DNA from: Candidatus Omnitrophota bacterium
GTDB taxonomy: Bacteria; Omnitrophota; Gorgyraeia; Aquiviventales; Aquiviventaceae
Direction of reading: 5' to 3'
Assembly: GCA_023247275.1 (NCBI GenBank)
Contig: JAHFGT010000012.1
Location: forward strand, 1-43,575
Length of the DNA stretch: 43,575 nt
The position numbers and the translations under genes are program-made. Under the pieces are notes generated by a model. It saw only the letters and a list, made by a program, of their open reading frames with translations. It had not been told where the DNA came from and searched no databases. This document shows positions 1 through 43,575 of this stretch, one piece after another; within the stretch, counting starts at the first letter, position 1; each line of letters starts with the position of its first letter.

Positions 1-303
1 CCGTACGTGGCGTTTGCCGCGATGTTAATGGCCGGGTTGGATGGAATCCAGAACAAGATCGACCCTGGCGATCCGGTCGACGAGAACATCTATGAGATGT
101 CGTCTGACCGTGCGCCGAAGCAGGTGCCGGGCTCGCTTGAGGAGTCGCTCAACGCGCTCGAGCGCGACCACGAGTTCCTGCTCAAGGGCGACGTCTTCAC
201 CCAGGATGTCATCGACGTCTGGTTGGAGTACAAGCGGCAGGAGATCGACAAGGTCCGCCTGCGCCCGCATCCGTATGAATTCTATCTGTATTTTGACGCC
301 TAA
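1..303 (+). CDS. glnA: Glutamine synthetase type I (beta), C-terminal fragment
   Basis: The window opens inside this gene; about 100 C-terminal residues are present, in frame from base 1 to the TAA at 301-303. The opening [16 protein letters not shown] matches the end of the GSI catalytic barrel. The following ENIYEM...VPGSLEESL segment aligns with the E. coli region around the adenylylated Tyr397 (NLYDLPPEE...GSLEEAL), so the modifiable tyrosine is conserved. That marks the I-beta subtype, which adenylyltransferase (GlnE) normally controls. The enzyme makes glutamine from glutamate, ammonia and ATP. A second, different GS (I-alpha) lies at 2729-4075. The N-terminal three quarters lie outside the window. 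Confidence 0.93.
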
Positions 304-330
304 TAGAATTCATCAGCCGTAGGTCAATCC

Positions 331-399
331 TTCGACTCGCTTTGCTCGTGCTTCGGCAGGCGCAGGATCGTGGTGAGCGAGGCCGAAGGCCGAGTCGAA
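331..399. repeat. Imperfect long hairpin, TTCGACTCG...CGAGTCGAA
   Basis: TTCGACTCG (331-339) is the reverse complement of CGAGTCGAA (391-399), and CTTCGGC (351-357) pairs with GCCGAAG (382-388) inside it. The word CGAGTCGAAGGA recurs at 10036-10047 upstream of rpsB. The two places may therefore be members of one dispersed intergenic palindrome family. No coding potential is seen here. Confidence 0.45.
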
Positions 400-438
400 C
401 CAAACGCGTCATCGCGTGTCGTCATGATCGACCAGGGC

Positions 439-460
439 GGGGCGACGGCAACGTCGCCCC
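439..460 (+). terminator. Probable terminator hairpin after glnA
   Basis: A perfect 9-bp GC-rich stem, GGGGCGACG (439-447) with CGTCGCCCC (452-460), is closed by a GCAA (GNRA) tetraloop and followed by a pyrimidine-rich GTTCTATCTCT. The T-tract is weak. The position between glnA and the next ribosome binding site fits a terminator. Confidence 0.55.
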
Positions 461-515
461 GTTCTATCTCTAGGTCAACAAGCGCGGCTGGTGGACAAGA
501 AGCGGAGGGCAGCCT

Positions 516-1007
516 ATGAAGACATGGCAGGCTCGTGGGTTTGCCGTTCTGGTACTGCTTGTTGTCTCGTGCGGCAACGCGATGGCGGACTCGACGCACC
601 AGGTCGAGGCAACGCTCTCAACGTCGGATTCCCCCTCAAGGATGCTGTCGTTAACGGTGCAGAATAAGTCCCCCGAGGCGCTCTTTTCGGATCTATCGAT
701 CATCGTGGCGGCGACCAGCCTCAAGACCGGCAAGACCGTCGAGCGGACGTTCCAGAGCGACGGATTCACTATGGAGCTCAATGCAGGCACTGGCGGATTT
801 CGGCGCCGCGTCGCCATCGATCAGTGGATGGACGAACTAGCTGCAGAGTCGGGCGGGGAGGATACCGTAAGTCTGGTGGCACGCGTCCCCTTGTCTGCCA
901 ACGCCGCGCACCGCGCGTTTGTGGCGTCCAATACGGTTCAGATTCGCGTCGGGTCGACATCGCCAGCAGCCGCACCGCCCCTTGCGGGCGGCGTTTCTCA
1001 GTTGTGA
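516..1007 (+). CDS. Secreted hypothetical protein, possible lipoprotein
   Basis: A 163-residue protein with an N-terminal hydrophobic stretch (about residues 8-18). It could be a lipoprotein signal, with lipobox-like LVVSC and Cys19, or a type I signal peptide cleaved near AMA/DS (residues 22-25). A clear GGAGGG ribosome site lies at 504-509. The rest looks like a beta-rich periplasmic domain ending in a low-complexity Pro/Ala/Gly tail. I do not recognise the family. The next gene starts 6 nt after its stop, so the two are probably co-transcribed. Confidence 0.75.
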   Translation: MKTWQARGFAVLVLLVVSCGNAMADSTHQVEATLSTSDSPSRMLSLTVQNKSPEALFSDLSIIVAATSLKTGKTVERTFQSDGFTMELNAGTGGFRRRVAIDQWMDELAAESGGEDTVSLVARVPLSANAAHRAFVASNTVQIRVGSTSPAAAPPLAGGVSQL

Positions 1008-1013
1008 CGAGGG

Positions 1014-1970
1014 ATGTCCCGTCTCACTGAGACCTTCGGAATGCAACAGGATACCAGTCTCAGCACAGGCCCATTCAGATTAGCGTCCTTGATCCCTCGG
1101 CTGACTCTGGCCTGCCTAGCAGCGACCGTCGTCCTCACGGTGGGATATAGGTCTGCCCGCAGCGAGTCGGAGAGCCCGACCCAGTTTGCTATCACGGACT
1201 TGCTCCCGCCGAACTCATTCGCTGACACGACGAAAACGCGCGTCATCGTCAAATCGGAATCGGACGGGAGTCTGAAGGCGTACGCCGACACGCCCGCCCA
1301 CCGCCAAGAGATGTTCCTCGGCAATACGCGACTGACGCTGGGTGAGGGGGCCAGCCCGTTCTCGCCCCCACGAGCGCCTTCTGCAGAAGAGGTCGCGCAC
1401 ACAGGGCTCTCTACCGCTGGGGGGACGTTTGTCGCGCCGGAATGGTATGAGGGAGCGGAACACATCCTGGTGGGAACCCTGAAACTTGGCGAGTATACCT
1501 TCGAGAGCGATCCAGCCTATCCCCTGGTGTTCAAAATCGTGAAGGACCGTGGGTATGTCCGTCTGTGCGGGCGCGGGACGGTGATGGAGAAGAGTGGCGC
1601 AAGACATCCGTTGGGCGGGGCTGATACGATTCAGTTGTGGACTGAACAGGGTGCCTCCACGGAATTGCTTGAGCGAGAGGGTGCTGCCCAAGCCTTGGGC
1701 TATCTCGCAGCGCAGGCAGGAGAATCGGACCGGCGGATGGCCGTGGAGTCGCTTGTGAAATTGCTGCAAGACGGCGCCGGGGAGATTCGGAGAAACGCGA
1801 TCGAAGCCCTGATTCGAATCGGTGACAAGAGCGCGAGAAACTCGATTCACTCGATGGCAGAATCCGACCAAGACGAATGGGTGCGAAACGTCGCACAGTG
1901 GGCGCTTCAGCAATTTGAGGAGTCCCAGGGGACTGGCAGCACTTCCACCAACACCGAAGCACCGAGGTGA
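1014..1970 (+). CDS. Membrane-anchored protein with C-terminal HEAT-like repeats
   Basis: A 318-residue protein with one N-terminal hydrophobic helix (about residues 28-45, LASLIPRLTLACLAATVVL), likely a signal anchor placing the rest in the periplasm. The C-terminal 90 residues read as HEAT/PBS-lyase-type helical repeats (AVESLVKLL..., NAIEALIRIGD..., WVRNVAQWAL), a protein-interaction scaffold. The middle part (about 60-210) is not recognised. An internal Met at 1041 is an alternative start. The gene follows the preceding secreted protein by 6 nt, which suggests a two-gene unit. Confidence 0.72.
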   Translation: MSRLTETFGMQQDTSLSTGPFRLASLIPRLTLACLAATVVLTVGYRSARSESESPTQFAITDLLPPNSFADTTKTRVIVKSESDGSLKAYADTPAHRQEMFLGNTRLTLGEGASPFSPPRAPSAEEVAHTGLSTAGGTFVAPEWYEGAEHILVGTLKLGEYTFESDPAYPLVFKIVKDRGYVRLCGRGTVMEKSGARHPLGGADTIQLWTEQGASTELLEREGAAQALGYLAAQAGESDRRMAVESLVKLLQDGAGEIRRNAIEALIRIGDKSARNSIHSMAESDQDEWVRNVAQWALQQFEESQGTGSTSTNTEAPR

Positions 1971-2004
1971 CAGTCACTTTGGGGACATCGATTTGAGCCG
2001 GTCA

Positions 2005-2742
2005 ATGAAACTGTTGGTGATTCAGCACGTACCGCACGAGCGGCTGGGAACGTTTGAACAGGCGTTCACAGCGGCCGGATGCCGCCCCCTCCTGCTCCAT
2101 GCGGACGACAGGAAAGCCATCTGGCCGGGCGTGAACGATGTGGATGGAATCGTGTCAATGGGCGGACCGATGAGCGTGTATCAGCGGCTGCAGTATCCGT
2201 GGATCGCTAAGGAGCTGGCGCTACTGCGCCAAGCGGTTAAAGCCGACCGGCCGGTGTTGGGCGTGTGCTTAGGCGCGCAACTGTTGGCAGCTGCGCTCGG
2301 CGGCAAGGTGAGTGCTGCGCCGCAGAAAGAGATCGGCTGGCATCCGGTGATGCGCGAGCCAGGCGCGGATGGCGACCCGGTGATGGCATCCTTCGGCCAG
2401 ACCGAGACGGTGTTCCAGTGGCATGGGGACACGTACACGTTGCCCACAGGCGCGGTCCGTCTCGCCAGTTCGCCGTTGTGCCCGGAGCAGGGGTTTCGCT
2501 ACGGTGCCCGAGCCTACGCGGTGCAGTTTCATCTTGAAGTGACCGAACCAATCATTCGCGCCTGGATGCGGGTGCCGGTCAATCGCGCAGAGTTGGCTAC
2601 TCTCAATCGGGTCATTGATCCGATGACCATTCGTCGTCAAATTCCGCAGCACGTCGACCGACTCAAACAATTATCGCGCGAGGTGGCAACAGCGTTTTGT
2701 CATCTCTTGCCGACCAGGAGCGCCTCGCATGCCCGCAGCTAA
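2005..2742 (+). CDS. Class I glutamine amidotransferase (GMP synthase-like, GATase1)
   Basis: About 245 residues beginning MKLLVIQHVPHE, with the hallmark glutaminase elements: GVCLGAQLLA containing the nucleophile Cys, and YAVQFHLEVT containing the catalytic His. It lacks a synthetase domain, so it belongs to the stand-alone GuaA-like/YfeJ group. Known members hydrolyse gamma-glutamyl amides, but the substrate here cannot be read. The ATG at 2005 is preferred because the conserved N-terminal strand starts there; the frame is open further upstream inside the previous gene. Its last 14 nt overlap the start of the I-alpha glutamine synthetase, so it is translationally coupled to that gene and probably acts with it in glutamine or gamma-glutamyl metabolism. 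Confidence 0.85.
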   Translation: MKLLVIQHVPHERLGTFEQAFTAAGCRPLLLHADDRKAIWPGVNDVDGIVSMGGPMSVYQRLQYPWIAKELALLRQAVKADRPVLGVCLGAQLLAAALGGKVSAAPQKEIGWHPVMREPGADGDPVMASFGQTETVFQWHGDTYTLPTGAVRLASSPLCPEQGFRYGARAYAVQFHLEVTEPIIRAWMRVPVNRAELATLNRVIDPMTIRRQIPQHVDRLKQLSREVATAFCHLLPTRSASHARS

Positions 2743-4075
2743 GCGTCCAATGAGGAAAGATAAAGAGTACGTACTCCGCCTGGCGAAAGAGCATGACGTG
2801 CGATTTATTCGGCTGTGGTTCACCGATATCCTGGGATTCCTGAAGAGCTTCGCCATCACGATCGACGAATTGGAGAAAGCGCTCGAAGAGGGTATGGGGT
2901 TTGACGGCTCGGCGATTGAAGGGTTTGCCCGGATCGACGAGTCGGATATGCTGGCGATCCCAGACCCGAATACGTTTTGCCTCTTGCCGTGGCGGCCGAA
3001 AGAAAACGCGGTCGCCCGGATGTTCTGCGATGTGACCTATCCGGGCGGCAAGCTCTTCGAGGGCGACCCGCGCTATGTTCTCAAGCGGAATTTGGCGCAT
3101 GCCAGCAAGTTGGGGTACACCTTCTATGTCGGGCCAGAGTTAGAGTTCTTCGTCTTTAAAAGCTCAGAGGCCCCGGTGCCGATTGATGCGGGCGGCTACT
3201 TTGATCTGACGCCGCTGGACGCGGCGTCAGACCTTCGGCGAGACATCATCTTGTCGCTGGAAGAGATGGGGATCGGAATCGAGTACTCGCACCATGAGGC
3301 CGCGCCATCCCAGCATGAGATCGATTTTCGATACACCGACGCGTTGACCATGGCCGAGAATGTGATGACCTACCGGCTGGTCGTCAAAGAGATCGCCTTC
3401 AAGCACGGCGTCTATGCGAGCTTCATGCCCAAGCCATTGGCTGATCGCAACGGCTCTGGGATGCACGTGAATATGTCGCTGTTTCAGGGAGAGCGCAACG
3501 CGTTCTTCGATGCCAAAGATCGGCTACATTTGTCGAAGACGGCGAAGCAGTTCATAGCTGGGATCCTGGCGCACGCGCCGGAGATGACCATCGTGTTGAA
3601 CCAATGGGTCAACTCGTATAAGCGGCTGGTGCCTGGCTACGAGGCCCCGGTCTACGTGACGTGGGCCCAACACAACCGCTCAGATCTGGTCCGGATCCCG
3701 ATGTACAAGCCAGGCAAAGAGGCGTCGACGCGGATCGAGTTACGCTCGCCGGACCCGGCGTGCAATCCATACCTGGCGTTCAGCGTCATCCTGGCCGCCG
3801 GGCTGGAAGGCATCGAGAAAAAATTGGAGCTGCCGCCTGCAACCGAAGGCAATGTGCTGGAGCTGAGCCAGGCCGAGCGCCAGCGTCGAGCGATCGCGAC
3901 GTTGCCTGGCAGCTTAGGCGAAGCGATCGCGCTCGCGAAAGAGAGTAAATTGCTGCAGCGGGCGCTGGGCGACCACGTGTTCCACTCCTTCCTCCAAAAC
4001 AAAGAGATCGAGTACGAGCAGTTCCGCCGCACCCTGACCGACTACGAACTGAAAACCTACCTGCCGTTGCTATAG
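2729..4075 (+). CDS. glnA: Glutamine synthetase type I-alpha
   Basis: A 448-residue complete GS. Signature elements are present: GFDGSAIEGFARIDESDM near the N-terminus, GPELEFFVF, the metal/ATP motif NGSGMHVNMSL, and the C-terminal NPYLAFSVILAAGLEGI. It is about 20-25 residues shorter than I-beta enzymes. The segment after the barrel (NVLELSQAERQ) has no Tyr at the adenylylation position, so GlnE cannot regulate it in the usual way. I-alpha enzymes of other bacteria are controlled by feedback or by small inhibitors. It overlaps the upstream amidotransferase by 14 nt. Confidence 0.95.
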   Translation: MPAAKRPMRKDKEYVLRLAKEHDVRFIRLWFTDILGFLKSFAITIDELEKALEEGMGFDGSAIEGFARIDESDMLAIPDPNTFCLLPWRPKENAVARMFCDVTYPGGKLFEGDPRYVLKRNLAHASKLGYTFYVGPELEFFVFKSSEAPVPIDAGGYFDLTPLDAASDLRRDIILSLEEMGIGIEYSHHEAAPSQHEIDFRYTDALTMAENVMTYRLVVKEIAFKHGVYASFMPKPLADRNGSGMHVNMSLFQGERNAFFDAKDRLHLSKTAKQFIAGILAHAPEMTIVLNQWVNSYKRLVPGYEAPVYVTWAQHNRSDLVRIPMYKPGKEASTRIELRSPDPACNPYLAFSVILAAGLEGIEKKLELPPATEGNVLELSQAERQRRAIATLPGSLGEAIALAKESKLLQRALGDHVFHSFLQNKEIEYEQFRRTLTDYELKTYLPLL

Positions 4076-4138
4076 CCTCTCGACACAACAGGCTCTCGTC
4101 TCTCACCTGCGTTCGCGTGATATCCAATAAGTAAAATT

Positions 4139-4168
4139 ATTGTACTTTCGTATAGTACAATTTATGGT
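4139..4168 (+). promoter_or_regulatory. Promoter and palindromic operator of first TA module
   Basis: ATTGTACT (4139-4146) and AGTACAAT (4154-4161) form a perfect 8-bp inverted repeat with a 7-nt spacer, typical of a dimeric antitoxin site. The left arm contains a -35-like TTGTAC (4140-4145). Exactly 17 bp further on is a -10-like TATGGT (4163-4168). The palindrome thus covers the promoter, which fits autorepression by the AbrB-type antitoxin. A strong GGAGGTGA ribosome site follows at 4182-4189. Confidence 0.6.
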
Positions 4169-4192
4169 ATGATTGAACTGCGGAGGTGACCG

Positions 4193-4483
4193 ATGATTGT
4201 TAAACGTTCTGGCCGTAACCAAATTGCGCTACCCAAGAAGCTCGTCCAAGCCGCCGGCCTTGGCGATGAGGACATTTATTTCGATGTCCAATACGCGTCG
4301 GGCTGCTTTATCCTCAAACCGCTCCAGTTCGAGGAGAAGATCCCGCGGGAATCCCTGGAGCGATTCAAACGTAAGGCTTTAGCCCATGAGCCGCAGGACC
4401 GGCGCTTTCCCACCATGGACGAGCTGATCGCCTCACTCGATCGTCCAGTGTCTGGTCGGCATGGCTCGCGAACTCGTCGTTAA
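4193..4483 (+). CDS. AbrB/SpoVT-like antitoxin
   Basis: A 96-residue protein. The first 45 residues (IVKRSGRNQIALPKKLVQAAGL...) match the swapped-hairpin AbrB/MazE DNA-binding fold, in which KxxxRNQIxLPK is the typical strand-turn. The C-terminal half is charged and helical (ESLERFKRKAL, PTMDELIASLD), suited to wrapping a toxin. An optimal ribosome site lies 3 nt upstream. It overlaps the downstream toxin-like gene by 23 nt. The promoter-proximal palindrome at 4139-4161 is its likely operator. Confidence 0.75.
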   Translation: MIVKRSGRNQIALPKKLVQAAGLGDEDIYFDVQYASGCFILKPLQFEEKIPRESLERFKRKALAHEPQDRRFPTMDELIASLDRPVSGRHGSRTRR

Positions 4484-4742
4484 AGCCCAGTTCCAGCGGG
4501 CCTACGATCGATTGGAGGCGAGCGAGCAAGAGCGGATAAAGAAGGCGCTCCGTCTGCTGCAGCACTATCTGCAAGGTGGGATCGTGCCGCTCGGGCTTGG
4601 GCTCAAGAAGCTGGGACCCGGCGTCTACGAATTTCGGGCCGGCCTGGCACTTCGGGGAATCTATGTTGAAGAAGGACCAGTCCTAGCGCTGGCGCTTTTG
4701 GGCTCTCATGACGATGTCCGTCGTTTTCTTCGGCGTGCGTAG
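4461..4742 (+). CDS. RelE/ParE-like toxin of the AbrB module
   Basis: A 93-residue basic protein (ARELVVKAQFQRAYDRL...RRFLRRA) with the size, helix-hairpin start and four-strand layout of the RelE/ParE/HigB superfamily. The LGLKKLGPGVYEFRAGLALRGIYVEEG segment occupies the position of the family's central beta-sheet. Known relatives are ribosome-dependent mRNA nucleases or gyrase poisons; which applies here cannot be told. Its overlap with the antitoxin implies coupled translation. The frame runs on past the TAG stop into a 50-nt repeat (4747-4796). Confidence 0.65.
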   Translation: MARELVVKAQFQRAYDRLEASEQERIKKALRLLQHYLQGGIVPLGLGLKKLGPGVYEFRAGLALRGIYVEEGPVLALALLGSHDDVRRFLRRA

Positions 4743-4746
4743 CCGG

Positions 4747-4796
4747 TGAACGTCAGGCACAGCTCTTGAAGCGGGCCCGTCGTCCACCGCTTAATG
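4747..4796 (+). repeat. 50-bp repeat, copy 1 (gene remnant)
   Basis: This stretch is 45/50 identical to 5404-5453. It begins TGAACGTCAGGCACAG in both copies. In the frame of the upstream toxin, beyond its TAG stop, it reads GERQAQLLKRARRPPLNAG; copy 2 reads VERQAQLLKQARRAPLDVG inside a broken ORF. It is most likely a relic of the same coding sequence carried next to each TA module. Confidence 0.7.
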
Positions 4797-4811
4797 CTGG
4801 GGATGCATTAC

Positions 4812-4840
4812 TTGTAATACAATGAAATACATGATAGACT
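4812..4840 (+). promoter_or_regulatory. Promoter of second TA module
   Basis: TTGTAA (4812-4817) and TAGACT (4835-4840) are separated by exactly 17 bp. Between them lies a direct repeat, AATACAATGA followed by AATACATGA, a plausible site for the ribbon-helix-helix antitoxin. An AAGGAGGATT ribosome site follows at 4851-4860. Confidence 0.5.
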
Positions 4841-4861
4841 TTGTAGTGTAAAGGAGGATTC

Positions 4862-5080
4862 ATGTCGATTGCTCTGTCGGTTCGTCTGCCTGACGGCTTA
4901 GCCAAGGCGCTAGAGGGGCTGGCCAGATCGACGGAGCGGCCAAAGACGTATTTGGTGCGGAAAGCTGTCGAGACGTATCTCGCCGAGTACGCGGATTATC
5001 AGGTCGCGCTGGACCGGTTGCGAGATAAAGATGACGTGATCATCTCCGGCAGCGAGCTAAGGAAGCGTCTTGGCCTCTAG
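4862..5080 (+). CDS. CopG/RelB-type ribbon-helix-helix antitoxin
   Basis: A 72-residue protein. SIALSVRLPDGLAKALEGLARSTERPKTYLVRKAVETYL is a textbook ribbon-helix-helix: a short DNA-contacting beta strand followed by two helices. The C-terminal acidic stretch (DRLRDKDDVIISGSELRKRLGL) resembles the toxin-binding tail of RelB/ParD-like antitoxins. It has a near-consensus ribosome site. It overlaps the next gene by 11 nt and sits behind its own promoter. Confidence 0.82.
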   Translation: MSIALSVRLPDGLAKALEGLARSTERPKTYLVRKAVETYLAEYADYQVALDRLRDKDDVIISGSELRKRLGL

Positions 5081-5330
5081 GGTGGTCTATAAGTCTTCGG
5101 TGGCTGGGGATCTGCGCCGATTGGACAAGCCAATCGCAAGCCGGATCGTCGCTAAATTAGAGCGCGAGCTATCGCAGAACCCGCACGCGGGGATTCCTTT
5201 GTCGGGTGAGTTTCGCGGATTGTTCAAGTTCCGCGTAGGTGACTATCGCGTGATCTATGCGAAGGTGTCTGACGGGATCTTGGTGGTGCGGATTGCGCAT
5301 CGCAAGGACGTCTACCAGGAGGGGAGATGA
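5070..5330 (+). CDS. RelE/ParE family toxin
   Basis: An 86-residue protein starting at a TTG (5070) inside the antitoxin gene, preceded by AAGGA at 5059-5063. The pattern VVYKSSVAGDLRRLDKPIASRIVAKLERELSQNPHAG...LKFRVGDYRVIYAKVSDGILVVRIAHRKDVY is diagnostic of the RelE/ParE fold, including the GDYRVIY strand and the C-terminal HRKDVY. In this family the basic residues at those sites act in ribosome-bound mRNA cleavage (RelE) or gyrase binding (ParE). Its TGA stop overlaps an ATG at 5327 that opens the broken gene downstream. Confidence 0.85.
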   Translation: MASRVVYKSSVAGDLRRLDKPIASRIVAKLERELSQNPHAGIPLSGEFRGLFKFRVGDYRVIYAKVSDGILVVRIAHRKDVYQEGR

Positions 5331-5645
5331 CCACGCCAAGTGAGCACCGTTCAGGCGAGCAGCAGGCGTAGCAGTTTCAGGCCGTTGCGACTTCGAGGCG
5401 AGTTGAACGTCAGGCACAGTTGTTGAAGCAGGCCCGTCGTGCACCGCTTGATGTCGGGGGAGTAGTGGGGATGGCTGTCATCGCTGGTTTGGGAATCTTT
5501 AGCGTGGTGGTATCTTCCGCGACTGCATCGAGCTCTGTTGCCCCTCGTGTTGGCAGTAGGCATTGCGAACGTCACACGGAGCACGAATCAGCGCATTGAC
5601 GCGCTGATCGAGCTGCTGGAGGAGCAAGGAATCTTGCGGCAGTAA
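5327..5645 (+). pseudogene. Broken small membrane-protein gene after the RelE toxin
   Basis: An ATG overlapping the toxin stop (ATGA), behind an AGGAGGGG-like ribosome site, opens a frame MTTPSEHRSGEQQA that meets a TAG at 5369-5371. The same frame then stays open (QFQAVATSRRVERQAQLLKQARRAPLDVG...) through a hydrophobic helix (GVVGMAVIAGLGIFSVVVS) to 5599. Near 5550 a second frame takes over with a convincing C-terminus (VGIANVTRSTNQRIDALIELLEEQG) ending at 5645. One in-frame amber and one frameshift therefore separate it from an intact gene of about 100 residues. The family is not recognised. Confidence 0.5.
5404..5453 (+). repeat. 50-bp repeat, copy 2
   Basis: Partner of 4747-4796 (5 mismatches in 50). 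This copy lies inside the broken gene 5327-5645 and encodes ERQAQLLKQARRAPL in its first frame. Confidence 0.7.
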
Positions 5646-5652
5646 TTTTGCG

Positions 5653-5946
5653 ATGCGGTGCTGGAATCATCCGGAGACTGATGTGCAGGAGGCTGCGGCG
5701 GCGTGTCGACGCTGCGGCAGGGGATTGTGTCAAGCCTGCGCCACGCTGGCACGCGGTCAGCTCTGGTGTCAAGCCTGCGCGCTGGTTGACGAAGACGATC
5801 GCATTACCCGTCGGCTGTCGCTTGGCGGCGGGTTGTTGGTTCTCGCCGTGCTCAATCTTCCTATCCCGACGATCCTCGCCTTCTGCGGCCTGGCCTGCTT
5901 AGGGTCTGCGGCCCGCCGATTTTTCGCGGTCACCAAGCGCAAGTAG
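5653..5946 (+). CDS. Small zinc-ribbon (B-box-like) membrane protein
   Basis: A 97-residue protein. The N-terminal half has a Cys/His pattern like a B-box or zinc ribbon: C3, H6, C18, C21, C26, C29, then C39 and C42 (CxxHP...CxxCGRxLCxxC...WCQAC). A hydrophobic segment follows (about residues 56-86, LGGGLLVLAVLNLP...LAFCGLACLG) and the basic tail VTKRK. It is probably an inner-membrane protein with a cytoplasmic metal-binding head; no function is assignable. No strong ribosome site is visible. Its last 48 nt overlap the 3' end of the convergent lpxB. Confidence 0.65.
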   Translation: MRCWNHPETDVQEAAAACRRCGRGLCQACATLARGQLWCQACALVDEDDRITRRLSLGGGLLVLAVLNLPIPTILAFCGLACLGSAARRFFAVTKRK

Positions 5947-7068
5947 TTGTTGCACCGCGTCCGCGGCGCGGTTGGTCGCCCCAGGCAGACCCAACTGCTG
6001 AGTGACCTCGCGCAGTCCCTGACGCATGGCGTTGGCTTGCTCATCGTCGCGCAGCAGCCCAATCACCGTCGCGGCGATTCGTGACGGGCGCGCACCCTGT
6101 TGAACAAACTCTGGCACGAGCCGGCGGCCGGCCAAGATGTTGACCATCGCGATGTGGGGGACGCGCACCACGCAGCGGGCCGCAAGATACGTGGGCCACG
6201 AAGTCTGGTAGACGACGACCATTGGCACGGCGCGCAGCGCGGTCTCCAACGTTGCGGTCCCTGACGCGACGATGGCGGCGTCCAGGGCCGGTAAGGCGTC
6301 ATCGAGCGCTCCTTCAGCGATCACCACATCGCATCGCGCATGTGTTCGCAATCGTTCGAGTTGAGTCCGCGGCACGTGCGGGCTTTTCAAGAGGAGGAAT
6401 TGCACGCCGGGCATCTGCCAGGCAATTCGCTTAGCCGCCCGCAGCATGGTGGGCGCATGCCGGGCCACTTCGTTCGTTCGTGAACCGGGCAACAACCCGA
6501 CGGTGCGACGCCATCGGTTGAGGCCAAACCGCTCGAAGGCTTGATCTCGTGTGAGGCCAGCGGTTGTTCGATCCATCAGCGGGTGCCCGACCCAGGTGAC
6601 CGGCACGCCAGCCTGTCGGTAGAACTGTTCTTCAAATGGAAACAACACGATCATCCGATCCACGTACCGACGCACGTACCGCAACCGCCATCGTCCCCAG
6701 GCCCACAGTTGCGGACTGATGTAGTAGGCGATCGGGATTCGATAGCGCTTGACGAGCGGGGCGATCACCGGCAGGTTGAAGTCGCCGAAGTCCACCAGGA
6801 TGACCACGTCCGGCGGGCGCTGCTCAAGCTCGGCACGCAATCGACGCCGCGCGCGGACAAATCGGCCCAGGTGCTTGGCCGCATCGAATGGGCCGATCGT
6901 GGCCGCGGTGGTCAGATCATCCAACAAGACCACGCCGGCTTGACGCATCGCCGGGCCACCCAGCCCGACACACTCCACGCCGGGGACGTTCGTCGTAAGC
7001 GCTGCCACCAGCCGGGCGGCATGCTGATCGCCAGATGGGTCGCCGGCGACGAGAATGATGCGGGGCAT
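5899..7068 (-). CDS. lpxB: Lipid-A-disaccharide synthase
   Basis: A 389-residue GT19 enzyme that joins UDP-diacylglucosamine to lipid X in lipid A synthesis, at the inner face of the inner membrane. Supporting elements are the start PRIILVAGDPSGDQHAARL (the family's AGExSGD motif, here AGDPSGD), GLGGPAMRQAG, DFGDFNLPV, YYISPQLWAWGRWRLRYVRRYVD, PFEEQFYRQAGVPVTWVGHPL, LLPGSRTNEVARH and SGTATLETAL. Length is normal. The start at 7068 is supported by homology. The repeat block 7081-7201 separates it from the upstream Gfo/Idh gene, with which lpxB often clusters. Confidence 0.95.
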   Translation of the reverse strand: MPRIILVAGDPSGDQHAARLVAALTTNVPGVECVGLGGPAMRQAGVVLLDDLTTAATIGPFDAAKHLGRFVRARRRLRAELEQRPPDVVILVDFGDFNLPVIAPLVKRYRIPIAYYISPQLWAWGRWRLRYVRRYVDRMIVLFPFEEQFYRQAGVPVTWVGHPLMDRTTAGLTRDQAFERFGLNRWRRTVGLLPGSRTNEVARHAPTMLRAAKRIAWQMPGVQFLLLKSPHVPRTQLERLRTHARCDVVIAEGALDDALPALDAAIVASGTATLETALRAVPMVVVYQTSWPTYLAARCVVRVPHIAMVNILAGRRLVPEFVQQGARPSRIAATVIGLLRDDEQANAMRQGLREVTQQLGLPGATNRAADAVQQLLALGDREKSAGRRP

Positions 7069-7080
7069 ACGTTAGTCCGG

Positions 7081-7201
7081 GGACCATAAATTCCAAGCAC
7101 CAATCACCAAGCACGACACATCCGTTTGGTGTTGGAATTTGGTGCTTGGAGTTTGGTGCTTATTTGGTACTTGGGATTTGGTGCTTGGTGCTGTATGGTC
7201 C
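7081..7201. repeat. Degenerate TTTGGTGCTTGG repeat block with terminal inverted repeats
   Basis: From about 7125 to 7192 the plus strand carries five imperfect tandem copies of a TTTGGTGCTTGGA-like word. The left part (7089-7113) holds the reverse-complement word (CCAAGCACCAATCACCAAGC), so the block can fold on itself. It is bounded by GGACCATA (7081-7088) and its exact complement TATGGTCC (7194-7201). The right end forms the last codons and stop of the Gfo/Idh gene. Confidence 0.7.
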
Positions 7202-8143
7202 ATGGATGATGGATTGTCCGCGCCGCCGACGCAGGGCGCGCTCGATCCGCAGCGCCAAGGCCACCGCGGCCCGCCCGGCGGCTCCAGACACAGCCGGCGG
7301 CCTTCGTCGGACGATCGATCGGACAAACGCCGCCAACTCGTCTTGGAGTGGAGGGCGTTGAGTCACCGGGAGATTCACTCGGTGGATCCTGGTGCGGATT
7401 CGGCGCGCCAGTTCGACGGTCTGGGCCTTATAGTCAATCGACAAGTAGCTATCTTCCTGGAACACCCGGATCCGGCGCATCGATTCATCGCTGACCCGGC
7501 TGGCGGTCAGGTTGGCGATGCATCCTGACGCAAATTCCAAACGGGCGTTGGCAATGTCTTCGGTCGACGAGAGCACCGAGATCCCCAGCGCATCGACGCG
7601 CGTCACAGGTGACCGCACCAACAAGAGCAACATGTCCAGGTCATGGATCATCACATCCAGCACGACGCTGACATCGGTCCCACGGAATGGGTATGGCGAC
7701 AGCCGGTCCACTTCAATGAATCGCGGGTGGGTCAGATAGCGCATCGCGGTGTGTAGGGCGGTGTTAAACCGTTCGACATGGCCGACTTGGAGGATGCGGC
7801 GTGAGCGATGAGCGGCGCGAATCAGCGCATTGGCTTGAGCCAGTGTGGTGCATAACGGTTTTTCGATAAGGACATGAATGCCCTGGCGCAAGAGTGGCCG
7901 CCCGATGGCGGCATGGAGGCTGGTGGGGACCGCTAGGCTGACCGCATCAACCAGGCCGAACAGCTCGTGATAGTCTGTGACGGCCTGGCAGCCGAGCGAC
8001 GTGGCGACAGCTCGAGCCTTCCGCGGGTCGGTATCGCACACCGCGGTCAGGCGCACCCCGGCCATGGCAGCGTAGATTTGGGCGTGACGGGATCCGAGAT
8101 GGCCGACCCCGACCACGCCGACCCGCAGCGGATGGAGTGGCAT
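7160..8143 (-). CDS. Gfo/Idh/MocA family oxidoreductase next to lpxB
   Basis: A 327-residue NAD(P)-dependent oxidoreductase: Rossmann start LRVGVVGVGHLGSRHAQIYAAM, the EKPLCTT motif near residue 95 carrying the catalytic-region Lys, and HVERFN and VMIHDLDMLLLL in the C-terminal substrate domain. In many Gram-negative genomes such a gene sits between lpxI/lpxA and lpxB, so a role in nucleotide-sugar or lipid A metabolism is plausible but unproven. The ATG at 8143 is chosen because GAAGGTC lies 8 nt upstream. The last 12 or so residues (GPYSTKHQIPSTK) are encoded by the repeat block, so the native C-terminus has been replaced or extended. Confidence 0.85.
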   Translation of the reverse strand: MPLHPLRVGVVGVGHLGSRHAQIYAAMAGVRLTAVCDTDPRKARAVATSLGCQAVTDYHELFGLVDAVSLAVPTSLHAAIGRPLLRQGIHVLIEKPLCTTLAQANALIRAAHRSRRILQVGHVERFNTALHTAMRYLTHPRFIEVDRLSPYPFRGTDVSVVLDVMIHDLDMLLLLVRSPVTRVDALGISVLSSTEDIANARLEFASGCIANLTASRVSDESMRRIRVFQEDSYLSIDYKAQTVELARRIRTRIHRVNLPVTQRPPLQDELAAFVRSIVRRRPPAVSGAAGRAAVALALRIERALRRRRGQSIIHGPYSTKHQIPSTK

Positions 8144-8172
8144 AGAGAAGACCTTCACTCTAGCAGAACCCA

Positions 8173-8201
8173 TTGTGCAAAGTCAACTTATGTGCTAAGA
8201 T
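8173..8201 (+). promoter_or_regulatory. Promoter of the msbA-like gene (near-leaderless)
   Basis: TTGTGC (8173-8178) and TAAGAT (8196-8201) are spaced by 17 bp. A start of transcription about 7 nt downstream (around 8208) would leave only 2-3 nt before the ATG at 8211. No Shine-Dalgarno sequence precedes that ATG, consistent with a leaderless message. Inferred from sequence only. Confidence 0.5.
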
Positions 8202-8210
8202 ACCCTACTT

Positions 8211-10013
8211 ATGTCAACGTATTTACGACTCCTGCGGTATCTCAAGCCGCATATCCGAATTTTTCTCCTTGGCATCCTCTGCACGGCGATCTTCAGCCTG
8301 CTGGACAAGGCGGTGCAGTTTGGGCTATTGTTTCCGCTGGCGGACCGGATCATCACCGATCAAGCCATCCCAACCCCCGCGTGGCTGCCAGACTGGTTGC
8401 GGGCGATTGTCCAGTGGTTCAATCAGGCGCAGCCGCGCACCGTGCTGACCGCGGTCGCCGTCGCCATCCCACCTCTCTTTTTGACCAAAGGTCTCTTTGA
8501 GGTGTTCCGGTCGTTCTATATGAACGATGCCTCCCAACGGGTGATCCGGGATTTGCGGCAGGGGTTGTTTGATCGGCTCGTCACCCTGCCGCTGGATTAC
8601 CATCACCAGACGACCACCGGCACGACGATGTCCCGTATCCTCTATGACACCGGGATCATCCAGAATTCGATCACCGAAGGGTTGACCGACTTGGTGCAGT
8701 ACGGACTGCAGGTGATCATCTGCCTGGCGATTGTGCTGACCATGAATTGGAAGCAGTCACTCATTGTCTTCATCCTGGTGCCGCTGATCGCCTGGCCGAT
8801 CGGCCGGATCGGGAAACTGCTCAAGAAATTCTCCCAGCAGGCCCAGCGGGTGATGGGCGAGCTCAGCTCAACGATCCTGGAATCGATCTCTGGTATTCAA
8901 GTCGTCCAGGCCTACCGCTATGAGTCGGTCGCGGAGGCGAAGTTCGCAGGGCTGAACGAGCGATCGTATCGAATCATGCGCAAGCTGCAAAAGCGCATGA
9001 ATGCGTTGGAGCCGGTGACCGAATTTGTCGGCGCCTGCTGCACCGCCTATGTGCTCTGGTTCGGCGGGCGGCAGGTGTTGTCCCATCAACTCAGTCTTGG
9101 CACGTTCAGCTTGTATTTGGGATCGATGGTGTCGCTGGTGCGCCCCTTCAAGCGGCTCGCCAGGCTGCATGGGATCAATCAGCAGGCGCTCGCATCGGCT
9201 GAGCGGATTTTCGACGTGCTGGATACCCCGTCGACCGTCGTCGAACATGCGAAGGCCAGGCTGCTGCCACCGTTTCACCGCGACATCGCGTATGAGCATG
9301 TGTCATTCAGCTACGGGTCCCAACCAGCGCTGCGGGATGTCTCCATCACGATTCAGGCCGGTGAAACCATCGCGGTCGTCGGGCCGAACGGCGGCGGCAA
9401 GACGACCTTTGTGAATCTGCTCCCACGGTTCTATGATCCCAATGAAGGACGCGTCAGGGTGGACAGCGTGGACATCCGACATGTGACGCTAGGGTCGCTG
9501 CGAGGGCAGATTGGGTTGGTGACGCAAGAGACCTTCCTATTTAACGAGACCGTCCGCGCGAATATTGCCCTGGGACATCTGGAGGTGGATCTGTCCGCCA
9601 TCGTGGAATCGGCCAAGCGAGCCAACGCGCACGACTTCATCAGTCGGTTGCCGAAAGGGTACGATACCGTGATCGGCGAGCGCGGCGATACGATCTCCGG
9701 CGGTGAACGACAGCGGCTGGCGATCGCCCGCGCCCTGCTCAACGACCCCCCCATCCTGATTTTTGACGAAGCGACCAGCCAGTTGGACGCGCAATCCGAG
9801 CATCTGATTACCGAGACGCTCGAGCAGATCATCGGCGGACGCACCGTCATTCTCATTGCCCATCGGTTGTCCACGGTCCGGCTCGCCCACCGGATTGTGC
9901 TGATTCAGGAAGGGCGCATTGTCGAGCAAGGCAGTCACGACGAGCTTCTGCACAAGAGCCCCCTGTACCGGAGGTTCTGTGAGCTGCAGTTGATGTCCAC
10001 GGGTAAGTCCTGA
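8211..10013 (+). CDS. msbA: MsbA-like lipid A/lipid ABC exporter (half transporter)
   Basis: A 600-residue protein: six-helix transmembrane domain (about 1-330) fused to an ABC ATPase domain. The ATPase shows Walker A GPNGGGKTT (about 391-399), signature ISGGERQR (about 494-501), Walker B ILIFDEATS (about 514-522) and the H-loop LIAHRLST. Homodimers of this type flip lipid A-core or other lipids across the inner membrane. Divergence from Gfo/Idh-lpxB supports the lipid A role, although other lipid or drug exporters share the architecture. The start ATG at 8211 has no ribosome site but lies just downstream of a good promoter. Confidence 0.88.
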   Translation: MSTYLRLLRYLKPHIRIFLLGILCTAIFSLLDKAVQFGLLFPLADRIITDQAIPTPAWLPDWLRAIVQWFNQAQPRTVLTAVAVAIPPLFLTKGLFEVFRSFYMNDASQRVIRDLRQGLFDRLVTLPLDYHHQTTTGTTMSRILYDTGIIQNSITEGLTDLVQYGLQVIICLAIVLTMNWKQSLIVFILVPLIAWPIGRIGKLLKKFSQQAQRVMGELSSTILESISGIQVVQAYRYESVAEAKFAGLNERSYRIMRKLQKRMNALEPVTEFVGACCTAYVLWFGGRQVLSHQLSLGTFSLYLGSMVSLVRPFKRLARLHGINQQALASAERIFDVLDTPSTVVEHAKARLLPPFHRDIAYEHVSFSYGSQPALRDVSITIQAGETIAVVGPNGGGKTTFVNLLPRFYDPNEGRVRVDSVDIRHVTLGSLRGQIGLVTQETFLFNETVRANIALGHLEVDLSAIVESAKRANAHDFISRLPKGYDTVIGERGDTISGGERQRLAIARALLNDPPILIFDEATSQLDAQSEHLITETLEQIIGGRTVILIAHRLSTVRLAHRIVLIQEGRIVEQGSHDELLHKSPLYRRFCELQLMSTGKS

Positions 10014-10017
10014 GCGA

Positions 10018-10047
10018 GTCCCGCCGAAGACGGGACGAGTCGAAGGA
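10018..10047. repeat. Intergenic hairpin with CGAGTCGAAGGA word
   Basis: GTCCCG (10018-10023) pairs with CGGGAC (10031-10036) over a 7-nt loop, just after the msbA stop, followed by CGAGTCGAAGGA. The same word family occurs at 331-399. It may end the msbA transcript before rpsB, but there is no T-tract. Confidence 0.35.
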
Positions 10048-10105
10048 CTGCAGCTCATGAGCCCAGGGCCGTCGGGAGTGTCAGGGTAGAGGAGTGTCGG
10101 CAGCC

Positions 10106-10905
10106 ATGACCACACCATTGGTGCGGCAGTTGCTAGAGGCCGGGGTTCACTTCGGCCATCAGACGAAGCGGTGGAATCCGAAGATGAAGCGGTACATCTT
10201 CGGCAGTCGGTCCGGGATCTATATCATTGATCTGGAGAAGACAGAGCACGCGCTCCAGGCCGCGTGTGAGTTTCTGGAGGACGTGACCGCGAAGGGGCAG
10301 GCCGTGCTCTACGTCGGCACCAAGAAACAGGCCAAACCGATTCTTGAGGCCGAAGCCCAGCGAGCTGGCATGCCGTACGTCGTGAATCGCTGGCTTGGCG
10401 GGACGTTAACCAACTTTCAGACGATCAAAAACAATATCGATTTATTGCGGCAGTTGCGCAAACAAAAAGAGGATGGCTTTTTTGAGCGCATCTCAAAGAA
10501 GGATGCCAAGCGGCTGGGGCGGCAGCTCCAGCGGCTCGAGGACAGTTTCAGCGGGCTGGCGAACTTGGACCGATTGCCCGGATGTCTGTTTGTCGTGGAC
10601 ACCAAACGCGAAGACATCGCGGTGCGGGAGGCCAGCCGGCTCAAGATCCCGGTCGTGGCGATCTGCGATACCAACGCCGACCCGGAGCAGATCGCGTATC
10701 CGATCCCTGGCAATGACGACGCGATCCGCTCGGTGCGGTTGATCAGCTCGCTGATTACGGAGAGCGTGCTCTCAGGCCGCAAGCGCGCCGCGGTGCAGTC
10801 TGCCCCTGCCCCGGCGACGGGTGAATCGGCGGCGGATGGCCACACGGTCGACACCGCCGAGGCGGCCCCGCTGGCCGTGGAGCCGGGAGCCACCGGGTCG
10901 CAGCC

Positions 10906-10909
<4 letters not shown>
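10106..10909 (+). CDS. rpsB: 30S ribosomal protein S2
   Basis: A 267-residue S2: TTPLVRQLLEAGVHFGHQTKRWNPKMKRYIFGSR at the start, then GTKKQAKPILEAEAQRAGMPYVVNRWLGGTLTNF, and VVDTKREDIAVREASRLKIPVVAICDTNADPE near the end are all diagnostic. The C-terminal 40 residues are a low-complexity Ala/Pro-rich tail. The ATG at 10106 gives the usual S2 N-terminus; an in-frame GTG at 10094 would add four residues but lies directly on the AGAGGAG that should serve as ribosome site. First gene of the rpsB-tsf-pyrH-frr operon; its TGA overlaps the tsf ATG. Confidence 0.97.
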
Positions 10910-12209
<1,300 letters not shown>

Positions 12210-12212
12210 GCC

Positions 12213-12785
12213 ATGATCACGCAGAACAGTTTGCAAGGGCTGTATAAAGATGTTGAAGAGAAGATGAAGCGGGCGTTGGCCACGGTGACCCGAGAGTTCA
12301 CCGAGATCCGTGGCGGCCGGGCGACCCCGGCGCTCGTGGAGAATATCACGGTTGATTACTATGGGGCGGCGACCCCGCTGCGCCAGGTTGCGGCGATCAC
12401 GGCCCCAGAGCGGAATCTACTGACCGTCCAGCCGTGGGACATGAAGGTGGTCCCTGAGATTGAGAAAGCGATCCTCAAGGCGTCCATCGGAATTAATCCG
12501 ATCGTCGATGGAAAAATGCTCCGGCTGCCGATTCCTCCGCTGACCGGTGAGCGGCGCCAGGAGCTCACCAAGGTCATTCATCGCATGGCCGAAGAAGCCC
12601 GCGTCAGCATTCGAAATGTCCGACGCGACTCCAATGAATCCATCAAAAAGCTGAAAGCCGACAAACAGATGAGCGAAGACGAAGCGTTCAAGGCGCAGGA
12701 GCAGGTGCAGAAATTGACCGACAAGTACATCGCGCAGATCGATGGCCTCGTTAAAACCAAGGAACACGAGCTCCAAAGCGTGTAG
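12213..12785 (+). CDS. frr: Ribosome recycling factor
   Basis: A 190-residue RRF, which with EF-G splits post-termination ribosomes. EIRGGRATPALVENITVDYYGAATPLRQVAAITAPE, then PWDMKVVPEIEKAILKASIGINP and LPIPPLTGERRQELTK are the conserved core, followed by the charged coiled region RRDSNESIKKLKADKQMSEDE. Length is normal (185 in E. coli). It starts 3 nt after pyrH and ends the operon. A CopG-like antitoxin gene begins only 4 nt after its stop. Confidence 0.97.
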   Translation: MITQNSLQGLYKDVEEKMKRALATVTREFTEIRGGRATPALVENITVDYYGAATPLRQVAAITAPERNLLTVQPWDMKVVPEIEKAILKASIGINPIVDGKMLRLPIPPLTGERRQELTKVIHRMAEEARVSIRNVRRDSNESIKKLKADKQMSEDEAFKAQEQVQKLTDKYIAQIDGLVKTKEHELQSV

Positions 12786-12789
12786 CTGG

Positions 12790-13047
12790 ATGACTTATGT
12801 CACGACGAGTATTCGATTGGGAGCTGAGGCCTACCGACGGCTGCGACTGAAAGCCGCGGAGCAGCGCAAGAGCCTCTCTCAACTCATTCGAGAGGCTGTG
12901 GACGTCGCCTACGGTGCGCCAGGCCGCCGCACCACACGACGAGAGGCTCGTCACGATCCATTTGTTCGAATCATCGGGGTGTGTCGAACCGGAGTGCGTG
13001 ACGGGGCCCTCCACCATGATCGGGATATCTACGGGGTGAAGTCCTGA
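12790..13047 (+). CDS. Ribbon-helix-helix antitoxin (VapB-like)
   Basis: An 85-residue protein: TYVTTSIRLGAEAYRRLRLKAAEQRKSLSQLIREAVD is a ribbon-helix-helix DNA-binding unit. The C-terminal part is basic and ends DIYGVKS; 'DxIYG' tails are common in antitoxins paired with PIN toxins. Starting 4 nt after frr, it may ride on that operon's transcription. Its TGA at 13045-13047 is followed 7 nt later by the TTG start of the PIN gene. Confidence 0.78.
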   Translation: MTYVTTSIRLGAEAYRRLRLKAAEQRKSLSQLIREAVDVAYGAPGRRTTRREARHDPFVRIIGVCRTGVRDGALHHDRDIYGVKS

Positions 13048-13054
13048 GAGGCTG

Positions 13055-13454
13055 TTGATCGATACCAGCGCGCTGGTGGCGTTAGCTGATCAGAGCGATC
13101 AGTTTCATGTTGTTGCCAAAGCCTTCACGCGAACCATCACATCCGTGACAAGGCTGTACACGTCGAATTACATCCTGGACGAAATCGTGACACGTCTTCG
13201 ATTCATGGTGGGGGTCGTCGTCGCGGGTGGCTGAAACAATTTGGGCCAGCGAGCTCTATGAGGTCCACACGGTTGATCGCGCCCTGGAGCGAGAGGCGTG
13301 GCGATTACTCCGGAAGTACGCCGACCACCGGTTGAGTTTTACTGACGGCACCACGCTCGCTCTCATCGAGCAGTTGCAGATTCAGCACGTCTTTGCATTC
13401 GATGAGGACTTTCGCCGGCTCGGGCACTCTGTCGTGCCGGAATCGCCGCGTTGA
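13055..13454 (+). pseudogene. PIN-domain toxin (VapC-like), frameshifted
   Basis: The first frame, from TTG 13055 behind GAGAGG, reads LIDTSALVALADQSDQFH...SNYILDEIVTRLRFMVG and ends at 13234. A second frame (from about 13215) continues ETIWASELYEVHTVDRALEREAWRLLRKYADHRLSFTDGTTLALIEQL...FDEDFRRLG to 13454. Together they make a normal PIN domain of about 133 residues with acidic metal ligands at DTS, the E/D of LDEIV, SFTDG and FDEDF. Removing one G from the five-G run at 13210-13214 joins the frames. It could be a real loss of toxin, a sequencing error or recoding. Confidence 0.75.
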
Positions 13455-13549
13455 TCCTCGGTCGGGGCAGCACAAGCTCATTTCCTCAGGAGGCTTCCCT
13501 CGTCATCATTCCGGGTTCGCGCCGCGACCGTCCGAACGGAACTCCCCTC

Positions 13550-13558
13550 TGTTATAAT
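13550..13558 (+). promoter_or_regulatory. Extended -10 promoter of the split tRNA-Lys
   Basis: TGTTATAAT: a perfect TATAAT (13553-13558) with an extended-10 TG one base upstream. No good -35 is seen, as expected for extended -10 promoters. The start would be near 13565, giving a leader of about 50 nt before the tRNA. Confidence 0.6.
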
Positions 13559-13615
13559 GACACCGTCAGGACGTAAGTTTGTGCGTTCATGGTTGTCATT
13601 GATCTTTCACAATTT

Positions 13616-13945
13616 GGGCCGCTAGCTCATCAGGCAGAGCAACAGCCTTTGTCCAAGGGTCACTATCAGGTAACTGATAGCTGAGAACCCCGGAACTTGC
13701 GGGAACGTCTGAGCATCCTGAGGTACCGCGCCTTGTGGCGTGGTCACAAGCCGATGGTGCAGATAATCCGCAGCCAAGCCCCCGATGCTTTGCTTCGCAC
13801 AGGGAAGCGTCGGGGGAAGGTTCAACGACTATAATCGGGGCCCCCGTGAGTCCATCGGGGGATGGGATAGTCTGATCTGCACGGCGACGTGCAGCTAACA
13901 CCATGTTTAAGCTGTGGGTGCTGGGTTCGAGTCCCAGGCGGCCCA
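13616..13945 (+). tRNA. tRNA-Lys(UUU), interrupted by a group I intron
   Basis: Exon 1 is 13616-13648 and exon 2 is 13906-13945. Acceptor GGGCCGC (13616-13622) pairs perfectly with GCGGCCC (13938-13944), discriminator A13945, no encoded CCA. The D stem is GCTC/GAGC; the anticodon stem ACAGC (13642-13646) pairs with GCTGT (13911-13915). The joined loop is CTTTTAA, so positions 34-36 are UUU (Lys). The T arm is CTGGG-TTCGAGT-CCCAG. The gene cannot fold as a tRNA without removing 13649-13905. It has its own extended -10 promoter and a 16-bp hairpin directly after it. Confidence 0.93.
13649..13905 (+). ncRNA. Group I self-splicing intron (IC3-like), 257 nt, no ORF
   Basis: All core elements can be drawn. 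P1: GCCU-UU with AA-GGGU places a U-G wobble at the 5' splice site after U13648. P2: 13663-13669/13674-13680 with a GUAA tetraloop. P3: CCCCG 13688-13692/CGGGG 13836-13840. P4: TGCGG 13698-13702/CCGCA 13768-13772. P6a: 12 bp, 13779-13790/13805-13816. P7: GACTAT 13827-13832/ATAGTC 13867-13872. P8: 13841-13846/13856-13861. P9: 13877-13882/13889-13894. The intron ends in G13905 (omega-G). Conserved Q (AATCCGCAG), R (TTCAACGACTA) and S (GATAGTC) words are present. It has the size class of the Azoarcus and cyanobacterial tRNA introns. Confidence 0.92.
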
Positions 13946-13980
13946 TCATCATCCGACCGCGTTGGCGGTCGGATGATGAT
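13945..13980 (+). terminator. Perfect 16-bp hairpin abutting the tRNA-Lys 3' end
   Basis: ATCATCATCCGACCGC (13945-13960) and GCGGTCGGATGATGAT (13965-13980) are exact complements around a GTTG loop. The first base is the tRNA discriminator A. There is no T-tract (CCCGAAG follows), so it is a poor intrinsic terminator by the usual rules. It may instead block exonucleases or guide 3' processing. Confidence 0.5.
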
Positions 13981-14160
13981 CCCGAAGTCGGCCGGAATCA
14001 GATAGGCTGGCTGAGGGAGGGAACCGGATAACGGGTTCGAGTCCTCCCTCGTCGGCGCCCGGGCCTCGTCCCTCGGCTGGCGCCTCGGGACTTCGCGCGG
14101 CCTGCGCGCCGCGCTCGCCGGCGGCGCAATTCTGTACGATGGGTCATTCGGATGGCAGCT
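13981..14160. other. Gene-free GC-rich stretch between tRNA-Lys and the VapC module
   Basis: No convincing gene. It contains an 8-bp inverted repeat (GAGGGAGG...CCTCCCTC) around a GGGTTCGAGTCC word that looks like a tRNA T-loop, and further down several GC-rich self-complementary runs (GCGCGGCCTGCGCGCCGCGC and neighbours). It may be a decayed tRNA or an old integration site; I could not fold a complete tRNA. Confidence 0.35.
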
Positions 14161-14168
14161 TGCATAAT

Positions 14169-14194
14169 ATCATAGAATATGATTATATTATAAT
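14169..14194 (+). promoter_or_regulatory. Promoter/operator of the Phd-VapC module
   Basis: A sharp AT-rich island in GC-rich DNA. ATCATA (14169-14174) and TATGAT (14178-14183) form a palindrome with a 3-nt spacer, and a perfect -10 TATAAT lies at 14189-14194. A GGGAGGTG ribosome site follows (14208-14215). The palindrome next to the promoter fits autoregulation by the antitoxin. No good -35 at standard spacing. Confidence 0.5.
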
Positions 14195-14218
14195 CAGATA
14201 CTGGTAGGGAGGTGGGTC

Positions 14219-14497
14219 GTGACGCAACGAGTCTCCATTACAGAAGTCAGCCGACATCTCTCGGATTACCTCAACCGCGTGGCGTATGAGGGGGCGCATT
14301 TTGTCCTGGTGAGGGGCAAGAAACCGCTCGCCGAGCTGCGGCCGCTCCCGCGGGGACGCTGCCTGGGAGAGCTGCCGGGGCTGCTGCATGCATTGCCGCG
14401 GCTGTCTCAACACGAGGCGGATCGATTCGGGCAGGACGTTGAGTCCGTTCGGAGGAAACTCCGCAAACAGCGCGTGCGGAGTCGATGGGCGTCTTGA
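14219..14497 (+). CDS. Phd/YefM family antitoxin
   Basis: A 92-residue protein from a GTG start. TQRVSITEVSRHLSDYLNRVAYEGAHFVLVRGKKPLAELRPL is the classic Phd/YefM fold (strand, helices, then the 'VxRxGKPxAxLxP' hairpin). The basic C-terminal tail (VESVRRKLRKQRVRSRW) probably neutralises the partner toxin. A strong ribosome site precedes it. It overlaps the PIN toxin gene by 13 nt. Confidence 0.85.
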   Translation: MTQRVSITEVSRHLSDYLNRVAYEGAHFVLVRGKKPLAELRPLPRGRCLGELPGLLHALPRLSQHEADRFGQDVESVRRKLRKQRVRSRWAS

Positions 14498-14886
14498 TTG
14501 ATTCCAGCGTCCTCATCGCCGCCGAACGAGGACGCGTCGATGTGACGTCCAAGATTCGAGGGCGCGAGCAGGAAGAATTCTTCATTTCTGTCGTCACCGC
14601 AAGCGAGCTGCTCCACGGCGTCTGGCGGGCTCGTGAGGCTCAGGTGAAAGCCAAGCGGCTCGCGTTTGTTGAGGGAATCCTTCAGCGGTTTCCGATTCTT
14701 CCGATCGACCTGGCCATTGCTCGCCTCCATGCGCAGTTGTGGGCAGAACTCGAGTCGCAGGGGGTGGCCTTGGGCGCCCATGATAGCTGGCTTGCTGCGA
14801 CCTGTATCGCGCGCGGCTACACGCTTGCGACGGGGGACATCGGAGATTTCAAGCGGGTCCCTGGATTGGCCGTGGAGACGTGGTAG
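14485..14886 (+). CDS. vapC: PIN-domain toxin VapC
   Basis: A 133-residue intact PIN nuclease. GVLIDSSVLIAAERGR carries the first Asp, VVTASELLHGVWRA the conserved Glu, and LGAHDSWLAATCIARGYTLATGDIGDFKRVPGL the last Asp residues that bind Mg2+/Mn2+. Known VapC toxins cut tRNA anticodon stem-loops or 23S rRNA; the target here is unknown. It is translationally coupled to the Phd-like antitoxin. An RNA ligase and its activator (archease and RtcB) follow within 1 kb. Confidence 0.9.
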   Translation: MGVLIDSSVLIAAERGRVDVTSKIRGREQEEFFISVVTASELLHGVWRAREAQVKAKRLAFVEGILQRFPILPIDLAIARLHAQLWAELESQGVALGAHDSWLAATCIARGYTLATGDIGDFKRVPGLAVETW

Positions 14887-14955
14887 CGGTTTCGCATTGA
14901 GCTGGAACAGTCCGGTTGCCTCAACCGTCAACTCAAGCCGGCTAAGAATCAAGCG

Positions 14956-15321
14956 ATGGTATCGTGGTTTGTGTACATCGCTGAGTGCGGTGACGGGTCA
15001 CTGTATGTTGGCATTGCGACCAATCCGGCCGCACGCTTGGTCCAGCATAATGCTGGGCGAGGCTCGAAATATGTCCGCAGCCGGGGCGGGGCGGCGTTGG
15101 TATATCAGCAACGCTGCCGCAGCGAATCGGCGGCTCGTCGGCGCGAGTGCGAACTAAAATCGTGGAGCCGGGCGCGCAAGTTGGCGTGGCTGCAGCAACG
15201 CACGAGCCATGGGCACCACAGCGCACTACGAATTCTTCGACCACACGGCGGACGTTGGAATCCGCGCGACCGGATCGACGCTGGACGCGGTGTTCGAGCA
15301 GGCGGCCCGTGGCTTGGTTGA
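14956..15321 (+). CDS. GIY-YIG domain protein (YhbQ/UPF0213-like)
   Basis: The first 80 residues (SWFVYIAECGDGSLYVGIATNPAARLVQHNAGRGSKYVRSRGGAALVYQQ...ELKSWSRARKLAWL) are a complete small GIY-YIG nuclease-like domain; here the signature reads VYI...LYVGI. Family proteins normally end near there. This frame runs on 40 residues of odd, Arg/Gly-rich composition and overlaps archease by 113 nt, which suggests a lost stop codon or a start of archease translation inside this gene. YhbQ-type proteins are linked to DNA repair; substrates are poorly known. Confidence 0.8.
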   Translation: MVSWFVYIAECGDGSLYVGIATNPAARLVQHNAGRGSKYVRSRGGAALVYQQRCRSESAARRRECELKSWSRARKLAWLQQRTSHGHHSALRILRPHGGRWNPRDRIDAGRGVRAGGPWLG

Positions 15322-15631
15322 GCTGATCGCCGAGCAGAGCCGGTTCGAGCCGGCTGAGGCACGGTCCATCGAACTTCACGCGGTCGATACCAGCGTGCTG
15401 CTGGCCACGTGGCTGCGCGAACTGTTGTTCTGGAGCGCGACCGACCGGTTCCTGCCGGCGGTCTACCAGATTCACGTGACACCCACTACGCTCGTCGGCA
15501 CGGTGCGCGGCGAGCGGTTTGACCCGGCGCGTCATCAGCAGGGACGAGAAGTCAAAGCGATCACGCGCCACCAGCTCGAGATTCGCCAGACCCCATCCGG
15601 GTGGCACGCGCAGGTCATTGTGGACATCTGA
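15209..15631 (+). CDS. Archease, RtcB activator
   Basis: A 140-residue archease. YEFFDHTADVGIRATGSTLDAVFEQAARGLVELI is the family signature, with the Asp residues that bind Ca2+. Archease helps RtcB acquire GMP and turn over. The RtcB gene starts 3 nt after its stop, so partner and ligase form one operon. The ATG lies within the extended tail of the GIY-YIG gene, so translation is probably coupled. Confidence 0.93.
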   Translation: MGTTAHYEFFDHTADVGIRATGSTLDAVFEQAARGLVELIAEQSRFEPAEARSIELHAVDTSVLLATWLRELLFWSATDRFLPAVYQIHVTPTTLVGTVRGERFDPARHQQGREVKAITRHQLEIRQTPSGWHAQVIVDI

Positions 15632-15633
15632 TC

Positions 15634-17097
15634 ATGAGACCAGGGACCACCTCAGCAGCCAACAGTATCAGGCTTGAGCGGCTGGACACCAACCGCTGGC
15701 ACATCCCGCCAACCGGTGGTATGCGAGTGCCTGGAGTCATCTTTGCCAACGAGCGGTTGATGCGCGATCTGCAGGCCGATCCGGCGCTGCAGCAGGTGGC
15801 AAATGTCGCGCACTTGCCAGGGATCGTCAAGGCCTCATTTGCGATGCCGGACATTCACTGGGGCTATGGATTCGCGATTGGCGGTGTGGCCGCGGTCGAT
15901 GCCAGCGACGGGGCGATCTCTCCTGGGGGCGTGGGCTACGATATCAATTGTGGCGTGCGGCTTGTGCGCACCGGGCTGTACGTCGATGAGGTTCAGCCGA
16001 AGTTGAAGACGCTGGTCGCGTCGCTGTTCAACGATGTCCCCTGCGGCGTCGGGATGAGCGGCGAGATCCGTCTGGGCCATCGCGACGCAGAACGCGTGAT
16101 GATCCAGGGGTCGCGGTGGGTGATTGGCAAGGGGTATGGTACCGCCGAAGATGTGGCGCACACCGAGTCTGAGGGATGCTTGCCAGACGCGGATCCGTCG
16201 CAGGTGTCTGAGCGCGCGCGCCGACGCGGCAGCGACCAGCTCGGGACCCTGGGCTCTGGCAACCATTTTCTTGAAGTACAAGCGGTCGAGACGGTCTATG
16301 ATCCACGCGCCGCCGCGCTAGGGTTGCAACAGGGACAGGTTGCGGTCATGATCCACTCTGGTTCTCGCGGGTTCGGCTATCAGATTTGCGACGATTACCT
16401 TGAGGTGACCGCGCAGGCGATGGCCGAATACGGGATCCAGGTGCCGGATCCGCAGCTGGCGTGTGCGCCGCTGCGCTCTGAGGCTGGACGCGCCTATCTT
16501 GGCGCGATGCGGTGCGCGGCCAATTATGCGTGGGCCAACCGGCAATGCTTGATGCATCTGGCCCGGGTCACATTCGAACGCGTCTTTGGACGCAGTTGGG
16601 AATCGCTGGAGATGGCGCTGGTCTATGATGTCGCGCACAACATCGCGAAATTTGAGCGCCACCGGGTCGATGGCCGCGAGCAATTGGTGTGTGTGCATCG
16701 TAAGGGTGCCACGCGGTCATTCCCGCCAGGCCACCCAGAGGTGCCGGCCGATTACCAAGCCATCGGCCAGCCGGTGATCGTCCCGGGCGACATGGGGCGG
16801 TACTCGTTTGTGCTGGTGGGCACCGAGACAGCGATGACCGAATCGTTCGGTAGTTGTTGTCACGGCGCTGGGCGGGTGATGTCTCGCGCGCAGGCGGTCA
16901 GGCACGCGGCCGGCCGATCCATCGAACACGAGCTGGAACAGCAGGGAATCATCGTGATGGGCCGGGGCCGAACAGGAATCGCCGAAGAGCAGCCGAGCGC
17001 GTACAAGGACGTCAATGACGTGGTGCAGGTGGTGCACGAGGCTGGGCTGGCCACACGGGTGGCTCGGCTGCGGCCGTTGGGCGTCATCAAAGGATAG
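15634..17097 (+). CDS. rtcB: RtcB family RNA ligase (GTP-dependent)
   Basis: A 487-residue 3'-phosphate/5'-hydroxyl RNA ligase. Key elements: GVGYDINCGVR (about residues 100-110) with the metal-binding Cys106, GTLGSGNHFLEVQ, HSGSRGFGYQI, VYDVAHNIAK, and SCCHGAGRVMSR, where His410 corresponds to the guanylylated histidine. The ATG at 15634 is preferred over upstream in-frame codons because it follows the archease stop directly. RtcB repairs RNAs cut to 2',3'-cyclic phosphate ends, including tRNAs. Neighbours are a VapC ribonuclease upstream and serS with a tRNA cluster downstream. Confidence 0.96.
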   Translation: MRPGTTSAANSIRLERLDTNRWHIPPTGGMRVPGVIFANERLMRDLQADPALQQVANVAHLPGIVKASFAMPDIHWGYGFAIGGVAAVDASDGAISPGGVGYDINCGVRLVRTGLYVDEVQPKLKTLVASLFNDVPCGVGMSGEIRLGHRDAERVMIQGSRWVIGKGYGTAEDVAHTESEGCLPDADPSQVSERARRRGSDQLGTLGSGNHFLEVQAVETVYDPRAAALGLQQGQVAVMIHSGSRGFGYQICDDYLEVTAQAMAEYGIQVPDPQLACAPLRSEAGRAYLGAMRCAANYAWANRQCLMHLARVTFERVFGRSWESLEMALVYDVAHNIAKFERHRVDGREQLVCVHRKGATRSFPPGHPEVPADYQAIGQPVIVPGDMGRYSFVLVGTETAMTESFGSCCHGAGRVMSRAQAVRHAAGRSIEHELEQQGIIVMGRGRTGIAEEQPSAYKDVNDVVQVVHEAGLATRVARLRPLGVIKG

Positions 17098-17117
17098 CGC
17101 GATTATGCGGCGGTCGG

Positions 17118-18377
17118 ATGCTTGATCTGAAATTGTTGCGCGAACAACCTGACCTGATCCGAGACGCGCTGAAACGGCGCGGCAGCCCTTTGACGATCGA
17201 CGGATTAGTGCAACTGGACCAGCATCGGCGCGAGCTCATCGCTGGGATCGAGCAGGATCGCAATCGGCTGAAAACAGCGTCGGACGCATTCGCCCGGCAG
17301 AAAACCGCCGGCCCGCGCACGCCGCCGGCTGACCTGAAACAGTTGTCCGATTCGATCGCGCAGCGCGAGCAGCAGCTCAAGCCATTGGAGTCGCGGATCG
17401 AGTCCGAGTTAGCCTATGTGCCGAACATTCCCCACGCATCGATCCCGGTGGGCGATGCCTCGGCGAACGAGCTCGTGCGCACCAGTGGGCAGCTACCGAC
17501 GTTTGCGTTTACGCCGCAGACCCACCTGCAGCTTGGGGAGTCGCGAGGATTCATCGATCTGGAGCGGGCCGCGAAGATGAGCGGCTCTCATTTTCCGCTG
17601 TTCATCGGCCAGGGCGCTCGGCTAGAGCGGGCGCTGATTCATTGGATGCTGGACGTGCACACCAAGGAACACGGCTATACGGAGGTGTCGCCGCCGGCTC
17701 TGGTCAACCGAGCGTCGATGTTTGCGACCGGGCAGCTACCGAAATTCGAAGAGGACATGTACCGGCTACGAGACGAAGACCTGTTTCTGATTCCGACCGC
17801 TGAAGTGCCGGTCACAAATCTGCACCGCGACGAAATCCTCGACGAGGCCACGCTGCCGCGGCAGTACGCGGCCGCTACCGCCTGCTTTCGCCGAGAGGCC
17901 GGATCGTATGGCAAAGACACTCGTGGCCTGGTGCGCGTCCATCAGTTCGACAAGGTGGAGCTGGTTAAGTTTGTCACGCCGGAGAGTTCGTACGATGAGC
18001 TGGAGCGACTAGTCCAGAACGCGGAAACAATCCTGCGGCGGTTGGGGCTGCACTATCGGGTTGTCTGTCTGGCGACAGGGGATCTGAGCTTTGCCGCGGC
18101 CAAATGTTATGACCTCGAAGTGTGGGCGCCTGGGCTCAACCAGTTTCTGGAGGTCTCCAGTTGCAGCAACTTCGAATCGTTCCAAGCCCGGCGCGCTGGA
18201 ATCCGGTATCGCCAGACGTTGACGAAGAAGACCGCGTATGTCCATACGCTCAATGGCTCAGGGGTGGCGCTCGCCAGGACATTCATTTGTCTCTTGGAGA
18301 CGCATCAACGAGCGGACGGGCGGATCACCGTGCCTGAACCGCTGAGACCATATCTCGATGGCCAAGCGATCCTCTAG
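17118..18377 (+). CDS. serS: Seryl-tRNA synthetase
   Basis: A 419-residue class II synthetase. The N-terminal helical arm that grips the long variable arm of tRNA-Ser spans about residues 25-100 (ELIAGIEQDRNRLKTA...SIAQREQQLKPLESRIE). The catalytic core has motif 2 (ACFRREAGSYGKDTRGLVRVHQFDKVEL), TAEVPVTNLH, and motif 3 (LNGSGVALARTFICLLE). The four serine tRNA genes lie immediately downstream on the same strand. It overlaps the next gene by 20 nt. Confidence 0.97.
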   Translation: MLDLKLLREQPDLIRDALKRRGSPLTIDGLVQLDQHRRELIAGIEQDRNRLKTASDAFARQKTAGPRTPPADLKQLSDSIAQREQQLKPLESRIESELAYVPNIPHASIPVGDASANELVRTSGQLPTFAFTPQTHLQLGESRGFIDLERAAKMSGSHFPLFIGQGARLERALIHWMLDVHTKEHGYTEVSPPALVNRASMFATGQLPKFEEDMYRLRDEDLFLIPTAEVPVTNLHRDEILDEATLPRQYAAATACFRREAGSYGKDTRGLVRVHQFDKVELVKFVTPESSYDELERLVQNAETILRRLGLHYRVVCLATGDLSFAAAKCYDLEVWAPGLNQFLEVSSCSNFESFQARRAGIRYRQTLTKKTAYVHTLNGSGVALARTFICLLETHQRADGRITVPEPLRPYLDGQAIL

Positions 18378-19101
18378 CGGCAGGCATTCGGGTCTGAGCA
18401 CGTTGGTGCGGCGGCTGGTGATCGCCGTGATGGTGGTCTTGCTGGTGCCGTTTGCGATCGGCCTACTGACAGCGGTGGTGGAACGTCTGGATGGTCTTGA
18501 GCTATACGGCGGCACGGCGGGGGAATGGGCGGGTTGGGGGTTTGCCACCTACCTCGGACTCCACCTGCTGCTGTATCGGGCGGTCGGGTGGTTTCGAGCC
18601 AGCCATCGGGTGTTTTCCACGCTGGCCCAGTGGCTGTTTGGCAGCCAGGTGACCAGCGTCGAGCAGGCTGGTGGGGGCGGCGGGAAAACAAAGAGTCGGG
18701 GGTCGAAGGGCGGTGAGGCGGCCGGATCAGAAGGCTCAACGCTCGTGGCCTTCAGCCCGTATGTCATCCCGGTGTACGCCGTGCTGACCTGCGTGATCGG
18801 ATCGGTGTTGCAACGATGGTGGAACCACTCGTGGATCCCAGGTGCGGTCATGTTTTTCGTCGGGTTGACGATGGGGTTTCACTGGCTGATGACGGCCGAT
18901 GAGCTGCAGCAGCAGCGGGAACGCTGGTATATCGAAACCTATTTACTGGCCATCGGGATCGTGTTCATGCTGACGGTGCTGGTGGTGTCCGCCTGCCTGC
19001 CGCTGACCGTCCCGGCGTTTTCGTTTGCCGCCGCGCTCTCCGAGGGCATGGCCCGGGCCCAGGCGATCTATACCGCACTCGTGAATCAATTGTTCTTTTA
19101 A
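18358..19101 (+). CDS. Multi-pass membrane protein, unknown
   Basis: A 247-residue protein with about five or six hydrophobic segments: RRLVIAVMVVLLVPFAIGLLTAVV, WGFATYLGLHLLLYRAVGW, SPYVIPVYAVLTCVIGSVL, IPGAVMFFVGLTMGFHWLM, and YLLAIGIVFMLTVLVVSACLPL. A Gly/Ser/Lys-rich linker (about residues 102-125) separates the halves. The GFHWLMTADELQQQR segment may be a cytoplasmic loop. No family assigned. It starts 20 nt inside serS, so it is co-translated, and the tRNA cluster follows after 63 nt. Confidence 0.75.
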   Translation: MAKRSSSGRHSGLSTLVRRLVIAVMVVLLVPFAIGLLTAVVERLDGLELYGGTAGEWAGWGFATYLGLHLLLYRAVGWFRASHRVFSTLAQWLFGSQVTSVEQAGGGGGKTKSRGSKGGEAAGSEGSTLVAFSPYVIPVYAVLTCVIGSVLQRWWNHSWIPGAVMFFVGLTMGFHWLMTADELQQQRERWYIETYLLAIGIVFMLTVLVVSACLPLTVPAFSFAAALSEGMARAQAIYTALVNQLFF

Positions 19102-19164
19102 CGTACCCCTCGGCACATACCGTGTGCCTCGGGGCGAATGGCCACTGGTATCTGAGGGCCAATC

Positions 19165-19251
19165 GGAGGAGTGGCTGAGTGGTTGAAAGCGCCTGTCTTG
19201 AAAACAGGTAGAGCCGCAAGGCTCTCAGAGGTTCGAATCCTCTCTCCTCCG
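19165..19251 (+). tRNA. tRNA-Ser(UGA)
   Basis: An 87-nt class II tRNA: acceptor GGAGGAG/CTCCTCC, discriminator G19251. The anticodon loop CTTGAAA has TGA at 34-36. The long variable arm, GAGCC-GCAA-GGCTC, is a serine identity element. T loop TTCGAAT. CCA is not encoded. Confidence 0.96.
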
Positions 19252-19271
19252 TGTTTCAGTTCATTGATGCT

Positions 19272-19358
19272 GGAGAGGTGGCTGAGTGGTTGAAAGCGCT
19301 GGTCTCGAAAACCGGTAGGGCCGCAAGGCCCTCGAGAGTTCGAATCTCTCCCTCTCCG
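19272..19358 (+). tRNA. tRNA-Ser(CGA)
   Basis: An 87-nt class II tRNA: acceptor GGAGAGG/CCTCTCC, discriminator G19358. The anticodon loop CTCGAAA gives CGA. The variable arm is GGGCC-GCAA-GGCCC. It closely resembles the preceding tRNA-Ser. CCA is not encoded. Confidence 0.96.
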
Positions 19359-19452
19359 TTTTCACGGAATGTTCCGACGCTGGAAGGGCCATTTCTCTCT
19401 TTGCAGAGGGCTTGTTCCGCTTTACACTGTCTCATACTTGGGGGACCGTTCA

Positions 19453-19541
19453 GGAGAGGTGCGAGAGCGGTTGAATCGGCACGCTTGGAAAGCGTGAAGC
19501 TGCCGCAAGGTGGCTCCCGGGTTCGAATCCCGGCCTCTCCG
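19453..19541 (+). tRNA. tRNA-Ser(GGA)
   Basis: An 89-nt class II tRNA: acceptor GGAGAGG/CCTCTCC, discriminator G19541. The anticodon stem CACGC/GCGTG surrounds loop TTGGAAA, so GGA is at 34-36. Long variable arm (GCTGCCGCAAGGTGGC). CCA is not encoded. Confidence 0.95.
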
Positions 19542-19555
19542 TTGGTTGCATCTGT

Positions 19556-19629
19556 GCGCTCGTAGCTCAACTGGATAGAGCATCAGCTTGCGGAGCTGAG
19601 GGTTCCGAGTTCAAATCTCGGCGAGCGCG
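19556..19629 (+). tRNA. tRNA-Arg(GCG)
   Basis: A 74-nt tRNA: acceptor GCGCTCG (19556-19562) pairs with CGAGCGC (19622-19628), discriminator G19629. D stem GCTC/GAGC; anticodon stem TCAGC/GCTGA with loop TTGCGGA, so the anticodon is GCG (reads CGC). T arm CCGAG-TTCAAAT-CTCGG. Most bacteria instead use tRNA-Arg(ACG), whose A34 is converted to inosine by TadA. A TadA homologue begins 29 nt downstream. Confidence 0.94.
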
Positions 19630-19657
19630 TTTTCTTTGAGGTAGGGGAACAGCTTGC

Positions 19658-20119
19658 ATGATGAAACCGGATGAGCAGTATATGCGCGAAGCGCTCAAAG
19701 AGGCCGAACAAGCGCTCGTGTCGAAGGATCGGCCGATCGGCACCGTGATTGTCCAGGATGGGCAGGTGATCGCTCGCGCGCACCACCAGGTCAAGCTGCT
19801 GCGCGATCCGACCGCGCACGCGACGATTATCGCCATTACGCAGGGGGCGAACGCGGTACAGTCGGATCAGTTGCCAGAGGTGTCGGTGTATGTCACGCAG
19901 GAGCCGTGCGCGATGTGCATGGGGGCGCTGCTGTTGTGTGGCGCGGCACGAGTGGTGTATGGCGCGGCCGATACCAAACGCGGGGCGTGCGGATCGGTCA
20001 TTGATCTGACGAATAATGAGCGGCTCAATCGCCGGCTCATCGTCGTCCGGGATGTGCTGGCCGGTGAGTGCTCGGCGCTGCTGCGCAAATCGGCGGCGAG
20101 TTTGCGGGCTGGGAGCTAA
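19658..20119 (+). CDS. tadA: TadA-family deaminase homologue lacking the catalytic Glu
   Basis: A 153-residue cytidine-deaminase-fold protein aligning along its length with tRNA adenosine deaminase TadA (RPIGTVIVQDGQVIA, DPTAHA, YVTQEPCAMCMGALL, VVYGAADTKRGACGS). The zinc ligands (His of TAHA, Cys pair of PCAMC) are present. The motif that should read HAE reads HAT, so the proton-shuttling glutamate (E. coli Glu59) is a threonine. The Asn that contacts the target base (E. coli N46, in WNRP) aligns with His in AHHQ. It lies between tRNA-Arg(GCG) and tRNA-Ser(GCU). It may be an inactive or repurposed relative. Either ATG (19658 or 19661) could start it. Confidence 0.88.
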   Translation: MMKPDEQYMREALKEAEQALVSKDRPIGTVIVQDGQVIARAHHQVKLLRDPTAHATIIAITQGANAVQSDQLPEVSVYVTQEPCAMCMGALLLCGAARVVYGAADTKRGACGSVIDLTNNERLNRRLIVVRDVLAGECSALLRKSAASLRAGS

Positions 20120-20141
20120 CGGATTTCTCTTCTGTGGAATT

Positions 20142-20234
20142 GGAGAGGTCGCATAGGCCGGTCGAGTGCGGCGGTTTGCTAAACCGTTGTACGGGGGAAA
20201 CCCCGTACCGAGGGTTCGAATCCCTCCCTCTCCG
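20142..20234 (+). tRNA. tRNA-Ser(GCU)
   Basis: A 93-nt class II tRNA: acceptor GGAGAGG/CCTCTCC, discriminator G20234. Anticodon loop TTGCTAA gives GCT at 34-36. Long variable arm (GTACGGGG-GAAA-CCCCGTAC). T arm GAGGG-TTCGAAT-CCCTC. It completes the set of four serine isoacceptors downstream of serS. Confidence 0.95.
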
Positions 20235-20243
20235 GTTTTTCAC

Positions 20244-20744
20244 ATGACTCGGCGGCATGACGGTGTGATCGCGTTTGCGATTTTTGGGATCGTGTTCGGG
20301 CTGATTGGGCTCGCGGTGAACACGCGCACGTTGCTGGCGGTGCTCCATTTCAAAGCCAATCCGTCGGCGCTTGGTGAATCAGGACAGCACGTGCTGAACG
20401 AATTTGGCATCGTGGCGATGAGTTCCATCGCGACGAACGTGGTGACTGGCGTACTGCTCATCGTGGCCGGGATTGCCTTGTTCATTGGCGCCGGATGGGG
20501 GCGCACGCTGTATGTGACCGCCGCAATCATTACCATCGTCAATCGAGGGCTGACGTTTCCGCTGCATTTTCTCGACGTCGGGACCGCCACCGAGACCGTG
20601 CAGCAATTCGGCGCGCACGTCGGCAGCGTCATCGGCGATCTGTGCGTTATCGCGTTTAATATCGCCGCCATCTGGTTCTTCAGCCGCGCCGCCATCAAGC
20701 GCGTGTGTGCTCCAAGCGAACCGACGACCCCCGCCGTAAGATGA
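20244..20744 (+). CDS. Small four-helix membrane protein
   Basis: About 166 residues starting 9 nt after tRNA-Ser(GCU). Four hydrophobic stretches: GVIAFAIFGIVFGLIGLAV, SIATNVVTGVLLIVAGIALFIGAG, LYVTAAIITIVNRGLTFPL, and VIGDLCVIAFNIAAIWFFSRA. No motif or family recognised. Its TGA overlaps the dnaX ATG (ATGA), so it is translationally linked to dnaX. With so short a leader it is probably translated from RNA released by tRNA processing. Confidence 0.7.
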   Translation: MTRRHDGVIAFAIFGIVFGLIGLAVNTRTLLAVLHFKANPSALGESGQHVLNEFGIVAMSSIATNVVTGVLLIVAGIALFIGAGWGRTLYVTAAIITIVNRGLTFPLHFLDVGTATETVQQFGAHVGSVIGDLCVIAFNIAAIWFFSRAAIKRVCAPSEPTTPAVR

Positions 20745-22474
20745 CCTATATCGCCTTGGCCCGCAAGTACCGCCCGCAGCGATTCGACGACCTACTCGGA
20801 CAGCCACATGTCACGCAGACGCTCACCAAAGCGCTCGAGAGTCAGCGCATTGGACAGGCCTATCTGTTTACCGGCCAGCGTGGCGTCGGAAAAACGTCAG
20901 CGGCTCGGATCCTCGCCAAATGTCTGAACTGCGCCCACGGGCCAACCCCGACGCCGTGCGACACGTGCCCAAGCTGCACGCAGATCGCGCAGGGCCGCAG
21001 CCTGGATGTCGTCGAGATCGATGGTGCGTCAAACCGGGGAATCGATGAGATCCGGCAGTTGCGAGAGACCGTCCCGTATTCACCGACGACCGGCGCCTTT
21101 CGGGTCTATATTATCGACGAAGTCCATATGCTCACGACCGAGGCGTTCAACGCACTGCTCAAGACGCTGGAAGAACCCCCCGCGCATGTGAAGTTCATCT
21201 TCGCCACGACCGCGGCGAACAAAGTGCCGCCGACGATCCTGTCAAGGTGCCAGCGGTTTGATTTCCGCCGAATTGAATCCGGCCTGATGGTCGATGCGCT
21301 GCGGCGATTGGCAGCGGCTGAACAACTCACGGTCGAGGACGCCGCGCTGTACGCGGTCGCCCGGGCGGCGGACGGCAGTCTACGCGACGCAGAGGTCGTC
21401 CTCGAACAGTTGGCCAGTTTTGCCGATGGTACGATCACAGAGCCCACCGTCACCGCGCTGTTAGGCGCGGTGGAATCAGACGCCTTGGTGCGCTGGACCC
21501 AGGCGATCCTTGATCGACAAGCGCCGCAGGCGCTGGCCTTGGTGCTCGAACCGTTGGAGCGCGGCAAGGACGAGGTGCAACTCTTGACCGGGTTGTTGCG
21601 CCAGTTGCGCAACGTGCTGTTGGTGCGGACGCTTGCCGACGCGCCAGCCCGCGACATGCTGCTGAGCCGATTGGTCGACGAGGCGCCCGAGCGATTGCAA
21701 CAGCTCCAGGTCCAGGCCGCGCCATGGAGCGTCCAGGAATTGCTGGTGCTGTTGCAGATGGCGACCAGCGTGTATGAGCTGATCCGTCGCAGCCCGGTGG
21801 CCCAAACCTTGCTGGAGCTGTTGGTGATCAAGCTGGCGACACGAGACGCGTGGCAATCACTGGACGAGCTGGCTCGTCGACTGGAACACCTGTCGACACG
21901 CCACGATGCCGGCGAGGCGATCGCCTCCACGTCAACCGCCTCGCACCTGACGGCGGTCGAGCCAACCGCTCGCCTGATCACCCGGCCACCGGAATCACAG
22001 ACCGCGACGACCAACCCTGCCCCATCGCCGCTGCCATCAGCAGAATCGGTCGGCGGATCCTCGTCAGTCGCGGCACCCGCAGCCGGACAGTTGCCAGGGT
22101 CAGTGCATGCGGTGTGGACGACATTTCTCGAACGGTTGGGATCGCAGAAGATGTCACTCGCCGCGTATCTGATGGATGCGCAGCCGTTGGGGTGCGAACA
22201 GGGCCTGTTGACCGTTGGGTTGCCAGGGTATGCGCTCCATTACGAAGTCCTGTCGTTGCCCGATAATCGCCGATTGATTGATCGGCTACTCACCGAACTG
22301 TCCGGGACCAGCATCTCGGTGCAGTACACGACCGTGCAGACCGTCCCGGCGCCAGGCGCTGACGCAGCGACGACAGCGCCCAGGCCGCCAGGGTCAGACT
22401 CCCCGGTCATTCAGGATATTGTGAACTTGTTCAACGCCACGATCGTCGATCGCCCGCAGACCTCGTCACCCTAA
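20741..22474 (+). CDS. dnaX: DNA polymerase III subunit gamma/tau
   Basis: A 577-residue clamp-loader ATPase. It starts TYIALARKYRPQRFDDLLGQ, with Walker A GQRGVGKTSAAR (about 44-55), zinc module CLNC...CDTCPSC, Walker B YIIDEVHML, KTLEEPP and SRCQRFDF (sensor/arginine finger region). The C-terminal third is Pro/Ser/Ala-rich, then a tau-like domain. I see no A-run of the type used for programmed frameshifting in E. coli dnaX, so only one product is predicted. The ATG at 20741 overlaps the preceding gene's stop. Confidence 0.96.
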   Translation: MTYIALARKYRPQRFDDLLGQPHVTQTLTKALESQRIGQAYLFTGQRGVGKTSAARILAKCLNCAHGPTPTPCDTCPSCTQIAQGRSLDVVEIDGASNRGIDEIRQLRETVPYSPTTGAFRVYIIDEVHMLTTEAFNALLKTLEEPPAHVKFIFATTAANKVPPTILSRCQRFDFRRIESGLMVDALRRLAAAEQLTVEDAALYAVARAADGSLRDAEVVLEQLASFADGTITEPTVTALLGAVESDALVRWTQAILDRQAPQALALVLEPLERGKDEVQLLTGLLRQLRNVLLVRTLADAPARDMLLSRLVDEAPERLQQLQVQAAPWSVQELLVLLQMATSVYELIRRSPVAQTLLELLVIKLATRDAWQSLDELARRLEHLSTRHDAGEAIASTSTASHLTAVEPTARLITRPPESQTATTNPAPSPLPSAESVGGSSSVAAPAAGQLPGSVHAVWTTFLERLGSQKMSLAAYLMDAQPLGCEQGLLTVGLPGYALHYEVLSLPDNRRLIDRLLTELSGTSISVQYTTVQTVPAPGADAATTAPRPPGSDSPVIQDIVNLFNATIVDRPQTSSP

Positions 22475-22495
22475 TCGGGTGCACGGAATGGATTC

Positions 22496-23104
22496 GTGAT
22501 GGCCATGACCTATGCCAAGCCGTTTGTCCGGTTGCTCGAAGCGCTCGAGCGCTTACCAGGGATTGGGCCGCGTTCGGCCGAACGGATCGCGTTTCATCTC
22601 CTGCGGATGCCGGTGGAACAGGCCAGCCAGCTGAGCCGCGCCATTGTCGAGGTGAAAGAGCAGCTCCGGTTCTGCGACATCTGCTTCAATGTCAGCGAGG
22701 CAGCTCGGTGCCAGATCTGCCAGGATTCTGCGCGCGACCCAGGGATCCTCTGCGTGGTCGAGGAGCCGAAGGACGTGCTCGCAATCGAAAAAACCGGCAC
22801 GTATCACGGGTTGTACCACGTCTTACTGGGGGCGATCGCGCCGCTGGATGGGATCGGGCCAGAGCGGCTGAAGATCGACGAGCTCGTCCATCGACTCAGC
22901 GAAGGGCTGGTACAGGAAATCATTCTGGCGACTGACGCGGACAAAGACGGCGAGACAACGGCGGCGTACCTCTCGAAGGTGCTGCGACCGTCAGGGATTC
23001 GGCTCACCCGGATCGCCTCCGGGATCCCGGTTGGCAGCCATCTAGAATATGCTGACCAAGCGACGCTCACGCGGGCGCTTGAGGGCAGGCGGGAACTGCA
23101 TTGA
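22496..23104 (+). CDS. recR: Recombination protein RecR
   Basis: About 200 residues: helix-hairpin-helix LERLPGIGPRSAERIAFHLL, zinc finger CDIC...CQIC, and the Toprim domain (ILCVVEEPKDVLAIEKTGTYHGLYHVL; IILATDADKDGETTAAYL). It acts with RecO/RecF to load RecA at gaps. The start is a cluster GTG-ATG-GCC-ATG (22496, 22499, 22505). It follows dnaX by 21 nt. The nucleoid-protein gene ybaB, usually between dnaX and recR, is absent. Confidence 0.95.
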   Translation: MMAMTYAKPFVRLLEALERLPGIGPRSAERIAFHLLRMPVEQASQLSRAIVEVKEQLRFCDICFNVSEAARCQICQDSARDPGILCVVEEPKDVLAIEKTGTYHGLYHVLLGAIAPLDGIGPERLKIDELVHRLSEGLVQEIILATDADKDGETTAAYLSKVLRPSGIRLTRIASGIPVGSHLEYADQATLTRALEGRRELH

Positions 23105-23128
23105 GGGGCAGTGGACAGGAGGAGCGGC

Positions 23129-24196
<1,068 letters not shown>

Positions 24197-24206
24197 CCTG
24201 TTGTCA

Positions 24207-24267
24207 ATCGGGGACAGCCACTGATTGCCTCCCACCGTTCAGATGGAAATCAGTGGCTGTCCCCGAT
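24207..24267. repeat. Palindromic repeat GGGGACAGCCACTGAT, copy 1
   Basis: Arms 24207-24226 and 24248-24267 are exact 20-bp complements around a 21-nt loop. It lies between the convergent fbaB and the DUF3332 gene, where it could terminate both transcripts. Other copies are at 26841-26903 and 38212-38278, with the same arm core and unrelated loops. Confidence 0.9.
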
Positions 24268-24286
24268 CCTATCCGTCACCGACTGA

Positions 24287-24847
24287 TCAGCGGGACTGAG
24301 ACACCGATTCGGCCAGCTGTTTTGCCTCTCCTGGAGTGTACGAACGAACCAGTGTGCCATCAGCATTGGTGATCAGCACGCCAGCATCCGGCAAGGTCTG
24401 CGCACGGAACAGCACATGACCTTGCGCATCTGAGGCGACCGTCATGCCGCCGGCCTGGGCGATCGAGAGTGTCCCGGCTGGCCGGCCGTGTTCGTATTGC
24501 TCAATCAGCAACTGTTCTCCTTCAGCGTCTCGACGATGGGTGAGGATCGCCTCGGCGTCGCCGCGGACAATCCGCTTTGTCGTCATCCGGTCCGCGTTGA
24601 CGGTGAGCGGGTTGCGTCCGGTCCAGAATTCCATCGAGTTGAACACAATGGCGTCGGCTAACGTGGCGATCGAATAGATCGGCAGCCAGGCCATGACGAG
24701 GAACCCCATTTCGTTGATCCACTTATCGCCGAGCGTGCCGTTCCACGCATGGAGCTTTCGCGTCAGCAGAAACGGCCCATAACATCCCGCACTCGATACC
24801 AACAAGATCGCGAGCGCGCCCGCGCTCCATGGATTCGTACGTTTCAT
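24287..24847 (-). CDS. DUF3332 family lipoprotein
   Basis: A 186-residue protein with a lipoprotein signal (ALAILLVSSAGC, Cys22) followed by YGPFLLTRKLHAWNGTLGDKWINEMGFL, the recognisable DUF3332 N-terminus. A hydrophobic segment (MAWLPIYSIATLADAIVF) follows, then a soluble C-terminal domain. Family function is unknown; many bacteria carry one copy. It is probably anchored to the inner or outer membrane and faces the periplasm. Confidence 0.82.
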   Translation of the reverse strand: MKRTNPWSAGALAILLVSSAGCYGPFLLTRKLHAWNGTLGDKWINEMGFLVMAWLPIYSIATLADAIVFNSMEFWTGRNPLTVNADRMTTKRIVRGDAEAILTHRRDAEGEQLLIEQYEHGRPAGTLSIAQAGGMTVASDAQGHVLFRAQTLPDAGVLITNADGTLVRSYTPGEAKQLAESVSQSR

Positions 24848-24921
24848 GACTCCTCCTTTATGCTGGGATGACCTGACGAGCGCATCCCGGTTTCAAGCAA
24901 CGATTACCCCTGGACGATGGC

Positions 24922-25047
24922 TCATGCGAGGCCGAACTTCCCGGCGCAGAAATACCCGAAAGCCAGGATCGCGAGCGCGACGCCGTAAGGAATCGGCCAC
25001 GCCTCACGCGACGACGTACGGCTCGTTCCACTTATAGGCGATTCCAT
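24922..25047 (-). CDS. Small single-helix membrane peptide (41 aa)
   Basis: An ATG at 25047 opens a 41-codon frame with a hydrophilic Ser/Arg start and one hydrophobic helix (PYGVALAILAFGYFCAGKFGLA) ending the protein. It lies between the DUF3332 lipoprotein and the glucan phosphorylase, same strand. The ribosome site is weak. Composition looks like a genuine small membrane protein; no family recognised. Confidence 0.4.
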   Translation of the reverse strand: MESPISGTSRTSSREAWPIPYGVALAILAFGYFCAGKFGLA

Positions 25048-25082
25048 CCGCAGGTGCCCCGCACGGGTCAGGGACGACCGAC

Positions 25083-26792
25083 TCACCGAAAATAGGCGCG
25101 CAGGACGTAGTCGTGGAGCATGCGATGGGTGTTGAAGTGCGATCCATTGAAGGCAATCGCCTGGCGCATGATCTGCGTCAACGCGGTGGGATTCTGATAG
25201 TAGAGCGGCAGGACGACCTGTTGAAGTTTGTCGTACAGCGATGCCGAGTCGGTGAGCCGCTGTTGCGCGTCGTCGCGGACCGGAGCCGAGTCGCCAATCG
25301 ACCAGCCGGTGACCCCTTCCACATGACCCTCCACCCACCAGCCATCCAGAATGCTGAGGCTGGGCACGCCGTTGACGGCGGCCTTCATGCCGCTGGTGCC
25401 TGAGGCCTCCAGCGGTCGTAACGGAGTATTCAGCCACACATCACAGCCGGCGGTCAGCAGCTGCGCAACGGTCCACTCGTAGTTTGCGAGGTACACGACA
25501 CGGATCGCAGGCTTCAGGGTGTCGATCGCCTGGAAGATGTGTTGGATCAGTTGCTTCGCCCCGGGATCATTCGGATGCGCCTTGCCGGCATAGATCACCT
25601 GAAATGGGCCGGCGGTTCGAGCGATGCCTGTCAGGCGATCGAGGTCCTGAAACAGCAGCGTCGCACGCTTGTAGGCTGCCACGCGACGAGCAAACCCAAT
25701 GGTCAACACGCTCGGATCCATGACCACCCCGGTCTGCCGGAGCACAACGTCGAGCAGTTGTTGCTTGGCCTCTCCATGGGCCTGGCGGATGTCTGTGAGA
25801 GGAATCGCCATCGCGTGACGCAGCGCGCTGTTGTCCTGGCGCCATCCAGGGATGAATTGATCGTACAACGTTTGAAATGCGGGGCAGGTCCACGTGGCGG
25901 CGTGGATTCCGTTAGTGACCGCGTCGATCGTATGAGAGTTGAGCAGGCTCCGAGAGGTCTCCCCATGACGTCGAGCCACCGCATTGACATAACAGCTCAG
26001 GTTCAACCCCACGGTCGTGAGATTCAGCTGGCCGTTGGCGCAGAACACCTGGGGCATGGCCGCGATCTCCGGTCGGCCGAGGACTTGCGTGACCAGGGAC
26101 ATCGAAAACTCATCATGACCAGCCGGGACCGGGGTGTGGGTGGTGAACACGCATTGTTGGCGGACGCGCGCGACTTCCTCGTCGCCGATGATCCATCGCC
26201 CAGTGCGTTCGGCTTGTTCATCGAGCAACGCCAACGTCAGCAGGCTGGCATGGCCTTCATTCATGTGGAATCGACGGATGTGGCGATAACCAAGCGCGCG
26301 CAACATCAGCACCCCGCCCATTCCCAACACGATTTCCTGTGCGAGCCGACAGCGCGCATCGCCGCCGTACAACGCGGCGGTGAGCCCTCGATCCGGCCGC
26401 GCATTGTCCGGCAGATCCGAGTCGAGCAGATAGACCTGCACCGCACCACCGCCAACGCCGGTGACCGTGTACCGCCAGGCCCGTAAGGCCACGCGGCGTC
26501 CTTCGATGGTGACAGCCACCCGGGCTGGTAGCTCGTGGGTGAACCGATCGACCGGCCAGGTGGTCGGCTCTTCATGCTGCAGACCGGTGTGATCTAGCTG
26601 TTGAGAAAAGTAGCCCTGGCGGTAGAGCAACGACACGCCAACCAGTGGAACGCGCAGATCTGCGGCGGCCCGGATCGTGTCGCCGGCGAGCACGCCCAGT
26701 CCCCCAGCATAGGTTGGCATGCGAGGATCCAGGGCAATCTCCATGGAGAAATACGCGATCACGCGATCGGTGGCGAGGGAGGCGGTAGTCAT
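25083..26792 (-). CDS. glgP: Alpha-glucan (glycogen/maltodextrin) phosphorylase, short GT35 type
   Basis: A 569-residue phosphorylase releasing glucose-1-phosphate from alpha-1,4-glucans. It starts VIAYFSMEIALDPRMPTYAGGLGVLAGDTIRAAADL. It has FHMNEGHASLL, TTHTPVPAGHDEF, VTNGIHAATW, YAGKAHPND and the PLP site LEASGTSGMKAAVNGVPSLSILDGWW, in which the Lys of SGMK forms the Schiff base. It is about 250 residues shorter than E. coli GlgP and resembles the compact thermophile/archaeal type. No other glycogen genes are nearby. Confidence 0.94.
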   Translation of the reverse strand: MTTASLATDRVIAYFSMEIALDPRMPTYAGGLGVLAGDTIRAAADLRVPLVGVSLLYRQGYFSQQLDHTGLQHEEPTTWPVDRFTHELPARVAVTIEGRRVALRAWRYTVTGVGGGAVQVYLLDSDLPDNARPDRGLTAALYGGDARCRLAQEIVLGMGGVLMLRALGYRHIRRFHMNEGHASLLTLALLDEQAERTGRWIIGDEEVARVRQQCVFTTHTPVPAGHDEFSMSLVTQVLGRPEIAAMPQVFCANGQLNLTTVGLNLSCYVNAVARRHGETSRSLLNSHTIDAVTNGIHAATWTCPAFQTLYDQFIPGWRQDNSALRHAMAIPLTDIRQAHGEAKQQLLDVVLRQTGVVMDPSVLTIGFARRVAAYKRATLLFQDLDRLTGIARTAGPFQVIYAGKAHPNDPGAKQLIQHIFQAIDTLKPAIRVVYLANYEWTVAQLLTAGCDVWLNTPLRPLEASGTSGMKAAVNGVPSLSILDGWWVEGHVEGVTGWSIGDSAPVRDDAQQRLTDSASLYDKLQQVVLPLYYQNPTALTQIMRQAIAFNGSHFNTHRMLHDYVLRAYFR

Positions 26793-26840
26793 TCGGGTAG
26801 CTTAACATCAGCGTCGATCATTCGCAAGAGAGGCCGTGGT

Positions 26841-26903
26841 ACATCGGGGACAGCCACTGATCTCCTATCGGTACACTGAGAGATCAGTGGCTGTCCCCGA
26901 TGT
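26841..26903. repeat. Palindromic repeat GGGGACAGCCACTGAT, copy 2
   Basis: Arms 26841-26864 and 26880-26903 are exact 24-bp complements with a 15-nt loop. The right arm contains the last codons and TGA of the GNAT gene (26884), which ends IGDSH because of it. It separates that gene from glgP downstream. Confidence 0.9.
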
Positions 26904-27546
26904 ACAACCGACGCCCGTAGATAATCGTGTCATGCGGCTGATAGGTTGCGCCTTCCGGGAAGATGACCAGGCGACGACCAAGCTCCACGAACCCCATGCG
27001 CTCAAAAAACCGGCATGACCCAGGATTGTCGCTGCGCACCGCCGCATGCACCCCTGGATGGTGTGCCGTCTGGGCTTGGCCCAAGAACCGCTCGACGAGC
27101 TGCTGCCCGAGGTGTTGGCCGCGGAAGACGTGACGCAGATTCACGTGCAGATGAGCTGGGTACTGGTCGAGCGATAAGGCCCGAGTCGGGATCAAGGACG
27201 TTCGGATCCCAGCCAGCGCCAATCGCCACGTTGGTCTGGCCCACAGCGCCCCCCGCCGAACCGCTTTCACGACTGCACGCGGAATCATCTGCCACGTCAT
27301 CAGGCGATGGTACCGATCGGTGTCCAAGCAGCCGGTGAGATACCCAACGATCTCCGCCTGGTGTTCAGCCACCCAGACCGCGCCTGGCTCGTAGGCCAGG
27401 TAATAGTCTACCAAGAGGTCGGCGAACACCTCCCGATCGTGAAAGAAATGGTCGACCGGCTCTCCCCGGTCAGCCGTCTCGCAGGCGATTGTGCGGATAG
27501 CCTCGCGGTCAGATGGCTGAAAGAGGCGAATAGTCGAGGCGGTCAT
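26884..27546 (-). CDS. GNAT family N-acetyltransferase
   Basis: A 220-residue acyl-CoA-dependent transferase. TIRLFQPSDREAIRTIACET at the start, VWVAEHQAEIVGYLTG in the centre, HLHVNLRHVFRGQHLGQQLVERFLGQA (the acetyl-CoA pyrophosphate loop RGxxLG) and SDNPGSCRFFERMGFVEL near the end define a GNAT. The acceptor substrate is unknown. The last five codons and the stop are supplied by palindromic repeat copy 2, so the original C-terminus has been trimmed or extended. Confidence 0.86.
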   Translation of the reverse strand: MTASTIRLFQPSDREAIRTIACETADRGEPVDHFFHDREVFADLLVDYYLAYEPGAVWVAEHQAEIVGYLTGCLDTDRYHRLMTWQMIPRAVVKAVRRGALWARPTWRLALAGIRTSLIPTRALSLDQYPAHLHVNLRHVFRGQHLGQQLVERFLGQAQTAHHPGVHAAVRSDNPGSCRFFERMGFVELGRRLVIFPEGATYQPHDTIIYGRRLYIGDSH

Positions 27547-27570
27547 TCAGGCGGTTCCACGTCGAAAGCA

Positions 27571-27613
27571 CACCACCCCCTGTCGTCGAGGAGCCTGACG
27601 GCAGGGGGTGGTG
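27571..27613 (-). terminator. Strong terminator-like hairpin
   Basis: A 17-bp stem (27571-27587 with 27597-27613, one G-T wobble) and a 9-nt loop lie 10 nt past the stop of the secreted protein at 27624. Followed on the minus strand by TGTGCTTTCG. The T-run is short, but stem strength and position fit a terminator. Confidence 0.6.
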
Positions 27614-27623
27614 CAACGACGAC

Positions 27624-28061
27624 CTATTTCGCAGGGGCTGGGGCGAGTGCCGGAGATTTTGGCGCGGGCGATGAGCCGACCGTCGAGGCTCCAGGTTCTG
27701 ACACGATATGGATCGCGCTGGCCACATCCTGCGCTGCGTTGATGCTGTGATTGATGTTCACCCGTTGGCCCACCTTGAGGTGGTTCCATGGCACGACGTC
27801 GCCGTGCTCCCAGACGGTCGTAGTCTTCGAGGCGAGCTGGATGGGGATGGGTTTTCCTCCATCGACCGCCACCTCGATCTGCGGCGCGTGTGCGTGCACA
27901 TTCACCGCGGTGATCGTTCCTTCACTGAGCGAAGTGTGAGAAGCGGCTGGTGGGGAGTTGGTCGTAGCAGGCGACGGATCGGCTGCTTGTGCCCACGAGC
28001 CACCCAAGGCAACGATTAACACGCCAACCCGCAGACCAGTTCGAAGTAGGTCTTCATACAA
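27624..28061 (-). CDS. Secreted hypothetical protein, DUF5666-like beta domain
   Basis: About 145 residues from a TTG at 28061 behind AAGGAG: signal peptide RTGLRVGVLIVALGGSWAQA/AD, then a beta-rich region (GTITAVNVHAHAPQIEVAVDGGKPIPIQL...WNHLKVGQRVNINH) like small OB-type or metal/DUF5666-like periplasmic domains, and a Pro/Ala tail. An ATG at 28057 has better spacing to the AAGGAG but runs into a stop after 13 codons, so a start-region frameshift is possible. Function unknown. Confidence 0.65.
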   Translation of the reverse strand: MYEDLLRTGLRVGVLIVALGGSWAQAADPSPATTNSPPAASHTSLSEGTITAVNVHAHAPQIEVAVDGGKPIPIQLASKTTTVWEHGDVVPWNHLKVGQRVNINHSINAAQDVASAIHIVSEPGASTVGSSPAPKSPALAPAPAK

Positions 28062-28114
28062 GCGCTCCTTGTTGGGCAAACCTATCGCGTGTCCCGCACG
28101 ATGAACGTCCACGG

Positions 28115-28426
28115 TTAGGCGCACCGTGGTGGAGCGCGGGGATATTCGACGCGCGCCACCATCCGGTGGAACAGCGGTCGGGCGCATGGATGTTCGTAGC
28201 GCGCCGCTGATGGCGGCGCGATAACGAGGCGATTGACCAGTGGCAAGGCCGGCGAAAGGCCATCGATCGGCGGAAGATCGTCAGAGGAATCGGTCCAGCC
28301 AGGGTTTGTACCGGCCGGGTCAGCTGCGTCACCACTGCTGCGCAGCACGATGGTCGTGGCGACCAAGATCAGGGCCACACCACTCGACAGGAGCCGAACG
28401 AGAAGAGAGACGCGCAAGTCAGGCAT
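28115..28426 (-). CDS. Small membrane-anchored hypothetical protein
   Basis: A 103-residue protein: one hydrophobic helix at the N-terminus (LLVRLLSSGVALILVATTIVL, residues 8-28), then a Pro/Asp-rich soluble part. No family recognised. It may be in a unit with the PIG-L gene upstream, whose stop is 41 nt away, and the secreted protein downstream. Confidence 0.5.
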   Translation of the reverse strand: MPDLRVSLLVRLLSSGVALILVATTIVLRSSGDAADPAGTNPGWTDSSDDLPPIDGLSPALPLVNRLVIAPPSAARYEHPCARPLFHRMVARVEYPRAPPRCA

Positions 28427-28467
28427 GATGGCGTTGATCCGAAGTCTACACCCTGGTCAGCGCATCG

Positions 28468-29916
28468 TCAACGTGCCGGCAGTTGCAAGGCACGCCAGGC
28501 GGCCCAGTCGAGCGGCACGTCACCGAGGTAGGTGCGCGCTTCGGTGAGGAGTTTGTCCGGCGAACCCAGGACCGCCAGCGGGACCCGGATCAGTAATCGG
28601 CGCGCGCCGCGCTCGATGTGCACGCTGGTATCCGGCAACCGATAGGCCTGATCGTACACCGCATAATGAAATTGACTGAAGTGGACATGCAGCTTTGGCA
28701 TCTGCGCGAACGCTCGATCGTGTCGGTAGCCGAAGAGAAAGACCGAAGCCTCCACGGCCCGGCCCAGCGGCCGGGACAGGGTGATGGTGAGCACGAGGTC
28801 CTGGCCATCCAGCCACATGGTGCGGCGTTCAACGCCGACAAACGCGGCGCGTTCCTCATCGGTCAACTGCTCCGGCGGAGCTGGGGTGTCTGGTCCGCGC
28901 TCCGTCGGCAATCCGATGGGCGAGGTGGGCGCGCTCAGCGCGATGATCGGGAAATCGCCGAACAGTTCATTCGAGCGAATGAAGGAGAGCAGATAGCGCG
29001 CACTCGCTAGAAATTGGGTTCGGTGCACGGCGATCGCGACGTGCTTGCGCTCCACCTGATCGACGGTCAGCCGGTTCCCCTGCCACACGATGTGATCGGC
29101 GAGCGAGGCCGGCGGCTGCAGCTCCTCTGCCGGTCGGTATCCACGGCGCCGCGGCCAGTGTTTGAAGTGGATCAGGTACGGATACACGTCTGGCTGCAGG
29201 TGTGGTTCAAGGTCCCAGAGCGCCACGCGCATGAACAGGTAGAGCGCTCGATGGTCTGGCATGTGATCGGCCGGGTGCGAGACAAAAATCTTCGTCGGGC
29301 GGAATTCGCGGATCACCTCGGTCAGATCCTGCAGGATTTGCTCGCCCTTATACGGGGCTTCTGGTCGTCGCGCGTTGGCATACGGCACTGCGGTGACATG
29401 CGTGAGCATGCTTTGGAATGCCGGTGCCTGCCCCCAATGCGAAGTCCAGATTCTCAGCGTGCCAAAATCCGGATAGCCGAGGAACGTCAGCGACGACGGG
29501 GGGATTCCAATCAGACGTGCGGCGGCCACCGCCTCGTCATGACGGACCAACCCCATTTGCATGACCGCCAGAGGTCGGAGCACCGGATGCCGCCGGTACA
29601 AGGCGAACGACCATTCGTTATTGTCGCCGTACGTCAAAAACACGATCCGGATCGGTACGCCTTGTTGCTGGGCCGTCTGCAGCAGGCCGCCACAACACAG
29701 GATTTCGTCGTCTGGATGAGGCGCCAAAATCAGTAGGCGATCATTCGCGGTGAGCGCAATCGGGGGCCATTCCACGCTCGGATGTGGCGGGCGCTGTCGC
29801 CAAAACGAGAGCGCTGCGAGACCGAGCAGGACCGCCAGCCCGCCGCCAGCCCAAAGAGCCCAGTGACGCCTAGGCCTGCGACCCAATCGGTGATGCGTGG
29901 GACGACGTGACCCCAT
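28468..29916 (-). CDS. PIG-L (LmbE-like) deacetylase, membrane-anchored
   Basis: A 482-residue protein. An N-terminal helix (ALWAGGGLAVLLGLAALSFW) anchors it. The PIG-L domain follows: LLILAPHPDDEILCCGG carries the zinc ligands His and Asp plus the catalytic Asp, and IFVSHPADHMPDHRALY the third His ligand. Family members deacetylate GlcNAc-containing lipids or conjugates. The C-terminal 170 residues add a beta-rich domain not seen in minimal LmbE. Substrate unknown; a sugar-lipid in the envelope is likely from its location. Confidence 0.86.
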   Translation of the reverse strand: MGSRRPTHHRLGRRPRRHWALWAGGGLAVLLGLAALSFWRQRPPHPSVEWPPIALTANDRLLILAPHPDDEILCCGGLLQTAQQQGVPIRIVFLTYGDNNEWSFALYRRHPVLRPLAVMQMGLVRHDEAVAAARLIGIPPSSLTFLGYPDFGTLRIWTSHWGQAPAFQSMLTHVTAVPYANARRPEAPYKGEQILQDLTEVIREFRPTKIFVSHPADHMPDHRALYLFMRVALWDLEPHLQPDVYPYLIHFKHWPRRRGYRPAEELQPPASLADHIVWQGNRLTVDQVERKHVAIAVHRTQFLASARYLLSFIRSNELFGDFPIIALSAPTSPIGLPTERGPDTPAPPEQLTDEERAAFVGVERRTMWLDGQDLVLTITLSRPLGRAVEASVFLFGYRHDRAFAQMPKLHVHFSQFHYAVYDQAYRLPDTSVHIERGARRLLIRVPLAVLGSPDKLLTEARTYLGDVPLDWAAWRALQLPAR

Positions 29917-29964
29917 AGAACTGGTCAGTAGCCGTTCGAATCGTTCAGTGGTGAAAGGGGTCAG

Positions 29965-29996
29965 CTATTGAGCGATTGAGCCAATGAGCCATGGAG
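29965..29996. repeat. Four 8-bp degenerate tandem repeats
   Basis: CTATTGAG CGATTGAG CCAATGAG CCATGGAG in exact 8-bp register, in the gap between the ABC ATPase gene and the PIG-L gene. Nothing else is seen in that 90-bp gap. Confidence 0.6.
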
Positions 29997-30006
29997 CAAG
30001 ACTGGG

Positions 30007-31386
30007 TCATCCAGTGGTCCCGGCGTGTCGTCGCTGGCCGTTCGCGAGCAACACGCCGGCTCGCTGTACCCACAGGCCGGCAAATCCGCCCCAGTTGATC
30101 AAGATGCGGAGCAGCCGCTTCGGGTCTTCCTGGGGACACTGAATCGCGAGCTCCTGGAGCAACACATCTTTGGTCAGGCCGTCTTGACTGTGCTCCAACA
30201 TCTCGCGCAGCCGACGGATGAGCGGGCGCTGGAGCAGACGGGTCTGGAACAGGTGCTTGCGCACGCGGGGAACCGCGGCCACAAATTGCCGGCCCAGCTC
30301 AGTGAGCACCAGACGGTCTTGCGGGGTTTCCAGAAACCCCAACAACTCACCGGCTTTGGCCGCGAGCAGAATACGCGTGAAGGTGCGACCCAGCTCTTCG
30401 GTTAATCCAAACAGCTCCACATCGCTGCCACGGTTACCGACCGCTTGCAGCAGACCAACGATATCCCGCACTTCAACCAGCGGGATCGGCGAAATCGCGC
30501 GCGGTCCGGTCACGGTGTCGCTCGTGGGTGAGGCTGGCGTTGCAGCCGAGACGGTGGTCGGCAGCTCTGGAACCGGCTGCTCAGGCAAATACAGCCCGGT
30601 GATAATCCCGTGCAATCGATCGACCAACGCCTGGTAGGCAGGTGCGTGCGGGTCTCGCGGATAGGGCAATGGGTTTTCGATGATGGTTTTGATTCGCCCG
30701 GGGTGGGCGGACATGATCAAGATCCGGCTGGCCATCAGGGCGACCTCGTGGATGTCATGGCTGACGAGCAGAATCGATTGCGGATACCGTTCGCGATCTC
30801 GCCACAGGCCGACCACCTCGTTGCGCAACGTCTCCGCGGTGAGCGCATCGACTTGGCTGAACGGTTCATCCATGCACAACAGCTCTGGGCGCACCACCAA
30901 GGCGCGAGCAATCCCCACCCGCTGTTTCATGCCACCAGAGATCTCGCGCGGGTAGGCCTCTTCAAACCCATCCAGACCGATCAGGGTAATCACCTCGGCG
31001 ACGCGCTGACGGCGTTCAGCGGTGTCCAGGCCGAGCGGGATCAACGCCTGCTCGATATTCTGCGACACCGTCATCCAGGGAAAGAGGGCGAATTGTTGAA
31101 AGACCAGGGCGGCGCGCGGATTCGGCTCAACAACCGGCTGCCCGCGATACGTGACCTGGCCCTGCGAGGGTCGCAGCAACCCCACCGCAATCCGGATCAG
31201 CGTCGATTTCCCGCAGCCCGACGGGCCCAGGATCGCCACCAGCTCATCGGTATGCAGCGTCATGGAGATATCGGCCAGCACCGGGACGGTTTTGCCGGAT
31301 GGTAAGGTGAACACATGGTGCACATTCTCGAGCGCCACCAGCAGCTCGCGGCCGGCTGGCGCGGTAGCAGAACGTTCAGTAGGCAT
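30007..31386 (-). CDS. ABC transporter ATPase (NitT/TauT-like) with C-terminal AAA-associated domain
   Basis: A 459-residue protein. The ATPase domain (about 1-255) has Walker A GPSGCGKST, signature ISGGMKQRVGIARAL, Walker B LLCMDEPFSQVD and the H-loop SHDIHEV. After a Pro/Thr-rich linker, residues 290-440 form an extra domain (VEVRDIVGLLQAVGNRGSDVELFGLTEELG...) matching the AAA-associated domain found on nitrate/sulfonate/taurine-like importers. It overlaps the permease gene by 11 nt. No periplasmic binding protein is nearby, so the substrate cannot be read. Confidence 0.92.
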   Translation of the reverse strand: MPTERSATAPAGRELLVALENVHHVFTLPSGKTVPVLADISMTLHTDELVAILGPSGCGKSTLIRIAVGLLRPSQGQVTYRGQPVVEPNPRAALVFQQFALFPWMTVSQNIEQALIPLGLDTAERRQRVAEVITLIGLDGFEEAYPREISGGMKQRVGIARALVVRPELLCMDEPFSQVDALTAETLRNEVVGLWRDRERYPQSILLVSHDIHEVALMASRILIMSAHPGRIKTIIENPLPYPRDPHAPAYQALVDRLHGIITGLYLPEQPVPELPTTVSAATPASPTSDTVTGPRAISPIPLVEVRDIVGLLQAVGNRGSDVELFGLTEELGRTFTRILLAAKAGELLGFLETPQDRLVLTELGRQFVAAVPRVRKHLFQTRLLQRPLIRRLREMLEHSQDGLTKDVLLQELAIQCPQEDPKRLLRILINWGGFAGLWVQRAGVLLANGQRRHAGTTG

Positions 31387-33091
31387 AGCGGGTTTCAGCG
31401 AGTCGGTACAACGGTCTCCACAGAATCCGGTTGACCACGACCACCACTAACGCCATGGCGAGCACGCCGGCTGCCAACAGGTCATAACTCGCATGATCAG
31501 CGGCCGTCGAAATCAGCGACCCTAGGCCAGGGGCGGTCTGCACCTGGCCACTGAGCGCGACATATTCAGCCACGATACTCGCGTTCCAGGCCCCACCGGC
31601 CGCCGCGATCCACCCGGTGATCACATATGGGAATGTCGCCGGCCACCAGACCGACCAGCGCCGTTGCGTTGGAGTGAATCGATAGGCGCGCGCGACCTCG
31701 CGAAAATCGGCCGACAGGGTCGAGGCGCCGGCGATGACATTAAAGAGAATATACCATTGCGTGCCCAGCATCATCAGGATCACGGCGGTGACATTCAGCT
31801 CCCAGCCGAGGCGACGCAGACCGAACAGAATGAGCGGATACAGCATCGGGGCGGGAAACGAGGCGGCGATTTGGACCAGCGGCTGGAGCAGGTTGCGCCG
31901 ACGATCTGATTGGCCGATCCAGATTCCGACCGGCACCGCCCAGAGGCTGCCCAACAGCACCGCGGCCATGACCCGCGCCAGGGTCAGGCCAGCGCTGCCG
32001 ATAATCTGGAGCCACACCTCCAAAGGCAACCGGCCGAGCAGCCGAACCAACCGTAGCGCGGCCCACCCGACGAGCACAGCCGTGGCGAGTTGAACGAACA
32101 GGCTCACCAGCCAGGCCATCCAGGGCAGTCGCCAAGGGCGTAGTGGCGGTGGCGTCGCATCTGCCGGTACGCGCTGAGCCGACAGCCACTCGCTGATCGG
32201 ATGGGCGACCCGGGCCATGGCGTTCTGGATGAGCCACGACCGTTGGAACCATCGCAAGACCGCCGAGGCCTGCACATCGCTGGTCGCGGTGTCCTCGATG
32301 CGGAACTTTTGCACCCAGACTAATACCGGGCGCCACACCAGCGTATCGACCAGCACGATCATGGTGACCATGGCGATGATCCCGGCCAGGATCGCTGGCG
32401 TTTGGTGTCGAGCGATCGCCACGCTCATGTACGCGCCAAGACCTGGCAATCGAAAATCTCGGCTGCCCAAGTGGAACGCTTCACACACCATGAGAAAAAA
32501 CCAGCCACCAGCCATGGCCATCATGCTGTTCCAGGCTAACCCGACCGCGGCGGCTGGCAGCTCGACACGCCGAAACCGCTGCCACCAATTGAACTGATAC
32601 AGCGATGAGGCTTCCCCGAGCTCGCGCGGCAGGCTCCGGAGCGATTGATAGAAACTGAACGTCATGTTCCAGACCTGGCCGGTGAAGATCATGAGAATCG
32701 ACGCCAGTTCAAGTCCCATGTTGGTCGATGGAAACAGGGCAACCAAGGCAAGGACCGCCCCTGGCAGGAATCCAAGCACCGGAATCGATTGCAGGACATC
32801 GAGCAGCGGCACCAGGATCCGCTCGGCCCGCGGCCGATGCGCGGCCAGATAGCCGTAGACGAGCGTAAATCCGAGCGACAGACCATACGCGGCAAAGCCG
32901 CGCAACAGGGACAAAAGCGTATAGCCGGGCAACGCCCACACGCTGAGATCGATCTCGACCTGCGATTGGAGCGGGGATTCCCAATGTTTCGCCACCCGCA
33001 CCAACCCGTACAGGACCGCGGCCAACAGCGACAACACGCCGATATCAGCGACGATGGAGTTGGATTGGCGCAGGCTTGATCGCGTAATCAT
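31376..33091 (-). CDS. ABC importer permease, two fused permease domains
   Basis: A 571-residue membrane protein containing two BPD-type permease domains in tandem (about 60-270 and 340-560). Each has an EAA-type loop: ELGEASSLYQFNWWQRFRRVELPAA in the first and DFREVARAYRFTPTQRRWSVWWPATFP in the second. One polypeptide can therefore supply both membrane halves of an importer. A weak GAGG site precedes the ATG. It is upstream of and overlapping the ATPase gene. Confidence 0.92.
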   Translation of the reverse strand: MITRSSLRQSNSIVADIGVLSLLAAVLYGLVRVAKHWESPLQSQVEIDLSVWALPGYTLLSLLRGFAAYGLSLGFTLVYGYLAAHRPRAERILVPLLDVLQSIPVLGFLPGAVLALVALFPSTNMGLELASILMIFTGQVWNMTFSFYQSLRSLPRELGEASSLYQFNWWQRFRRVELPAAAVGLAWNSMMAMAGGWFFLMVCEAFHLGSRDFRLPGLGAYMSVAIARHQTPAILAGIIAMVTMIVLVDTLVWRPVLVWVQKFRIEDTATSDVQASAVLRWFQRSWLIQNAMARVAHPISEWLSAQRVPADATPPPLRPWRLPWMAWLVSLFVQLATAVLVGWAALRLVRLLGRLPLEVWLQIIGSAGLTLARVMAAVLLGSLWAVPVGIWIGQSDRRRNLLQPLVQIAASFPAPMLYPLILFGLRRLGWELNVTAVILMMLGTQWYILFNVIAGASTLSADFREVARAYRFTPTQRRWSVWWPATFPYVITGWIAAAGGAWNASIVAEYVALSGQVQTAPGLGSLISTAADHASYDLLAAGVLAMALVVVVVNRILWRPLYRLAETRYAY

Positions 33092-33172
33092 GAGAAAAAC
33101 CTCATTGTACCATCGCCCATCCGTCGCGCGAGCAGAATCACTCAGTCACTGAGGAGCCCGTGTTGGGATGGC

Positions 33173-33278
33173 GCTCGTGCCGTTCCAACTGTTGCGCCAC
33201 GCGTCAACCGTTCGGTTGGGCAGGAGCGGTTGGTTGTTGCTCAAACGGATCGTGAGGTGCATCCAGTTGGAACGGTAC
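33173..33278. repeat. MITE-like element, copy A
   Basis: About 105 bp starting GCTCGTGCCGTTCCAACT and ending AGTTGGAACGGTAC, i.e. near-perfect terminal inverted repeats. Its reverse complement is about 85% identical by eye to 36438-36544. It ends on the first base of the TPR gene's stop codon complement (33278) and fills the gap between the permease and TPR genes. No ORF. Confidence 0.85.
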
Positions 33279-34570
33279 TAATGGGGATTCACGCGTTGCG
33301 GCTGGCGAGCCTGTAGCGCTGCAAGCACAGGCTGCAACTGGTCTCGAACTGCCGGCTCGGCCAAATCCACAGCCCGTTGTAAATCGGCAATCGCGCCGGA
33401 GAGATCGCCGTGCCGCTCTCGGGCCGCGGCTCGGTGTTGGAACGCGGCCGCATGATCTGGATCGAGCGCGATGGATTCGCTGAAGTCGGCAATCGCCCCG
33501 TCGACATCGTCTTGCTGTAAGCGAATAAGCCCTCGAGCGAACCAGGCATCGACCGCATCCGGATGGAGCTTCACTACCTGAGAGTAATCCGCCAGGGCAG
33601 CCTCGCGATGATGTTGGGCCAGATGCAGCGCGGCCAGGCGCTCGTAGATGACCCGGGTCGTATCGTCGGCCGTTCCGTGTTGAAGCGCGAGCGCTGCCGC
33701 ATAATCAGCGACCGCGCGCGCCGGATCGTCGTTGCGTTCCTCCAGGCTTGCGCGGTGGAGGGAGGTGTCCACATCCGGCGCGAGGGCGAGCGCAAGGGTG
33801 TCATCCTCAAGCGCTCCAGTGACGTCGCCGCGCTTCGTTCGGACGCCGGCGCGCTGTCGATATCCGTTGGCGGCTGTGGGGTCGAGCGTAATCGCCTGTG
33901 TACAGTGCTCGAGCGCCTCCTCGACAGCTCCGCGCCGCTCGGCGATCGCCCCAAGCGCCCGATGCGCCGCTGCCGGCCGGGTGTGCAGCCGCAGTTGCTC
34001 GGAGAAATCAGCGGTCGCGCCATCCAGATCGTCTTGCGCCAGTCGGGCCAGCCCGCGCCCAGCGTACGCCTCGCCGAGGTAGGGATCGCGCTCGAGCGCT
34101 CGCGTATAGTCCGCGATGGCGGACGTCTGATCATGCGCCCGACGATAGGCATCGCCTCTGGCGACATAACCGCTCGGTTCTTTGGGGTCCTGTGTGATGG
34201 CGTTCGTCAAGTCGGCAATGGCTTGGTCCGGCTGCCCCTGGTCCAACCAGGCCAACCCCCGATTCAGGTAGGCTTTTGTCAGCGACGGATCGAGCTCGAT
34301 CGCCTTCGTGAGATCGGTCAGCGCTCCGGCCACGTCCCCAGATTGGGCCCGAGCCACTCCACGTCCTTGATAGGCCTTGGCGAATCGTGGATCTAGCTGG
34401 ATCGCTTTCGTATAGTTGGTAATGGCCTGGGGCAGGTCGTCGATATCGTGGTAGCCGACCGCGAATCCATAATAGTCTGCCGCGGTGTCCACCGTCCGGA
34501 GCGCATTGGCTGTGGCAGGGGCCCACAGCCACAGAGAGAGCCCGAAGACCGCGAGTATTCGTACGGACAT
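33278..34570 (-). CDS. Secreted tetratricopeptide-repeat protein
   Basis: About 430 residues. Signal peptide SVRILAVFGLSLWLWAPATANA, then roughly eleven TPR motifs of 34 residues in near-perfect register (AITNYTKAIQLDPRFAKAYQGRGVARAQSGDVAGALTDL and similar, ending with DPDHAAAFQHRAAARERHGD). It is a periplasmic or outer-membrane-associated interaction scaffold; partners are unknown. The start at 34570 is preferred because it begins the signal peptide; an upstream Met at 34600 would overlap msrA. It lies 8 nt after msrA on the same strand. Confidence 0.85.
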   Translation of the reverse strand: MSVRILAVFGLSLWLWAPATANALRTVDTAADYYGFAVGYHDIDDLPQAITNYTKAIQLDPRFAKAYQGRGVARAQSGDVAGALTDLTKAIELDPSLTKAYLNRGLAWLDQGQPDQAIADLTNAITQDPKEPSGYVARGDAYRRAHDQTSAIADYTRALERDPYLGEAYAGRGLARLAQDDLDGATADFSEQLRLHTRPAAAHRALGAIAERRGAVEEALEHCTQAITLDPTAANGYRQRAGVRTKRGDVTGALEDDTLALALAPDVDTSLHRASLEERNDDPARAVADYAAALALQHGTADDTTRVIYERLAALHLAQHHREAALADYSQVVKLHPDAVDAWFARGLIRLQQDDVDGAIADFSESIALDPDHAAAFQHRAAARERHGDLSGAIADLQRAVDLAEPAVRDQLQPVLAALQARQPQRVNPH

Positions 34571-34578
34571 GACGAGTC

Positions 34579-35208
34579 TTAATGGGCGCGCTGACCCCAT
34601 GTCTGTTCCAGGTAGGCGGCACGGCCTGAGCCGATCCGGTAGAGCTGATACCGGATCGCGTTCTTCTTGTAGTAGTGCTGGTGGTACTCCTCGGCCGGAT
34701 AGAACCGTGTCGCAGGCATCATCTCTGTCACGATTGGCTCCTGGAATTTTCCGGATTGGGCGAGCCGGTCCCTCGAAGCCTTGGCCAGCCGCTGCTGCTC
34801 GTCATCATGAGAAAAGATCGCGGTCCGGTATTGCCGGCCCACATCGGCGAACTGCCGGTTGGATGTTGTGGGGTTCACGTTGTGCCAGAACACGTCGAGC
34901 AGCCGCTCGTAGGTGATGACGCTCGGGTCGTACACGACCTCGATCGATTCGGCATGTCCAGTATGGCCGGAGGACACCTGCTCATAGGTCGGATTCAGCT
35001 CGGTCCCGCCGGCATATCCGACGGTGGTTGACACCACACCGTTGAGGTCATCAAATGCCGGTTGCATGCACCAGAAGCAGCCACCGGCAAACGTCGCGGT
35101 CTGAGTCTGTATGGTGGTCGGGTGTTGTGCGGTCATGGTGTCCTCTGCCAGCGCTGGAATCGTCCCGGCAACCAACGCGGTGCACAGCCAGAGCAGTACG
35201 TTGCGCAT
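34579..35208 (-). CDS. msrA: Peptide methionine-S-sulfoxide reductase, exported
   Basis: A 209-residue MsrA with an N-terminal signal peptide (NVLLWLCTALVAGTIPALA), so it should repair oxidised methionine in the periplasm. Catalytic GGCFWC is at residues 42-47 (Cys44). GYAGGTELNPTYEQVSSGHTGHAESIEVVYDP and FYPAEEYHQHYYKKN are the usual core. There is no Cys near the C-terminus, so the canonical resolving cysteines are missing; Cys47 may serve. It is followed by the TPR gene. Confidence 0.94.
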   Translation of the reverse strand: MRNVLLWLCTALVAGTIPALAEDTMTAQHPTTIQTQTATFAGGCFWCMQPAFDDLNGVVSTTVGYAGGTELNPTYEQVSSGHTGHAESIEVVYDPSVITYERLLDVFWHNVNPTTSNRQFADVGRQYRTAIFSHDDEQQRLAKASRDRLAQSGKFQEPIVTEMMPATRFYPAEEYHQHYYKKNAIRYQLYRIGSGRAAYLEQTWGQRAH

Positions 35209-35225
35209 CTTATTCTATGCCGATG

Positions 35226-36422
35226 TTACGCCTGCATAAATAGGCATTTGAGGTAGGCCCCCTCGGGAAATTGGATCGGGTGATCCAGCGGCTGCAGGGT
35301 CTGTTCAAGGATCCGCACCGGGCGATGGCTCTGGGCTGCGGCTCGGTGCACCTGGTGAATCAGCATCGGGGCGGTGATCTGACTGGAGCAGCAGGCCAGG
35401 ACCACGTATCCGCGAGGTTGTAAGATTCGTAGCGCCAGTCGAGTCAGTTGATGATAGGCGGCTAGCGCTGCCGGCCGCTCGGCCGGCGTTTTGGCAAACG
35501 CTGGCGGGTCCAGGACAATGAGCTCAAATCGTCGGCCAGATCGTCTCCACTGCTCGAGTTGTTCAAACACGTTCGCTTCAACCAGTTCGTGTCGTGCCGC
35601 GGCGACAGCCGGATGGTGGCGATTGAGCCGCATGTTGCGCGCGGCAGCGTTCAAGGCTGGTCGGCTCGCGTCCAGCGTGGTCACGACGCACGCGCCGCCG
35701 CGCGCCGCGTAGACCGAAAAGGCGCCGGTGTAGCCGAAACCATCCAGCACGGTCCGCCCGGCCGACAACCGTTCCACCCGCAACCGGTTCTCTCGCTGGT
35801 CAAGAAAGAATCCTGTTTTCTGGCCATGCGCCGGATCTACCGTGAACTGCACTCCGTATTCCAAAAACACCAACGAGCTGTTCAGCGGGGCCCCGAACAC
35901 CACATCCCCATCGCTGAGGTTGTCGAGTGCGGTCGTGTTGCGTTGCACCGAGCGGCTGAGTCGCAAGACGGCTCGCTGGGCAGGACATGTCTGCCGCAGG
36001 GCTGCGAGGACCATCCGCAGATGCGGAGCCCAGGCTGGTGTGTACAATTTGACGACCAAGGTCTGGTCGTATCGGTCAACGACCAGACCTGGGAGCCCAT
36101 CATTTTCTCCATGGATCATTCGATAGCCGCTCGTATGAGCGGCTACGGGAACCCGCACCTGGGCTGCCGTGGCCATCCGCTGACACAACCACGCATGATC
36201 AATGAGGGCTGGCCGGCGATGTTGCAAGATCCGAACTCGAATCGGCGAGGTGGGATCGTACAGACCGATGGCGAGGAATCGATCGCGACGATCGTAGAGC
36301 ACCGCCCAATCGCCAGCCCGGCCCTCGCAGCTCTGACGGCGGATCGCCTGATCATACAGCCATGGATGGCCGCCACGCACGCGTCGTTCTGCGTCAGGAG
36401 TAATCCGCAGGGCTATCCGCAT
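35226..36422 (-). CDS. Class I SAM-dependent rRNA methyltransferase (RlmI-like)
   Basis: About 398 residues: N-terminal PUA-type domain (RIALRITPDAERRVRGGHPWLYDQAIR), a central hairpin region (YGVQFTVDPAHGQKTGFFLDQRENR), then a SAM-binding domain (VLDGFGYTGAFSVYAARGGA; IVLDPPAFAKT; VLACCSS). This is the layout of RlmI, which makes 5-methylcytosine in 23S rRNA. The PPxF motif is present as DPPAF. The ATG at 36422 gives the PUA start. Repeat element B ends 15 bp upstream, and no Shine-Dalgarno is seen. Confidence 0.88.
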   Translation of the reverse strand: MRIALRITPDAERRVRGGHPWLYDQAIRRQSCEGRAGDWAVLYDRRDRFLAIGLYDPTSPIRVRILQHRRPALIDHAWLCQRMATAAQVRVPVAAHTSGYRMIHGENDGLPGLVVDRYDQTLVVKLYTPAWAPHLRMVLAALRQTCPAQRAVLRLSRSVQRNTTALDNLSDGDVVFGAPLNSSLVFLEYGVQFTVDPAHGQKTGFFLDQRENRLRVERLSAGRTVLDGFGYTGAFSVYAARGGACVVTTLDASRPALNAAARNMRLNRHHPAVAAARHELVEANVFEQLEQWRRSGRRFELIVLDPPAFAKTPAERPAALAAYHQLTRLALRILQPRGYVVLACCSSQITAPMLIHQVHRAAAQSHRPVRILEQTLQPLDHPIQFPEGAYLKCLFMQA

Positions 36423-36437
36423 ACGACGTTCATGCGA

Positions 36438-36544
36438 GTGCCGTTCCAACTTGATGCACCGCACGATCCGTTTGGGCAACGGCCAACCGCTCCTGCTGAA
36501 CCGCACCGTTGATACGTGGCGTAAGAAGTTGGAACGGCACGAGC
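36438..36544. repeat. MITE-like element, copy B
   Basis: Terminal inverted repeats GTGCCGTTCCAACTT (36438-36452) and AAGTTGGAACGGCAC (36526-36540) are perfect over 15 bp. It is inverted relative to copy A (33173-33278); the two flank the TPR, msrA and methyltransferase genes. It occupies the likely leader of the methyltransferase gene. Confidence 0.88.
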
Positions 36545-36566
36545 ACACCCATCGGATGACGGTCCC

Positions 36567-37364
36567 CTACACCAGTTGGATGTCGACGATCAGCCCTAGG
36601 CGAATCCAGTTCGCGAACCATTTGGTGACCGGGAGCTCATCGCCGAACTGCACAGCGAGACGTTCGCAGGATACGCCAAGCGAGTCCCCGGCTTGTAAGG
36701 ACTGCAGTAGCAGAGTCTGAGCCGGCTCGAGCAGCGCGCATCGGACGCGCACATCGTCACGGTAGACGAGCACGCGTTGCGGACGATCCGCTAACTCAAG
36801 GGCGATCGTCTCCCGAGGTTGGTGTCGGGTCGACCAAATGTCGACAACCGGCCAGGCGGATTCCACTATCCCGACGGAAGGCTGAAGCAGCAACCCGATC
36901 CTCGACCAGGTCTCTAGCGTCGGGGGCATCAGTCGCTCAGGGTTCAGCGGCGGCCGGTCAAATGCATGAAACGCCTCGCAGACGCGCCACTCCAGTCTGG
37001 CCAGATCAGGGAGAAACGGCAGCGACGAGCCCAGCGGCACCTGCGCGAGCAGTGCAGGCAAGAACCGTCCGGCCATCGTCAGGTTGTACTCCTGCGAGGG
37101 ATAGCGGCGCGCGTAGGTATCCGCTAATTCGGCAAACGCCTCGGCGCCGATCACATGGCACACCGATTCATAGACCTCGGCCAAGGCCTGGCGGATCCGC
37201 TCCAGATATCCCTGCGCATAGATCGCCAACCGGTCAACCCCAGGCGTGCCGCGCTGCGGACAGAGGTTCGAGTCGCCTGGGGGATTTTTGTTCGGTTCGG
37301 TGGATATGCGGATCTGCGCGGCGATAAAGCGCTGGAGCTCACGCAGTGATGGCGGGGTTGGCAT
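36567..37364 (-). CDS. bufC: DUF2063 protein, BufC-like partner of the MNIO enzyme
   Basis: About 265 residues. The N-terminal domain (SLRELQRFIAAQIRI...RLAIYAQGYLERIRQALAEVYESVCHVIGAEAFAELADTYARRYPS...NLTMAGRFLPALL) is DUF2063; a C-terminal substrate-recognition-like domain follows. In bufferin and methanobactin-like systems such proteins bind the precursor and pair with the DUF692 oxidase. The ATG at 37364 lies inside bufB (26-nt overlap), so the two are translationally coupled. Confidence 0.87.
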   Translation of the reverse strand: MPTPPSLRELQRFIAAQIRISTEPNKNPPGDSNLCPQRGTPGVDRLAIYAQGYLERIRQALAEVYESVCHVIGAEAFAELADTYARRYPSQEYNLTMAGRFLPALLAQVPLGSSLPFLPDLARLEWRVCEAFHAFDRPPLNPERLMPPTLETWSRIGLLLQPSVGIVESAWPVVDIWSTRHQPRETIALELADRPQRVLVYRDDVRVRCALLEPAQTLLLQSLQAGDSLGVSCERLAVQFGDELPVTKWFANWIRLGLIVDIQLV

Positions 37365-38202
37365 CAGGGAGAGGAGAGCCGAATTGCGCGTAGATGGCCC
37401 GGGCCTTGTCCGCTTCTTCCGCCAGCCGAGCAAACGGCGGGATTTGCTCATCCCACTCAATGAGCGTCGCAATGGGTCCCCACCGGCCGAGTGCGGCCCG
37501 ATACATTTCCCACACGTCCGGACCGACCGGCCGGCTATGGGTGTCAAACAGGTAACTGCCGAGGTCGGTGTGGCCAGCCAGATGAAACTGTCCAACGACG
37601 TGGGCCGGGATCCCGTCGAGATATTCGTACGGATCAAACTGGTGATTGTAGGCGTTCACGTAAACGTTGTTCAGGTCCAGCAAGATCCCGCACCCAGATC
37701 GCCGAGCCACCTCAGCGAGGAACTCCCACTCTGGCATGGTCGAGTGCTGATAGGTGACGTACGCGGAGACGTTTTCAAGTAAGAGGCATCGACCAAGCAC
37801 TTCCTGCACCTGCTGGATGCGTTCGACCACATGCGCCACCGCTTCTTCGGTGAACGGCAAGGGCAGCAGATCATGCAGGTTACGCCCTTCGACACCGGTC
37901 CAGCACAGGTGGTCCGAGACGATCGCTGGCTGGATTCGCTGCACGAGCGTTTTGAGTCGTTGAAGATAGATCGGGTTGATCGGGTCGGTGGAGCCGATGG
38001 ACAGCGACACGCCATGCAGCGCGATCGGATACCGATCGCGGATCATCTCCAGTACGCGCAGCGGGCGTCCGCCAGAGTCCAAGAAGTTCTCCGAGATCGC
38101 CTCGAACCAGTCTACCCGAGGCCACTCGCGGAGGATCACATCGTAGTGCTCGGTGCGGAGTCCCACGCCGCACCCGAGTGGAGGCCAGGAACGTGCTGTC
38201 AT
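37339..38202 (-). CDS. bufB: MNIO (DUF692) iron oxidase, BufB
   Basis: About 287 residues, TIM-barrel DUF692/MNIO family. GVGLRTEHYDVIL, then LHGVSLSIGS, IVSDHLCWTG, LLLENVSAYV, LLDLNNVYVNAYNHQFDP, QFHLAGH and IEWDEQIP carry the His/Asp/Glu ligands of the multinuclear iron site. Relatives convert cysteine residues in a precursor peptide into thiooxazole or oxazolone/thioamide groups. The bufA precursor is directly upstream and the DUF2063 partner overlaps downstream. ATG 38202 is chosen; a TTG at 38217 lies in the palindromic repeat. Confidence 0.92.
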   Translation of the reverse strand: MTARSWPPLGCGVGLRTEHYDVILREWPRVDWFEAISENFLDSGGRPLRVLEMIRDRYPIALHGVSLSIGSTDPINPIYLQRLKTLVQRIQPAIVSDHLCWTGVEGRNLHDLLPLPFTEEAVAHVVERIQQVQEVLGRCLLLENVSAYVTYQHSTMPEWEFLAEVARRSGCGILLDLNNVYVNAYNHQFDPYEYLDGIPAHVVGQFHLAGHTDLGSYLFDTHSRPVGPDVWEMYRAALGRWGPIATLIEWDEQIPPFARLAEEADKARAIYAQFGSPLPDANPAITA

Positions 38203-38211
38203 CGAAGACGT

Positions 38212-38278
38212 GCTCAATCGGGGACAGCCACTGATAGATGCCCGCTCACAGGAAATCAGTGGCTGTCCCCGATTGAGC
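38212..38278. repeat. Palindromic repeat GGGGACAGCCACTGAT, copy 3, between bufA and bufB
   Basis: Arms 38212-38235 and 38255-38278 are exact 24-bp complements around a 19-nt loop. It starts 2 nt past the bufA stop and ends 9 nt before the bufB ATG, filling the whole gap. In the transcript it would fold into a very stable hairpin, likely lowering bufB/bufC output or protecting the bufA message. Confidence 0.9.
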
Positions 38279-38280
38279 TG

Positions 38281-38568
38281 CTAGCTTGATTTCTGCTCTG
38301 GTTCAGCCGTGAGCCGGCCGCCCTGAATCTTCAGACACGTCTCCTTGTCTAATTTCAGGTAGCTCTGCCCGCTGCAGCCATTCATCCCGGCGCATGTATG
38401 GCCTTTGCCTGCGCACTCGCCGACCCCTTTACACTTGTTGATTCCGTAGCACGGGACCTTTGTGTCCTCGGCAGCTTGCGCTGACGGGTTCGGCATCATG
38501 GTGCCAACCGCTGCCAAGAGTCCAGCCACCGATGCAGCCAACAAGGCTCGGTGCGATCCAGAATCCAT
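38281..38568 (-). CDS. bufA: Bufferin-type Cys-rich precursor (BufA2-like)
   Basis: A 95-residue protein with a long Sec signal peptide (LLAASVAGLLAAVGTMMPNPSAQA/A) and a Cys-rich core: VPCYGINKCKGVGEC...HTCAGMNGCSGQ...KETC, six cysteines. The CYGINxCKG...CAGxNxCxGQ pattern is that of the BufA2 group. In the known family these RiPPs are modified at cysteine by BufB/BufC, exported through Sec and buffer copper in the periplasm. First gene of a bufA-bufB-bufC operon. Confidence 0.88.
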   Translation of the reverse strand: MDSGSHRALLAASVAGLLAAVGTMMPNPSAQAAEDTKVPCYGINKCKGVGECAGKGHTCAGMNGCSGQSYLKLDKETCLKIQGGRLTAEPEQKSS

Positions 38569-38638
38569 CCCAGACCTCCTTTGTGCTGTGACGACACACG
38601 ACTTCCAACCCGCAGCGCTGCGCTACGGGGCCGAGAGA

Positions 38639-41473
38639 TTATCGCGTCGCGTCGACCTGCAACTGCTCGATGAGCCCGGCGATCTGGGATCGCTCGGTCA
38701 GCAGCGCGGCCGGGTCTGTGTTGAATTGGCTCATCGATGTGACCAGCGGGATCGTCAAATGCTGGTCAGCTTGCACGACCCTGGCTTGCACAGCCGGGTC
38801 TGCCATGGCCGTGGGATTGGCCCTGACCTGGGCGGTCACATTGCTGAGGATCACGAGATACTCGTAGTCGTCCACGCTATCCCGCACGACTTCCACACGG
38901 ATCGAGCTCACCGGGCCGTTGGCTCCAGGATAGTACAGCGATCCGTTGCCGTTCTGTCCCCACGGCGTGTTCATCGGATTCTGATACGGGTTGGTCGTCC
39001 AGTAGTCCACGCTCCAGTACAGCAGCCCTTTGAGATTGAACTTCCAGCACATCCAGGGCAGGATGCGGTAATCCATCGACGGGTAGTCGATGACCAGCGT
39101 CGGGTACGGCGGAATCGGGCCTGAGACATAGGTCCACAACTCTTTCCCTTGCTGGCGGAGCTGATCGGCCCGGGTTGGCGTATAGTCAGCGTTGCGAATA
39201 CTCACGATGTCCATATCTTGGAACCAGGTCCCAAGTGTCGCCACGTCGAACGTGCCGCCGATCGTCACCAGATTGCGCAGCTGTGGGTCAGCCCGGTGCA
39301 CCATGTTGCAGACATCTTTGACCGGTTGCGAACCAGGGGTCGGCTCGTCCCAGGTATAGAGGTAGTGTCGGTTGATCCATCCGTTTGTTCGCAACGCCTG
39401 CGCATACTGCTGGTAGGTTGGGATCAACGCATCCAGTTGGGGCTGGGTTGTTGGCCATCGATTCCCCAGGCCGCCCGCATACTGACCAATGCTCAAACCG
39501 GACAAGCCGCGATCCAGCATCCCTTGCAATCCGGGGGCGGGCAGCGTCAGCGTCGTCGGCACGGTCGCGTTCTCGAGATAGTTGATGACGCGGGGATTGT
39601 CCGGTTCGATGTTCAATATCGGGGCGATCCGATTCTTGATCATGTGGTCATAGTACAGCTGCACCAGTTGCGCAAACTGGGTTTGCCACGTCGACCACCA
39701 CTGCGGGAAAAAGGTGCTGTAGCCGCTTTTAAGTCGGTTGACATACAGATCGAATGCGGTCCGAAACGTCGGAGTGACCGGTAAATCAACGTTCCAGACG
39801 GTGACCTGCAACGTGGTCTGCACCGCCGCCGCATTCGTCGGGGTGACGGTGATCGTCCCTGTATAGGTGCCGGCTGGGGTGCCGGTGGGCACCGTCACCG
39901 TGATCCAGATCGGCTGCAGCCAGTTTTGGGCCACGTCAAACGGCGCCGCCGCCGGCAACGGATCTGGCCAATATCCAACATGCGACACCGGATAGCTCGG
40001 GGTCTGTGTGTGCACAAATCCCACCGGCGACCAGCTCACCGCGGTCTGCGGGATGATCCCTGGGCCGTCGGTCTGCTGCAGATCACTGATCGTCACGTTG
40101 ACCTGCTGCAGCGCCTGGCCTGTGTTGCGCAGCACCAGTTGAACCGACTCGGCCTCATTGCGCGCCACGCCCAGCGTTGCGGGTGGGGCTGTGGCGGTGG
40201 TTGGCAGTCCAACCTCAGGCAGCACCTTGTCCGTCGAGGGCACCACGAACAGGTCGGTTGGCGTCTGGAGGGTCTGGAACGTTTGGTCAGTAGACATCGT
40301 CGCATTGCCGGCCGGATCATTCGACAGCGCACGGACGTGGTACACCGTTTGAGCCGAGAGCCCGGTGAGGGGCACGCTGTGCTGCGTCACTACGGTCGAA
40401 TCAAGCGGTGAGGACTGCCCGTACGATGTGGTCAGCCCGTACTGCGCCTGTGAGGTGCTGGGCTCATCGGTGGTCCAGGTGATTTGCGCGCTGCTCCCAG
40501 TCACCGCGGTGGCGGTGACGGCACTGATTACCGGAGCTTGTGCGTCGACGAGGATTCCGTCCGAATCCCCGGTCGCTGAGAACAGGCCGACGCCATTTTT
40601 GGCGCGCACGCTGAAGTAATAGGTGGCCCCATGTTGGAGCATCAAGCCGGTGGCCGTCACCTGCTGGTTGAGGCCTGTGGAGGTCCAGTCACGGATCACC
40701 GCGAGCGTCACCCCTTCAATCATGCGGTACTGATACTCGATGACCCCGGATTCCGGATCTTGTGAGGCGGTCCAGGACGCGGTGAGTTGTGTCGTCGAGT
40801 TGGTCACGCTGCCGCTATCGGTGACAGACGGTGTAGAGGGCGGAGTCACGTCTGATGTCACACGCGGACTCTCAGCCGGGCCGGTGCCGGATGGCGCGGT
40901 GGCCGAGCTATTGGTGCGCAGCAGCAATCGATCTACTCTCACGCCGTCCTCGCGCATCCACAGATGGATCGTGTGAATCCCGGGGGAGGAAATGACCAGC
41001 GTCGCCGGCGCCTGATCCAGCGTGTCTCGCTTCCACGTCCAGGATCGGAACCCGCTGATTCGATCCGCGGAACTGATAGCCGCGCCATCCAATCCGGCGT
41101 GAAGCGAATCGTCGTTGCCATTGGCCGCCGACCCCCGGATCCAGACGTAATAGGTGCCGGTCGTGGTGAACTGAACGTTGAAACTGATCTCAGGGCTGGT
41201 GGTGGTATAGCCGGTATCAATCGTGACGCCGGTATTGGGCAGCGCCTGAAGGTAGCCGGTGCCGGCAGAGCCGCTCACGCTGGTCTGCAGCGACCAGTCT
41301 TTGCCACCCCGCGGAACCTTGGCGTCGTAATGTTCCGATTCTATGACCACCTGACCGGCCGACTCTTGAAACACGGTCATGGCCCAGACGGCTGGTGTCG
41401 CCATCAGCGCGAGGGTCGTCGTCAGTGTCAAGCGTTGAACGACCGCCCAACCCTGGACCCGAGCAAACGGCAT
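38639..41473 (-). CDS. Large secreted modular protein with GH123/DUF4091-like domain
   Basis: About 944 residues. Signal peptide to Ala31. Residues about 35-185 form a carbohydrate-binding-like domain similar to GH115 C-terminal/CBM35 modules (GQVVIESEHYDAKVPRGGKDW...RVDRLLLRTN). Two fibronectin type III domains follow (about 205-410). Then comes a DUF4091/GH123-like region (about 420-900) with HYLYTWDEPTPGS; the adjacent Asp-Glu matches the catalytic pair of GH123 N-acetylgalactosaminidases. A GAGGAGG ribosome site supports the ATG at 41473. It is probably an extracellular or periplasmic glycosidase; substrate unproven. Confidence 0.82.
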   Translation of the reverse strand: MPFARVQGWAVVQRLTLTTTLALMATPAVWAMTVFQESAGQVVIESEHYDAKVPRGGKDWSLQTSVSGSAGTGYLQALPNTGVTIDTGYTTTSPEISFNVQFTTTGTYYVWIRGSAANGNDDSLHAGLDGAAISSADRISGFRSWTWKRDTLDQAPATLVISSPGIHTIHLWMREDGVRVDRLLLRTNSSATAPSGTGPAESPRVTSDVTPPSTPSVTDSGSVTNSTTQLTASWTASQDPESGVIEYQYRMIEGVTLAVIRDWTSTGLNQQVTATGLMLQHGATYYFSVRAKNGVGLFSATGDSDGILVDAQAPVISAVTATAVTGSSAQITWTTDEPSTSQAQYGLTTSYGQSSPLDSTVVTQHSVPLTGLSAQTVYHVRALSNDPAGNATMSTDQTFQTLQTPTDLFVVPSTDKVLPEVGLPTTATAPPATLGVARNEAESVQLVLRNTGQALQQVNVTISDLQQTDGPGIIPQTAVSWSPVGFVHTQTPSYPVSHVGYWPDPLPAAAPFDVAQNWLQPIWITVTVPTGTPAGTYTGTITVTPTNAAAVQTTLQVTVWNVDLPVTPTFRTAFDLYVNRLKSGYSTFFPQWWSTWQTQFAQLVQLYYDHMIKNRIAPILNIEPDNPRVINYLENATVPTTLTLPAPGLQGMLDRGLSGLSIGQYAGGLGNRWPTTQPQLDALIPTYQQYAQALRTNGWINRHYLYTWDEPTPGSQPVKDVCNMVHRADPQLRNLVTIGGTFDVATLGTWFQDMDIVSIRNADYTPTRADQLRQQGKELWTYVSGPIPPYPTLVIDYPSMDYRILPWMCWKFNLKGLLYWSVDYWTTNPYQNPMNTPWGQNGNGSLYYPGANGPVSSIRVEVVRDSVDDYEYLVILSNVTAQVRANPTAMADPAVQARVVQADQHLTIPLVTSMSQFNTDPAALLTERSQIAGLIEQLQVDATR

Positions 41474-41521
41474 CGCAACTCCTCCTCGTGGATTCTGGTG
41501 CGCCATAACGGTCGCGCAGGA

Positions 41522-42343
41522 TCACTCGACGCCAATCGCAAACTCAATCGGGACGATCACCGCTTTTGATGAGTCAGTGAACGACGGGGGAAATGGCAAA
41601 AACGGTCCGGCGGCATTGACGATCTGCACCGCAACCCCCTGCAACGCCGGCGGCGCGCTCGAGCGGCCTGGCAAGATCCCGGCCGATTCAATGGTCCCGG
41701 TCTGATTCAAGATGAATCCGACATACGCCACGCCAGTTGAGCCTGCGCCGGCGGGCAGCCAGACCTGTTCGTTCGCGGTGCGTTGAATATGTTCGCGCAG
41801 CGCATCCAAATAGCTGTGGAGAATCGGATTGCCCGCAGACGCCAGCCCCACATTGGTCAAGTCGATCGCGCCGCCCCAGTCTCCACGAACGGTCGGCACC
41901 GTCGACGAGCCTTCCATCCCGAACCCCCGACCCACGCCTAAACTGGCCAGGCCGCCCCGCATGCGAAGACCGATCGCTCCGGCGCCACGATCCCCGGCCA
42001 GCGCGTTCATCGAGCTGGCAGACGGCGCCGGGAGTTTCCGTAATTGGACCCGAACACGACTGACCGGCGTGTCGATCGCTTGTTGGTAGCTCGCCGCTGG
42101 TTCATAAATCAGCTTGGTCGCTTTGACCGGATGGAAGAATCCATGCCACCCACCAGTCGCGACCAGGACCAAGATGAGCAAAAGATGCGCGGCCAATGAG
42201 ACGCCGATCGCCAAGGCCAAGAGCCGATCCGATGCGTCTGGCGCAGGGGCCGGGATGGGGTTAGGTGATCGATTCGGAATTGATTGGACTCGAGAGAGTT
42301 GGCTTCCCGCAGCCTGAGAGGTCGCGATGGCCATCAGGGTCAT
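41522..42343 (-). CDS. TonB/TolA-like energy transducer
   Basis: About 273 residues: a cytoplasmic N-terminus rich in Pro, one transmembrane helix (LLALAIGVSLAAHLLLILVLVATGG), a Gly-rich periplasmic linker, and a C-terminal TonB-type domain (HSYLDALREHIQRTANEQVWLPAG...GVAYVGFILNQTGTIESAGIL...LPFPPSF). Such proteins pass proton-motive energy from ExbB/ExbD to outer-membrane receptors. The ATG at 42343 overlaps the ZIP gene stop (ATGA). The final domain is followed by the GH123-like gene 48 nt away. Confidence 0.85.
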   Translation of the reverse strand: MTLMAIATSQAAGSQLSRVQSIPNRSPNPIPAPAPDASDRLLALAIGVSLAAHLLLILVLVATGGWHGFFHPVKATKLIYEPAASYQQAIDTPVSRVRVQLRKLPAPSASSMNALAGDRGAGAIGLRMRGGLASLGVGRGFGMEGSSTVPTVRGDWGGAIDLTNVGLASAGNPILHSYLDALREHIQRTANEQVWLPAGAGSTGVAYVGFILNQTGTIESAGILPGRSSAPPALQGVAVQIVNAAGPFLPFPPSFTDSSKAVIVPIEFAIGVE

Positions 42344-43086
42344 GAGTGAATCAGCGTGAGCAGCCACATCAGGCCGATCCCGGCTCCGATGGCCAGCAAT
42401 TGGACCACCGATTTGGCGGCGTCGCGTTCTTTGTGGAGTTCAGGCACAAGGTCTGAGCCAGCAATGTAGATAAACCCACCAGCGGTCAGCGGCAGAATCG
42501 CCTCGGGAACTGTTTTCACGATTTCGCCGGTGATCAGCGCGGTCAGCGCTCCGACAATCGCGAGCAAGGCGGACAGGAAATTCAACCAGATGGCTTGCGT
42601 CGGAGGAAAGCCGGCATGCAACAGCACACCGAAGTCGCCGATCTCTTGCGGGATTTCGTGCAGCAACACCGCTAGCGTGGTCGCCAGCCCAACGGGGAGG
42701 CTCACCAGGTAGCTGCTGCCGATCAGCAGCCCATCGATAAAGTTGTGCAGCCCGTCAGCCACCAGGTTCATATACCCGACCGGATGGACGCAGTTCCCAT
42801 AGTGCGGGATATGCTCGTGCCGCCAGAGCAGAAATTTTTCCAGTAGGAAGAAGATGAGGATTCCGGCCAGGATGTAGAACGGCGTGAGGGAACTGGCAGA
42901 TCGAAACGATTCCGGCAGCAAGTGAATGAAAGTGTCGCCGAACATGGCGCCGACGGCCAGGCTGACCATGATGAACACGAACTGTTGAACCCGTGTGCGA
43001 TTCGATGAGATGAGGGTGATTCCGATGAGCGAGACGCCGCTGAGCCCGATCACGCTCGCCAGGGCATAGGACCACGCCGGGGTCAT
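42340..43086 (-). CDS. ZIP family metal transporter
   Basis: A 248-residue membrane protein of the ZIP family, which moves Zn2+, Fe2+ or Mn2+ into the cytoplasm. [12 protein letters not shown] is in the early helices. The metal-binding helices [15 protein letters not shown] and [19 protein letters not shown] carry the paired HNxxDG and HEIPxE motifs of the binuclear site. About eight helices can be counted. Both ends overlap neighbours by ATGA (exbD stop upstream, tonB start downstream), so it is an integral member of the Exb/Ton operon. Confidence 0.93.
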
Positions 43087-43487
43087 GAGGAGCGGTCGTC
43101 GACTCCGGCGCGCGTGGCGATATGGATCTCTTGAAAACCAAGATCGCGGCACAGATCCCAGAGTTGGACCAGTCGGCTGACATAGGCATCGGAATCGGCT
43201 TGGATCAACACCGGTTGTTCGTGGGCGGATCCAGTCAGCTGGTGACGCAGATCACCGAGCGTGACCACCTCTTGGTTCAGATAGATCAGGTGCTCCCGCG
43301 TCAGGGTGATCGTCAATCCGGATCCGGTTAGTCGCTGGCTGGTGCCGGCCTTGGGCAAGGCGACCGCGATCCCTCGACTCAGCAACGGCGCGCTGATCAT
43401 GAAGATGATGAGCAGGACCAGCATGACATCCACCAGCGGAGTCACATTAATCTCCGCCAACGGCGCTCGGGTGGCTGACGCGTTCAT
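43083..43487 (-). CDS. exbD: ExbD/TolR family protein
   Basis: A 134-residue protein. [24 protein letters not shown] is the canonical ExbD/TolR transmembrane helix, with the proton-conducting Asp in PLVDVML. The periplasmic domain follows ([10 protein letters not shown]...[32 protein letters not shown]). It works with ExbB/TolQ to turn proton flow into motion of the TonB-like protein. ATGA overlaps link it to the exbB-like gene upstream and the ZIP gene downstream. Confidence 0.94.
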
Positions 43488-43575
43488 GCGACGGTGGCCG
43501 ACAACAAATGCTGGAACGCGTCGAGAGCAGCCTCGGTGGCCGCCGTCAGCTTGCGAACCCAATTAATGAACGCGT
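43484..43575 (-). CDS. ExbB/TolQ-like protein, C-terminal fragment
   Basis: About 29 C-terminal residues ([29 protein letters not shown]) precede a TGA that overlaps the exbD ATG. Too short to type by sequence alone, but position directly upstream of exbD and the amphipathic helical end fit ExbB/TolQ/MotA. The rest lies beyond the window. Confidence 0.65.

Follow-up and report, generated by a model that had tools for sequence, protein, structure and literature searches.

The closest described counterparts of the intron discussed here interrupt cyanobacterial tRNA-Leu(UAA), Agrobacterium tRNA-Arg(CCU) and Azoarcus tRNA-Ile(CAU), all of them, like it, small group I ribozymes without an ORF that sit in a bacterial tRNA's anticodon loop. 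An intron with the endonuclease I-Ssp6803I splits tRNA-fMet of Synechocystis, and in plastids it is tRNA-Lys(UUU) itself that is interrupted, by a group II intron usually accompanied by matK. In Patescibacteria, another uncultured phylum, group I introns reportedly occupy a novel position in tRNA, to go by the title of a 2025 preprint (doi 10.1101/2025.07.03.662931). Such introns have caused fMet or Ile2 genes to be missed in 36 genomes (tRNAscan-SE 2.0), and a 2014 review of bacterial group I introns leaves Lys unmentioned; PMC12641178 cites the 2025 preprint on the Patescibacteria insertion site. No published account of a bacterial tRNA-Lys(UUU) interrupted by a group I intron came up in a literature search that excluded preprints and most subscription papers.

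The DNA analysed here, a stretch of 43,575 nucleotides from an Omnitrophota genome (referred to below as the window), contains what we have very little doubt in taking, from its sequence, to be a catalytic group I intron, situated in the anticodon loop of the only tRNA-Lys(UUU) gene detected in that genome and spliced out of the transcript.

An interrupted tRNA-Lys(UUU) gene

The gene lies on the plus strand, as do all the elements of gene and intron located below. Exon 1 (tRNA positions 1-33; 13616-13648) was delimited by ARAGORN, by the sequence itself and by its match to orthologues, the 257-nt intron (13649-13905, the last base being its terminal G) by a match to the Rfam group I family, and exon 2 (tRNA positions 34-73, beginning with the anticodon UUU and encoding no CCA; 13906-13945) by ARAGORN. 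The intron falls between U33 and U34, beside the anticodon; as with other bacterial tRNA introns, it occupies the anticodon loop of a gene that is intact once the intron is removed. In its normal mode ARAGORN reported five tRNAs in the window and missed this one; when introns were allowed it returned tRNA-Lys(ttt) with a 257-nt intron, and from the joined exons it gave a perfect tRNA-Lys(UUU) of 73 nt. Standard tRNA finders miss split genes of this kind, so that genomes appear to be without tRNA-Lys(UUU) or an initiator tRNA. On sequence alone the exon border could shift, since the intron begins with TT and exon 2 with TTT; it is the combination of a U33-G wobble at the 5' splice site with the terminal G that fixes the border at 33/34. 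A preliminary description of this DNA had already rebuilt a perfect tRNA-Lys(UUU) from two exons and put the split at 33/34, and it is upheld in both respects.

A candidate -10 element of the promoter is the TATAAT at 13553-13558, a sequence that stands before tRNA-Lys in many members of the family. Immediately 5' of the tRNA is a boxA-like leader, GATCTTTCACAATTT (13601-13615), which is kept in both intron-bearing and intron-free family members and which we take to resemble the rrn boxA antitermination element. Immediately 3' of the gene lies an inverted repeat, or stem-loop (13946-13979; a minus-strand self-match of 89% over 35 bases). A conserved stretch further downstream (13960-14051) is single-copy and had no match among RNA families; in some relatives it runs into the apparent start of a GIY-YIG gene.

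On its sense strand the intron (13649-13905) has no ORF reaching 60 codons, in line with the preliminary description, which saw no ORF, and it carries no homing endonuclease gene. An antisense ORF of 118 codons across the split gene (13596-13952) exists mechanically, and gave no significant family match.

Fold and proposed splicing of the intron

The assignment to group I, also made in the preliminary description for the 257-nt insert, is borne out by a match to RF00028 over 13639-13894 (58.7 bits, the gathering cut-off being 50; E 1.7e-12), and the single-strand fold energy of the intron is low compared with shuffled sequences (z -5.4). The fold was examined in an alignment of 16 introns from the tRNA-Lys 33/34 site, each with 10 nt of either exon. 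Cells forming standard pairs amounted to 92.0%, against 36-44% when partners were slid, a control that favours the fold because this had been read from the window intron, itself one of the 16. Column shuffles gave 83.6% paired cells and 41 both-side changes (119 were observed), and in no shuffle were there as many pairs with both-side changes as the 31 found, although it should be borne in mind that the relatedness of the sequences inflates all such comparisons with shuffles. Covariation thus supports a P1-P9 fold.

P1 (13646-13659) would pair CCU^UU with AAGGG, the latter being the internal guide sequence (13655-13659), and has the U33-G wobble at the 5' splice site (marked by the caret); CCU/GGG with this U-G pair is kept in 16/16 introns. 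P2 (13663-13680), of 7 bp with a GUAA tetraloop, is paired in 98% of cells and covaries in six of its seven pairs, and P3 (13688-13693 with 13835-13840) has both-side changes in three pairs. P4 (13698-13703 with 13767-13772), invariant and paired in all 16, encloses P5, P5a and P5b, of which P5b covaries and P5a is not conserved, being poorly paired (47% across the 16 introns), a point that counts against the reading. P6 (13773-13775 with 13819-13821) is also invariant, and is extended by a P6a of 12 bp (13779-13790 with 13805-13816), where four of the five counted pairs covary. P7, the guanosine-binding helix (13827-13832 with 13867-13872), is again invariant and paired in 16/16. P8 (13841-13845 with 13857-13861) is 98.8% paired, with covariation in 4/5 pairs, and P9 (13877-13894), of 7 bp with a GCGA tetraloop, is 100% paired, with covariation in 4/7. 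Between P7 and P9, P9.0 (13875-13876 with 13903-13904), which would position the terminal G, changes from U-A to C-G in three of the 16; the terminal G at the 3' splice site does not vary. Because P4, P6 and P7 are invariant they provide no covariation evidence themselves, and such invariance is what a catalytic core would be expected to show. The GNRA loops of P2 and P9 would fit an IC3-like subgroup. Of the elements named in the preliminary description, the P1 wobble, P2 with GUAA, P3, P4, the 12-bp P6a, P7, P8, P9 and the terminal G were all recovered, and its anatomy proved correct wherever it was checked.

Removal of the intron would almost certainly take place by two-step transesterification. 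The transcript would fold as a P1-P9 ribozyme, and free guanosine held in P7 would attack the bond 3' of U33, marked by the wobble in P1; the freed U33 end would then attack the bond 3' of the terminal G, placed there by P9.0, and the ligated exons would form a 73-nt tRNA-Lys(UUU), expected to read AAA and probably AAG too. What the DNA shows directly is the sequence, the conserved fold, the intact orthologues with an identical mature tRNA and the lack of a detected spare gene; the catalysis and its efficiency are inferred, and a protein may help, as some group I introns need one for splicing.

Intact orthologues and probable dependence on splicing

The joined exons are identical, at 73/73 bases, to the uninterrupted tRNA-Lys(UUU) of four other genomes of the family, belonging to three genera (G002 and G024, which share a genus, G014 and G021). 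The neighbourhood pyrH-frr-tRNA-Lys-archease-RtcB-SerRS, in which Pfam supports the window's own genes, is common to most members, whether intron-bearing or intron-free. From the identity of the exons and the common neighbourhood, we conclude that the split and the intact loci are two states of a single orthologous gene.

A second tRNA-Lys(UUU) was not detected in the 86%-complete assembly of the window's genome, which does carry tRNA-Lys(CUU). Taken alone, that assembly could lack a second gene that the organism has. An intact tRNA-Lys(UUU) was found by pattern in none of 15 intron-bearing genomes (two matches, in L283 and L294, are not tRNAs), so none of the 15 has both the split and the intact form, and 12 of 20 other family members have the intact one. 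In 16 of the window's long ORFs (picked by length and uncurated), AAA accounts for 74 of the 172 codons for Lys. With no spare UUU gene detected, the split gene must yield a working tRNA, and an allele unable to splice would be lethal or nearly so; the absence of a spare is the strongest indirect evidence of function. That the gene is dead instead, splicing having been lost and AAA being decoded by another tRNA, seems to us extremely improbable: the incompleteness of the assembly gives this idea some room, but the exons are free of mutations and equal to intact orthologues, the intron core is intact, and an intact copy is missing not only here but from the 14 further intron-bearing genomes.

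Neighbouring genes

Genes for archease and the RNA ligase RtcB (15209-17097) lie just downstream of tRNA-Lys, an arrangement kept in several families. They might be thought to serve removal of the intron by proteins, in which an endonuclease would cut where exon and intron meet and archease and RtcB, encoded next door, would join the halves. We give this scheme next to no credence, since the same archease-RtcB neighbours adjoin intron-free tRNA-Lys genes (the pair is therefore independent of the intron, and we rejected it as a splicing partner) and a complete, covarying ribozyme core would be pointless if proteins removed the intron. Moreover, the ends produced by group I cleavage, 3'-OH and 5'-phosphate, are not those that RtcB uses.

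Further on, shortly downstream of the seryl-tRNA synthetase gene, there are four tRNA-Ser genes (UGA, CGA, GGA and GCU) and tRNA-Arg(GCG) (19164-20235). Nearer to tRNA-Lys, toxin-antitoxin-like pairs stand on either side (12742-13454 and 14219-14886; RHH with PIN, and Phd/YefM-like with PIN), the first PIN ORF covering only the C-terminal part of the domain. A free-standing GIY-YIG gene (14956-15321) also occurs near the ORF-less intron. Such a gene is found near five of seven split loci in the family, the window included, against three of 12 intact loci, and we see no clear link between it and the split state.

Distribution and history of the Lys intron

The preliminary description knew of no described case in Lys(UUU) at 33/34. 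This stands insofar as the searchable papers hold no report, but the intron is not a lone example, there being at least 16 at the identical site, as well as one at 33/34 of tRNA-fMet in the same genome. When 85,000 species genomes were scanned for the 3' junction (terminal G with the 3' half of tRNA-Lys directly behind it), junctions fitting a split tRNA-Lys turned up in nine contigs, of which six bear the title Omnitrophota and the others, one apiece, Planctomycetales, Chlamydiae and Elusimicrobia; two of the nine end inside the gene. In a sample of 384 genomes of the phylum the pattern occurred in 35, of which about 11 fit a split tRNA-Lys. Both scans demanded an exact exon 2 pattern, and so undercount. 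Most pattern matches outside Omnitrophota were rejected, not being split tRNA-Lys genes, and the Chlamydiae- and Elusimicrobia-titled contigs may be misbinned or the genes transferred. The former (L064) has its split tRNA-Lys at the contig end (about 75-390, minus strand), adjoined by pyrH and frr; only 5/7 acceptor pairs form, and the contig end may be chimeric or the gene may have decayed. No copy of the intron was found in phages or plasmids by blastn, and 52 pattern matches in viral contigs included no credible split tRNA-Lys, the top-scoring one resembling two consecutive tRNA genes.

The complete Lys introns found in relatives measure 237-364 nt (287 nt in L036, for example), a length that leaves no room for a typical endonuclease gene in addition to the ribozyme. 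In L102 (4145-4190) exon 1 of tRNA-Lys occurs a second time, with the first intron bases attached, about 560 bp upstream of the complete split gene.

Mapped on a pyrH, frr and SerRS tree, the split state requires six changes, at least three of them forced by well-supported branches. The intron sequences cluster according to the family of the host: those of the window's family are 76-86% identical to one another and about 62-76% identical to those of the other families. Together these fit an old resident that has been repeatedly lost and perhaps sometimes regained. Most likely the intron is an old and near-neutral occupant of its site in the class. Because the family has the split and the intact form of a single orthologous gene side by side, how a tRNA intron is gained and lost, and at what cost, can be tested directly.

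Could it be kept for some benefit to the host, such as gating the supply of tRNA or, as the preliminary description suggested, shielding the 33/34 bond of the precursor from PrrC-like anticodon nucleases? That bond is the one cut by PrrC, and the PIN-domain genes on both sides of the locus might be thought suggestive. We nevertheless consider such a benefit very improbable: no PF13166 (PrrC) match was found in the window's genome at 86% completeness (on which ground we dropped the PrrC link), the mature tRNA would stay exposed regardless, the intron is patchily present among close relatives, and introns occur also at 34/35 and 35/36 of other tRNAs.

Other group I introns of the class

Group I introns were found in 85 of 147 searched genomes (that of the window and its relatives), and the class is thus well supplied with small natural ribozymes. 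Many of them lie at Lys(UUU) 33/34, fMet 33/34, Asn(GUU) 35/36, Tyr(GUA) 35/36 and Arg(UCU) 34/35, according to an explicit home-made tRNA model of which single assignments may be wrong (some Asn placements can be read as Thr 33/34 instead). Several unplaced introns have 23S rRNA-like flanks; in L003 (minus strand, about 685-2094) a 23S rRNA gene is broken by some 1.4 kb with a weak group I match (23.3 bits).

The window's genome has a second group I intron, of 294 nt, which splits tRNA-fMet(CAU) at 33/34 (L002, 1510-1803; G000 contig C8, about 16003-16296) and scores 47 bits, just below the Rfam cut-off. The Lys intron has no sequence match to it beyond short words and represents a separate lineage. 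Some introns of the class (L034-L197) contain PD-(D/E)XK or HNH-like genes; the Asn intron of one relative encodes an HNH-like protein just below the Pfam cut-off. It is conceivable, and in our estimation a rather slim chance, that the class harbours several distinct, site-specific lineages in anticodon loops (Lys 33/34, fMet 33/34, Asn and Tyr 35/36, Arg 34/35), of which two split the only detected essential tRNA genes of their kind here, so that decoding would depend on several ribozymes at once, and guanosine, magnesium or temperature could serve to tune it.

Comparison with known tRNA introns

The fMet intron of another relative encodes a homologue (E 2.6e-46) of PDB 2ost, the structure of I-Ssp6803I, and resembles in this the Synechocystis tRNA-fMet intron, in contrast to the window's Lys intron, which has no endonuclease gene. 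With the plastid trnK(UUU) intron the Lys intron shares its location in the anticodon loop of tRNA-Lys(UUU) and differs in being of group I. It is nearest to the introns of tRNA-Leu(UAA), tRNA-Arg(CCU) and tRNA-Ile(CAU), having in common with them the U-G wobble at the 5' splice site, the terminal G and the GNRA loops in P2 and P9, and differing in its host tRNA, in the split at 33/34 and in its phylum, Omnitrophota. Judged by its sequence, it is an element of a known kind, real and almost certainly active, in a host gene that appears to be unreported, and with it tRNA-Lys(UUU) joins the short list of tRNAs that are hosts to group I introns in bacteria.
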